In this document: positions 1 to 64,000 of the stretch, piece after piece | Numbering within the stretch: position 1 is the first letter of the stretch | Layout of the letters: each line of letters opens with the position of its first letter | Assembly: GCA_963920705.1 (NCBI GenBank) | Contig: OY987233.1 | Span: 4,392,001 to 4,456,000, forward strand | Direction: 5' to 3' | DNA from: Odiellus spinosus | Lineage: Eukaryota; Arthropoda; Arachnida; Opiliones; Phalangiidae | DNA length: 64,000 bases | Position numbers and translations under genes: made by a program | Notes under the pieces: model-generated | The model's input: the letters and a program-made list of their open reading frames with translations, nothing else | Databases searched by the model: none | Told to the model about the DNA's origin: nothing

Positions 1-39
1 GTTTGTCGCTATTTTTTAGAACCTTGGATTTCTTGTCAG

Positions 40-466
40 TTAAAAGGAGAATGCAACCTAATAAGTGATTTTTAATCCTAATCGTTTAAATAGGCCTAAT
101 CCATTAATAGAACGTTTACAAAACAAATATTAAACTAGAAATAAATTTAAAACTTACCCGGAAAATAGGCTTAGCTTGATTCATGGCGACCGTGAATTGC
201 CTCCGTGTAAGGTCTAGCAAAGGTCCATCGTTTACGCGAGATCTCCGTGGACGAGACTTACAATCGCGTGCGATTGGTCGCTAGACCTTACACGCGAGGA
301 AATCAGGATCAGGATCTCCTTGAATCTAGCTAAGCCTTTTTTCCGGTAAGTCTTAAATTTATTTCTAGTTTAATATTTGTTCGTAAATATTTTCACTAGT
401 GGATTAGGCCTATTTAAACAATATTAGATAAAAATCACTTGTTGTTAGGTTGAATTCTCCCGTTAA
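40..466. mobile_element. Hairpin MITE family A, copy 1, near full length
   Basis: A long foldback element. The left arm runs from TTAAAAGGAGAATGCAACC to the stem tip near 215, and the right arm is its reverse complement ending CTCCCGTTAA. TTAA is present at both ends (40-43 and 463-466), as expected of a TTAA-targeting DNA transposon. Conserved arm landmarks are AATAGGCCTAATCC, AATAAATTTAAAACTTACC and AATAGGCTTAGCT. The central loop (about 216-275) is unpaired and contains GAGATCTCC. There is no coding capacity, so it is non-autonomous. Recurrence elsewhere in the window is seen directly; the transposase class is inferred from TTAA. Confidence 0.85.
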
Positions 467-828
467 GGTGTATTTCTACTACTCTTTTAATTCGAAATCT
501 CGCACCTAACATAGGATGGCCCTGGTATTAATTTAAAAACTGCATTGTTACTAAGTGCATCAAGTAGGTGGGCGCGAATGAATGTATCCAGGAATAAAAT
601 TCAATTAAAAAGTTTTTATTTGCATAAGATTATTTATGAATGGAAAAAAAAAATGCGTTTCAAGTTTTGCAAAATTTTAATGGATTTATACTCGGTTTCA
701 TGTTTAAAAAGGAATGACATTCCTACGTAAAAATATGGTTTTTAAGGGTAGTTTTTGATCTTTCCAAGATTTTACTTTGAAGAGTATGAAGGCCAAAGAA
801 ATTAAGAGCCTAGATGAATATAATAAAC
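467..828. other. Unique AT-rich spacer
   Basis: Lies between A copy 1 and B copy 1. It holds only short chance ORFs and no repeat recognised elsewhere in the window. Confidence 0.5.
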
Positions 829-1280
829 TTAAAGGGAAACTTGGATTTAATAATGGAACAGATTTTGAATTTATTTTCGGAATCACCGTGCCAAAAAACA
901 TATTCCTGAATTTTAACACAATATTCAAACACGTTTTTAGTATTTAAATTAATTTCTAAAGTTTGGTCAAATTAAAAAAAAAAAAAAAAAAAGTAAATAT
1001 GAAATCGGAGCAATCATATTATTTCAGCCTTCAACAGCGCTTGTAATGTCTTGTCTTAACATTAAAAGAATAGGTCGGCGTTTGATGCCTAAGACCTTGA
1101 CCATCAAACGCAGGCCTATTCTTTTAATGTTAACACATTACAAGCGCTGTTAAAGGCTGAAATAATATGATTGGTCCGATTTTATACTTACTTTTACAGA
1201 AATTTTACAAAAAAAAATATTTTACCAAAAACGTGTTAAAAAATTGCTTGAAAATTCTCGAAGATATATTTTCCCTTTAA
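829..1280. mobile_element. Hairpin MITE family B, copy 1
   Basis: Foldback element with TTAA at both ends (829-832, 1277-1280) and termini TTAAAGGGAAACTTGG and TTTTCCCTTTAA. Arm landmarks are TTTCAGCCTTCAACAGCGC on the left and its complement on the right. The apex lies near 1075-1105 (AAGACCTTGACCATC). The distal right arm has lost about 40 bp compared with other copies, including the gctccaag block. It carries an A18 run at 974-991 and has no coding capacity. Confidence 0.85.
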
Positions 1281-1513
1281 AAAATTCTTTTTTTCCAAAT
1301 TTAAAATGAAAATAAAAAGATAATGAGATTTGAATTTTCAGGAACGAAAAGGTCACTAGAGATATTAAACAATTAAATATAACAATAACTAGGCTATCAC
1401 GAGATTCTTTTTAATAATTAATTGTTTCAACAATTCTTGATAAAATAATACAATAATTTAGTCATATATGTTTTAAACTCTTGGGAAATAGAAATAGTTA
1501 CAAGAGATATTTT

Positions 1514-1948
1514 TTAAAGGGAGAATGCAACCTAAAAACAAGCGACTTTTATTGACTGCTTATCATTTAAATAAGCCTAATCCAACAGTAAAAAAAATAT
1601 TTAAACTAGAAATAAATTTAAAACTTACCGTCAAAATAGGCTTAGCTGGATTCATGGAAATATCCTGAACTCCCCGTATAAGGACTAACGACCAATGACA
1701 TTGATCATTGAGATCCAGCATTCCACATATAAGAACCATGCATCAGTGTCGATATTGGTCGCTAGTCCTTATACGGGGAGTTTAGAAGATCTCAATGAAT
1801 CCAGCTAAGCCTATTTTGATGATAAGTTTTAAATTTATTTCTAGTTTAATATTTGTTTGTAATTTAGTTTACTGGTAGATTAGGCCTATTTAAACGATAA
1901 GAAAAAGGATAAAAAATCACTTGTTGTTAGGTTGCATTCTCTCTTTCA
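1514..1948. mobile_element. Hairpin MITE family A, copy 2, near full length
   Basis: Left end is TTAAAGGGAGAATGC; the right end GGTTGCATTCTCTCTTT has lost the flanking TTAA. Arms are about 190 bp. The stem-tip sequence is a subtype (CCCGTATAAGGACTA on the left, matched by TAGTCCTTATACGGG on the right) that differs from copies 1 and 5, yet still pairs with itself. Confidence 0.85.
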
Positions 1949-2871
1949 CAAGCTCAATGTCAAGCGTAATTGTTGCGGCGTATAAGGTACAAAATTACTG
2001 AACAAAAATATTTAAAATGGAACAGATATGAAACGACTAGAATATTTATTTGAAATATATCAAGGAGTTATGAAAAAAAACGAGCTAAAATCTGCCAAAA
2101 ACGTACAAAAATAAAGTCTGTGAGAAAGCTAGAACAAGCCAAAAAACTTTCCACGCAATATTTTAGAAGTGTCAATGGTGTGTGCGGAAATAAAGAAAAT
2201 AATAATGGATAAAATTTGAGGAAAAATTCGGGGAAAAAAGGCGGGAAAAAATTGCGCGAAAAAAATGCGGGAAAAATCTGAATATTTCAATATTTGCTTT
2301 TCGGATAGAAATAAAGTAAACCTTGGCAACTAGAAAAGAAACTTGACGTGGATTTAAATAAAAGAAATGACTCGGATGACTGGCCGAGGAAAAAGGGTCG
2401 GATCTATGATGCGGTTCGCAACATCATTTACTCCGGATTAGGGTTATGAAAAAGATGTCTCGGGGACGACGCGAAAGAAAAAGAACTTGCGGGAGGGGGG
2501 GTGAAATGTAGCTACAGAAGGACAGCGTCGTTTCTTGACACGAAAACTAACATTTTTTGGGAAGGGGGATAAGATTGGGGTGTTGAAAACGACGATGCGG
2601 GCTACTTGCTACCATCTTTTTACTTTAATACTATTCAATATTCGTATCGCGTAGCCCGAGGGTTCTCATAAATAGCCTTCATCTACGTTTCTATATTTAT
2701 CATCATTGCACTTCACATTGGAGGTCTTGAAGGGTTTTTATCCCCCCCCCCCCTCCCTCTCTAGTGAGCATGCAATTTTTGGTCTTCGCTTCTACGAAGT
2801 TGATTTAAGTTATATTGAAACTATTTGAATCAGTCCCCGTGTTGTAGAATAAAATTACGTTTTGCTTCGGA
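1949..2871. other. Unique spacer with purine-rich and C-rich tracts
   Basis: No gene recognised. A short degenerate purine-rich repeat (GCGGGAAAAA-like, about 2219-2279) and a C12 run (2742-2753) are the only structured parts. Local GC rises around 2380-2560. Confidence 0.5.
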
Positions 2872-3639
2872 GGTCTAAAAATAGCCAAAAAATCATCAAC
2901 CCTGTCTGGCTCGAGTGACTTGGACTCTTCCTCGATATTTTGAAAGGGACGTAATTTAGGCGGGCCACGCTTGACTATATTATCTTCCCTCCCAACTCCG
3001 GAATTTCTCCGCAGAGTGTCGCTTCCTCCGTTCACTAATTACACGGCGACTTCGGCCGCTAGAGTGTCTCGAATCAGAATCTGCTGGTACATTTACCCGG
3101 ACCTTTGCTGATAGTATTAAGCTACGGGGCGTTGTTTACTTTTATGGCCCCCTCCCCCCCCACCTGTCCGTGCGCAGGGTGGGGGTAGTGTTCCATCCTT
3201 GTCGTGGTGAGGGGGCCAGAGTTCTAGGATCCGTCCTAGTTCCGCGAATTGGAACACGGCCGTCTCGCCCACATCCGGCCGACTCGCAGGGCCCGACCTG
3301 GGCCCTGGCAGCTCCCTCTGCCTTTGAGTCGGTCTTGTTGGGTCACGGTTACATTACTGGGGCCGTATGGCACTGCTGTGAGGAGTTGTGGTCGCCAAGC
3401 CGTTCCTCTTCCTTCTGCTGCCTTAGCCTCATCACGTGTGTGCGGGAGCACTGGTCTGGGGTTCTTCGGTTCCCGCTCTTTGGGCTTGCTTTCCGTTCCG
3501 GGTCACGGTTTCGCGTGCGGCACTTTAGGGACAAATGATGAAGCCGCACGGATTGGCGGAGGTGTTATGTACTAGTTTACGGTGCACCCCCTTAACAATC
3601 AAAACTGATGTTTACTTTTATGGAATAAAGTGACTTTTG
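2872..3639. mobile_element. MITE family D, copy 1, split by an insertion
   Basis: Matches the D consensus from the internal motif CCTGTCTGGCTCGAGTGA to the terminal repeat GCTACGGGGCGTTGTTTAC. The left terminal repeat is missing or unrecognisable. The right terminal repeat is interrupted at 3148-3608 by a GC-rich segment flanked by a 15-bp direct repeat, then resumes TGGAATAAAGTGA. Confidence 0.85.
3148..3608. mobile_element. GC-rich 461-bp insertion, candidate truncated non-LTR retrotransposon or SINE
   Basis: The D-element sequence TGTTTACTTTTATGG occurs at 3133-3147 and again at 3609-3623, bracketing 461 bp that are clearly richer in G+C than anything nearby. A perfect 15-bp target duplication of this kind is typical of target-primed reverse transcription. 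Overlapping plus-strand frames at 3170-3538 (122 codons) and 3249-3575 (108 codons) are open, but neither translation matches a domain I recognise. If it is a 5'-truncated LINE, the 3249-3575 frame ending just before the tail could be a C-terminal remnant. The tail (about 3590-3608, AACAATCAAAACTGA) is not poly(A). No second copy occurs in the window. Confidence 0.7.
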
Positions 3640-3929
3640 ACCGAACTTATTTATTTGGAGTGTAATTTATATCTAAAGCTTCAACCCAGCTTGTTTTCAA
3701 CAATTTCTAACCCTAAGGCACCACGGGGGTAACCCTTTACAGAAAGATATTGCAACGGTTGGCCACAAAATACGGAGCTTCATTTCCAACTTTACTAACC
3801 CTCTTTCTATACCCTCATATATTTACTACAGTCGTGCACAGTCAGTTGCAGTTAACAGTGCCTAGATTTGGTGCTATAGGTTACAGTTAGAAAATATATA
3901 TCTTAGGGCAGAATGAAATCATATCTTTT
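3640..3929. other. Unique spacer
   Basis: AT-rich, with no gene, known repeat or RNA motif seen. Confidence 0.5.
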
Positions 3930-4110
3930 TCGATTTATTAATCCGAAATAAAATGCAAACATTTTTTTCCAAGGCCTATGAATAATATTTTTAGACTTAT
4001 TTATACTATTAAACATCCGTATTTAAAAATTTAAACCTCTGGGTACGAAATAAACTTGAAAATAAAAATGGTAAAAATATATATCTTATTGTAGTTTCTG
4101 TATTAAATTT
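3930..4110 (+). repeat. Family C element, upstream portion
   Basis: Resembles the upstream part of the longer C copies at 21.3-21.6 kb and 60.05 kb. The shared order is GGCCTATGAATAATATTT, then a TATTAAAAC-like stretch, then ACCTCTGGGTACG. The downstream GACCGCGCGAAAGCGACC segment is absent here, so this is a fragment. Confidence 0.55.
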
Positions 4111-5064
4111 TGGTAGATTACAAGGTTCTATAGATCCTTGTTAGGCTGAAAATATATTGCAAAATTAATATTTTCTGTTTTTTTTTTTTTTTTAATTTGC
4201 AATAGTTTTCGTAATTTTTTTAATTTCTAATTATTTGTCTGCTTATTTATGATTGGCGCAACCTCCCAGAATAGAAAAAGTCCTCAGAGGTTGCCTCTTT
4301 GTTAAAAAATAAATATTATTATTAATAATTAATATTTTTTTGCAAATATTTTTTTAAACATAAAATTAATTTTTTGGATAACGTATATACTTTATTTAAT
4401 AACTGTTTAACTACCACTTTAAATTCATCGGAATGTAAGCCAGTATAGGCTTTTTACTCACTGAAACCTCGTAGTTGGAATTCATATTGCTATTGGCCGT
4501 AATATATATATATATATATTTATATAAATATAGTTAAGGAAGTGTATGGTCTAAAAATCATATTTATTCCAGAAACGCTACCCTCTAGCTCTAGGAAACG
4601 ATATATCTATATACGAAGTAAACTCTTCCACAAAAACTAAGGCTTGCAAAACACGTCGAAAAAGTTAATGCAATATATCTATATACAATTTCATCTAAAG
4701 TTTTCAGCACGCGTAATGCTTTAGGGTATCCATTATGACTATATAAAGAGATCACTACGATATTGCTTATCCCGCGCTGCCAATTCCGATTGGTGCTCTA
4801 TCTCATGATGTCCAATATTACCAAAAATCGTCCTTAGGTTAGGATTCGCGTGGTCACAAATGGGATAATATATTACGTGGCAAATATTAAATGTATCCCA
4901 TATCATATGATATATTTTGCGGTTTATATCTAATAAGGAAAGATGAGGCGTATTTATACCTTATGTTAAACCACATAGTTCAAAAAAAAACCAAAAACAT
5001 AGCACAGTAAACTCTACTCTATATAGATAGAAATTTGGTTAGGTTATTTGCGTCATTTCCGCTA
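4111..5064. other. Unique AT-rich spacer with a TA microsatellite
   Basis: Holds a T-run near 4178-4192, a (TA)n tract at about 4501-4520 and a small imperfect inverted pair (TGGGATA ... TATCCCA, about 4861-4903). No gene recognised. Confidence 0.5.
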
Positions 5065-5594
5065 TTAGAGCTCGGAATCGGATCGATCCATTATCTTCTG
5101 TTATTCGTATATTTTCAGATATTTTATTTTCGGATAAATGGTTTGTAGCTAAAAAATGAAATTTGTATATTAGTATAATTGTTAAACGTATAAGATTTAC
5201 CCGAAGATAAGCCTTTGGCGCTTTATCTACCTACAAATTACTCGTTTTCAAACGTATAACGATGGATAAGAAAATTCACGTTTCCAGAATTAGTCTAAAA
5301 TATAAGAAAAATATTTCAAACTGACTTTTAATTTGAAGAATATAAATAAAACAACGAAACTAACATTTTAAATCATATTTTTATTCGTTTTTTTACAGGA
5401 AAATAAATTTTGAATATTTTTATCCGAACGTATAACGCGGATAATATTCTAAGATAAGGCCATTTTTGGATAAAAAAACTTTATCTTCGAATAAGTTAAC
5501 TCGAATAAAAAATATTCTATTTTTAATCAAACAGATAATATCAGAATTTAGTAGATTTTATCCAATTAATAAAAATTACACGAATTCCGAGCCT
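5065..5594 (-). mobile_element. MITE family G, copy 1 (reverse)
   Basis: Bounded by AGAGCTCGGAATCGGATC and the complementary ACGAATTCCGAGC, and collinear with reversed copies 2 (15013) and 3 (20240). Internal landmarks include CGTATAACGATGGATAAG and CGAACGTATAACGCGGATAA. Only the outer 14 bp or so are inverted repeats. There is no coding frame. Confidence 0.8.
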
Positions 5595-5608
5595 TACGCA
5601 TTCGAGAT

Positions 5609-5967
5609 TTTTTAGACAAGTTTTTTGTGTTTAAATTAATTTCTACGTAATTTCTATTAAAGTAAAAATAAAATTACGCCAATCAAATTATTTCAGCCTT
5701 CAACAGCGCTTGTAATGTCCTAATGTTTGATAGCCAAGGTCTTAGGTATCAAATGCCGGAATATTCTCTTAATGTAAGGCTGAAATAATATGATTGGCCC
5801 GATTTTATACTTATATATAAATTTGACCAAACTTTAGAAAATAATTTAAACACCAATAACGGGTCTAAAAATTACGAAACAATTCTTGAATAAGTTTTAT
5901 GGCATGGTGATTCCGAAAATAAATTCAAAAGGTGTTCCATTTTTCTATCTCCAAGTTTCTTTTTAAA
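5609..5967. mobile_element. Hairpin MITE family B, copy 2, left end truncated
   Basis: Begins within the left arm (TTTTTAGACAAG), retains both TTTCAGCCTTCAACAGCGC and GGCTGAAATAATATGATTGG, and ends TCCAAGTTTCTTTTTAAA. The apex is shortened. It follows G copy 1 by 14 bp. Confidence 0.8.
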
Positions 5968-6436
5968 TCTGGTTTGATTTTTCGTGCCAATTCCGTTATC
6001 AAAAATATAATTACTATAGATATTTCCTGACACTAATGACGAGGTTTAACTGATTGATATATGATTGACTATTTTATATTAAATAACTATATGATATAAT
6101 AATATACGTAATAAACGTAATAATGTAATTATTATTATTATATATACCGACCGCCTTTTTTTAATTAACGTAGTTATATTTGACGAGTAATACTTAGTGT
6201 AAAATAATATCGTTATCTAACACGATGCGATATAAATTACATCTGAAACATAAATAAATAATTATCTTTTATAAATCTTCTAAACCGGCCTTGCTACACT
6301 GATGCACGTTCAATTTTGTATTGGGTCAATCCACTTTGAAATCGGAAGCGAGATAGTGATAGTAAAAGAATAAACAGTGAACTAGATGGTCAAGACCATA
6401 CGAATTGCTACACCTCTTATAGTCAATAAACAAAAG
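5968..6436. other. Unique AT-rich spacer
   Basis: Very AT-rich, with no gene. It leads directly into the GC-rich 17-bp array. Confidence 0.5.
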
Positions 6437-6770
6437 TTTCCCCTCGGTCGACCTTTCCCCTCGGTCGACCTTTCCCCTCGGTCGACCTTTCCCCTCGGTC
6501 GACCTTTCCCCTCGGTCGACCTTTCCCCTCGGTCGACCTTTCCCCTCGGTCGACCTTTCCCCTCGGTCGACCTTTCCCCTCGGTCGACCTTTCCCCTCGG
6601 TCGACCTTTCCCCTCGGTCGACCTTTCCCCTCGGTCGACCTTTCCCCTCGGTCGACCTTTCCCCTCGGTCGACCTTTCACCTCGGTCGACCTTTCACCTC
6701 GGTCGACCTTTCACCTCGGTCGACCTTTCACCTCGGTCAATCTTTCACCTCGGTCAACCTTTCCCTTGGA
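6437..6770. repeat. 17-bp GC-rich minisatellite, about 19-20 units
   Basis: Unit TTTCCCCTCGGTCGACC, each with a GTCGAC site. The first 14 or so units are nearly identical. From about 6677 the units read TTTCACCTCGGTC, and the last two carry TCAAC or TCAAT in place of TCGAC, so decay rises toward the right edge. Open frames run through it on both strands only because the unit lacks stops; the 137-codon plus frame (6386-6799) and 85-codon minus frame (6423-6680) are not genes. Confidence 0.95.
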
Positions 6771-7294
6771 CACCCCTCCCTTCGTCCCACTCTCTTTGAC
6801 CAACTCCCTTTGACAAATTATCTTTAACACATTACTTTTGTCACATTCAACTTGTACCACGTGCTTTTTCGAAGAAAAGTGGTAAAGTTGACTCATTTTT
6901 GTCTAATCCAACGGCAACAGCAACGCCAACAAAGAATACACTATACCCCACCCTAGTGGAGATGTAACTAAAAAGGAGAAAGCGATATCGGGGACAATAA
7001 TCGGAAGAACCATATATATAGAAGAGTGGCCAATAGAAGCCCGGGAAATCCTCAGTACCCGGAAGTTTTCCCATAGATTGATCTTGTTTATACTTAGATG
7101 GGAATGGAATAAGAGATCGCTTTGAACAACCATATTCGACTCAACTCAGTCAATAAGAGAAAAACCGACTGAGAGATCTAGAAACCGTAGTTTACACGAT
7201 TGAATTAGAAAGGCACTAACCCACCGCGAGTTCCATTAAGAATATTAATTGGATTAGAAACATAAGTTAATTATTTATAAGCTCCCAATAAGAA
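6771..7294. other. Decayed array edge and unique spacer
   Basis: At about 6771-6860 a run of CTTTGAC / CTTTAACA-type phrases at similar spacing looks like degenerate descendants of the 17-bp unit. The rest is unique, with no gene recognised. Confidence 0.45.
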
Positions 7295-7623
7295 AATTCA
7301 GATTATAAACTTACCCGAAAAAAGGGCTTAGCTGGATTCATGGAGATCCTGAATTTCTTCGCATTGAGAATGAGGGGAAAGCCACCAATCGAATGTTATT
7401 GAATGTCTAACGGAGATCTCGCCTTATCGACGGGCCTCTGCGTATTGGTCGCTGACCCATCAATGCGAAGAAATTTATGATCTCCATGAATCCCGCTAAG
7501 CCTATTTTGATGGTAAGTTTTAAATATATTTCTAGTCTAATATTTGTTTGTAAATTTGTTTACTGGTGAATTAGGCCTATTTAAACGATATGGAATCGAC
7601 AATAAATAACTTGTTGTTAGGTT
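7295..7623. mobile_element. Hairpin MITE family A, copy 3, left end truncated
   Basis: The left arm starts only near ATAAACTTACCCG, and the right arm extends almost to the end (CTTGTTGTTAGGTT). The stem tip is the CGCATTGA subtype on both arms (left TTTCTTCGCATTGAG, right ATCAATGCGAAGAAA). Confidence 0.8.
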
Positions 7624-8659
7624 AAATATATTTGACATATTTATAGGAATATTCACTGATTCTAGTTATCCGAACAAAACTCACAATACCGAGTAGTGAG
7701 AGAGAAATTTTCTTTTGAAAATAGCTAGGCGTATTGCGATTCGAGTATGGGTAAATCTCTCAAGGGATGCGGGAGACGGTCGGTGAAAAGCTTTGTCGTC
7801 GCGCTCATAAAACCGGGTAAACTTTATATATCGTCCTATGATCGGAGTGGAGCCAATCAATGAAATAATGGCTTGAAATGGCTCGGATTTAGAACGAACC
7901 TTTAAAGGTCGTTACTCTTTATATCCAGACTTTTATTTCGTTAATCTTCACGACGCGAACAAAATTTTACGATAAATGCTTTTCCGAAAGAGTAGAGAGT
8001 CGCGACTAAGAGACAGAAAAGAAAATTGTTGCGTTCGGAATATTCCCTTGGCGTGCGAGAAGCGAACGAAAAATACAAATTACATTAGCAAAAGTCCTAC
8101 GCCTAATCAGAAAAAGAAAAAAAAAAACTGCTTCACAACAGGTTTCTCTACATCTTTTTCCTAGATATGGTAAAACCCTGTCGCTTAAAGAGAAATCTAC
8201 GAGTTAAACATGATAGTTCGTGCGAGGTCATGGTAGTTTCGCAACGTGACGACTTGTTTTCGAGGCCGAAATTAAGTTCTTAATAGACGAATTCGAAATT
8301 GAACTTGCAGGAGCAGCGTGCCATGGGGTACATTCTTTACGCCCCGATCTGTTAAGAGATACCGCTATCGTAGTTCCCATTCTGAGTGGCTAAGGCTAAG
8401 CTATGACGAGAGAGACAAACTAGGCGGTAACCCCTTCCCTCGCGCTTCGAGACTCGACGCGTTTCACATAGTGTAATACGTGGATAGATACGAGAGCGAG
8501 AGATAGAGTGAGGAGCGTTATCTGTCTTGATAATTCATCATTGCATTGTACCCCAATGGCCGTATCCCCTGGAAGTTGGTTTATGAGTATGGAAATTTCG
8601 AATTCGTCAATTAAAACCGAGGCCTAAATTAATTTTGTTTAAGACTTTCATCTGAAAGA
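7624..8659. other. Unique spacer, less AT-rich
   Basis: More complex sequence than its surroundings, with a short GAGA-rich stretch near 8490-8513. No convincing exon, promoter or RNA gene. Confidence 0.5.
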
Positions 8660-8901
8660 GAGTTCTATGCAACCTACCTAGAAATAAAGTTAAAACTTAC
8701 CCTGGAAAATAGGCTTAGCAGGTCAATGATCAATGATCAAAGGGTCCATCGTTAAGGCGAGATCTCAATGAGACTTCCAATAACATTCGATTGGTCGCTG
8801 ACCCTTCAATACGAAGAAATTCAGGATCTTCACGAATCCAGCTAAGCCTATTTTCCGGGTAAGTTTTAAATTTATTTCTAGTTTAATATTTATTTGCAAA
8901 T
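8660..8901. mobile_element. Hairpin MITE family A, copy 4, internally deleted
   Basis: TATGCAACCTA from the left tip is fused directly to CTAGAAATAAAGTTAAAAC, so about 75 bp of the left arm is gone. Core and right arm follow, up to TTTAATATTTATTTGC, where a family C fragment begins abruptly at 8902. Confidence 0.8.
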
Positions 8902-9020
8902 TGGCGATTATAAAATACGTATTTTTACTGTCGTGCTAATTTTGTTCTATGTCATATGTATATATATTTTCAATCGTTTTTTAACGAATTAATTTGGAAT
9001 TCTTGAATGAAAAATCAAAG
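8902..9020 (+). repeat. Family C fragment (3' part)
   Basis: Matches TTGGCGATTATAAAATACG through TCGTTTTTTAACG and a degraded 3' end. It is joined directly to the truncated A copy 4. Confidence 0.7.
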
Positions 9021-9410
9021 ATATTCTCACTTTAAAAAATATAATTATTTAGGGTTTAGAAATTGGTTGAAAAAGAGATGAATGTGAACGGGGCTTCAGA
9101 TAAATCGCTATTTGTGTGAACGTGAAAAGCTTTTACGTATAATTAAATCAATGTCAAATTGAAAAAAACTAACGTATCAAGTAATTTCAAGGGTTCTCTA
9201 CTCCTTCGGCGAATTACGTAATATATGCAGCAGACTAAAAAATATCACCATAATTTACATAATTAATTTTTAAGTATCGGGAAACTCTTTAATTAAAGGC
9301 GTGTACACATTATCCAAATTTAAAGTCAGTTCAGTTTGTCAGTTAGTGTGAAAGTTATCTGAGCCAATTTTGGTTGAACCAGAGATCCGATAGGTTATTT
9401 ATTGAACGTG
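9021..9410. other. Unique spacer
   Basis: AT-rich, with no gene or repeat recognised. Confidence 0.5.
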
Positions 9411-9759
9411 TTAAAGGGAAACTTGGAGCTAAAAATGGAATAGATTTTGAATTTATTTTCGGAATCACGTATTTGAAATTATTTTCAGAATTTTGAAACA
9501 CGTTTTTGGTGTTTAAATTAATTTCTAAAGACCGCTAGAATTTCTATAAAAGTTAATATAAATTCGGACCAATCATAATATTTCAGCCTTCAACAGCGCT
9601 TGTAATTGTTAACATTAAAAGAATAGGCCCAACTTAAGAAATTAATTTAAACAACAAAAACGTGTCTAAAATTTTCTTGAAAATTTTCGAATACGATTTT
9701 TTTCATGGTGATTCCGAAAATAAATTCAAAATCATCTTTAGCTCCAAGTTTCCCTTTAA
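9411..9759. mobile_element. Hairpin MITE family B, copy 3, apex deleted
   Basis: Complete termini (TTAAAGGGAAACTTGGAG ... CCAAGTTTCCCTTTAA) with TTAA at 9411-9414 and 9756-9759. The hairpin apex and inner right arm are deleted, joining AAGAATAGGCCCAAC to the outer right arm. The open frame at 9662-9937 is chance. Confidence 0.9.
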
Positions 9760-10215
9760 CCATCGTGTTTTACTAAAAAACCCATTACTCATCTTCATTA
9801 TACCTTTAAAAATTCAAATAATTCCTAGAAATACGCGAAATCCAAGCATAATTAGCATACACTTCATATTTTACATCGGATCGATGAAAACCACACGTGG
9901 CACTAGAAACGAGGGCAATTGTTCTAGACTAAACTAATGTCAAGTACATTTTAAAGCCATATTCCTTATCATAGAGAATTTTGAAAGCTCTTCGATTTTT
10001 CCTGGAAAAGGATATAAAGGTATATAAAAGGTGGCATAAGGTAGCGTCTAACCATTACGGCACAACAAAAAAAACCTTATACGGATAAAACATTAATGCA
10101 TTTGATATATAATAGTATACTGAATACATTTATACTCGGCTCCAAATAATAGCTTGGCAGACACAAATCGAAAGTGAGACTGTAACCATTTTTTTTCTTG
10201 TTTTTGCATAATATC
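9760..10215. other. Unique spacer
   Basis: AT-rich. A GTGAGACTGT motif near 10166 also occurs near family C ends and at 10849. No gene. Confidence 0.45.
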
Positions 10216-10538
10216 AAAAATTTATCACTTTATTCCGTAAGAGTAAACAACGCCTCGTAGCTTAAAACTATCAGTTTTACGTCATAGCCCATCATTTAAA
10301 AATAGACAAAAAGTCATCACCCCTGTCTGGCTCGAGTGATTTGGACTCTTCCTCGATATTTTAAGTCGGGAGAGAGGGATTGTATTTAGGCGGGCCGCGC
10401 TTGGCTATATTGTCTTCCCTCCCAACTCCGGAATTTCTCCAAAGAGTGGCGCTTCCGATTTCGCTATTTACACCGACTTCAGCCGATAGAGTGTCTCGAA
10501 TCAGAATCTGCCGGTACATTTACCTAAACCCTTGCTTT
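10216..10538 (-). mobile_element. MITE family D, copy 2, one end truncated
   Basis: Starts with the terminal repeat TTATCACTTTATTCCG and runs through CATCACCCCTGTCTGG and CCGGAATTTCTCC. It stops in the second terminal repeat at CCCTTGCTT, directly abutting a half copy of B. Confidence 0.85.
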
Positions 10539-10539
10539 A

Positions 10540-10692
10540 AGAGAAGACCTTGGCCATCAAATGCCGGCTTATTCTCTTAATGTTAGGACATTACAAGCGC
10601 TGTTGAAGGTTAAAATAATAATATGATTGGCCCGAATTTATATTTACTTCAAAAATTAATTTAAACGCCAAAAAAGTGTCTAAAATTCCGAT
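10540..10692. mobile_element. Hairpin MITE family B, copy 4, right half only
   Basis: Begins at the B hairpin apex (GAAGACCTTGGCCATCAAAT) and continues down the right arm through CATTACAAGCGCTGTTGAAG to about GTGTCTAAAATTCC. The left arm is absent. Confidence 0.8.
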
Positions 10693-10852
10693 GTAGATTC
10701 ACAAAAAACTTTGTTTCTTAAGCTTACATTTATCCTTTAAATTATCTCGCATTTTTTTTTTTTTTGTTTTAAACAAAAAACAAAGTCAAAAGCATATCCA
10801 TTACAAAGGTAATCGATTTGACCGTGACATTTCGTATAACGTTAAAGTGAGA

Positions 10853-11460
10853 CTGTCATACTAGCATTTATTAATCAATTTAAAACGGTAAAATCAAACC
10901 GAAATTCGAATCTCCAGGAATTGTTTTAAGTGTCACCAAGAATCCATTCAGGTTCCATAAGAATATGGGAGGGCCGCGATTCAATAACCATCCTCCCAAA
11001 CTTTGTAGCAAAAGTTCGTCTGCTTCGAATCGATTTTTTTAAGTAAATCGCTCCTGACATTATATTATTAACCCGCACCACTAACGACCTTGACATAATG
11101 TTTTGGGTAATAAAAATGGAGCCGACCGAAAAAAGATCTAAGCGTACAAATGTTGCGAAAATTGCAGACGAACTATTGTTACAAAGTTTGGGAGGATTGG
11201 CTAAAGCTATACTCCCATATTCTTATGGAACCTGAATTGATTCTTGGTGTCACGTATTCACGCGTTATCTTTATAAATCGATTTAACGTAGCTTCATTTA
11301 TCGGTTGTTGAAACCGAATCGGTATGAAACTGGTTCCCGAAGCAGTTTCGAGAAATAGAATCATATCAATTCGAGAAACGACGGTTTCCCGTTCACACGA
11401 CTCTAGCGAAACGTTTTGCAACGGTTTAAATCAATTCCAAGGTCTAGTATGAACGTGCCT
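10853..11460 (+). mobile_element. MITE family E, copy 1, carrying a nested hairpin F
   Basis: E runs from CATACTAGCATTTATTAATC to CCAAGGTCTAGTATGAACG. Its ends form an imperfect inverted repeat (CTAG flanked by TCA or TGA). Internal landmarks are ATAAATCGATTTAACG and CGGTTGTTGAAACCGAATCG. Element F interrupts it at 10937-11246; removing F and one copy of the duplicated GTGTCAC restores collinearity with the copy at 54.5 kb. Confidence 0.85.
10937..11246. mobile_element. Hairpin element F nested in E
   Basis: A 310-bp foldback. Outer arms are 10937-10971 (CAAGAATCCATTCAGG...) and 11212-11246 (...CCTGAATTGATTCTTG). Inner arms around CCTCCCAAACTTTG and CAAAGTTTGGGAGG extend the stem to about GTTCGTCTGC. 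The direct repeat GTGTCAC flanks it at 10930-10936 and 11247-11253. Because the junction is partly palindromic, a 5-bp reading (TGTCA) is also possible. A 39-codon ORF (11116-11235) starts MEPTEKRSKRTN and ends in the right arm; it could be a remnant of an autonomous relative, but I do not recognise it. Confidence 0.85.
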
Positions 11461-11760
11461 ATAGTTTCATGTGTATGTTGTTGAAGCCGAATCGGTTTGA
11501 AACTGGTTCCCGAAGCAGTTTCGAGAAATATATTTTAGGAAAGATGGTTTCCCGTTCACACACGACTGCGGTGAATCGTTTTGAAACGGTTTAAATCGAT
11601 TCCAAGGACTAGTATGAACGTGCCTACGTGTGTAGGTTGTTGAAGCCGATTCGGTTTGAAACTGGTTTCCGAAGCAGTTTCGAGAAATCTATTCGAGAAA
11701 AAACTGTTTCCCTTTCACACGTGAAACGTTTCAAATCAGTTTTAATCGATTCCAAGAATG
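11461..11760 (+). mobile_element. Two extra tandem 3' halves of family E
   Basis: The E 3' half (GTTGTTGAAGCCGA..TCGG to TCGATTCCAAG) recurs at about 11480-11625 and 11633-11757, directly after the complete 3' half of E copy 1. This makes three head-to-tail 3' halves. Confidence 0.8.
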
Positions 11761-12248
11761 AATGCCGCTTATGAGAAAGCTATCAGTCGACGAATATCCA
11801 GCTATAATTCCTCCAAGGTTCAATATAATCAGTATGTCCTTACACCTCGAGCCTAATAATAATTTGCAAACATTGGGAATCCGTGTAGATATAAGACAGA
11901 AGCTGTGTTTGCCTCGGACGATGGAATTAGACCATGAATCCCGTAGCCACTGTTTAGACTGTATGATTACAATTCAATACAATTTCGTAGCCGACCTCAA
12001 TCGCGTAACCTCTTGATTTGTTGTAATTTACCAAATATGACCAGGATATAGTTGAAATTAATCATTTTTACAGATAAAACGATATGCTATTAATAGAAAA
12101 ACTTAATTTTCGAGACGTTTAGAGTCCCGATGCTCTTCTTAAGTCGATAGTTGGATGTTTCTTAAAGATGACTAGGCGGTTTTGGTTAAATTTAAATTTT
12201 GGTTACAAATGTAATTTAAGAAACATTTTAAATACCGCGTGTCTTCTT
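11761..12248. other. Unique spacer with an 84-codon ORF of unknown value
   Basis: An ORF at 11762-12016 (start MPLMRKLSVDEY) lies in non-repetitive sequence right after the E cluster. No domain recognised, and splice signals were not convincing. I do not call it a gene. Confidence 0.35.
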
Positions 12249-12693
12249 TTAAAGGGATAATGTAACCTAACAACAAGTGATTTGTCGATTCCTTATAGAT
12301 TAAACAGGCCTAATCCAACAGTAAATAAAAATTACAAACAAATATTAAAGTAGAAATAAATTTAAAACTTGCCCGGAAAATAGGCTTAGCTGGATTCACA
12401 GATATTCTGAATTTCTTCGCATTGAAGAGTCAGCGACCAATAAGCATAGGCCCGTCATTGAGGCGAGATCTCCATGAGACTTCTAATAACATTCGATTGG
12501 TCGCTGACCCTTCAATATGGGAAGAAATTCAGGATCTAAATAAAATCAGATAAGCCTATTTTTCGAGTAAGTTTTAAATTTATTTCTAGTTTAATATTTG
12601 TTTGTAATTTTGTTTACTGTTGGATTAGGCCTATTTAAACGATAAGGAATCGATAATGAAATCACTTGTTGCTTGGTTACATTCTCCCTTTAA
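12249..12693. mobile_element. Hairpin MITE family A, copy 5, full length
   Basis: The cleanest A copy. TTAA is present at 12249-12252 and 12690-12693, with termini TTAAAGGGATAATG and CATTCTCCCTTTAA. Stem tips GAGTCAGCGACCAAT and ATTGGTCGCTGACCC pair. The short loop contains GAGATCTCC. Confidence 0.92.
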
Positions 12694-13295
12694 CAAACAT
12701 TCAAGAAAAATCAAATTGATTTCATGTTTATCGTTAGTTTATGCCAATACTTTGACTATATCCAATATAGATTCTTATTTCGAATGCATTCAAATACAAC
12801 CTTAAGGGAATCTTGTAAATTTTGTTAGGTAACAACTATATATACCAAGGCCTAACGTACCGTTTTATTTTTGTCCCCCTGGTGACCAGTTTCCGTATGC
12901 GAAATTTTCCCAAAAGGCGTAAAAATAAGAGCATTCTTTATATACCAAAATACAAGCTTGTTTAAAGGAAAATTTCCTTCTGTTTCCGTGTTAAATTTTA
13001 CTCTTAGTCAGGACTACTTGGTTGCGAGGTGATATAGACATCTACGAGATACTAGTGAGGAATATTTACGAGTAGCCCACCCGCAAAAATTTATCATAAA
13101 CGTAATTTAATAAATATTTTATGAAACGTGGAGAAGAAAAAAAAAAAAAAAAAATATCTAAAACAATTTCAAGATGCAAACTTTCTCCTCGCTCGCAGCT
13201 TTCTTACATAAGGAAAAAAAAATTACTTTGGTCGTGTGAGATCCTGGAATTAAAGCCGGGTTTTCACTGAATTGTAAATAATTTGGGCTATGTGG
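12694..13295. other. Unique spacer
   Basis: AT-rich, with an A-run at about 13136-13153. No gene recognised. Confidence 0.5.
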
Positions 13296-14033
13296 TATAG
13301 ATCCAATTTATCGACTTTGAAATGATCGACAAAGGGTTATTTCAATTAATCGATTTTCAAATGATCGACATCAAAAGGTTATTTTCAATTGATTGACTTT
13401 CAGGTGATCGACAAGGAGCTATTTTGAAATGAACGACTTTCAAATGATCGACAATTGTTTATTTTCAATTTATCAATTTTAAATGATCGAAATTAAAGGG
13501 TTACTTTCGATTTATCGACTTTTAAATTATCGATAGGGGATAAATTCCAATTGATCGATTTTAAATGATCGAAATTAAAGGGTTATTTCAATTTATCGAC
13601 TTTGAAATATCGATAGGGGATAAATTTCAATTGGTCGATTTTGAAATGATCGAAATCATAGGGTAATTTTCAATTTAATGACTTTGAAATGATCGACAAG
13701 GTACTATTTTCAACTGAGCGACAAGGGGATATTTTAAACTGATCGACAAGGGGTTGTTTTCAATTGATCGACTTTCAAATGATCAACAAGGGGTTATATT
13801 AAATTTATCGACTTTGAAATGATCAACTAGGGATTATTTTTAATTGATCGACTTTCAAATTATCGATAAGGAGTTATTTTTAATTGGTCGACTTTTAAAT
13901 GATCGACAAAAGGTTATTTTCTTTTTCTTGACTTTAAAATGATCGAGCATATATTATTTTAAATTGATCGACTTTAAAATAATCGATAAGCGATTATTTT
14001 CAAACTGATCAACTTTCAAATGGTCATGATTTT
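13296..14033. repeat. Degenerate tandem array, period about 39 bp
   Basis: About 19 units built from ATTGATCGACTTT, CAAATGATCGACAAG and GGTTATTTT. Units differ by many substitutions and small indels, so this array is older than the others. Each unit contains two ATCGA motifs in opposite orientations (ATCGACTTT and AAATGATCGA), so single units can fold back. Confidence 0.85.
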
Positions 14034-14039
14034 AAATTA

Positions 14040-14312
14040 TAGCTGCGTTCATACTAGGCCTTGGAATCGATTGAAACCGTTTCAAAACGTCGTGTGAACA
14101 GTCAGCAGTCTTTTCTCGAATCGATTTCTCAAAACTGCTTCGGGAACCAGTTTTATACCGATTCGGTTTCAACAACCGATAGATGAAGCTACAATAAATC
14201 GATTTTAAAGATAATGCGTGAACACGTGACGCTTAAAACAATTCGTGGCGATTTAAATATCAGTTTTTACCGTTTCAAATCGATTAAGAAATGCTTGTGT
14301 GACCGTAGCTAA
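14040..14312 (-). mobile_element. MITE family E, copy 2 (reverse), near full length
   Basis: From GCTGCGTTCATACTAGGCC to TGTGTGACCGTAGCT, collinear with reversed E copy 1 without insertion F. It starts within a few bases of the 39-bp array's end. Confidence 0.85.
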
Positions 14313-15012
14313 TACGCAATCCTTCGAGTCAAACGATGGAAGCCATTTATCTTCGGGTTCAGCTGGTATATCTTATTTCAAGTTTTAACAAAAACATTTC
14401 AATTAAAATATAAGTTTAATGAAAACCAAGCTTCGTGGAAAAATAAGGGTGTATATGGAATATCTTTGTAAAAAACATGAGAAGTGTTTGGAGGGTGTGT
14501 GCAACGTTATATATCATATTTTTTTCATTTTTCTTTTACTGCTCAAAACGGAAAAAAAGGAAAAAAGCAAAAACCAAGGGGTAAAAAACATGAAAAAAAT
14601 ATTTCAAGGGAATGACCCTCAACCTTAAAGTACTGTACATTTTGCAAGCAACTCCAACACCCTTGATATACGTTTTTTTCTCTCCAGGGTCATTTCTTTA
14701 ACCTCTTCTCATCTAGCTCAGAACCCAGTCTACTTCTAAAGTACTATACGCGGCAAAGTTCTTAAATTACAAGAGGTTTGTGTATATATAACTATATAAG
14801 GCTACTATAAAAGTCTTCAGGTGTTTATATAGGTATCTCCGTATACTTCGCAGCTTGAGAAATGAGATCGACTAAAGCAGAAAAGTTGCCTAAACAGGCT
14901 TAACTTTAACCACACACACACACCACGCTATATTGCTAAACACAGTCAGCTAAGGGAGCCAGAACGAACTAAAGGAGTATCTATTTCATGTATAAAGAAA
15001 CATTCACATGTA
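14313..15012. other. Unique spacer with a CA microsatellite
   Basis: Contains a short (CA)n tract near 14912-14924 and a 69-codon Lys-rich chance ORF (14419-14628). No gene recognised. Confidence 0.45.
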
Positions 15013-15692
15013 GAGCTCGGAATTCGTGTAATTTTTATTAATTGGATAAAATCGACTAAATTCTGATGTATATTATCTGTTTGATTTAAAATAGACTATA
15101 TTTCATTCGAGTTAACTTATTCGAAGATGAGGTAAAACATTATTCATATCCGTTTTTATCCAAAAATGGATTTATCTTATCCGCGTTATACGTTCGGATA
15201 AAAAAAATTCGTTTATTTTCGTGAAAATTAATGAATAAAAATACGATTTAAAATCTTAGAAGATAAAGTAAAAAACATAATCCATATCCGTTTTTATCCG
15301 AAAATGGCCTTTTCTTAGAATATTATCCGCGTTATACGTTCGGATAAAAAAATTCAAAATTTATTTTCCTGATAATAACGAATAAAAAGATGATTTAAAA
15401 TCTTAGTTTCGTTGTTTTATTTATATTCTTCGAATTAAAAGTCAATTTGAAATATTTTTCTTATATTTTAGACTAATTCTGGAAATGTGAATTTTCTTAT
15501 CCATCGTTATACGTTTGAATACGAGTAATTTGTTCGTAGATAAAGCGCCAAACGCCTATCTTCGGGTAAACCTTCTACGTTTAACAATTATAAGAAAATA
15601 CAAATTTAATTTTTTAGTTTTTTTATCCGAAAATAAAATATCTGAAAATATACGAATAACGTAAGTAAATGGATATCAGATTCCGAGCTCTT
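15013..15692 (+). mobile_element. MITE family G, copy 2, with internal duplication
   Basis: Bounded by AGAGCTCGGAATTCG and ATTCCGAGCTCT. Compared with copies 1 and 3 it is about 140 bp longer, because the segment spanning ATCCGCGTTATACGTTCGG occurs twice (about 15125-15259 and 15260-15405). Confidence 0.85.
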
Positions 15693-15697
15693 GGGGT

Positions 15698-15795
15698 TGA
15701 TTAAGACTAATTTGAAAAGTCGATTAAGCTTAATTTCAAACGTCGATTAAGCCTAAATTCAAACGCCGCTTAAGCCTAATTTCAAACGACAACTA
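15698..15795 (-). repeat. Inverted outlier of the 23-bp satellite, 4 units
   Basis: Four degenerate units of GATTAAGCCTAATTTCAAACG, the reverse complement of the unit filling 16748-18487. They abut G copy 2. Confidence 0.85.
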
Positions 15796-16747
15796 TTATA
15801 AGTATCTTATGCGATTTTTAACAAAGAAATAACTGAAACAAAGAGACATTTTAATATAACTAATTAATATCTAATTTGTTAACCATTTTTAAGACATTTT
15901 TGACGTATAATTCCTAGTTAGTTCCTTCTTTTCCCGCACGTTTTTGGCCGTTGGAGGATGCTTATGAACTCTATGGTTTTTTATTCATCTTTATCTATTA
16001 AGAAAATAGTTCATGGTTAATAATTCTAGGTTACAACTAGAAATATGTTAATCGTGTTACTTGGCCTTAACTAAGAGCATCCCTTCATTGAGAGGAGCTA
16101 TATGGGTTTATTTCTATTCTAAAGAACTCTTTCATTCTTCGCTTCTCTCTTCTATTGTAAGAAAAAAAGGGTTCTTTCGAAGACGCTATCCAATTCTTTC
16201 TTTTCTTTTTCTTCTCGCTACTTTTTACCACAAGGATTCCTTTGGGTGTTTCTTAGCATTCCCGGGAGTTGTTTTTTTTTTTTATTTTATTTTTTTGATC
16301 ACGAAGTTGAAGCCCTTTTCCCGTTTACTCTTAAAATCCTCCCTGGTATAATGAATAACCCAACAACCCTACAGTTCTTGGAAAATTTCCACAGAGGGGA
16401 TTGAGTAGAAGAGATCTAGCTAGCTATTAACGGAAGAAATTGAACTAAATTAGAACGATCAAAGAAAATTAGCGTTCGAAGATGAAGATGTTATTAAATC
16501 ATTAAATTAAGAATGCTTGCTTCCGGTAGATACAAGTTTAGAAACTAAGGGAGATATTTTTTGCTTCATAATTAGCTAGGGCTTATAGATATTCAGAAAT
16601 CTTCATTTTTGGCCAAATCCAAAAAGAAACTATTAAACTTAAATTTAGACAATTAAGTTAAAACTAGGTAAATTACACTTCAAATAAAAATTTACAACAA
16701 TTAATAAAATAACTTATAATAATTAACTATTATGTTGAAATAAGTAT
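15796..16747. other. Unique spacer between inverted satellite tracts
   Basis: AT-rich. It contains a 96-codon hydrophobic chance ORF (16061-16351) ending after a T-rich stretch. No gene recognised. Confidence 0.45.
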
Positions 16748-18487
16748 TAATCGACGTTTGAAATTAGGATTTATCAGCGTTTGAAATTAGGATTTATCAT
16801 TGTTTGAAATTAGAATAATCGACATTCGAAATTAGGCTTAAATCGACGTTCGAAATTAGGCTTAATCAGCGTTTGAAATTAGGCTTAATCGACCTTTGAA
16901 ATTAGGCTTAATCAGCGTTTGAAATTAGGCTTAATCAGAGTTTGAAATTAGGCTTAATCAGAGTTTGAAATTAGGCTTAATCAGCGTTTGAAATTAGGCT
17001 TAATCAGCGTTTGAAATTAGGCTTAATCAGCGTTTGAAATTAGGCTTAATCATCGTTTGAAATTAGGCTTAATCAGCGTTTGAAATTAGGCTTAATCAGC
17101 GTTTGAAATTAGGCTTAATCAGCGTTTGAAATTAGGCTTAATCAGCGTTTGAAATTAGGCTTAATCAGCGTTTGAAATTAGGCTTAATCAGCGTTTGAAA
17201 TTAGGCTTAATCAGCGTTTGAAATTAGGCTTAATCAGCGTTTGAAATTAGGCTTAATCAGCGTTTGAAATTAGGCTTAATCAGCGTTTGAAATTAGGATT
17301 AATCAGCGTTTGAAATTAGGATTAATCAGCGTTTGAAATTAGGATTAATCAGCGTTTGAAATTAGGATTAATCAGCGTTTGAAATTAGGATTAATCAGCG
17401 TTTGAAATTAGGATTAATCAGCGTTTGAAATTAGGATTAATCAGCGTTTGAAATTAGGATTAATCAGCGTTTGAAATTAGGATTAATCAGCGTTTGAAAT
17501 TAGGATTAATCAGCGTTTGAAATTAGGATTAATCAGCGTTTGAAATTAGGATTAATCAGCGTTTGAAATTAGGATTAATCAGCGTTTGAAATTAGGATTA
17601 ATCAGCGTTTGAAATTAGGATTAATCAGCGTTTGAAATTAGGATTAATCAGCGTTTGAAATTAGGATTAATCAGCGTTTGAAATTAGGATTAATCAGCGT
17701 TTGAAATTAGGATTAATCAGCGTTTGAAATTAGGATTAATCAGCGTTTGAAATTAGGATTAATCAGCGTTTGAAATTAGGATTAATCAGCGTTTGAAATT
17801 AGGATTAATCAGCGTTTGAAATTAGGATTAATCAGCGTTTGAAATTAGGATTAATCAGCGTTTGAAATTAGGATTAATCAGCGTTTGAAATTAGGATTAA
17901 TCAGCGTTTGAAATTAGGATTAATCAGCGTTTGAAATTAGGATTAATCAGCGTTTGAAATTAGGATTAATCAGCGTTTGAAATTAGGATTAATCAGCGTT
18001 TGAAATTAGGATTAATCAGCGTTTGAAATTAGGATTAATCAGCGTTTGAAATTAGGATTAATCAGCGTTTGAAATTAGGATTAATCAGCGTTTGAAATTA
18101 GGATTAATCAGCGTTTGAAATTAGAATAATCGACCTTTGAAATTAGGATTAATCAGCGTTTGAAATTAGAATAATCGACCTTTGAAATTACGCTTAAATC
18201 GACGTTCGAAATTAGGCTTAAATCGACGTTCGAAATTAGGCTTAAATCGACGTTCGAAATTAGGCTTAAATCGACGTTCGAAATTAGGCTTAAATCGACG
18301 TTTGAAATTAGGCTTAAATCGACGTTTGAAATTAGGCTTAAATCGACGTTTGAAATTAGGCTTAAATCGACCTTTGAAATTAGGCTTAAATCCACCTTTG
18401 AAATTATTCTTAATCGCCCTTTGAAATTAGGCTTAATCAGCGTTTGAAATTAGGCTTAATAGACGTTTGAAATTAGGCTTAATCGAC
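16748..18487 (+). repeat. 23/24-bp satellite, about 75 units
   Basis: Unit built on GCGTTTGAAATTAGG followed by CTTAATCA or ATTAATCA. Three zones are visible. The left zone (to about 17290) has AGGCTTAATC. A homogeneous core (about 17290-18115) has AGGATTAATC. The right zone (about 18183-18400) has 24-bp units AGGCTTAAATCGAC. The 24-bp zone is the only part with a period divisible by 3, which explains the 80-codon frames on both strands there; they are not genes. Confidence 0.95.
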
Positions 18488-20104
18488 AGCCCAGTGCCCA
18501 ATACTATTATACTCCGAATTCTAACCCCAGAATTAATATTCGGTTAGAAACCGGAGCTCTACCTAAGTTTCGACAGTCCGAAACTACCTTGGCTTGCTTT
18601 GTTTTTATTCCCATAAAGCTAGTATTTCCACCAAACACCGTGAGAAAGAAAATTTAGTAAGGGTAAAGAAACCAGAAAGGAAAATTAATTTTCTTTCGGT
18701 TAGTTTCTTATCTTAAAAAAAACATAAATAAAGTAAAAACCAAAAAGATCTTGTTTGGATTGAATTGGAACGAAAAAATATCAAATATCGCTTGGGATTT
18801 CCATTGTTTTATACCAACCGTATATGAGAATGTATTTCTCAAGGTAAATAACAGTAAATAACAGTTGAAATGAAGAATTTTCTTCCGATTCCTTACGTAA
18901 AACTATACCCCACTGAATATTTTCATAATTTTTAAAGCAGTTTTTCTATCAGAAAACATTTTCTAAAGTTTTATACTTGAAAACGCGTTTGAATTTGGCT
19001 ACAGTGACTAGTCGTCCAATCAGCGGTCGCGTTAAAAGACACCGAACATTTACTTTGTACTGACTGTGTTTTAATTCGCGCTCTTTTTAATTTAAAATTT
19101 CTAAAATTTCAAAACTAGTTTCATTTTACTAAATTGACGGAAAAACCTTATTAATACAACTATTTGACCTTCAAAAGCTCCACTTTATCGAGAATCATAC
19201 TATCTCAGTCATTCTCCGTTTTAAAACATCGCGGAATTAACTATCTAGCCTCTGATTGGTCGAAAAGTCACTTCATTAAAATATAAGTTAAGCCTTAAAA
19301 AGTTTAAATATGATATTCTAATTGAAATAAATGCTGAAAAATTGCGGAAAAATTATAGTATTTATATTCAATTACTAAAAACCAGGGAAAAATTAGAAAA
19401 AGCTAGTAAAATATTCAGCCAAATGTCTTCCTTTAAATTACAAAAAAACGAGGTAACAGAAACAAATTTCATTTAGTCCGCCTATCAGACAGTTTCATTT
19501 CGTTCCGAAATACGGGTCTAGCTCAAGCTATAAATCGCAAACAAGACAAGCTAACAGTTCAGCCAAACGTTATAAGACACATTAACTTCTTTTTTTGAGT
19601 AAACAAAAAACCTCACGAGCCAATCAGAAATCAGAACAGCTAAGAATCTAATCTCTTCATCACAGGTTTACTACATATCTGTATTAGGATACCGACTAAC
19701 CAACCAACCATAGCTAAGCAATGATCTATAACGTTGGATTGTTTTGGATAAGCGTGAACTAGCTAAGTTCGGCGGTATATAGTCATCAAGGCACGCTGCT
19801 CACGAGATGAGACTCTAGTTTACGTCTTAGCCTAAATTATAAAGTAGATAAGGCATGTAATATTTACGGGATTAGCTACATAGGAGTGAAATTCAGCGGG
19901 CGACGAAGGGCTTAAGATTATTCTAGGGTTATTTTACGAGAAAAGGTGAGTTTTCACGCGGTTCTTGGCTAGATTACAATCCCTCCACTAAATAACGATG
20001 GTTGTAGACTATAATTAGGATTCGGAGAAGTCAGAGACAAATACTTAAAAAATCTACGACCATCAAAAATGTGAGCAAAAGGTGTTTGAAATTTTTATAT
20101 ATTA
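18488..20104. other. Unique spacer
   Basis: Largest non-repetitive stretch of the left half. Several CCAAT/ATTGG-type motifs occur (about 19016, 19255, 19620), but no ORF or TATA/initiator arrangement that I trust. Confidence 0.5.
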
Positions 20105-20819
20105 AAATCCTGACTCAAAATATCGAGGAAGAGTCTAAACCACTCGAGACAGACAGGGGTGATGATTTTTTAGCTATTTTTTAGTGATGGGCTATGACGT
20201 AAAACTCCTTGATGATAGTATTAAGCTACGTGGCGTTGTTAGAGCTCGGAATTCGTATAATTTTTATTAATTGGATAAAATCTACTTAATTCTGATTATC
20301 TGTTTGATTAAATATAGACTATTTTTTATTCGAATTAACTTATTCGAAGATTAAGTAAAAAAAACGTAATACATATTCGTTTTTATCCGAAAATGACCTT
20401 AGAATATTACCCGCGTTATACGTTCGGATAAAAAAAATTCTAAATTTATTTTCCTGAAAAATAACGAATAAAAATATGATTTAAAATCTTAGTTTCGTTG
20501 TTTTATTTATATTCTTCAAATTAAAAGAAAATTTGAAATATTTTTCTTATATTTAAGACTAATTCTGGAAATGCGAATTTTCTTATCCATCGGTATACGT
20601 TTGAATACGAGTAATTTGTTCGTAGATAAAGCGCCAAATTCTTACCTTCGGGTAAACCTTATACGTTTAACAATTATACGATTATACAAATTTCATTTTT
20701 TAGCTACAATTTTATCCGAAAAAAAATATCTGAAAATATACGAATAACAGAAGATAATGGATCGATCCGACTCCGAGCTCTAGTGGTTGTTTACTTGTAT
20801 GGAGTAAAGTGATAGATTT
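20105..20819 (+). mobile_element. MITE family D, copy 3, truncated and split by G copy 3
   Basis: The D internal part (CTCAAAATATCGAGGAAGAG) runs to GGCGTTGTT, is interrupted at 20240-20783, and resumes as GTTGTTTACTTGTATGGAG up to GTGATAGATTTTTG. The left half of D is missing. Confidence 0.85.
20240..20783 (+). mobile_element. MITE family G, copy 3, nested in D
   Basis: Bounded by AGAGCTCGGAATTCG and ACTCCGAGCTCT and collinear with copy 2 minus its internal duplication. GTTGTT of the D target appears on both sides, consistent with a short target duplication plus a few filler bases on the right. Confidence 0.85.
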
Positions 20820-21287
20820 TTGGCAGTACTTGATAAATAACCAAAAGAAATAGAATAATTATATGAAAACGCGTTCTAAATGGAGCTAAAAGAATATGTA
20901 AGGTTTGGTAATGTCAGTATTGCTAGTCTTTCCAAAAACACAAGCCTGAGGGAAGAAAAATATCGTAATTTGGAGAAATGCAATTATCCCTACTCCTATA
21001 GGAGCGTGAGGCGAAATGAACTTTTGTTTCTTGTAGGTAATATCAGCCCAACGCCATCACGAGTGAATGAAAAAAAAAAAAAAGTGTAAGTTTTCTCACC
21101 GAACAAATGAGATATCGCACAAATGGGAACAAGGTACGCATTCTAGAAATAAGAAACAATTTAGGATCTATTATAAGATCAAAGAAAAAACTACCTTCTT
21201 CGTTAATAACAACGTCAGAAGTTTAGATGCAAAAATTAAATTATTCTAAATGAATTTAAATTTTTGTAATCTTAACAAAATATTTAA
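20820..21287. other. Unique spacer
   Basis: Two short overlapping ORFs (20880-21089, 21067-21249) read into a poly-A tract. No family recognised. Confidence 0.4.
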
Positions 21288-21985
21288 AGTGAGGCAGTCT
21301 CCATTTTTTTCTAATTCCTATCAATTATATTTTTAATTTATCATTCTATTAAAACGCCGTATTCAAAAGTTTATACCTCTAGCGTTCTTAATGAACTTCA
21401 AAATGAAAATGTCTATAATATATATCGAAGACCGCGCGAAAGCGACCTTATCAATGCACCGGAATCAACTGTAGGCTCTTTACAATAGCGAAAACTTTGA
21501 ATTATATTTTTAGTTATATCAAATTATTAAAACGCTATAATCAAAGTTGAATATCTCTAAGTTGACGCAATATTAAGAAACATCCAAATTAAAATATCCA
21601 AAATATATAGGGCATTTTTATTTCCTGATATATGAAGTAGTTTACTTCTGGAACGTAATTAACGATAATTTGTATACGACTTTCTGGATTAAGTACTTTT
21701 ACGAAAAAGACCGCGGGAAAGCGACCTTATTACTGGTGCCAGAACGCGCGAGAATCAACTGTAGGCTCTATACAATAGCGAAATCACTCGACCATAGTGA
21801 TGACACGTAGTATTGCGCGGAATTTTTATTCTAAAAATTTCGAAAATGGTCGATTATAAAATATGTATTTTTACTGTCGCTGTAATTTTGTTCTAAGACA
21901 TATGTATATATATTTTGAATCGTTTTTTCACGATCTTTCCGCAAATGATACTCAATTTCCATTTGGAGTTCGTGAAATATCAGCA
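21288..21985 (+). repeat. Family C, longest copy with a duplicated head
   Basis: Starts AAAGTGAGGCAGTCTCC. The upstream segment plus GACCGCGCGAAAGCGACC and GCGAAAAC appears at 21300-21495 and again at 21496-21790, so the 5' half is duplicated in tandem. The 3' half follows through TGACATATGTATAT-like sequence to CATTTGGAGTTCGTG. Confidence 0.75.
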
Positions 21986-22008
21986 ACAGGCTAGATTTAA
22001 ATATTTAA

Positions 22009-22259
22009 ATTCATTAAAGATATTTCGCTACAATTAGTTGTATTCTTAGAAAGCATATTTATTCCCGTATAAAAATAGATTTTTTCCTAATAAAAACTAC
22101 TCCTAAGTCTACAAGTATATAGTATATAAGATGGATTCATTACAGATATTTCGCTGCAATTAGTTGCATTCTTAGAAAGCATATTTATTCCCGTATAAAA
22201 ATAGATTTTTTCCTAATAAAAAAAGCCTTTCTAAGTCTGCAAGTATATAAATAAGATGG
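22009..22259 (+). repeat. Tandem duplication of a 125/126-bp segment
   Basis: 22009-22134 and 22135-22259 are nearly identical direct repeats, both beginning ATTCATTA and ending AAGATGG, with TTATTCCCGTATAAAAATAG in the middle. Differences are a few substitutions and one small indel. Confidence 0.92.
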
Positions 22260-22779
22260 TTACGATGAGCTAACGTAATATCGAATAACACAATAAAAAC
22301 GCAGTTATAAGCTAAGAAGAATCTCAAATTTCAATAGAACAGATATATCTTCAACGAAAATGGAAGGTTCTTCTAAGGTTGGAACTAAACTACATATAAC
22401 GCTTCGTGTATAAAAAAAAACAGTTAAACATAAAATAGGAAGTTTGGTGGCTACTTTTTACGGCAATACGAAAGCTAGGCCGTATAGTGAGTGGGTTAAG
22501 ACTGTTTACGTTGGTATAGGACAGGGTATATAGCAAAAAAGAACAGAAACAAGCAAGCTGGCTCACCATATAACTATTTTTTATCGTTTTTGCGCGAGCC
22601 GCTGAAACATTGGCGTAAATCAAGTGCGAAGAAAATATATTTCTAGTGAGCTGGCTATAAAAGTTTCCCTACTACCGACGAAACACTAGTTGAATGTGAA
22701 GACCACAAAAAAATCGGGGGTTATTCTCATATAAAGAGTAGTTTTCACTCTATCTTCATCTCCCTATAATGTTTTAGTT
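22260..22779. other. Unique spacer
   Basis: AT-rich, with no gene recognised. Confidence 0.5.
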
Positions 22780-23012
22780 AAAGTCTATCACTTTATTCCA
22801 TAAAAGTAAACATCGCCTCGTAGCTTAATACTATCAGCAAAGGTCCGGGTAAATGTATCAACAGATTCGGCAGGATTCGAGACACTCTAGCGGCCGCAGT
22901 CGCCGAGCAAATAGTGAACGGAGGAAGCGCCACCTTTGGACGAATTCCGACGTTCGGGGGAAGACAATATAGCCAAGCGCGGCCCGCCTAAATTCCGTCC
23001 CTCTCTCCCAAT
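22780..23012 (+). mobile_element. MITE family D, copy 4, left portion
   Basis: Full left terminal repeat (AAAGTCTATCACTTTATTCC), through CGGCCGCAGTCGCCG and CCGTCCCTCTCTCCC. It then breaks off into unrelated sequence. Confidence 0.85.
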
Positions 23013-23228
23013 TCCAAGCTACTAGTGGTTGAGCTTCATTGAAGCAATTTCTAAGCACCCAGAGTTTGAGCTACAAACAACGGTTGAGTGACTTTCTTTC
23101 GATTTTTAGGCGATTTATAAGCAACTCTTCTTCACGATTTTCAGGCTATTTTTACTCAACTTATAGTCATCCAACGGTTAGGCAACTGATAGGCTACCGT
23201 TGCTTAATATCTTGGCTACTCTTGGAAG
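23013..23228. other. 216-bp segment between two overlapping D pieces
   Basis: Not seen elsewhere in the window. It separates D pieces that overlap by about 90 bp of the consensus, so it is not a simple insertion with a short target duplication. Confidence 0.6.
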
Positions 23229-23455
23229 CTCCACTCTTTGGAGAGATTCCGGAGTTGGCGGAAGACAATTAAGCCAAGCGCGGCTCGCCTAAATTTCGTC
23301 CCTCTTTCCCGACTCAAAATATCGTGGAAGAGTCCAGACCACTTGAGCCAGACAGGGGTGATGATTTTTTTGGCTATTTTTAAGTGATGGGCTAGTACGT
23401 TTATTTGGCCCTTTGCTGATAGTATTAAGCTACAAGGCATTGTTTAAATTTATGG
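23229..23455 (+). mobile_element. MITE family D, copy 5, right portion
   Basis: Starts inside D (CCACTCTTTGGAGAGATTCC), repeats the part already present at 22925-23012, and continues through GCCAGACAGGGGTGATGA to a decayed right terminal repeat. Confidence 0.85.
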
Positions 23456-24369
23456 ATAGAGTTTGAAATTTTTTAATTCCATTTCAAGCTTATGAAAAAT
23501 CATCTATGATAGCCTGACTTTAATACTTTACGTGAAGTTTCGCGGTTCAAATCGATATGGAATAACTTTTTCCTAGAGAAAAGGTTATATCCACCTTTCA
23601 ATAAAACGATCAAACAGTTGATATAAAAACCCATAAATTTCAGACAATGAAAACGAGACTTTAAAAAAGGTAAAATTTACGACTGGACGAAGCAAAACAA
23701 GCTTCGAAACTTTCCGACGCTTTCTTGGCTTTTAAATTTATTTTTATCGTTATACTGTTGGGTTTCTAGAACAAACCATAGTCAAGATATCTTTTATATA
23801 TCTTAAAATTGAATTAAAGTATGAGGGAAGTTAATCTCCATACGCTTACGCGTTAATTCCCACGCTCGGAGATATAATTCGCGAGTTGGCCAAAATGTAG
23901 CTTTTAAATTTAGCGTGTGTTCTAGATATTCATATATATAATAATAATATATTCTGAAGTTTCACGAATAATTTAAAATTATAAAATTCGTTCTACTTGG
24001 GATTGACAGCGCTTAGAAAGCTACGTTACCCGTTATTTCTATGACTATAGTATATCTAGAAGATTATAGGAATGGCCAAGCATTGTCCGTGATGCCAATT
24101 CCTGGTGAAATTGACTTACACGCAAATATATAAATGGTGCGAGCGAAATAGTATTTTAAAATGCCTGTTCCCAAGACTATTTACCGGTTTAGAAGGCAAA
24201 GCGGCTAGCAGAATTTAACACAATTTAAATGCAATTAAGGTGGCGTGTTTAACTCTAACTTATAAAGAACAGAAATAATTTAAAGTTCTTAATTTGAATA
24301 CATTTATTTTTTTGGTAAAAGTTGTACTGTAAAAATGAGAAATTAGTATTTTTGAATAAATCAGATTAG
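23456..24369. other. Unique AT-rich spacer
   Basis: No gene recognised. Confidence 0.5.
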
Positions 24370-25037
24370 AATGATTTGAAAGATTTATTAAGAATTTTGA
24401 ATGATTTGAAGTATTTATTAAGAATTTTGAATGATTTGAAGGATTTGTTAAGAATTTTGAAGGATTTGAAGGATTTGTTAAGAATTTTGTATGATTTGAA
24501 GGATTTGTTAAGAATTTTGAATGATTTGAAAGATTTATTAAGAATTTTGAATGATTTGAAAGATTTATTAAGAATTTTGAAGGATTTGAAAGATTTATTA
24601 AGAATTTTGAAGGATTTGAAAGATTTATTAAGAATTTTGAAGGATTTGAAAGATTTATTAAGAATTTTGAAGGATTTGAAAGATTTATTAAGAATTTTGA
24701 AGGATTTGAAAGATTTATTAAGAATTTTGAAGGATTTGAAAGATTTATTAAGAATTTTGAAGGATTTGAAAGATTTATTAAGAATTTTGAAGGATTTGAA
24801 AGACTTGTTAATTTTGAAGGAATTGAATGATTTGTTAAGAATTTTGAATGATTTGAAAGATTTGTTAAGCATTTTGAAAGATTTGTTAAGCATTTTGAAA
24901 GATTTGTTAAGAATTTCGAATAATCTGAAAGATTTGTTAAGAATTTCGAATAATCTGAAAGATTTGTTAAGAATTTTGAGTGATTTGAAAGATTTGAAAG
25001 ATTTGTTAAGAATTTTAAATAATTTTAAGATTTTTTG
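24370..25037. repeat. 30-bp minisatellite, about 22 units
   Basis: Unit built from GATTTGAAAGATTTATTAAG followed by AATTTTGAAG. Homogeneous between about 24570 and 24800; the right third has 20-bp and 10-bp shortened units. Indels are multiples of 10 bp and mostly in units of three codons, so frames of 220 (plus) and 230 (minus) codons stay open. The plus frame gives an ILKDLKDLLR decapeptide, the minus frame NKSFKSFKIL. Both strands being open at once, with no flanking exon signal, argues for a DNA repeat. Confidence 0.93.
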
Positions 25038-25735
25038 AGATTCGAAAGATTTGCTCAAAGGTATTTGAAGATTTTAATTTTTTAGGGAAAATTAAAATAT
25101 TTGAAGATTTGAATTATTTTAGAAAAACTAAAATATTTGAATATTTTAAATCCTTATACCTGTACTAAATTTGTAGGAGTGTCAAACACTTCACAAACCT
25201 ATCAAGTGAAATTCTAAGATCTACTTTTTCCTTAAAAAAAATGTATTATGCCACCTTCTTTGAGTACTAAGAAAGTCTTCACCAAATATGGTATAAAAAC
25301 CCCAAAATATTACATTTTCCCGTGAGGCCATACCCGATGAGGGGGAAAATAGCGTTGAAATATACTACAAATGGATACATATAACCAGTATTGTCCATGT
25401 AACATACGTACATTGTCAATATATACAAAATTTAATAATTAAGTTTTACTTTCTTTCTGGTGCGATGCATCTCTCCTTTCTAGGTTTTTTTTTTTCCCAG
25501 CCTGTTTTTTTTTTTTCCTTTTTTCTTTACGGGGTATCAAATCATCCAGGGTTATTCAATTTACAAATGTGACCCTAGGGCATGCTGGCTGACTGGGTAT
25601 AGAAGTAGAAAGCGAGCATGCAGACCCAAATATTAACACGAAAAATAGCTAGCCGTATAATGCGCAGTTTCATCATGAAACAAAAATACAAAGGGAGGAG
25701 CAGATGTTAAAAAAAATATGAGTGAGTTCTAAATT
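25038..25735. other. Decayed array edge and unique spacer
   Basis: AAAATATTTGAAGATTTGAAT-like phrases to about 25150 look like decayed 30-bp units. Beyond that the sequence is unique, with T-runs near 25486-25520. No gene. Confidence 0.5.
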
Positions 25736-25797
25736 GGTAATTTACGGGGTAAATTACCAGGGTAATGGTAATTTACGATTTGTTTTGGTAAAAACGT
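25736..25797. repeat. Small palindromic repeat U, copy 1
   Basis: GGTAAATTACC and GGTAATTTACG form a compact hairpin followed by TTTGTTTTGGTAAAAA. Recurs at 28387 and partly at 29115. Confidence 0.65.
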
Positions 25798-25884
25798 TTT
25801 GGATTAAATGCGAACAAACTTTTAAATCGTCTAAAAGTTTATTTTTCAATAGTTAATCGTGTCTTTGGTCTTAAACTGAAGCTT

Positions 25885-26165
25885 TTTCATGAACTCCAAA
25901 TGGAAATTGAGTAGCATTTTCGGAAAGATCGTTAAAAAACGATTCAAAATATATATACATATGTCATAGAACAAAATTACAGCGACACTAAAAATACATA
26001 TTTTATAATCGCCATTTTCGAAATTTTTAAAATAAAAATTCCCCGCAATCTACGTCATCACTATGGTCGAGTGATTTCGCTATTGTAATTAGAGTCTACA
26101 GTTGATAAGGTCGCTTTCACGCGGTATTTTTCGTAAAAGAACTTATAGTGACAGTCTCACTTTAA
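25885..26165 (-). repeat. Family C copy (reverse)
   Basis: From CATGAACTCCAAATGG through GCGACACTAAAAATAC, TACGTCATCACTATGGTCG and GGTCGCTTTCACGCGG, ending AGTGACAGTCTCACTTT. The end motif places the GTGAGACTGT terminus directly next to the AAGTACTTTTACG-type segment, giving a short derivative. Confidence 0.8.
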
Positions 26166-26727
26166 ACAAATTTTATACAGACGAATTTCTAGCACGGATA
26201 AAGTTAGGTTATTTTCTTCCGTTATCAGTAAATAAACAAATAGAAATAACGACCGGTACCATATCTTTGTTCACGCTGTCAATTTGTGGTGGAATTCTTA
26301 TTTAAACCTAACCCAATAAGTTATAAAGGTACGAAAATAACGTCTAGGTAACTTGAAAGCATTCGAAAAGTCGGTAGCTCGTCTTTCTGCCTTTCACTTT
26401 ATTGACTCCAAGTCAGAAAATAAAATTCCTTTCGTAATACGCCCTTTCTTTTATTTTTCTTCCAGCTTCATGCTATCTAACGCAATGAATAACGCACCCC
26501 ATTCTCGAGGGAAACTAATGCAAAAGGGGTTCTTTCCTAACCCTAAAAAATACTCTAATAGTAAAATATATATATAACGATATATTGCGTGAAACAAAGG
26601 CTAAGGAACTTTTATAAAAATAAAGATAACCTTGTTTTTTTCCAATAATATTACGTAACATATTTTAAATTTAGTTTAATAAATATCAGTGTTTTTCTGA
26701 ATATTACTGTTAATATTAAAATAAAAA
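26166..26727. other. Unique spacer
   Basis: A 74-codon ORF (26353-26577) and a 67-codon ORF (26102-26305) that starts inside the C copy. Neither is recognised. Confidence 0.45.
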
Positions 26728-27134
26728 TTAAATGGGAACTTGGAGCTAAAATGGAACAGCTTTTTAATTTATTTTCGTACTCATCAGGCCAATTTTTAGA
26801 CACTTTTTTGGTGTTTAAATTAATTTCTAAAGTTTGGTAAAATTTCTATAAAAGTAAATATAAATTCGGACCAATCATATTATTTCAGCCTTCAACAGTG
26901 CTTGTAATGTCTTAACATTAAAAGAATAGGCCGGCGTTTGATGCCTAAGACCTTGGTCATCAAACGCCGGACAGTATAAGCGCTGTTGAAGGCTGAAATA
27001 ATAGGATTGGCTAGATTTTATATTTACTATTATTCAAATTGTACCCAAAAATTCTCAAATACGTTTTTTGTCACGATGATTCTGAAAATAAATTCAAAAG
27101 CTGTTCCATTTTAACCTCCAAGTTTTCCTTTTAT
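26728..27134. mobile_element. Hairpin MITE family B, copy 5
   Basis: Left end TTAAATGGGAACTTGGAG, right end CCTCCAAGTTTTCCTTTTA. The apex CTAAGACCTTGGTCATC is intact, but part of the inner right arm is deleted, so the arms are unequal. Confidence 0.85.
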
Positions 27135-27629
27135 TAATAATAAATTGTAATTTTTGATTAGAAATTAACTATTTCTCATTCCAGTTACAGACCTAAACCT
27201 CGAAACGTTTATTTCCGGGTATAATTTTATGCATTTAAATGTATAAAAGTTGATTTGTTAAAGCTACACAAAATTAACTCGAAAATTAAATATTTTATAA
27301 AATATAATGGTTATTAGATTCCAAGCACTAATTATATTCAAAGTAACACAATGATAATTTATATCCTGTGTTATGAAATCCAATTTTTTTGCAATGCGCC
27401 TGTAAAAGTGTTCCAGCCACTACGCTCCGGTGTTCAGAGAGAAGCCCAACCCATTGCACCTTCTCCATCAGAATTTCAATGAGTCTCTAAGCTTACGCCA
27501 TGTCAATTAAAAATATTTTTGGATTTTTTATAATATTAAAAAAATTGAAAATTCACCAGAAATGAAGTCATCAATTCTGCCTATAATTAAAGTGTCTGTG
27601 AATTATAAAAGATAGTTGACTTTCTGTTA
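27135..27629. other. Unique spacer
   Basis: AT-rich, with no gene recognised. Confidence 0.5.
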
Positions 27630-27925
27630 TATGTACTTTTACGGAAAAGACCGCGCGAAAGCGACCTTATCACTGGTGCCAGAAGGCGCCAAAATCAACC
27701 ATAGACTCTATACAATAGCGAAAACACGTGACCATAGTGATGACCTAGTATTGCGGGGAAATTAAATTTAAAAATTTTAGAAATGGCGATTATAAAATAT
27801 GTATTTTCCTGTCACGGTAATTTTGTTCTATGACATATGTATATGTATATATATTTTGAATCGTTTTTTAACGATCTTTCCGAAAATTAAACTCAATTTC
27901 CATTTGGAATTCATGAAACATAAAA
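27630..27925 (+). repeat. Family C copy
   Basis: ATGTACTTTTACGGAAAAG through GACCGCGCGAAAGCGACC, GACCATAGTGATGACC, GGCGATTATAAAATATG and TTTCCATTTGGAATTCATG. The 69-codon ORF starting inside it is chance. Confidence 0.85.
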
Positions 27926-28386
27926 TTTTGGACCACGAAGACGATCCTGTCGAAACTACAGATATATATAATAATTACTTAAAGCACGTTTTAAATTTAT
28001 TGAAATAGATCAAAGAAGACTAATATATACGTCGAGTTTTTATCTTTTGTAGAATTTTCCGTTGTTAATTTATTTGGAAGAATATTTGGGAGCTAGCCGG
28101 GATTGAGTTCACGGCCCTTACATAAGGATGTCACTATTAATAAATTTTCAAAGTTTAAGCTTTACTTCAAGGCGCGCCCAGAGATGATATTCAAAATTTT
28201 ACCGGATTAAGCCTTGGTATAGAGCCAAGGCGATGAATATTTACAAAGTTTCTAGTTTCGAAGAGGATGGTTCCTTTTATATTTTAATGAATCAAAATAT
28301 TTAAGAAAACGAAGTACCCTTTGAACAACAATGTATCAAATTTCACAACGGGTTGGAGGCAAAGGCAAAGCTAGACTACGCGCCAT
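27926..28386. other. Unique spacer
   Basis: No gene or repeat recognised. Confidence 0.5.
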
Positions 28387-28450
28387 ACGTAATTTATGCG
28401 GTAATTTACCACGGTAATGGTAATTTACGGATTGTTATAGTAAAAATTAC
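28387..28450. repeat. Small palindromic repeat U, copy 2
   Basis: GGTAATTTACCACGGTAATG and GGTAATTTACGG, matching copy 1. It directly abuts B copy 6. Confidence 0.65.
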
Positions 28451-28950
28451 TAAAAGTGAAACTTGGAGCTAAAGATGGTACAAGTTTTGAATTTATTTTC
28501 TGAATCACCAAGCCAAAAACCTTATTCTAGAATTTTTCACAATTTTTAGACACGTTTTTGGTGTTTAAATTAAATTTATTTGGTAAAGTTTCTATAAAAT
28601 TAGATATAAAATTGGGCCAATCATATCTTTTCAGGCTTCAACAGCGCTTGTAATGCTTGTAGTGTTCTAATATTATAAGAATAGGCCTGCGTTTGATGCC
28701 CAAGACCTTGGTTATCAGACGTCGGCTTATTCTTTTAATATTAGGACATTACAAGCGTTGTTGATGGCTGAAATAATATGATTGGTCCGAATTTATATTT
28801 ACTTTTATAGTACTTTTACCAAACTTTAGAAATTAATTTAAACACCAAAAACGTCTCTAAAAATTGCTTGAAAATTCTAGAATACGTTTTTGGCATGCTG
28901 ATTCCGAGAATAATAAGCTGTTCCATTTTTAGCTCCAAGTTTCACTTTAA
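28451..28950. mobile_element. Hairpin MITE family B, copy 6, full length
   Basis: Termini AAAGTGAAACTTGGAGC and GCTCCAAGTTTCACTTTAA share the same variant (GTGAAAC instead of GGGAAAC) on both arms. The left TTAA is mutated to CTAA. Arms about 240 bp, apex GCCCAAGACCTTGGTTATC. Confidence 0.9.
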
Positions 28951-29626
28951 TGTAATTTTTAATATCTGAATCACGCTGCCCTATCAATGCCAACTCAAAA
29001 TGGTCAAACATAACATGAAAAACATTAATTTTTCATGATTCTAGGGATATTTAGTCTGAATGATAATTTTGAAATTAAAAGCACAGAAATTCAAATACAT
29101 ATTCTGTGAATACCAGTAAATCACCGCGTAATTTACCAATTACCAAGATTACGGTCACTTTATAACTCTATAGAGCCTAGATTTAGCAGACTCGACTATT
29201 GTCGAGGTACAGAAAGCTATAATTTAAAACTAAACCTAACGTTAGTAAAAGGTTTTCAATTTATAATTACGCTCTTTAAGTTGAATTGGGTAATGCGTTT
29301 AATATTCTAAAAATGTGCTCATACTCATAAATATTTAATAGAGATTGTTTGATAGAGTAGTTTGAATTTTCCAAAAAGGGGTGTGTCCAAATTATTACCC
29401 GCGCTACACACATGACCCCAATAATTGACCAATGATTATTCAGACCTTGTAACGCGCGTATTACTAAATATACAAAATTAAAAATGTATAACTTACGATA
29501 CAGTAACAGACCACATTTATGAATAATTGTGTAAAGAAACAACGATGACTTACCTAGAAGAGAAAAAGGAAAAAAATGCATATAATTAGAAAATAAATCT
29601 GTAATATCAAGATTTTATATGAAACC
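28951..29626. other. Unique spacer with a partial U repeat
   Basis: A reversed partial U (about 29115-29153, CGCGTAATTTACCAATTACC) is present. A 101-codon minus ORF (29276-29581) is unrecognised and is not called as a gene. Confidence 0.45.
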
Positions 29627-29998
29627 AAAGGTCTATCACTATATTCCATAAAAGTAACAATACCCCGTATCTTAATAATACAAAAGTCCGGGTAAATGTA
29701 CCGGCAGATTCTGATTCGAGACACTCTAGAGGCCGCAGACGGTGTAAATAGTGAACGGAGGAAGCGCCACTCTTTGGTGAAATTCCGGAGTTGGGGGAAG
29801 ACAATATGGCCAAGTGCGGCCCGCCTAAATTCCGTCCCTCTCTCCCGACTCTAAATATCGAAGAAGAGTCCAAATCACTGGAGCTAGACAGGGGTGATGA
29901 CTTTTTTGGTAATTTTTAAGTGATGGGCTATGACTTAAAACTGTGACTTGCTGATAGTATCAAGCTACGGGGCGTTGTTTACTTTTATGGAATAAAAC
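29627..29998 (+). mobile_element. MITE family D, copy 6, near full length
   Basis: Left terminal repeat GGTCTATCACTATATTCC, core GATTCGAGACACTCTAGAGG and CCCGCCTAAATTCCGTCCC, right terminal repeat GGGGCGTTGTTTACTTTTATGG. ORFs on either strand here are shadows of the D sequence. Confidence 0.9.
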
Positions 29999-30558
29999 TA
30001 ACTTTGTATATGCATTCAATTCCAAATGGAATTGAAGATAAAATGCAGGCCCAAACAATATTCCCCAAAAATGTATCAAAAAGATTATTTTCCCATCAAG
30101 ACTGTTACGACAACAGGGACCAGGCTGTTCTTATTCGTTGCCCAGTTGAATAATTAATTACCTCTTATTTTTTGCTTCGGATATAATTCTGAGGGAGAAG
30201 GGGATGAGGTTTCTGAAGGGTCAGTCTACTTAATTAAAACTCTATGAATTATTTAGCGATTTGGCGGACCCCTGAGAGAGAATGACAAAGTCCGCGTATA
30301 AGGGCGAATTTGGACCATATTTCAGACATCTAGGTCATATTCGGCTCGTGGATGTCCCAAAATATAGGTAATAGTCAAGAGATGCTTAATATTTCAATAC
30401 CAGTAATAATTTTTTTTTATTTTTAAAACTTCGATAGCAATCGCGTTAAATTTAAGTGAACATTCCAATTCTATAACTAAAACTATAACATACAAACTAA
30501 ATATATAAATTATAGTTAAAAAAAAAATCCCATTAAGCTTTGGAGCTTCATCTATTAA
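29999..30558. other. Unique spacer
   Basis: No gene recognised. Confidence 0.5.
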
Positions 30559-30941
30559 CAAAAGTCTATCATAAAACTAAACAACACCCTTTACCGTCAT
30601 ACTATCAGCAAAGGTTCAGTTTTACGTCATAGCCCATCACTTAAAAATAGCCAAAAAAGTAATCACCCCTGTCTGGCTCCAGTGATTTGAACTCTTCCTC
30701 GATATTTTGAGTCGGGAGAGAGTGACGGAATTTAGGCTGGCCGCGCTTGGCTATATTGTCGTCCCCCAACTCCTGAATTTCTCCGCAGAGTGTCGCTTCC
30801 TCCGTTCACTATTTACAGGGCGACTGCGGCAGCTAGAGTGTCTTGAATCAGAATCTGCCGGTACATTTACATGGACCTTTGCTGATAGTATTAAGCTAGG
30901 GGGCGTTGTTTACTTTTATTGAATAAAGTGATAGACTTTTG
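30559..30941 (-). mobile_element. MITE family D, copy 7, complete
   Basis: Ends CAAAAGTCTATC and GATAGACTTTTG are perfect complements and define the family boundary. Orientation is opposite to copy 6, 560 bp away. The left terminal repeat has lost part of its inner sequence. Confidence 0.9.
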
Positions 30942-32302
30942 AAGAAAGCTACACAAATTCCAAGTCATTAATATGTTATCATTTTCTTAAGATTGCCTAA
31001 TAACTATAGTATACCAAATAATTTGGAACTAATTATTTTATAACCTATTTCATAACGCTATATATATCGTCAAGGCCAGAATAGCGACTCTTGTAACTAA
31101 AAACCAAGTAAAAACCAAAATATAAGTCATTATATTAATTAAAACTTTAGACGGTAGCTCCAGCCTCGAGCAAAACTTGTTATTTTTCTGGAAGAAAGTG
31201 AAGGAAATTCGATACAATGCTATTTTGCCAATTATTATCAGGCTTGAAGTTCGTTATAGCCACGCGTATCTGAAGTAGAACCTGAACTTAAGCCTTAGCT
31301 GTTATAAAAATTAATTAACCCGAGGCTTTCAATTAAAAAGAAGCCACGAGAAGACAGAGTTCATCCCATAATGGACATGCAAAGGTATAGAAAACTTCAA
31401 AGAGAAATTTATGGATATTATACTAGATGAAAAACGATCTCATTGTTATGGAAAATAATAACCATAGATCTTTAAAATTATTATCTAATACTCTAATTTT
31501 ATACAGCGGTAAATTAAGCGGTAAATGTAGTATATTGTATTTTATTTATTTGTGGTTTTAAACGCGAAATCACTTTTCAAACACTTATTCTTATTTCTAA
31601 TTGAAGAAAGACACGTTAAAAAATAATACGCTAAGCCTCGGCTATATTTAAAATATACGGTGAACTTTAAAAATTAATAACTTTGTTAATAATTGTCCGT
31701 TCTGGACCTTATTGTTCTCATTTTGAAGCCCGATTTACGTTCTAACTGAATCTGTTGTTATTTGGTCAAAAATATTGCACTTAAGTGAGATTAAGGATGC
31801 CTTTCCATATTCACCATAGAAATGGTAAAAAGCTGAAGTTGAAAAGTCAATTTTCCAAGTGAAAATCCAATTATTATTTCACAATATAGTGAGTTTTAAA
31901 AGTTTTTAAAATCCAGAAGCAATTATTATTCTGTGTTTTAGACTTAAATATCGAACTTATCGAAAGGCACCTTTATTCCTTAATTAATCAAGATGAGATG
32001 CGTAGAAGTCTCAGAGTGAAATAAATCTTATATTATTTTATATAGAACATAATATTAAAATTATTATATAATCAATTACACCACGAGTTGGCAGCATGCC
32101 CAAAACCAAGCTAGCTATTATCTCTTTCATTTGATACAGCCTTGCTAGCTTCGCAAACGCCGTCAATTCGAAGTGAAATTGACTTATAGTCGAGATTGAT
32201 TTTGAGGTTATTATACTTTATAGACTGTATAAAACATTCAATCTTTAGTTTATAGCACGTAAGAAGCTATAAGCTTATACGAAAGGTAGGACTTGATCTG
32301 AA
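30942..32302. other. Unique AT-rich spacer
   Basis: 1.4 kb without a recognised repeat, ORF or promoter. Confidence 0.5.
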
Positions 32303-32606
32303 TGAAGTACTTTTACGAAAGAGACGGCGCTAAATCGACCTTAACACTGGTGTCAGAACAAGCGAAAATCAAACTGCAACCTCTATACAATAGCGAAATC
32401 GCGTGATCATAGTGATGACGTAGTATTGCGGGGACTTTTTATTTTAAAATATCAAAAATGGCGATTATAAAATATGTATTTTACTGCCTCTGCAATTTTG
32501 TTCTATGATATACGTATATATATTTAGAATCGTTTTTTACCGATCTTTCCAAAAATGTTACTCAATTTTTATTTGGAGTTCGTTAAAAATCCACGAGAGT
32601 CTAACT
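32303..32606 (+). repeat. Family C copy
   Basis: GAAGTACTTTTACGAAAGAG to TTTTTATTTGGAGTTCG and a decayed tail. The overlapping ORFs at 32555-32833 and 32640-32828 start in or just after it and are not credible genes. Confidence 0.8.
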
Positions 32607-33427
32607 TTAAAAGCAAAACAGATTTAAGCGTGGTAACAAGTGAAAGTGGAATTGACTATACATGTCTCGCCATCAGTTCTAATAAAGGAAAAATGGATTC
32701 TTTCCGCTTCAACTCTTTCGTCTACAGTTCCGGGTTTCCAAAGATGGTTAAAACAATGGATTATGTTAAAATTAATAAAAGTGTATTTTTTAATTTTGGT
32801 AGAAATTACTATAATCAGAAGGATATAATATAGGAGAAGTTAGAAACTATGTATCTAACCTCCTCAATGAGATAATAGATAAATATATAAAAGGGAGGAG
32901 TCCTTTTTCGTAAGTTGAGCGTCGACGTCACCTGTGACGTTTCTTGTGCAAAAGCACGGCGCCCGCAGTCAGAATGACAAAATTCTAAAGATCTCTAGTT
33001 TTACTCTCAAGCTTAACGCCTGCTTTCACCGCGCCTGTGTTTTTTTTTTTACATCCGGAACTCTAGGGGATGAGTGACGTCTACAGTGACGCGCCGCTAA
33101 ACTAACAAGTTGATCAAGCCGAACTGAGCTTTTTATATATTTATCTATTGTGTAATAAGAGTCTGACCAACTTAAAATGAGTCTGTGAAGGTTTTTTCAC
33201 GTGTTCCTAATTAAATTTGAATATCATTTTCGGAAGATCTTTAAAAAACGATTAAAAAACGATTAAAAATTAATTAGCATAATCATAAAAGTAATATTTA
33301 ATGAAGTTGTTCTAATTTGGTTGAAATTATTTACAAAATAACCTTTGATAGGGACCAAGAGCGGTTCGAAACTAGATTTTCCTTCACTTAAAGATTAACT
33401 TAAATGCTTGTTAAACATCACAATTTT
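32607..33427. other. Spacer containing a small foldback with TATA-like arms
   Basis: ATAGATAAATATATAAAA (32875-32892) is exactly complementary to 33131-33148. Inside are TGACG-rich stretches (GTCACCTGTGACG near 32926; GTGACGTCTACAGTGACG near 33073). A reversed C 3' fragment lies at about 33195-33270. Confidence 0.5.
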
Positions 33428-33705
33428 TACGGATTTTCACGAACTCCAAATGGAAATTGAGTAACATTTTCGGAAAGATCGTTAAAATATACATACATAT
33501 GTCACAGAAAACAATTACAGAGACTGTAAAAATACATTTAAGAAATCACCATTTTCGTAATTTTTAAAATTAAAATTCCTCGCAATACTACGTCATCACT
33601 ATGGTCGCTTGATTTCGCTATTGTATAGAGTCTACAGTTGATTCTCGCGCGTTCTGGCACCAGTAATAAGTCGCTTTCGCGCGGTCTTTCTCGTAAAAGT
33701 ACTTA
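33428..33705 (-). repeat. Family C copy (reverse)
   Basis: TTTTCACGAACTCCAAATGG through TACGTCATCACTATGGTCG and GCGCGGTCTTTCTCG to TAAAAGTACTTAATTC. Forms an inverted pair with the copy at 32303. Confidence 0.85.
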
Positions 33706-34130
33706 ATTCAGAAAGTCATTTTAGAGCTCTACAGGCTTTCGCCACTTCAAAAATATTTAACATTTTTCATTGGATACAACAGCCGGAAAGATACGCGGTT
33801 TAGTGGTTGGGGGGATGGATTGTCCAATTCGTGCTTCTTGGCTAGAAGGACGAGCTTATCGTTGACTAATAGCTCTCTTTATCTCGGTAGCTATATGGCT
33901 TTCCAAAAGAAAAACTATCCTTTATCGCTCTTCAAAAATTTATCGCTCAACCTTTTATATTGGGCGGTACAACTTTCTTGCCCCAAAGAAAAAGTCAGAC
34001 TATATCGTCTTTAAAACTGATACTAGTTAAATATCTGGTGTGTGTGTGGGGGGGGGGGGGGGCTTAAAATCTTTAAAATTGGGTTATAAAAAATAAAATT
34101 TCATTTGTATAACATATAAAATCATACACT
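33706..34130. other. Unique spacer with a G-run
   Basis: A short GT tract leads into G15 at 34048-34062. The 64-codon ORF at 33820 is unrecognised. Confidence 0.5.
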
Positions 34131-34173
34131 GGGGGAATTCAACTTAACAACAAGTGAATTTTTTATCGATTCC
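34131..34173. mobile_element. Family A fragment (left tip)
   Basis: GGGGGAATTCAACTTAAC through CAAGTGAATTTTTTATCG matches the A left end, cut off where B copy 7 begins. Confidence 0.7.
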
Positions 34174-34679
34174 TTAAGGGAAACTTGGAGCTTTTGAAAA
34201 AAAAAAACTTATTCTAGAATTATTTCACAATTTTTAAACACGTTTTTGGTGTTTAAAATAATTTATAAAGTTTAGTTAAATTTGAATAAAAGTAAATATA
34301 AATTCGGACCAATCATATTAGTTCAGCCTTCAACAGCGCTTGTAATGTCTTTTCATTGGTGCCAAAACGCGCGAGAATCAAACTGCAAGCTCTATACAAT
34401 AGCGACATCACGCGACCATAGTGATGACGTAGTATATGAATCAAACGCCAGCCTATTCCTTTAATGTTGAGACTTTACAAGCGCTGTTGAAGGCTGAAAT
34501 AATATGATTGGCCCGAATTTATATTTACTTTTATAGAACTTTTACCAAACTTTAGAAATTAATTTAAACACCAAAAACGTGTCTAAAAATTGTGAAAAAT
34601 TGTCGAATACGTTTTTGGCATGGCGATTACGAAAATAAATTCAAAAGCTGTTCCATTTTTAGCTCCAAGTTTCCCTTAG
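34174..34679. mobile_element. Hairpin MITE family B, copy 7, with a C fragment at its apex
   Basis: Termini TTAAGGGAAACTTGGAGC and GCTCCAAGTTTCCCTTA. Both arms are largely intact, but the hairpin apex (about 34348-34434) is replaced by a C-derived piece (GGTGCCAAAACGCGCGAG through GTGATGACGTAGTAT). The 60-codon ORF crossing it is chance. Confidence 0.88.
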
Positions 34680-35149
34680 AAAAATAAAAACTATTTGATT
34701 TTAAAATTGGATTTCAATAGAAAGTAACCATAATGAAATGAAACTGAACACCAATTCGCAAACTCAAATTTCTCTTTTGAAAATCCTTCGATTTTTGTTT
34801 CAAATTATCGTCCTCGTAACAATTTCTTTTGAATACTTCGCGTACGAAAAATAAGATCCTATTTCTTTACTCAGAATATACCGTGGGCTCCAGTCTTACA
34901 TAAAAGGTTTTGTACGTCATTTTGATATAATTAAACCAAAAAAAAAGATGCGTCAATAATTGGTAATTATTGCCAAAGACGAAAAACCAACCCCTCTCCC
35001 TCTTTTTTTTTTTTTTTTATAAAAAGTGGGCCAACCAATGCGACTTAGGCTAATAATTAATGACTTCGTCTGAGCGTGGGCAAAATTCAATTCAGAGAAA
35101 ACAAGATGGTTATAAAATATATTAATATAATTTCGTTTGGTGCATCAGA
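34680..35149. other. Unique spacer
   Basis: Contains a T-run near 35004-35020. No gene. Confidence 0.5.
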
Positions 35150-35400
35150 ATAGGATGGCGTTGGTTACCCAAGGTCTTAGGCATCAAACGTCGGCCTATT
35201 TTTTTAATGTTATTTCATTACAAGCGCTGTTGAAGGATGTAATATTGGTCTAATTTTAAATTTACTTTCATTCAAATTTTACCAAACTTCAGAAAAAACG
35301 TGTCTAAAAATAGTTTTGAAAATTCTCGAATACGTTTTGTTGGCAAGGTGATTCCGAAAATAAATTCAAAAGCCGTTAAATTTAGCTCCAAGTTTCTCAA
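35150..35400. mobile_element. Hairpin MITE family B, copy 8, right half only
   Basis: Starts at the apex (ACCCAAGGTCTTAGGCATC), runs down the right arm through CATTACAAGCGCTGTTGAAG and ends GCTCCAAGTTTCTC. Confidence 0.82.
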
Positions 35401-36654
35401 GTATAAAGGTTAAAAGAACTCCGACACTACGTAATTCAAAATAGAGAAAATTATTAGCGTTAAATAGATGACAAAACTAAAAAAGCATCTAGAATTAAGA
35501 AATGAAACGAGTAGACAAGAGAGACACGCGACACTAAGCGGATAATTTCGGTGTCTGAATTACAATCGTTTGGTGTCAAGGTTGGCTGAGCGCGCTTCGT
35601 ATAGAGCTCGTAATTAGCCCTCCCCTCGCTTATCATAATGCCAGAGCACCGTGTTTTAGTATGATCTATATACGAACCAAGGAGGATAAATAGAAGAGGA
35701 CCGCGATTAACCTTTGAGGGGGTGTAAAATGCTTTTTGAAACATGACTATGCTGCCCTCTGGTCATTGAACCCGAAAAAGACAGTTATAATAACCAAGAG
35801 AACCAGGTGGTACCATAAAAGAATAAGGTAAAAGCGCAAATAAATCATCCTTCACGTTTATAAGACGACATACTGCGGGTGATAATGAAGCGAGTCAGAT
35901 TCTCTCAGTCCAAGGTTTCACTTTTAAGTATTACGAAATTGGTACAGAAAGGCAGCCATGCCCGGTATATTCTTTCTAGAGTAAATCAGACTCGAAATCG
36001 CGACGGCCGGACGAGACACGCTCCTTCGTTTCGCGAGAGAGAGAGAGGGGAGAGTCGTTTTCCGTCGATACATTTTCTCCCCTGGAAACGTGCAATATAA
36101 GCACCGCCTACTTAGTTCAAATCTCAACCGCTAGAGAGGGCAATTTCGAATTTCGTATCGACGATACTGGTTTCGGGAGGGTCCAATTAGTCTAGTATTT
36201 TTCTCTACATAATCCTTTATTTGAGATAATTTTAGTCCCATATTATCCTATAAAGACAAATTTTGGTACCTCGTGCATATTTCTTCCTTTTTAAAAAATA
36301 ATCCTATAATTTCGTATATAAGGAGCTATGACGGTGCTTCCTGAGAATCTTCCAATCTTTATCCAACAAAATTATCGAGTTCAACCCTCATTGTTTTACT
36401 CCTTGTATGAACGGAATGGATCTCACGTAATTTCTCTAGTCTAAACTATAGGGTCAAAGGAGCGACGGAGACAGCGTTAGGAATATTTAGGAACTTATTC
36501 TACGTGTTTATTCAAGCTAATGAAGATTCCTGTATACAAAGATAGAGGTCGAAATAAAGAAATATATACCTAGATATTTTAATCAGACTGAAAATGGAAA
36601 TTAGTTCAACTATCTGTCTATAATACTTTTAAGCTTGAACTATTAAAATGAGGC
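35401..36654. other. Unique spacer, more complex, with a GA tract
   Basis: Higher GC than average. A (GA)n/GGGGAGAG tract lies at about 36032-36052, the sort of element bound by GAGA factor in arthropods. ORFs at 35460-35744 (minus), 35879-36100 and 35924-36127 are unrecognised. No TATA/initiator pair at conventional spacing was found. Confidence 0.45.
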
Positions 36655-37262
36655 TGTCATGAACTCCAAATGGAGAGCTCGTTAAAATATGATTCATAAT
36701 ATATATACATATGTCTTGGAAAAAAATTATGACAGTCAAAAAATCTATCACTATATTCCATAAAAGTAAACAACGCCCCGTAGATTAAAACTATCAGCAA
36801 AGGTCCAGGTAAATGTACGGGCAGATTCTGATTCGAGACACTCTAGCGGCTGTAGTCGCCTTGTAAATAGAGAACGGAGGAAGCGACACTCTGCGGAGAA
36901 ATTCCGGAGTGGGGGGGGGGAGGATAACATCGTCAAGCGCGGCCTGCCTAAATTCCGTCCCCTCTCTCGACTCAAAATATTGAGGAAGAGTCCAAATCAT
37001 TCGAGCCAGACAGGGGTGATGATTTTTTGGCGTATTTTAAGTGATGGGTATGACGTAAAACTGGACCTTTGCTGATAGTATAGAGCTTTAAGGGCGTTGT
37101 TTACTTTTTTGGAATAAAGTGCGACAGTAAAAATACACATTTTATAATCGCCATTATATAAAATTTTAAAATAAAAATTCCCTGCAATACTACGTCATCA
37201 AATACGGTCACGTGGCTACTGTAGAGCCCACAGTTAATTTCGCGCGTTCTGGCACGTGATAA
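36655..37262 (-). repeat. Family C copy (reverse), split by D copy 8
   Basis: The left part is TCATGAACTCCAAATGGAG to TTATGACAGT. The right part resumes CGACAGTAAAAATACAC and ends CGTTCTGGCACGTGATAAGG. GACAGT is present on both sides of the D insertion, marking a target duplication of at least 6 bp. Confidence 0.85.
36737..37123 (+). mobile_element. MITE family D, copy 8, nested in C
   Basis: Left terminal repeat AAATCTATCACTATATTCC, core and right terminal repeat GGCGTTGTTTACTTTTTTGG. The outermost right bases are lost. A G-run (GGGGGGGGGG) has grown near 36911. The minus-strand ORFs here are shadows. Confidence 0.88.
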
Positions 37263-37939
37263 GGTAGATTTTTAGACACAAATCGGTAGTCTAAGTGCGA
37301 AAACCATTTAACTCAAAAAACTTTTATAGCAAAAGCCACTTAAGTTGAAAATCTAACAAAAATTAATTTTGGTCGCGGCTTTAACTAAGAACTTATATTT
37401 GACAACGAGTCGCTTCCACGAACCATCTTGTTTAAATTTACAAAGGTTCCAATTTAACTCGAAATAATAGACATTGATTATAATCTCAAATAGAAAAACA
37501 GAACAGCCTTTTAAGAGAGGCTAGTATTATTAATTATGGAAATCTCGTTTTACGAACGAGGTATACGAGAGTCGAGAGAAAAATTACTAATTAAAATCTT
37601 ATTAAAGAGGTCGAATTACGAGAAGGAAAGATATACTGTAGTATAGAGTGTCGTCTTACATATTATTAGGGCTAAGCAAATATAAGCGTGGAAGACAGGG
37701 CGACCTCGATGATATATGCATGAAATATCCCTAGCTAGACTCTCTAGAGAGAATAACAATTTTTGATGTAGGTATATATAAAGGTAGACGGAATAAAATT
37801 ATTTTAACCGGAATTTTCGATATTTTTTTCATTTTAAAAATCTGGGTCATGTGGGAGGTTTTCTTCTTCTTTTAATATCAAAAAAGTATTTCGCAATTCA
37901 ATGTGGAAAGCAGCGTAGAAAATATAGAATACGGAGAAT
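37263..37939. other. Unique spacer before the satellite block
   Basis: AT-rich, with no gene or repeat. Confidence 0.5.
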
Positions 37940-40900
37940 CTATGATAAATTTATATATTGCAGATACGTCTGATAAATTTATATACTGCAGATACGTCTG
38001 ATAAATTTATATACTGCAGACACGTCTGATAAATTTATACACTGCAGACACGTCTGATAAATTTATACACTGCAGACACGTCTGATAAATTTATACACTG
38101 CAGACACGTCTGATAAATTTATACACTGCAGACACGTCTGATAAATTTATACATTGCAGACACGTCTGATAAATTTATACATTGCAGACACGTCTGATAA
38201 ATTTATACATTGCAGACACGTCTGATAAATTTATACATTGCAGACACGTCTGATAAATTTATACATTGCAGACACGTCTGATAAATTTATACATTGCAGA
38301 CACGTCTGATAAATTTATACATTGCAGACACGTCTGATAAATTTATACATTGCAGACACGTCTGATAAATTTATACATTGCAGACACGTCTGATAAATTT
38401 ATACATTGCAGACACGTCTGATAAATTTATACATTGCAGACACGTCTGATAAATTTATACATTGCAGACACGTCTGATAAATTTATACATTGCAGACACG
38501 TCTGATAAATTTATACATTGCAGACACGTCTGATAAATTTATACATTGCAGACACGTCTGATAAATTTATACATTGCAGACACGTCTGATAAATTTATAC
38601 ATTGCAGACACGTCTGATAAATTTATACATTGCAGACACGTCTGATAAATTTATACATTGCAGACACGTCTGATAAATTTATACATTGCAGACACGTCTG
38701 ATAAATTTATACATTGCAGACACGTCTGATAAATTTATACATTGCAGACACGTCTGATAAATTTATACATTGCAGACACGTCTGATAAATTTATACATTG
38801 CAGACACGTCTGATAAATTTATACATTGCAGACACGTCTGATAAATTTATACATTGCAGACACGTCTGATAAATTTATACATTGCAGACACGTCTGATAA
38901 ATTTATACATTGCAGACACGTCTGATAAATTTATACATTGCAGACACGTCTGATAAATTTATACATTGCAGACACGTCTGATAAATTTATACATTGCAGA
39001 CACGTCTGATAAATTTATACATTGCAGACACGTCTGATAAATTTATACATTGCAGACACGTCTGATAAATTTATACATTGCAGACACGTCTGATAAATTT
39101 ATACATTGCAGACACGTCTGATAAATTTATACATTGCAGACACGTCTGATAAATTTATACATTGCAGACACGTCTGATAAATTTATACATTGCAGACACG
39201 TCTGATAAATTTATACATTGCAGACACGTCTGATAAATTTATACATTGCAGACACGTCTGATAAATTTATACATTGCAGACACGTCTGATAAATTTATAC
39301 ATTGCAGACACGTCTGATAAATTTATACATTGCAGACACGTCTGATAAATTTATACATTGCAGACACGTCTGATAAATTTATACATTGCAGACACGTCTG
39401 ATAAATTTATACATTGCAGACACGTCTGATAAATTTATACATTGCAGACACGTCTGATAAATTTATACATTGCAGACACGTCTGATAAATTTATACATTG
39501 CAGACACGTCTGATAAATTTATACATTGCAGACACGTCTGATAAATTTATACATTGCAGACACGTCTGATAAATTTATACATTGCAGACACGTCTGATAA
39601 ATTTATACATTGCAGACACGTCTGATAAATTTATACATTGCAGACACGTCTGATAAATTTATACATTGCAGACACGTCTGATAAATTTATACATTGCAGA
39701 CACGTCTGATAAATTTATACATTGCAGACACGTCTGATAAATTTATACATTGCAGACACGTCTGATAAATTTATACATTGCAGACACGTCTGATAAATTT
39801 ATACATTGCAGACACGTCTGATAAATTTATACATTGCAGACACGTCTGATAAATTTATACATTGCAGACACGTCTGATAAATTTATACATTGCAGACACG
39901 TCTGATAAATTTATACATTGCAGACACGTCTGATAAATTTATACATTGCAGACACGTCTGATAAATTTATACATTGCAGACACGTCTGATAAATTTATAC
40001 ATTGCAGACACGTCTGATAAATTTATACATTGCAGACACGTCTGATAAATTTATACATTGCAGACACGTCTGATAAATTTATACATTGCAGACACGTCTG
40101 ATAAATTTATACATTGCAGACACGTCTGATAAATTTATACATTGCAGACACGTCTGATAAATTTATACATTGCAGACACGTCTGATAAATTTATACATTG
40201 CAGACACGTCTGATAAATTTATACATTGCAGACACGTCTGATAAATTTATACATTGCAGACACGTCTGATAAATTTATACATTGCAGACACGTCTGATAA
40301 ATTTATACATTGCAGACACGTCTGATAAATTTATACATTGCAGACACGTCTGATAAATTTATACATTGCAGACACGTCTGATAAATTTATACATTGCAGA
40401 CACGTCTGATAAATTTATACATTGCAGACACGTCTGATAAATTTATACATTGCAGACACGTCTGATAAATTTATACATTGCAGACACGTCTGATAAATTT
40501 ATACATTGCAGACACGTCTGATAAATTTATACATTGCAGACACGTCTGATAAATTTATACATTGCAGACACGTCTGATAAATTTATACATTGCAGACACG
40601 TCTGATAAATTTATACATTGCAGACACGTCTGATAAATTTATACATTGCAGACACGTCTGATAAATTTATACATTGCAGACACGTCTGATAAATTTATAC
40701 ATTGCAGACACGTCTGATAAATTTATACATTGCAGACACGTCTGATAAATTTATACATTGCAGACACGTCTGATAAATTTATACATTGCAGACACGTCTG
40801 ATAAATTTATACATTGCAGACACGTCTGATAAATTTATACATTGCAGACACGTCTGATAAATTTATACATTGCAGACACGTCTGATAAATTTATACATTG

Positions 40901-43655
40901 CAGACACGTCTGATAAATTTATACATTGCAGACACGTCTGATAAATTTATACATTGCAGACACGTCTGATAAATTTATACATTGCAGACACGTCTGATAA
41001 ATTTATACATTGCAGACACGTCTGATAAATTTATACATTGCAGACACGTCTGATAAATTTATACATTGCAGACACGTCTGATAAATTTATACATTGCAGA
41101 CACGTCTGATAAATTTATACATTGCAGACACGTCTGATAAATTTATACATTGCAGACACGTCTGATAAATTTATACATTGCAGACACGTCTGATAAATTT
41201 ATACATTGCAGACACGTCTGATAAATTTATACATTGCAGACACGTCTGATAAATTTATACATTGCAGACACGTCTGATAAATTTATACATTGCAGACACG
41301 TCTGATAAATTTATACATTGCAGACACGTCTGATAAATTTATACATTGCAGACACGTCTGATAAATTTATACATTGCAGACACGTCTGATAAATTTATAC
41401 ATTGCAGACACGTCTGATAAATTTATACATTGCAGACACGTCTGATAAATTTATACATTGCAGACACGTCTGATAAATTTATACATTGCAGACACGTCTG
41501 ATAAATTTATACATTGCAGACACGTCTGATAAATTTATACATTGCAGACACGTCTGATAAATTTATACATTGCAGACACGTCTGATAAATTTATACATTG
41601 CAGACACGTCTGATAAATTTATACATTGCAGACACGTCTGATAAATTTATACATTGCAGACACGTCTGATAAATTTATACATTGCAGACACGTCTGATAA
41701 ATTTATACATTGCAGACACGTCTGATAAATTTATACATTGCAGACACGTCTGATAAATTTATACATTGCAGACACGTCTGATAAATTTATACATTGCAGA
41801 CACGTCTGATAAATTTATACATTGCAGACACGTCTGATAAATTTATACATTGCAGACACGTCTGATAAATTTATACATTGCAGACACGTCTGATAAATTT
41901 ATACATTGCAGACACGTCTGATAAATTTATACATTGCAGACACGTCTGATAAATTTATACATTGCAGACACGTCTGATAAATTTATACATTGCAGACACG
42001 TCTGATAAATTTATACATTGCAGACACGTCTGATAAATTTATACATTGCAGACACGTCTGATAAATTTATACATTGCAGACACGTCTGATAAATTTATAC
42101 ATTGCAGACACGTCTGATAAATTTATACATTGCAGACACGTCTGATAAATTTATACATTGCAGACACGTCTGATAAATTTATACATTGCAGACACGTCTG
42201 ATAAATTTATACATTGCAGACACGTCTGATAAATTTATACATTGCAGACACGTCTGATAAATTTATACACTGCAGACACGTCTGATAAATTTATACACTG
42301 CAGACACGTCTGATAAATTTATACACTGCAGACACGTCTGATAAATTTATACACTGCAGACACGTCTGATAAATTTATACACTGCAGACACGTCTGATAA
42401 ATTTATACATTGCAGACACGTCTGATAAATTTATACATTGCAGACACGTCTGATAAATTTATACATTGCAGACACGTCTGATAAATTTATACATTGCAGA
42501 CACGTCTGATAAATTTATACATTGCAGACACGTCTGATAAATTTATACATTGCAGACACGTCTGATAAATTTATACATTGCAGACACGTCTGATAAATTT
42601 ATACATTGCAGACACGTCTGATAAATTTATACATTGCAGACACGTCTGATAAATTTATACATTGCAGACACGTCTGATAAATTTATACATTGCAGACACG
42701 TCTGATAAATTTATACATTGCAGACACGTCTGATAAATTTATACATTGCAGACACGTCTGATAAATTTATACATTGCAGACACGTCTGATAAATTTATAC
42801 ATTGCAGACACGTCTGATAAATTTATACATTGCAGACACGTCTGATAAATTTATACATTGCAGACACGTCTGATAAATTTATATATTGCAGACACGTCTG
42901 ATAAATTTATATATTGCAGACACGTCTGATAAATTTATACATTGCAGACACGTCTGATAAATTTATACATTGCAGACACGTCTGATAAATTTATACATTG
43001 CAGACACGTCTGATAAATTTATACATTGCAGACACGTCTGATAAATTTATACATTGCAGACACGTCTGATAAATTTATACATTGCAGACACGTCTGATAA
43101 ATTTATACATTGCAGACACGTCTGATAAATTTATACATTGCAGACACGTCTGATAAATTTATACATTGCAGACACGTCTGATAAATTTATACATTGCAGA
43201 CACGTCTGATAAATTTATACATTGCAGACACGTCTGATAAATTTATACATTGCAGACACGTCTGATAAATTTATACATTGCAGACACGTCTGATAAATTT
43301 ATACATTGCAGACACGTCTGATAAATTTATACATTGCAGACACGTCTGATAAATTTATACATTGCAGACACGTCTGATAAATTTATATATTGCAGACACG
43401 TCTGATAAATTTATATATTGCAGACACGTCTGATAAATTTATATATTGCAGACACGTCTGATAAATTTATATATTGCAGACACGTCTGATAAATTTATAT
43501 ATTGCAGACACGTCTGATAAATTTATATATTGCAGACACGTCTGATAAATTTATATATTGCAGATACGTCTGATAAATTTATATATTGCAGATACGTCTG
43601 ATAAATTTATATATTGCAGATACGTCTGATAAATTTATATATTGCAGATACGTCT
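37940..43655 (+). repeat. 28-bp satellite, about 204 units
   Basis: Unit reads TCTGATAAATTTATACATTG followed by CAGACACG. From about 38150 to 42265 (roughly 147 units) I see no variant at all. The left edge holds a stepwise series of variants; the right part holds short blocks of ACACTG (5 units, 42267-42385) and ATATTG units and ends with ATATTG/GATACG units identical to the first left unit. Every frame meets stops (TGATAAATT), so there is no long ORF. No transposon interrupts it. Confidence 0.98.
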
Positions 43656-44010
43656 CAATTAATTTTTAAATATTTCAGACATCTCAATTAATTTTTAAAT
43701 ATTTCAGACATCTCAATTAATTTTTAAATATTTCAGACATCTCAATTAATTTTTAAATATTTCAGACATCTCAATTAATTTTTAAATATTTCAGACATCT
43801 CAATTAATTTTTAAATATTTCAGACATCTCAATTAATTTTTAAATATTTCAGACATCTCAATTAATTTTTAAATATTTCAGACATCTCAATTAATTTTTA
43901 AATATTTCAGACATCTCAAATAATTTTAAATATTTCAGACATCTCAAATAATTTTTAAATATTTCAGACATCTCAAATAATTTTTAAATATTTCAAACAT
44001 ATCAACTCAT
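43656..44010 (+). repeat. 29-bp satellite, about 12 units
   Basis: Unit CTCAATTAATTTTTAAATAT then TTCAGACAT. It takes over from the 28-bp array inside the shared motif CAGA(T/C)A..TCT. The last three units (CAAATAATTTT) are diverged. Confidence 0.95.
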
Positions 44011-44600
44011 GTCTAGATATTTCAGAGATTTTTTAGATTAATTGGGATTTAGTTATTAACTGCGATTAATTAGATTATTAAGTTATATGTTGTAACTATT
44101 TCTCCGCAGGTTAAAATGGAAGGTAGAAATTTTTTGTACAATTGTTCGTGCCTACCTTCATTAAATAAATGTATATAAAACCTTAAATTACTTATGGTTG
44201 GTGATGAGTTTCCTAGGTACACTACGTATTTTACGTAAAAAACACATTGACAGTCCAGTATTGTTAAAGGAAGTTTCTTTCATATTTTCATAATACTTAA
44301 AAAATGTAGTGCGCGTTTTCCGGAGAAGGTGGGTTCGAGGAATAGTAAAGAAGAAGGAGGAGACGATAGTCGGAGGCCGTAAATGTCTCAATGTTTTATT
44401 AATGAGCTATAAAAGCCAGTAATACGACAAAATCATAAATTAAGAGATCCAAAGAATAACGTTAAAAAAAAAAAAAAAAAAAAAACAACGTGTGTATGTT
44501 GGTTTTAAAATTAAAGACGTAGCTCTTAGCGTGCGACGAAAATAAAAAGAAAATCATTAACGCGGAGAAATTTCAGTTATAATGAATCGTTTCAAGTTAA
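44011..44600. other. Spacer between satellites
   Basis: Unique sequence with an A22 run (44464-44485). The 67-codon minus ORF (44188-44391) is unrecognised. Confidence 0.5.
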
Positions 44601-44778
44601 AGACTTTTCAGTATTAATGATTTATAGATAATTTTAGACTTTTCAGTTTTAAATTATTTCTAGATAAATTTGGACTTTTCACTCTCGTTATTTATATATA
44701 AATTTAAACTTTTAATTATTAAGTTATTTCTAGAAAAATTTAGACTTTTTAGTATTAAGTTATTTCTAGATAAATTTA
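44601..44778 (+). repeat. 35/36-bp short array, 5 units
   Basis: Starts of GACTTTT (or AACTTTT) at 44602, 44637, 44673, 44708 and 44743 give a period of 35-36 bp, with TTATTTCTAGATAAATTT between. It grades into the 33-bp units via the shared AGATAAATTTA. Confidence 0.8.
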
Positions 44779-47700
44779 TTCTTCGTGGACAAATTTGTTA
44801 TTTTAAATTTATTCTTCGTGGACAAATTTGTTATTTTAAATTTATTCTTCGTGGACAAATTTGTTATTTTAAATTTATTCTTCGTGGACAAATTTGTTAT
44901 TTTAAATTTATTCTTCGTGGACAAATTTGTTATTTTAAATTTATTCTTCGTGGACAAATTTGTTATTTTAATCTGTTCTTCATGAAATATTTGTTTTTTT
45001 AAATCTATTCTTCATGAAAAATTTGTTTTTTAAATCTATTCTTCATGAAAAATTTGTTTTTTAAATCTATTCTTCATGAAAAATTTGTTTTTTAAATCTA
45101 TTCTTCATGAAAATTTTTTTTTTTAAATCTATTCTTCATGAAATATTTGTTTTTTAAATCTATTCTTCATGAAATATTTGTTTTTTAAATCTATTCTTCA
45201 TGAAAAATTTGTTTTTTAAATCTATTCTTCATGAAAAATTTGTTTTTTAAATCTATTCTTCATGAAAAATTTGTTTTTTAAATCTATTCTTCATGAAAAA
45301 TTTGTTTTTTAAATCTATTCTTCATGAAAAATGTTTTTTTTAAATCTATTCTTCATGAAATATTTGTTTTTTAAATCTATTCTTCATGAAAAATTTGTTT
45401 TTTAAATCTATTCTTCATGAAAAATTTGTTTTTTAAATCTATTCTTCATGAAAAATTTGTTTTTTAAATCTATTCTTCATGAAAAATTTGTTTTTTAAAT
45501 CTATTCTTCATGAAAAATTTGTTTTTTAAATCTATTCTTCATGAAAAATTTGTTTTTTAAATCTATTCTTCATGAAAAATTTGTTTTTTAAATCTATTCT
45601 TCATGAAAAATTTGTTTTTTAAATCTATTCTTCATGAAAAATTTGTTTTTTAAATCTATTCTTCATGAAAAATTTGTTTTTTAAATCTATTCTTCATGAA
45701 AAATTTGTTTTTTAAATCTATTCTTCATGAAAAATTTGTTATTTTAAATTTATTCTTCGTGGAAAAATTTGTTATTTTAAATTTATTCTTCGTGGACAAA
45801 TTTGTTATTTTAAATTTATTCTTCGTGGACAAATTTGTTATTTTAAATTTATTCTTCGTGGACAAATTTGTTATTTTAAATTTATTCTTCGTGGACAAAT
45901 TTGTTATTTTAAATTTATTCTTCATGGACAAATTTGTTATTTTAAATTTATTCTTCGTGGACAAATTTGTTATTTTAAATTTATTCTTCGTGGACAAATT
46001 TGTTATTTTAAATTTATTCTTCGTGGACAAATTTGTTATTTTAAATTTATTCTTCGTGGACAAATTTGTTATTTTAATCTATTCTTCATGAAAAATTTGT
46101 TTTTTAAATCTATTCTTCATGAAAAATTTGTTTTTTAAATCTATTCTTCATGAAAAATTTGTTTTTTTAAATCTATTCTTCATGAAAAATTTGTTTTTTA
46201 AATCTATTCTTCATGAAAAATTTGTTTTTTAAATCTATTCTTCATGAAAAATTTGTTTTTTAAATCTATTCTTCATGAAAAATTTGTTTTTTAAATCTAT
46301 TCTTCATGAAAAATGTTTTTTTTAAATCTATTCTTCATGAAATATTTGTTTTTTAAATCTATTCTTCATGAAAAATTTGTTTTTTAAATCTATTCTTCAT
46401 GAAAAATTTGTTTTTTAAATCTATTCTTCATGAAAAATTTGTTTTTTAAATCTATTCTTCATGAAAAATTTGTTTTTTAAATCTATTCTTCATGAAAAAT
46501 TTGTTTTTTAAATCTATTCTTCATGAAAAATTTGTTTTTTAAATCTATTCTTCATGAAAAATTTGTTTTTTAAATCTATTCTTCATGAAAAATTTGTTTT
46601 TTAAATCTATTCTTCATGAAAAATTTGTTTTTTAAATCTATTCTTCATGAAAAATTTGTTTTTTAAATCTATTCTTCATGAAAAATTTGTTTTTTAAATC
46701 TATTCTTCATGAAAAATTTGTTTTTTTAAATCTATTCTTCATGAAAAATTTGTTTTTTTAAATCTATTCTTCATGAAAAATTTGTTTTTTAAATCTATTC
46801 TTCATGAAAAATTTGTTTTTTAAATCTATTCTTCATGAAAAATTTGTTTTTTAAATCTATTCTTCATGAAAAATTTGTTTTTTAAATCTATTCTTCATGA
46901 AAAATTTGTTTTTTAAATCTATTCTTCATGAAAAATTTGTTTTTTAAATCTATTCTTCATGAAAAATTTGTTTTTTAAATCTATTCTTCATGAAAAATTT
47001 GTTTTTTAAATCTATTCTTCATGAAAAATTTGTTATTTTAAATTTATTCTTCGTGGACAAATTTGTTATTTTAAATTTATTCTTCGTGGACAAATTTGTT
47101 ATTTTAAATTTATTCTTCGTGGACAAATTTGTTATTTTAAATTTATTCTTCGTGGACAAATTTGTTATTTTAAATTTATTCTTCGTGGACAAATTTGTTA
47201 TTTTAAATTTATTCTTCGTGGACAAATTTGTTATTTTAAATTTATTCTTCGTGGACAAATTTGTTATTTTAATCTATTCTTCATGAAAAATTTGTTTTTT
47301 AAATCTATTCTTCATGAAAAATTTGTTTTTTAAATCTATTCTTCATGAAAAATTTGTTTTTTTAAATCTATTCTTCATGAAAAATTTGTTTTTTAAATCT
47401 ATTCTTCATGAAAAATTTGTTTTTTAAATCTATTCTTCATGAAAAATTTGTTTTTTAAATCTATTCTTCATGAAAAATTTGTTTTTTAAATCTATTCTTC
47501 ATGAAAAATTTGTTTTTTAAATCTATTCTTCATGAAAAATTTGTTTTTTAAATCTATTCTTCATGAAAAATTTGTTTTTTAAATCTATTCTTCATGAAAA
47601 ATTTGTTTTTTAAATCTATTCTTCATGAAAAATTTGTTTTTTAAATCTATTCTTCATGAAAAATTTGTTTTTTAAATCTATTCTTCATGAAAAATTTGTT

Positions 47701-50700
47701 TTTTAAATCTATTCTTCATGAAAAATTTGTTTTTTAAATCTATTCTTCATGAAAAATTTGTTTTTTAAATCTATTCTTCATGAAAAATTTGTTTTTTAAA
47801 TCTATTCTTCATGAAAAATTTGTTTTTTAAATCTATTCTTCATGAAAAAATTTTTTTTAAATCTATTCTTCATGAAAAATTTGTTTTTTAAATCTATTCT
47901 TCATGAAAAATTTGTTTTTTAAATCTATTCTTCATGAAAAATTTGTTTTTTAAATCTATTCTTCATGAAAAATTTGTTTTTTAAATCTATTCTTCATGAA
48001 AAATTTGTTTTTTAAATCTATTCTTCATGAAAAATTTGTTTTTTAAATCTATTCTTCATGAAAAATTTGTTTTTTAAATCTATTCTTCATGAAAAATTTG
48101 TTTTTTAAATCTATTCTTCATGAAAAATTTGTTTTTTAAATCTATTCTTCATGAAAAATTTGTTTTTTAAATCTATTCTTCATGAAAAATTTGTTTTTTA
48201 AATCTATTCTTCATGAAAAATTTGTTTTTTAAATCTATTCTTCATGAAAAATTTGTTTTTTAAATCTATTCTTCATGAAAAATTTGTTTTTTAAATCTAT
48301 TCTTCATGAAAAATATGTTTTTTTAAATCTATTCTTCATGAAATTTTTTTTTTAAATCTATTCTTCATGAAAAATTTGTTTTTTAAATCTATTCTTCATG
48401 AAAAATTTGTTTTTTAAATCTATTCTTCATGAAAAATTTGTTTTTTAAATCTATTCTTCATGAAAAATTTGTTTTTTAAATCTATTCTTCATGAAAATTT
48501 TTTTTTAAATCTATTCTTCATGAAAAATTTGTTATTTTAAATTTATTCTTCGTGGAAAAATTTGTTATTTTAAATTTATTCTTCGTGGACAAATTTGTTA
48601 TTTTAAATTTATTCTTCGTGGACAAATTTGTTATTTTAAATTTATTCTTCGTGGACAAATTTGTTATTTTAAATTTATTCTTCGTGGACAAATTTGTTAT
48701 TTTAAATTTATTCTTCGTGGACAAATTTGTTATTTTAAATTTATTCTTCGTGGAAAAATTTGTTATTTTAAATTTATTCTTCGTGGACAAATTTGTTATT
48801 TTAAATTTATTCTTCGTGGACAAATTTGTTATTTTAAATTTATTCTTCGTGGACAAATTTGTTATTTTAAATTTATTCTTCGTGGACAAATTTGTTATTT
48901 TAATCTATTCTTCATGAAAAATTTGTTTTTTAAATCTATTCTTCATGAAAAATTTGTTTTTTTAAATCTATTCTTCATGAAAAATTTGTTTTTTAAATCT
49001 ATTCTTCATGAAAAATTTGTTTTTTAAATCTATTCTTCATGAAAAATTTGTTTTTTAAATCTATTCTTCATGAAAAATTTGTTTTTTAAATCTATTCTTC
49101 ATGAAAAATTTGTTTTTTAAATCTATTCTTCATGAAAAATTTGTTTTTTAAATCTATTCTTCATGAAAAATTTGTTTTTTAAATCTATTCTTCATGAAAA
49201 ATTTGTTTTTTAAATCTATTCTTCATGAAAAATTTGTTTTTTAAATCTATTCTTCATGAAAAATTTGTTTTTTAAATCTATTCTTCATGAAAATTTTTTT
49301 TTTTAAATCTATTCTTCATGAAAAATTTGTTTTTTAAATCTATTCTTCATGAAAAATTTGTTTTTTAAATCTATTCTTCATGAAAAATTTGTTTTTTAAA
49401 TCTATTCTTCATGAAAAATTTGTTTTTTAAATCTATTCTTCATGAAAAATTTGTTTTTTTAAATCTATTCTTCATGAAAAATTTGTTTTTTTAAATCTAT
49501 TCTTCATGAAAAATTTGTTTTTTAAATCTATTCTTCATGAAAAATTTGTTTTTTAAATCTATTCTTCATGAAAAATTTGTTTTTTAAATCTATTCTTCAT
49601 GAAAAATTTGTTTTTTAAATCTATTCTTCATGAAAAATTTGTTTTTTAAATCTATTCTTCATGAAAAATTTGTTTTTTAAATCTATTCTTCATGAAAAAT
49701 TTGTTATTTTAAATTTATTCTTCGTGGAAAAATTTGTTATTTTAAATTTATTCTTCGTGGACAAATTTGTTATTTTAAATTTATTCTTCGTGGACAAATT
49801 TGTTATTTTAAATTTATTCTTCGTGGACAAATTTGTTATTTTAAATTTATTCTTCGTGGACAAATTTGTTATTTTAAATTTATTCTTCATGGACAAATTT
49901 GTTATTTTAAATTTATTCTTCGTGGACAAATTTGTTATTTTAAATTTATTCTTCGTGGACAAATTTGTTATTTTAAATTTATTCTTCGTGGACAAATTTG
50001 TTATTTTAAATTTATTCTTCGTGGACAAATTTGTTATTTTAAATTTATTCTTCGTGGACAAATTTGTTATTTTAAATTTATTCTTCGTGGACAAATTTGT
50101 TATTTTAAATTTATTCTTCGTGGACAAATTTGTTATTTTAAATTTATTCTTCGTGGACAAATTTGTTATTTTAAATTTATTCTTCATGGACAAATTTGTT
50201 ATTTTAAATTTATTCTTCGTGGACAAATTTGTTATTTTAAATTTATTCTTCGTGGACAAATTTGTTATTTTAAATTTATTCTTCGTGGACAAATTTGTTA
50301 TTTTAAATTTATTCTTCGTGGACAAATTTGTTATTTTAAATTTATTCTTCGTGGACAAATTTGTTATTTTAAATTTATTCTTCGTGGACAAATTTGTTAT
50401 TTTAAATTTATTCTTCGTGGACAAATTTGTTATTTTAAATTTATTCTTCATGGACAAATTTGTTATTTTAAATTTATTCTTCGTGGACAAATTTGTTATT
50501 TTAAATTTATTCTTCGTGGACAAATTTGTTATTTTAAATTTATTCTTCGTGGACAAATTTGTTATTTTAAATTTATTCTTCGTGGACAAATTTGTTATTT
50601 TAAATTTATTCTTCGTGGACAAATTTGTTATTTTAAATTTATTCTTCGTGGACAAATTTGTTATTTTAAATTTATTCTTCGTGGACAAATTTGTTATTTT

Positions 50701-51835
50701 AATCTATTCTTCATGAAAAATTTGTTTTTTAAATCTATTCTTCATGAAAAATTTGTTTTTTAAATCTATTCTTCATGAAAAATTTGTTTTTTTAAATCTA
50801 TTCTTCATGAAAAATTTGTTTTTTAAATCTATTCTTCATGAAAAATTTGTTTTTTAAATCTATTCTTCATGAAAAATTTGTTTTTTAAATCTATTCTTCA
50901 TGAAAAATTTGTTTTTTTAATCTATTCTTCATGAAAAATTTGTTTTTTAAATCTATTCTTCATGAAAAATTTGTTTTTTAAATCTATTCTTCATGAAAAA
51001 TTTGTTTTTTAAATCTATTCTTCATGAAAAATTTGTTTTTTAAATCTATTCTTCATGAAAAATTTGTTTTTTAAATCTATTCTTCATGAAAAATTTGTTT
51101 TTTAAATCTATTCTTCATGAAAAAATTTTTTTTAAATCTATTCTTCATGAAAAATTTGTTTTTTAAATCTATTCTTCATGAAAAATTTGTTTTTTAAATC
51201 TATTCTTCATGAAAAATTTGTTTTTTAAATCTATTCTTCATGAAAAATTTGTTTTTTAAATCTATTCTTCATGAAAAATTTGTTTTTTAAATCTATTCTT
51301 CATGAAAAATTTGTTTTTTAAATCTATTCTTCATGAAAAATTTGTTTTTTAAATCTATTCTTCATGAAAAATTCGTTTTTTAAATCTATTCTTCATGAAA
51401 AATTCGTTTTTTAAATCTATTCTTCATGAAAAATTCGTTTTTTAAATCTATTCTTCATGAAAAATTCGTTTTTTAAATCTATTCTTCATGAAAAATTTGT
51501 TATTTTAAATCTATTCTTCATGAAAAATTTGTTATTTTAAATCTATTCTTCATGAAAAATTTATTTTAAAACTATTCTTCATTAAAAATTTATTTTAAAA
51601 CTATTCATTAAAAATTTATTTTAAAACTATTCTTCATGAAAAATTTGTTATTTTAAATCTATTCTTCATGGAAAATTTTAAATCTATTCTTCATGGGAAA
51701 TTTTATTTTAAATCTATTTTTCATGGAAAATTTTATTTTTAATCTATTTTTCATGGAAAATTTTATTTTAAATCTATTTTTCATGGAAAATTTATTTTAA
51801 ATCTATTCTTCATGGAAAATTTGTTATTAGACATC
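44779..51835 (+). repeat. 7-kb compound satellite: alternating 33-bp and 31-bp blocks
   Basis: 33-bp units (TTCTTCGTGGACAAATTTG then TTATTTTAAATTTA) occupy 44779-44972, 45721-46078, 47015-47273, 48514-48904 and 49686-50703. 31-bp units (TTCTTCATGAAAAATTTG then TTTTTTAAATCTA) fill the spaces and 50704-51500, decaying to 51835. Junctions are reused: 33-bp blocks end TTATTTTAATCTATTC every time, and three of five begin with a unit carrying GTGGAAAAA. Block sizes are about 6, 11, 8, 12 and 31 units. The frames of 110-351 codons on both strands exist because 33 is divisible by 3 and the unit lacks stops; they are not genes. Confidence 0.97.
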
Positions 51836-52530
51836 TCAGAGACGTCGCTTCTAGCTAGAATTATTCCCTAGCGACGAACATAAGGTAAAAAACAAACTTT
51901 TTCTCCAATTTTGTCCACGTTTCTAGCCGCGAGTTCTACGAAATTATGACTTGTACATCCGGAAAAAAAACCGAAAACGTTTTAGGTAAACAAAGAGGTA
52001 AATGATCGTCGACCTCCGAGCACCACCCACTGTATTTCCTCCCTTTTTATTATTTTTTGTTCCTCTTTCTTTTATCTTTTATTATTTTTATTTGATATAA
52101 TGTATATACGTATATATTTATTTTGATAATAGTAATATTCAGCTAGACGTAGTATGCGAAGTGGCTCGAATAATTTAAATTGTTATTTTTATACGAGATA
52201 CAGTCCTAGAAATAAAATATATTTTTTCCAAAACAATTTCGTTACGTAGCTTTTTTGAATATGGTTTAACAAATCATCGCTAGTAAATCATGCTTCAATT
52301 TTAAAACGGGGGATATTATGGTTCGTCTGCGGTTCCAGAGGTTAATTGAGAGGGCTATAACGACCGAGAAGCGGAAATAAAAATTGTACCCTCTAGCGGT
52401 TGAGATTGGAACTAATTTTTTAATTTATTGTGATTAAATTTGCAGCTTGGCACGAGATCAATTTAACAATGCCCGAATCGAGTCATATTGCGTGTCAACT
52501 TTAAGTTAATGAGTACTTAGTGTTTAATGA
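51836..52530. other. Unique spacer
   Basis: Between arrays, with no gene recognised. Confidence 0.5.
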
Positions 52531-53337
52531 CTAATTTAGAAAAATTGCCGGTTAATAAATTATTAATTTAGAAAAATTGCCGGTTAATAAATTATTAATT
52601 TAGAAAAATAGCCAGTTAATATATGATTAATTTACAAAAATAGACGGTTAAAAAATGATAAATTTAGAAAAATAGCCAGTTAAATAAATGATTAATTTAG
52701 AAAAATAGCCAGTTAATAAATGATTAATTTAGAAAAATAGCCGGTTAATGATAAATTTAGAAAAATAGCCGGTTAATAAATAAATTTAGAAAAATAGCCA
52801 GTTAATAAATGATAAATTTAGAAAAATAGCCGGTTAATAAATAAATTTAGAAAAATAGCCAGTTAATAAATGATAAATTTAGAAAAATAGCCAGTTAATA
52901 AATGATACATTTAGAAAAATATCCAGTTAATAAATGATAAATTTAGAAAAATAGCCAGTTAATGATTAATTTAGAAAAATAGCCAGTTAATGATTAATTT
53001 AGAAAAATAGCCAGTTAATGATTAATTTAGAAAAAGACAGTTAATAAATGATTAATTTATAAAATAGCCGGTTAAAAATGATTAATTTTGAAAAATTAAC
53101 GAATTAATAAATTACTATTTTTTAACAAAGCAAGTTGATAAAATATTAATGAAGAAATAAGAAAAATTCGATAGTTAATATATAATTATGATATAACGAA
53201 GAAAAATTCGATAGTTAATATAAAATTAAGACATATAACCAAGAAAAATTAACTAGTTAATAAATTATTAAGGACGAAAAATTAACTAGTTAATAAACTA
53301 TTAAGGACGAAAAATTAACTAGTTAAATTATTAATTT
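52531..53337 (+). repeat. Degenerate tandem array, period about 31 bp
   Basis: Units of TTAATTTAGAAAAATAGCC then AGTTAATAAATGA, with frequent deletions of the AATAA part. Beyond 53090 the units become AAAAATTCGATAGTTAATA and then GAAAAATTAACTAGTTAA, an increasingly diverged right edge. Confidence 0.88.
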
Positions 53338-53990
53338 ATAGAATGCCTTTGATCTTCTCTGAGTAGTGTTTATTCTCTAATAGAATGTAAATTCGCCTGT
53401 AGCAATGTGTTAACCGAAGCGCTTCAAAGTTACGAAGGAAGCCCATTTACAGGATATAAAGATTCAGGGTATTTCCTATTGGCGCCTGTAAAACTGCTCT
53501 AACAGAGATGCTTTGATTATAAATTAAAGTTGTTAGTAAGTCATCCCTTTTGGCACCTGATAAATTTAATTTTAATCCCCGGCTCAAGAGAAGATTCACA
53601 GCTACACTCTTTGAACTTCAAAATACCAAAACTTTCAAATTAAAATCGACTAATTCATTTCGTTATTAAATTTTCCATATTTCAAAACTATGGATTTTAA
53701 AATAGCCCTCGAGAATGAAACACCGAGACTGAGAGAGGAATTCTAAACATTTATACGAGGTCAAGGGTTAAAAATAATTCGGGGGGGTTGAAGTGATGTA
53801 GATGACGAAACATTAGCGAAAATATACTAAAACCTATAAACAGGGCGTCATTAACAAAGAGAATGGTCTGCCTTTTATTAATCTTAATACAGCCGGGTCA
53901 CAAGACTACCGAGAATAAAACAACGACTCGTTTAGTCAATGCACACAGCCTTACGTAACTATATGTAACTTTAAAGGCGCGTTTACATTA
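53338..53990. other. Unique spacer
   Basis: No gene recognised. A short G-run lies near 53781. Confidence 0.5.
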
Positions 53991-54290
53991 GCCGCGTTCA
54001 TACTAGGCCTTGGAATTCATTCAAACCGTTTCAAAACGTTTCGCTAGAGTCGTGTGAACGGCAAACCGTCTTTTCTCGAATCGATTTGATTCGATTTCTC
54101 GAAACGGCTTCGGGAACCAGTTTCGTGCCGATTCGGGTTACAACAACCGATAGATGAAGCTACGATAAATCGATTTATAAAGATAATGCGTGAACCCGTG
54201 ACGCTTAAAACGATTCCTGGTGATTTGAATATCGGTTTGATTTTAGAGTTTCAAACCGATTAAGAAATGAGAGTGTAACCGTAGCTCATT
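53991..54290 (-). mobile_element. MITE family E, copy 3 (reverse)
   Basis: GCCGCGTTCATACTAGGCC to GTGTAACCGTAGCTC. A full-length copy without element F. Confidence 0.88.
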
Positions 54291-54450
54291 TTTTTTCTTA
54301 AATCGATTTCTCGAAACTGCTTCTGGAACCAGTTTCAAATCAATTCGACTTCAACAACCTACCTAAACGCATGGGGCTTAAAACGAGTCGGAGCGATTTA
54401 TAAATCGGTTTGATTTTATCGATTTAAATAGATTTGGATACACTAAAGCT
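54291..54450 (-). mobile_element. Family E partial copy
   Basis: A degenerate partial E (TTAAATCGATTTCTCGAAAC through GATTTATAAATCGGTTTGAT) lying between the inverted full copies. Confidence 0.7.
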
Positions 54451-54713
54451 ACGGTCACACTAGCATTTCTTAATCGATTTGAAACGGTAAAATCAAACCG
54501 TTATTCAAATCGCCAGGAATCGTTGTAAGCGTCACGCGTTCACGCATTATCTTTATAAATCGATTTATCGTAGCTTCATCCATCGGTTGTTGAAACCAAA
54601 TCGGTATGACACTAGTTCCCGAAGCAGTTTCAAGAAATCTAATCAATTAAAGCAAAATGTTTTGAAACAGTTTAAATCGATTCCAAGGCCTAGTATGAAC
54701 GCGGATTAGTGAG
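54451..54713 (+). mobile_element. MITE family E, copy 4 (forward)
   Basis: GGTCACACTAGCATTTC to CCTAGTATGAACGCGG. It retains the uninterrupted target GTAAGCGTCACGCGTTCACG, which shows what the F insertion site looked like before insertion. Inverted relative to copy 3. Confidence 0.88.
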
Positions 54714-55404
54714 ATCGTAGCTAAAATGAGTTAATGGTTACGTTTTGAAATGAATATTCAACTCTGGTGATCAGTTTGTTTTCGAATGATGGACTAAACT
54801 AGAGAAAGGGAATGTGATAATTTTAGAGCCCTAAACCAAGAATTGCACTTGGCCCTAGACCCAGGGAAAACTCGGGACCGTCGTTACCAAGCAAAAAAGC
54901 GTGAAAACTCAGCGTCTAAAGGAGAGTAAAAGGATATAAAAGAGAGTTGTCTCGGCTCGATATAGGCTACGCATTTGCGTAATAACCCCGAAAGTCGGTC
55001 GCAAGTAGAGTCTTCCTCTTCGAGGGTCCCGCGTCTATACGTAAATAGAAACTTTGAAGAATAAAAACCATGGGCGTAAGTATATACAAAGGAGTGTGGT
55101 GGGGCGGGTAATGGGGCACGAAGGTTAATACAAGCGTATTGTTCCCGCTGCGTTTTTAAAACATATATGATCTGCCAGTACACGAGGCAGCTAGGACCTT
55201 GAGTGAGCTAGGCCGCGTGTCTCGCTTCCGAAAAAGTTACACTCGATCGCCTCTTTCGCCCATCAATTTAATCACGACTCTTCTAACTTCAGAGCCCAAA
55301 CCCCCCCTTCACCAATTTCCACCCGCCCTTCTTCAGCGCCTCCTTCAAGGGAGGGTGAACGCGAAATAAGTTTGGGATTAAGTGCGTGAAGATGATATTG
55401 ATTT
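54714..55404. other. Unique spacer, higher GC
   Basis: A 99-codon minus ORF (54884-55183) is unrecognised. C-rich tract near 55299. No promoter found. Confidence 0.45.
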
Positions 55405-55550
55405 TTTTACGAGCTTTAAATGGATTTTGAGAAGCATTTTCCGACAGATGGTTAACAAATTATATTTAAATGTGCTACAAAAAAATTAAAGCGACAGCAA
55501 AATTTAATATTATTTAATAGCCACGGAATACTATGTCATCACTATGGTCT
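55405..55550 (-). repeat. Family C fragment (reverse), diverged
   Basis: TTACGAGCTTTAAATGG through AAGCGACAGCAAAATTTA to CTATGTCATCACTATGG; more diverged than the other C copies. Confidence 0.65.
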
Positions 55551-55689
55551 TAATTGTGGACATTATTGAGCTTAAGGATATTTTAACCTTGTTACCTCAT
55601 ATTAAAATCGTACCAATCATCAAACCCTTTTAATTTACAATCACAACGTTTCCAGAATGTTCTAAAAGTTTAGTTCAAGAAAAAAGGAT

Positions 55690-57790
55690 GAAAAGCAATA
55701 GAAAAGTGTGCAAAGCAATAGAAAAGTGTGCAAAGCAATAGAAAAGTGTGCAAAGCAAGAGAAAAGTGTGCAAAGCAATAGAAAAGTGTGCAAAGCAATA
55801 GAAAAGTGTGCAAAGCAATAGAAAAGTGTGCAAAGCAATAGAAAAGTGTGCAAAGCAATAGAAAAGTGTGCAAAGCAATAGAAAAGTGTGCAAAGCAATA
55901 GAAAAGTGTGCAAAGCAATAGAAAAGTGTGCAAAGCAATAGAAAAGTGTGCAAAGCAATAGAAAAGTGTGCAAAGCAATAGAAAAGTGTGCAAAGCAATA
56001 GAAAAGTGTGCAAAGCAATAGAAAAGTGTGCAAAGCAATAGAAAAGTGTGCAAAGCAATAGAAAAGTGTGGAAAGCAATAGAAAAGTGTGGAAAGCAATA
56101 GAAAAGTGTGGAAAGCAATAGAAAAGTGTGGAAAGCAATAGAAAAGTGTGGAAAGCAATAGAAAAGTGTGGAAAGCAATAGAAAAGTGTGGAAAGCAATA
56201 GAAAAGTGTGGAAAGCAATAGTAAAGTGTGGAAAGCAATAGTAAAGTGTGGAAAGCAATAGTAAAGTGTGGAAAGCAATAGTAAAGTGTGGAAAGCAATA
56301 GTAAAGTGTGGAAAGCAATAGAAAAGTGTGGAAAGCAATAGAAAAGTGTGGAAAGCAATAGAAAAGTGTGGAAAGCAATAGAAAAGTGTGGAAAGCAATA
56401 GAAAAGTGTGGAAAGCAATAGAAAAGTGTGGAAAGCAATAGAAAAGTGTGGAAAGCAATAGAAAAGTGTGGAAAGCAATAGTAAAGTGTGGAAAGCAATA
56501 GAAAAGTGTGGAAAGCAATAGTAAAGTGTGGAAAGCAATAGTAAAGTGTGGAAAGCAATAGTAAAGTGTGGAAAGCAATAGTAAAGTGTGGAAAGCAATA
56601 GTAAAGTGTGGAAAGCAATAGTAAAGTGTGGAAAGCAATAGTAAAGTGTGGAAAGCAATAGTAAAGTGTGGAAAGCAATAGTAAAGTGTGGAAAGCAATA
56701 GTAAAGTGTGGAAAGCAATAGTAAAGTGTGGAAAGCAATAGTAAAGTGTGGAAAGCAATAGAAAAGTGTGGAAAGCAATAGAAAAGTGTGGAAAGCAATA
56801 GAAAAGTGTGGAAAGCAATAGAAAAGTGTGGAAAGCAATAGAAAAGTGTGGAAAGCAATAGAAAAGTGTGGAAAGCAATAGAAAAGTGTGGAAAGCAATA
56901 GAAAAGTGTGGAAAGCAATAGAAAAGTGTGGAAAGCAATAGAAAAGTGTGGAAAGCAATAGAAAAGTGTGGAAAGCAATAGTAAAGTGTGGAAAGCAATA
57001 GTAAAGTGTGGAAAGCAATAGAAAAGTGTGGAAAGCAATAGAAAAGTGTGGAAAGCAATAGAAAAGTGTGGAAAGCAATAGAAAAGTGTGGAAAGCAATA
57101 GAAAAGTGTGGAAAGCAATAGAAAAGTGTGGAAACCAATAGAAAAGTGTGGAAAGCAATAGAAAAGTGTGGAAAGCAATAGAAAAGTGTGGAAAGCAATA
57201 GAAAAGTGTGGAAAGCAATAGAAAAGTGTGGAAAGCAATAGAAAAGTGTGGAAAGCAATAGAAAAGTGTGGAAAGCAATAGTAAAGTGTGGAAAGCAATA
57301 GTAAAGTGTGGAAAGCAATAGTAAAGTGTGGAAAGCAATAGTAAAGTGTGGAAAGCAATAGTAAAGTGTGGAAAGCAATAGAAAAGTGTGGAAAGCAATA
57401 GAAAAGTGTGGAAAGCAATAGAAAAGTGTGGAAAGCAATAGAAAAGTGTGGAAAGCAATAGAAAAGTGTGGAAACCAATAGAAAAGTGTGGAAAGCAATA
57501 GAAAAGTGTGGAAAGCAATAGAAAAGTGTGGAAAGCAATAGAAAAGTGTGGAAAGCAATAGAAAAGTGTGGAAAGCAATAGAAAAGTGTGGAAAGCAATA
57601 GAAAAGTGTGGAAAGCAATAGAAAAGTGTGGAAAGCAATAGAAAAGTGTGGAAAGCAATAGAAAAGTGTGGAAAGCAATAGAAAAGTGTGGAAAGCAATA
57701 GAAAAGTGTGGAAAGCAATAGAAAAGTGTGGAAAGCAATAGAAAAGTGTGGAAAGCAATAGAAAAGTGTGGAAAGTAATAGAAAAGTCTG
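55690..57790. repeat. 20-bp satellite, about 104 units
   Basis: Unit GAAAAGTGTGGAAAGCAATA. Variants occur in blocks: GTGCAAAGC in the leftmost 19 or so units (to about 56060), and GTAAAG instead of GAAAAG in blocks near 56220-56320, 56480-56760, 56985-57005 and 57280-57365. The minus strand of the unit has no stop in any phase, so all three minus frames stay open for 687-732 codons with a 20-residue period (FYCFPHFSIAFHTFLLLSTL). The longest frame's extra 5' codons (57868 down to about 57780) come from unique sequence. I judge these as artefacts. Confidence 0.96.
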
Positions 57791-58305
57791 AAAATATAAA
57801 ATGATCTTGCTTTTCAATTTCAGACTTCCTTTAAAACGTAAAGGACTGAGACCCCCTACCGACCGCATTTATTATTTATAAACCCCCTTTAAGCCTTGGA
57901 CGTCGAAACTGGGAGCGACCTCCTACTCGCAGAAAAATCCGTTCAATTTAATAGAAACAATGAGAATAAAAGTAACCAGTGTTTTATCTTAATAGGAACG
58001 AGTAACATAGGGAAAGGGTACTCTTTAGGTTCGTGAGTTTTCAACCGAACTAATCGAACTTCAACCGAACTAATCGAACACCAGTCTCTATAGAAAAACA
58101 AGGAGCTATACCACGCCTTTTTACAAGTACCACCATAAGTAATTCATAATAGATGTAAGTACGAAAATTTTTGAAAAAAGTTCAATAAACTAATTATGAC
58201 GCGTTTCGAAATACAGAATTATATCCAACAAAGCATGTTCATTGTTTCGAGTCAAAAATGATCGTGAGTGATCCTTGGGCTGAGGCTTAAGATTAATATA
58301 TGACC
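57791..58305. other. Unique spacer
   Basis: A 20-bp near-direct repeat (TCAACCGAACTAATCGAAC, 58040-58080) is the only structure. No gene. Confidence 0.5.
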
Positions 58306-58335
58306 TTAAAGGGAGAATGCAACCTAGCAACAAGT

Positions 58336-58375
<40 letters not shown>

Positions 58376-58700
58376 CGATTCCTTATCGTTTAAATAGACC
58401 TAATCCAACAGTTAAAAAAATTACAAACAAACAATAAACTAGAAATAAATTTAAAACTTACCCCGAAAATAGGCTTAGCTGGATTCATGGAGATCCTGAA
58501 TTTCTTCGTATAGATGGGTTATCGACCAATAGAAGTCTCACATGGAGATCTCGCCTCATCAGAATCTCCATGAATTCAACTAAGCCTATTTTCCGGGTAA
58601 GTTTTAAATTTATTTCTAGTTTAATATTTGTTTGTATTGTGGATTAGGCTTAAGGAATCGATAAAAAATCCACATGTTGATGGGTGCATTCTAATTTAGG
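58306..58700. mobile_element. Hairpin MITE family A, copy 7, with a T37 tract
   Basis: Left end TTAAAGGGAGAATGC. The short T-run after CAAGTG found in other copies is here T37 (58337-58373). The right arm has a deletion (TGTATTGTGGATTAGGC) and a decayed tip. Confidence 0.88.
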
Positions 58701-59011
58701 TGTAAATTGCTAATAGTTCGAGGTATATCAATCACGGAGAGTGAAACACATCTTGATTAAGAAATTTCAAATGACACAATAGAAAATGTCACACTTATAT
58801 TATGTTACTTACAGTACAGTCTTTTTCTCAAATATTTAATCCAAACTTAATCGATTCCGATTTTCAAACAGAATTCGTAATTGAGTTAATGTTAATCGTA
58901 TTATTGTATAAATGATTGGAATAAATGGATACTGATAAGATATGAATAAGTCATCTCAAAGTGAGGCTGTAATCCTTTGGTTTTCGAATCTCTAAACATT
59001 ATAAATTAAAC
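58701..59011. other. Unique spacer
   Basis: AT-rich. A GTGAGGCTGT motif near 58966 resembles family C ends. No gene. Confidence 0.5.
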
Positions 59012-59716
59012 CAAAAATCGATCACTTTTTTCCGTAAAAGTAAACAACGCCCATAGCTTAATATTATCAGCAAAAGTTCGGGTACAAATTTTGGAAGTTA
59101 ATTTCCCTGACTTTTCCAGATTTTCCCTGACAATTTCTAAATAATTTCCCTGACCAATTTTAATGTTTTTTTTTTCATGAATTTATTCTTACAAGCGAGG
59201 TCTTGGCAATTTCCACATTTTATTTGACATAGTTTATCAATCGGGGTCAGGATACTTTACTCAGAATATGAGAAACAATTTGAATCTTTAGGCAAATATT
59301 TTCAGTTTATAATAATTACGTTACAACTGATTGGTAAACCAATCATAAACAGTTCCTTGACACATACCAAAATATTTATTTTCTTTGACCATTTGGGCTA
59401 TTTTCAAATTCCCTGACTTTTGCCTGACCTTCTGGGTCACTTTCCAAATTACCTGACTTTACCCTGACCTTTTGGGCCAATTTGCAAATTCCCTGACTTT
59501 TCCAGGTTATCCAGGTCGTGTACGAGCCCTGATTGCGTCCCTCTCTCCAGACTCAAAACATCGAGCTGAAAAGTTCAAATCACTCGAGCCAGACAGGGGT
59601 GATGACTTTTTTGTCTATTTTTAAGTGATGGGCTACGACGTAAAACTGGACCTTTGCTGATAGTATTAAGCTACGGGGCGTTGTTTACTTTTTCGGAATA
59701 AACTGATAGACTTTTG
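59012..59716 (+). mobile_element. MITE family D, copy 9, middle replaced
   Basis: Left terminal repeat CAAAAATCGATCAC to TCGGGTACAAA, then foreign sequence (about 59090-59533), then D from GCGTCCCTCTCTCCAGAC to GATAGACTTTTG. About 170 bp of D are missing, so the foreign part replaced sequence rather than inserting cleanly. The flanks AATTAAAC and GTTTAAT extend the inverted repeat. Confidence 0.85.
59090..59533. repeat. Element V with degenerate TTCCCTGACTTTTCC repeats
   Basis: Both ends carry clusters of TTCCCTGACTTTTCCAG or TGACCTTTTGGGCCA phrases (59108-59160, 59385-59515), with AT-rich sequence between. A related phrase pair (TTTTCCAG ... GTACGAACACTGA) recurs at 61510-61556. No coding frame. 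Confidence 0.65.
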
Positions 59717-60049
59717 GTTTAATATTGTTCAAAAAAAAAAAAAAAAAAATGAGGTCTCTAGCCCTTAAGAAACGGTGAATTTAAAATTTAAAAAAGTAAC
59801 ACTGTAAAAGTATTTTCTAGGAAATCCATGGATTAGGCTTAAACGAAGAGATCAAAGCTCCAAGCGAATAAATTTCTAACGGAGAAGAATAATTTAATTA
59901 TTTAAAAAAAAAAAAATAAAAAAAGAACCTTGTTTAAAGCGAAAGTAAAGGTTAAAAAATAAAAGAAAAAAAACAAGAAATAAGAATAATTATTTCAACC
60001 GACTAAGCCGATTTTAATTTTTAATTTTTTAAAGATAAAACTTTCACTA
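59717..60049. other. Unique spacer with A-runs
   Basis: A-rich with several A-runs (59733-59750, 59904-59917). No gene. Confidence 0.5.
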
Positions 60050-60545
60050 TTTTTTCCCCAATGCCTATGGATTATATTTTTAGTTTTATCATATTATTAA
60101 AACACCATATTCAAAATTTTGCACCTATGGGTTCACGCGTTCTTAGGAAACTTCAAAATGAAAATGTCAAAAATGTATAGGTCATTTTGTTACCCGGTAT
60201 ATGACGTAGATTATTTATGGAACGTAATTAACGATAATTTTCATACAAAAGGTAGTTTGACGGTTCTGGATTAAGTACTTTTTCGAAAAAGACCGCGCGA
60301 AAGCGACCTTATCACTGGTGCCAAAACGCCCGAGAATCACGCGACCATAGTGATGACGTGGTATTGCGGGTAATTTTTAATTTTAAAAATTTCAAAAAAA
60401 TGGAGATTATAAAAAAACGTATTTTTACTGCCACTATAATTTTGTTCTATGACATATGTATATATATTTTGAATCGTTTTTAACCATCTTCCCGAAAACG
60501 TTACTCAATTTCCATTTAGAGTTCATGAAAAATCCGTGAAAGCCT
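60050..60545 (+). repeat. Family C, longest single copy
   Basis: From CCTATGGATTATATTTTTAG through GAACGTAATTAACGATAATT, GACCGCGCGAAAGCGACC, CGACCATAGTGATGACG and TGACATATGTATATAT to GTGAAAGCCTCAC. It shows that the upstream part (as at 3930 and 21500) and downstream part (other copies) belong to one element of about 500 bp. No ORF of note. Confidence 0.85.
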
Positions 60546-61208
60546 CACAAATCATTATTTTTCTATATATTTTTGGTAGTACCCGTGGAAAACTCGGAGA
60601 TAATCTTAGATTATCTGGGTTTCCGGAAATCAAATTTGACCCAATTAGGATAAAGACAACATTAAAAGAAATAATTGGGCAGTATTTATGCTCATTGACG
60701 TCAGTGTTTTTTTTTGTCGTTGTTTTGGTTTTTTTTATTCCATGTCTTTCACTTTCTTATAAATAAGCGAATAAAAATATAAAATATTTGTTTTTTAAAG
60801 AGTCGAGTTTCAACGCCTTATATTTTTCTTTTTTTGCAAAACACAAAACTTTCTAACTTCCCCCTTAAAGCGAATAATTTATGCCCAATAAAAAAACCTA
60901 AGACTATGTTTTTAAATATAAGCAATTCAAAATAGGGGTAAATAATAATACTTTGAAACTCTTTATTTCTGGAGGCAACAAACAGTGAGAGTGTCACGTG
61001 ATCTGACGACTTGAGAAAAATCCATTTTGAATCGCTTTATCGTATTTTTTCTTTTTTAATATGTGACTTTTTTATTTTATGCTGTTTTATTCGTTTATGT
61101 CTACTCTTACTCCGGTACAACCTTACAAGGGACATAATAGTGTAATAAAAACATATTTTTCTAAGTAATTCAGGTTTATTTCAAGATTGGAATTGATTAG
61201 ATGATTAC
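60546..61208. other. Unique spacer
   Basis: A 76-codon ORF (60536-60766) begins at the C end and runs into T-rich sequence. Not called as a gene. Confidence 0.45.
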
Positions 61209-61475
61209 TTAAAGGTAACCTTGGGAGTTAAAAATGGAACAGCTTTTGAATTTATTTTCGGAATCACCATATCAAAAAACGAATTTGAGAATTTTAAAAC
61301 AATTTTTAGACACGTTTTTGTGCTTAAATTAATTGGTAAAATTTCTATAAAAGTAAATATAAAATCGGACCAATCATTATTTCAGCCTGAAACAGCGCTT
61401 CTAATGTCTTATCATTAAAAGAATAGGCCGACCTTTGACCAATAAGGTCTTAGACATCAAACGCCGGCCTTTCAC
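61209..61475. mobile_element. Hairpin MITE family B, copy 9, left half
   Basis: Starts TTAAAGGTAACCTTGGGAG, goes up the left arm through the apex (AAGGTCTTAGACATC) and stops just past it at GCCGGCCTTTCAC. Confidence 0.83.
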
Positions 61476-62830
61476 TAATATTTTTTAATTTATCTGAAAT
61501 ATTTAACCTTTATTTTCCAGATATTTCCGGCTTTTCCAGCTTTGTACGAACACTGACATTAGTTAAAATTCTAATGTATCGTACAATCAACGACCTTGAG
61601 TCATAATAAGACATGCAGAGGTCATTAAAGGACTTCTATGACACGTTGTAATTTTCCACTTAATAACAAAAAAAATTAAAAGGTAGGCTATATCGTGTAG
61701 AAAGTAAAAATAAAGTTGTCCCGTAAAACAATACGTTTGAAAGTTGATTATCGCGTAGATAATTTTAAAATAAACCTTACATTACCGATAAGGATCATAA
61801 ATTAGCTAATTTAAAAATAATACAGCCTAAGACAGGGACCAGCCAACCTAATATATTAATTTTAGGGCAAATTTTAATTTTGGCTTAACTCAGAAAGACT
61901 AACAATAATAATTCACATTTTGATATACAAACTAACAATTAAAATATATATCATAGAAGTATAATTATTAAAACTCACCAATTAGATGTGTAACTAAAGT
62001 ATTCCATCGAATTTTTAACTTCGCGATATCGCCCGCACAATCGCCACTTCCCACCGTTCCCGCTTGATAGCTAATCGAAACTAGGGTTAGCGGAAGGACA
62101 ATGCAAAAAACGTTTCAACTGTTTTGACTTAAAATTTCACGAAAACCGCGGGAACTTATGATTGAATTAGATAATATATAACCTTAATTAACTATTACCG
62201 ATAAATTTGGATGATTAACTTGGAATATTTCGACAAGTTCAACGGAAACAGTCTTCGCGATGATGCTACGTACAACACGACTCTACGCTTGATTCACGGA
62301 TCTACGCTTGATTCACGGATCTATGAGATTTCACGCGCTAGGTCTACGACGCGTTAAAAAAGTATGTACTTTTAGGAGAGCCACTTAAAATAAAAAATAA
62401 CTAATATATCGCGTATAATTAATTAAACTTACAAATTGAAACTTAATAATAAATGACTTAACTTTATAGCCCCGAAATTTCCAGGTTTGAAGGAAACCTT
62501 ATCATTCCCAAATCATTGGCAGTCGTCAGGAACTTGGGCATAAACGCGGTATAGTAGAGTATAAATACTAAATTGGAATAGAAACTTTCAGTGCGTTCGC
62601 GACAATAAACCGAAGCAACCAAGGAGATTTGTTTTACCACAACAACTGTATTATTAATTTGTTTCTAGTGTTTGAATTTCATTTGACGAAAACTTTAGAC
62701 TAAAATGTAGGTATTATAGGATATGTTTTGAAAAAATACTATATTATAGGATCATCTGGAAAATATGGGATATTATAAGAATGATAGTATCACTGGGAGC
62801 TCTGGTTGACGCGTTTTTAAGAAACTACTC
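61476..62830. other. Spacer with a V fragment, a 19-bp direct repeat and a promoter-like site
   Basis: V-like phrase at 61510-61556. CTACGCTTGATTCACGGAT is repeated head to tail at about 62284-62321. GC-richer patches occur at 62030-62100 and 62250-62350. The TATA/initiator pair at 62560-62592 is listed separately. No ORF. Confidence 0.5.
62560..62609 (+). promoter_or_regulatory. TATA box plus TCAGT initiator, then AATAAA
   Basis: TATAAATA at 62560-62567 and TTTCAGTG at 62586-62593 place the first T of TATA 30 bp upstream of the initiator A (62590), the textbook arthropod arrangement. AATAAA follows at 62605-62610. This close order of promoter, start and poly(A) signal is common in LTR U3-R regions. 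No matching gene body follows, so a solo LTR or a relic promoter is the likeliest reading. Confidence 0.45.
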
Positions 62831-62831
62831 T

Positions 62832-63176
62832 TGAAATCAATTCGGAATCACGCGAATCAATTCGGAATCACGCGAATCAATTCGAAATCACGCGAATCAA
62901 TTCGAAATCACGCGAATCAATTCGAAATCACGCGAATCAATTCGAAATCACGCGAATCAATTCGGAATCACGCGAATCGATTGGGTTCACGCGAATCGAT
63001 TCGGAATCACGCGAATCGATAGGGAATCACGCGAATCGATAGGGAATCACGCGAATCGATAGGGAATCACGCGAATCGATAGGGAATCACGCGAATCGAT
63101 AGGGAATCACGCGAATCGATTGGGAATCTCGCGAATCAATTCGGAATCACTAAGAATCAAATTAATCTGGAATCAG
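62832..63176 (+). repeat. 20-bp satellite, about 16 units
   Basis: Unit AATCAATTCGGAATCACGCG. Variant blocks run in order: TTCGAAATCAC (62880-62950), ATTGGGTTCAC (one unit), ATAGGGAATCAC (about 63018-63118), then decayed units. The 63-codon plus frame is a repeat artefact. Confidence 0.94.
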
Positions 63177-63930
63177 GTGTACAAATTTTTCTAGAGTGGT
63201 TCGTCCCTCGTCTACAATAACCCTAAAATAATCTTGCCTTGAATTTCTATACCTAAGATATAAAACAGTGCCATTGTCTGAAAGATTTTGATAAAACAAT
63301 AATAAAACTAAACTTGCCCTATCTCTTCTTATTGCTCTGATCATAAATAGTTAATAAGATAGTACAAGTAACTTTCCTTTTTATTGGATTCTCGGGATTC
63401 CCAAGTTAGAGTTTAAAATACGTTAACCGCGCAATCATTCCAAACATTAATTTTTAAATACATTGGGAAGAGAAAATAATTTTAAACCAGCTCCCCAAAC
63501 TAAGCTTATTCCGGCTATGAAGCAATGAATAAAAAATGCCTGGTATATTCTTAGTATCGGGGCATAAAGTTAGTTCCAATCTTGAAATACCATTATTTAC
63601 CGTATCAAAACGAGTTTTGGCTAATGGTTATTACGTTTATTCCATGTTTGTATCCGAGAGTATAGTAGTCGTAGACTGTAACCTGGCGAAGCGAGAAGAA
63701 GGTGGGTCTTATTCCATACATAATTCATGATAAGGCAGTTAATGCTCCGGTTTCCAGCCTTATATAGCCAAAAAGCTTTCATTTTTGGTGCAATCCGCTT
63801 TATTGAGTCGATAAATCATAAATATACCAGCTCGAGAAATTAACAAGAAAGAAAAAAAAAAATATATATATGTAGGTGCCATTACAAGGGTATCTCATTA
63901 TACCCTCTTCAGACGAAGCGTAATTAGCCG
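63177..63930. other. Unique spacer
   Basis: Short ORFs at 63162-63344 (minus) and 63536-63730 are unrecognised. No gene called. Confidence 0.45.
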
Positions 63931-64000
63931 GTTTAATCACATTTAACCGAGGTTTACATATCCTTCTTAGTTCAATAAACCTCAGTTAAATCTGATTAAG
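63931..64000. repeat. Small foldback at the window edge
   Basis: GTTTAATCACATTTAACC..GAGG (63931-63956) is complementary with few mismatches to 63975-64000 (CCTCAGTTAAATCTGATTAAG region), giving a hairpin with a loop of about 18 bp. The element may continue past the window. Confidence 0.7.

Follow-up and report, generated by a model that had tools for sequence, protein, structure and literature searches.

Can the order of variant units at the edges of a tandem array be read as the history through which an ancestral unit became the amplified one? This question is raised by a 28-bp array in the genome of the arachnid Odiellus spinosus (GenBank assembly GCA_963920705.1), located inside a window of 64,000 nucleotides (C11:4392001-4456000, contig OY987233.1), which is the whole stretch of DNA analysed here. 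A preliminary description of the locus had proposed such a preserved record, in which both edges keep the old form around a core of identical amplified units.

The array occupies positions 37943-43654 of the window and consists of 204 units without indels, about 5.7 kb in total (TRF: 204.0 copies, 99% matches, 0% indels). With the core unit TGATAAATTTATACATTGCAGACACGTC as a reference, variation is confined to sites 14, 16 and 23, each of them C/T, and no fourth variable site was found in any of the 204 units. Six haplotypes are formed at these sites, namely A (TTT), B (TCT), C (TCC), D (CCC), K (CTC) and E (TTC), and they follow each other from left to right as A1 B1 C1 D4 K147 D5 K17 E2 K16 E6 A4, that is, in 11 runs with a one-base step at each of the ten borders (Table 1). 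The core form K totals 180 units split into three runs, and B and C occur once each.

Table 1. Units of the 28-bp array and its right-hand neighbour (positions in the window).
Feature	Haplotype	Number of units	Position	Strand
Unit 1	A (T14 T16 T23)	1	37943..37970	.
Unit 2	B (T14 C16 T23)	1	37971..37998	.
Unit 3	C (T14 C16 C23)	1	37999..38026	.
Units 4-7	D (C14 C16 C23)	4	38027..38138	.
Units 8-154, uniform core, identical	K (C14 T16 C23)	147	38139..42254	.
Units 155-159, island	D	5	42255..42394	.
Units 160-176	K	17	42395..42870	.
Units 177-178, island	E (T14 T16 C23)	2	42871..42926	.
Units 179-194	K	16	42927..43374	.
Units 195-200, right-edge intermediate	E	6	43375..43542	.
Units 201-204, form identical to unit 1	A	4	43543..43654	.
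Adjoining 29-bp array, nine identical units, then decaying rightward		13	43653..44026	.

The observation underlying the preliminary description was thus confirmed in part. The unit-by-unit parse reproduced its left series (ATATTG/GATACG, ATACTG/GATACG and ATACTG/GACACG once each, ACACTG/GACACG four times, then ACATTG/GACACG), with one base altered at each step. The core, estimated at roughly 147 identical units, holds exactly this number, but it is interrupted on the right by the D5 and E2 islands. The last four units do have the form of unit 1, but between them and the core stands the E6 intermediate, which is absent from the left series; this run and both islands had been overlooked. The right-hand path (A-E-K, plus the D5 and E2 islands) does not mirror the left-hand one.

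Extraction of the units in order, with the variant followed against position as had been suggested, gave ordered blocks, and 11 runs were counted against a mean of 45 and a minimum of 35 in 10,000 shuffles of the 204 units. When the 11 blocks were placed in random order with equal neighbours disallowed, all ten borders were one-step in 50 of 200,000 trials. The order of the units is real and far from chance. For a tandem array, however, random shuffling is an inappropriate null, since runs are produced by local duplication of any kind.

A more suitable background is provided by the surrounding 256-kb region (C11:4300000-4556000), about 20% of which is covered by tandem arrays of period at least 9. 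The comparison included 30 arrays of at least 12 copies, the focal one among them; TRF rows were dropped if they had fewer than 12 copies or a period below 9, or if a better-scoring row overlapped them by over half, and terminal units that fell short of 0.8 of the period were also excluded. Fewer runs than in each of 300 shuffles were found in 15 of the 30 arrays, edges farther than the middle from the modal unit in 21, and one-step borders at half or more of the positions in 13, the focal array being counted in the first two figures. Borders were one-step throughout in two cases, the focal array (10/10) and a 23-bp array some 102 kb distant, at C11:4326309 (19/19; 90 units, 9 haplotypes, 20 runs), and a 20-bp array at position 55692 of the window had 17 of 18 such borders in a gapped parse. 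The uniform run of 147 units was the longest among the 30 arrays, the next comprising 36.

Minisatellites are tandem arrays of kilobase scale with units of roughly 10-100 bp, and the locus, in which 28 bp are repeated head to tail 204 times over 5.7 kb, corresponds to this definition. In the whole assembly 204 matches to the unit were found at up to 3 mismatches, exactly the array's own unit number, and the other strand gave none at the same threshold in 443 Mb. The array is a single-locus minisatellite, and a genome-wide satellite family was rejected since the assembly count equals that of one array. A centromeric satellite would be a very large array present on many chromosomes, but here a single 5.7-kb locus was found. 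Stops occur in all six frames across a three-unit period, so the array is non-coding and a coding repeat was also rejected. No RNA families were detected in the window with Rfam at gathering scores, no tRNAs in the window with ARAGORN under the bacterial code, and no protein families at E up to 0.1 in 10 selected ORFs out of the 81 listed. The arrangement of six haplotypes in 11 runs resembles the blocks of variants in MSY1, and the array is a minisatellite of a known kind, although unusually clean.

A network of the units, also suggested earlier as a check, turned out to be a closed ring and not a simple left-to-right series. The six haplotypes close the ring A-B-C-D-K-E-A in the three-site cube, with CTT and CCT absent, and all four combinations are present at site pairs 14/16 and 16/23, which violates the four-gamete condition. 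Checking for such a ring is an easy way to detect recombination or recurrent mutation. Along the left path the T at site 16 gives way to C and is then restored, and the right path leads from A to K in two steps. If both A-B-C-D-K and A-E-K were mutation diaries, repeated changes would be needed because the ring is closed. A tree built by mutation alone on six members would require at least five substitutions on three sites, and the probability that five uniform hits fall on no more than three of 28 sites is 0.029, as computed before also requiring identical base changes. Three substitutions would be enough if recombination or conversion took part (A/E at site 23, E/K at site 14 and K/D at site 16), and under this scheme C and B would be mosaics at the A/D junction.

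The direction of change was examined with the adjoining 29-bp array. In the phase fixed by the junction, scores as high as that between the 28- and 29-bp units came from few of the 20,000 controls of each kind: 36 when single nucleotides were shuffled, 51 when dinucleotides were shuffled and 8 when stretches were drawn at random from the first 37 kb of the window. Under free rotation it was weak for the A unit (9/400 shuffles on the plus strand, 5/200 on the minus strand), and K gave 5/400 and 5/200, respectively. Judging by these comparisons, the two arrays are probably related and in phase at the junction; homology is graded as probable because the likeness is strong only in the junction-fixed phase. 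Under four scoring schemes this probable relative, used to ask whether outer forms are older than inner ones, was nearest to E, a form of both the right edge and the interior; A, C and K were tied one base lower, and B and D scored lower still. In the co-optimal alignments inspected, site 16 was always paired with T for both A and K; site 14 was paired with T in all alignments of A and in 23 of the 32 of K, and in 46 of the 69 of A site 23 fell opposite a gap. The one-base margin weakly suggests E as the root and does not support A as the ancestor, for which the only argument is its position in the array. The edge order should not be taken as the ancestry of this unit without alleles or an outgroup.

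Likeness of the A unit to other neighbouring units was also recorded, namely to a 36-bp unit (weak, 8/400 shuffles as good) and to a 23-bp unit on the minus strand (3/200), and neither was used for any conclusion. No kinship of the A unit was found with neighbouring 31-, 33- and 32-bp units. A degenerate unit to the left of the array was unsupported, 841 of 5000 shuffles being as good.

In our opinion, the locus is probably a young single-locus, non-coding minisatellite, the blocks of which were made by ordinary turnover within the array. About three rare substitutions would have entered a short precursor array, in which short-range, out-of-register sister-chromatid exchange would have duplicated small groups of units, either by unequal exchange or by synthesis-dependent strand annealing with patches smaller than one unit. 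Breakpoints or patches inside units would shift the border of each variant site separately and thus could convert a sharp left A/D junction into the staircase A-B-C-D, and growth of K in the interior would push the minority forms outward to the edges. Since the exchange partners are close, joined blocks would be neighbours on the ring, and one-step borders would result. The islands could have arisen if short tandem duplication of a D-K-E stretch occurred twice, with some loss where the copies were joined (D4 K147 / D5 K17 E2 / K16 E6 / A4). The edges would then show what turnover has yet to sweep out, and not a stepwise pedigree. As such, the array is a clean worked example of how edge order can resemble an evolutionary pedigree without being one, and the scarcity of variable sites, three in 204 units, may still allow single events to be counted.

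Similar processes are known from other systems. In the sections of PMC2599865 used here, variant units of the human Y-linked minisatellite MSY1 lie in blocks, for example (1)15 (3)42 (4)20, the lengths of which shift by 1-3 units, and border switches and single-unit type changes are found in mutants; the authors attribute these to conversion between sister chromatids through synthesis-dependent strand annealing, affecting 25 bp at most. Blocks of variant units are common to MSY1 and the 28-bp array, but the haploid MSY1 was examined molecule by molecule, whereas here one assembled allele is available, and 204 units with a nearly uniform core contrast with 77 units in the MSY1 donor (same sections of PMC2599865). 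According to the parts of PMC2729386 and PMC8997354 consulted, older layers of primate alpha satellite are displaced to both sides of an expanding core in a partly symmetrical manner; its youngest, uniform repeats lie inside and older variants outside, and the 28-bp array is alike in its uniform interior between minority forms, which may be older. The alpha-satellite arrays described there are large and centromeric, occupy many chromosomes and have higher-order repeats, in contrast to 5.7 kb at one locus with single-base variants. In the unequal-exchange model of Smith (1976), as described in the part of PMC8997354 consulted, out-of-register sister exchange duplicates and deletes units, keeps arrays homogeneous and makes higher-order repeats. 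Duplications and deletions of this origin are shared with the scheme proposed above, but Smith's is a model and not a locus, and sub-unit patches are absent from it; they are an addition needed for the staircase. By analogy, the 28-bp array may fit the MSY1 and alpha-satellite pictures at a small scale.

A more speculative reading, which we consider less likely than not, is that the left staircase is the sub-unit footprint of very short conversion patches, so that each site would have its own border, even sites 2 bp apart would be separable, and edge order would record conversion tracts instead of mutational ancestry. Sites 14 and 16, which are 2 bp apart, have left borders two units apart. 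A conversion patch of several bases would rarely split these borders, and this counts against turnover.

Turnover was also modelled forward with duplication, deletion and substitution, acceptance depending on array size and on the presence of three segregating sites and 8-14 runs; the parameter ranges were chosen by the analyst, and the outcomes are illustrations and not fitted probabilities. A first set of 25,001 runs combined equilibrium or growth with exchange inside units or of whole units. Accepted runs numbered 26 of 3124 (equilibrium, sub-unit), 4 of 1043 (equilibrium, whole-unit), 379 of 15,624 (growth, sub-unit) and 134 of 5210 (growth, whole-unit). In the same order, all borders were one-step in 19/26, 3/4, 340/379 and 119/134, a run of at least 140 units appeared in 2, 1, 45 and 18, and six haplotypes in 0, 0, 3 and 0; the same non-modal form at both ends was obtained in 0 of the 543 accepted runs. 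The four-gamete tally of this set was left unused, its counter having included multi-allelic sites.

The second set had two phases, a short old array followed by growth, and four models: exchange (167 of 30,601 runs accepted), whole units (80 of 30,600), exchange with conversion (160 of 30,600) and three hot sites (258 of 30,600). One-step borders throughout were given by 88/167, 29/80, 102/160 and 121/258 accepted runs, respectively, at least six haplotypes by 5/167, 0/80, 4/160 and 25/258, the same non-modal ends by 5, 2, 3 and 12, and a longest run of at least 140 units by 58, 21, 55 and 49. At least six haplotypes together with the same non-modal ends occurred in 0/167, 0/80, 1/160 and 1/258, and with one-step borders throughout added, in none of the accepted runs of any two-phase model. 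Under these neutral models blocks and one-step borders would be ordinary and a long core not unusual, and six haplotypes would seldom arise from three sites, and then only where sub-unit exchange, conversion or hot sites were included. The exact combination seen in the array appeared rare under every model tried, which counts against the explanation by turnover, as does the scarcity of its features nearby: borders are one-step throughout in just two of the 30 arrays, itself included, and matching non-modal ends occur in it alone.

The literal reading of the edge, according to which single substitutions led on the left from an ancestral A through B, C and D to K, and K was then amplified while the edges kept the old form, seems to us unlikely. 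It agrees with the ordered single-base steps on the left, with the A form that both begins and ends the array (the only one of the 30 nearby arrays bounded on each side by one and the same non-modal form), and with the two-unit offset between borders of sites 2 bp apart, which suits separate mutations; older variants layered round an amplified core are also known in primate alpha satellite (in the part of PMC2729386 consulted). But it requires the return of site 16 to T and a repeated change at site 14 or 23, with the low probability of five hits so confined, the 29-bp relative places the root on E one base better than on A, and the neutral simulations gave one-step borders throughout without such a history in 36-90% of accepted runs, depending on the model. 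The historical interpretation is thus partly supported: the uniform interior, minority forms outside, the common end form and one-base steps stand, but the left series as literal ancestry, a diary from the ancestral to the amplified unit, does not.

A history of repeated C/T mutation at three hypermutable sites, in which local duplication multiplied the mutant units, appears still less probable. All three variable sites are indeed C/T, and the hot-site model reached at least six haplotypes most often (25/258 versus 4/160 with conversion), but sites 14, 16 and 23 all lie outside a CpG context, and between the K runs changes at these sites are confined to the two islands, of five and two units; no single changed unit stands there alone. 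The four-gamete test, applied to four arrays with forms of seven or more differences left out, revealed no violations in the 20-bp array at position 55692 or in a 24-bp array at C11:4305108, and in the neighbouring 23-bp array it found them at site pairs 12/20 and 12/21, which are transversions; this argues against C/T hotspots as a general cause. An assembly artefact, in which the uniform core was filled in or has a wrong length, is very improbable, as the window contains only the letters A, C, G and T without a gap, the contig measures 23.9 Mb in an assembly of 443 Mb and 286 contigs, ordinary long reads exceed an array of 5.7 kb in length, and the D5 and E2 islands would hardly come from filling.

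The 147-unit run amounts to 4116 bp without a difference. At a substitution rate near 3e-9 per base per generation and with the units treated as a star, this run would be younger than about 240,000 generations, a rough estimate because of turnover and the choice of the longest run.

Hairpin strength was considered as a cause of the amplification of K and not A, and was rejected, no consistent advantage being found. On the plus strand the folding energies of K and A were -3.0 and -1.7 kcal/mol for one unit with its border, -5.9 and -6.4 kcal/mol for two units, and -16.7 and -15.1 kcal/mol for four units. Against shuffles, two A units gave z -2.71 and two K units a weaker z -1.70. Four K units folded better than most arrays of shuffled units (7% were as good), and hairpins may help turnover in general.

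The focal 28-bp minisatellite has a sibling case in the surrounding region, a 23-bp tandem array in which all 19 borders between runs of differing unit forms are one-base steps (19/19), and whose transversion sites show four-gamete violations, i.e., pairs of sites occurring in all four combinations. Tandem arrays of period ≥9 cover about 20% of the 256-kb region around the window (C11:4300000-4556000, C11 being the contig).

Features in and around the window
Feature	Location	Remarks
23-bp tandem array	C11:4326309-4328390	90 units
Dispersed repeat, ~380 bp	window ~36739-37121	beside 28-bp array
29-bp array	window 43653-44026	in-phase join with 28-bp array at left end
31/33-bp tandem array	window 44771-51825	224 units, 27 forms
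Similar 23-24-bp unit arrays	window 15699-15788; window 16735-18484; C11:4361477; C11:4390128	either strand

The 28-bp array is built of simple blocks, whereas the 31/33-bp array was read by eye as recurring cassettes, each consisting of several units of mixed forms. Decay in the 29-bp array is confined to its right end, opposite the join.

The dispersed repeat gave at least 60 BLAST pieces in the 256-kb region, self match included; among the matches listed, 24 non-self pieces had identities of 77.8–87.7% and lay on both strands. No Rfam family (gathering scores) or tRNA (ARAGORN, bacterial code) was matched anywhere in the 64-kb window.

The 23-24-bp units at several places, all inside 50 kb, look GATTAAGCCTAATTTCAAACGTC-like by eye, which suggests one locally spread tandem family.
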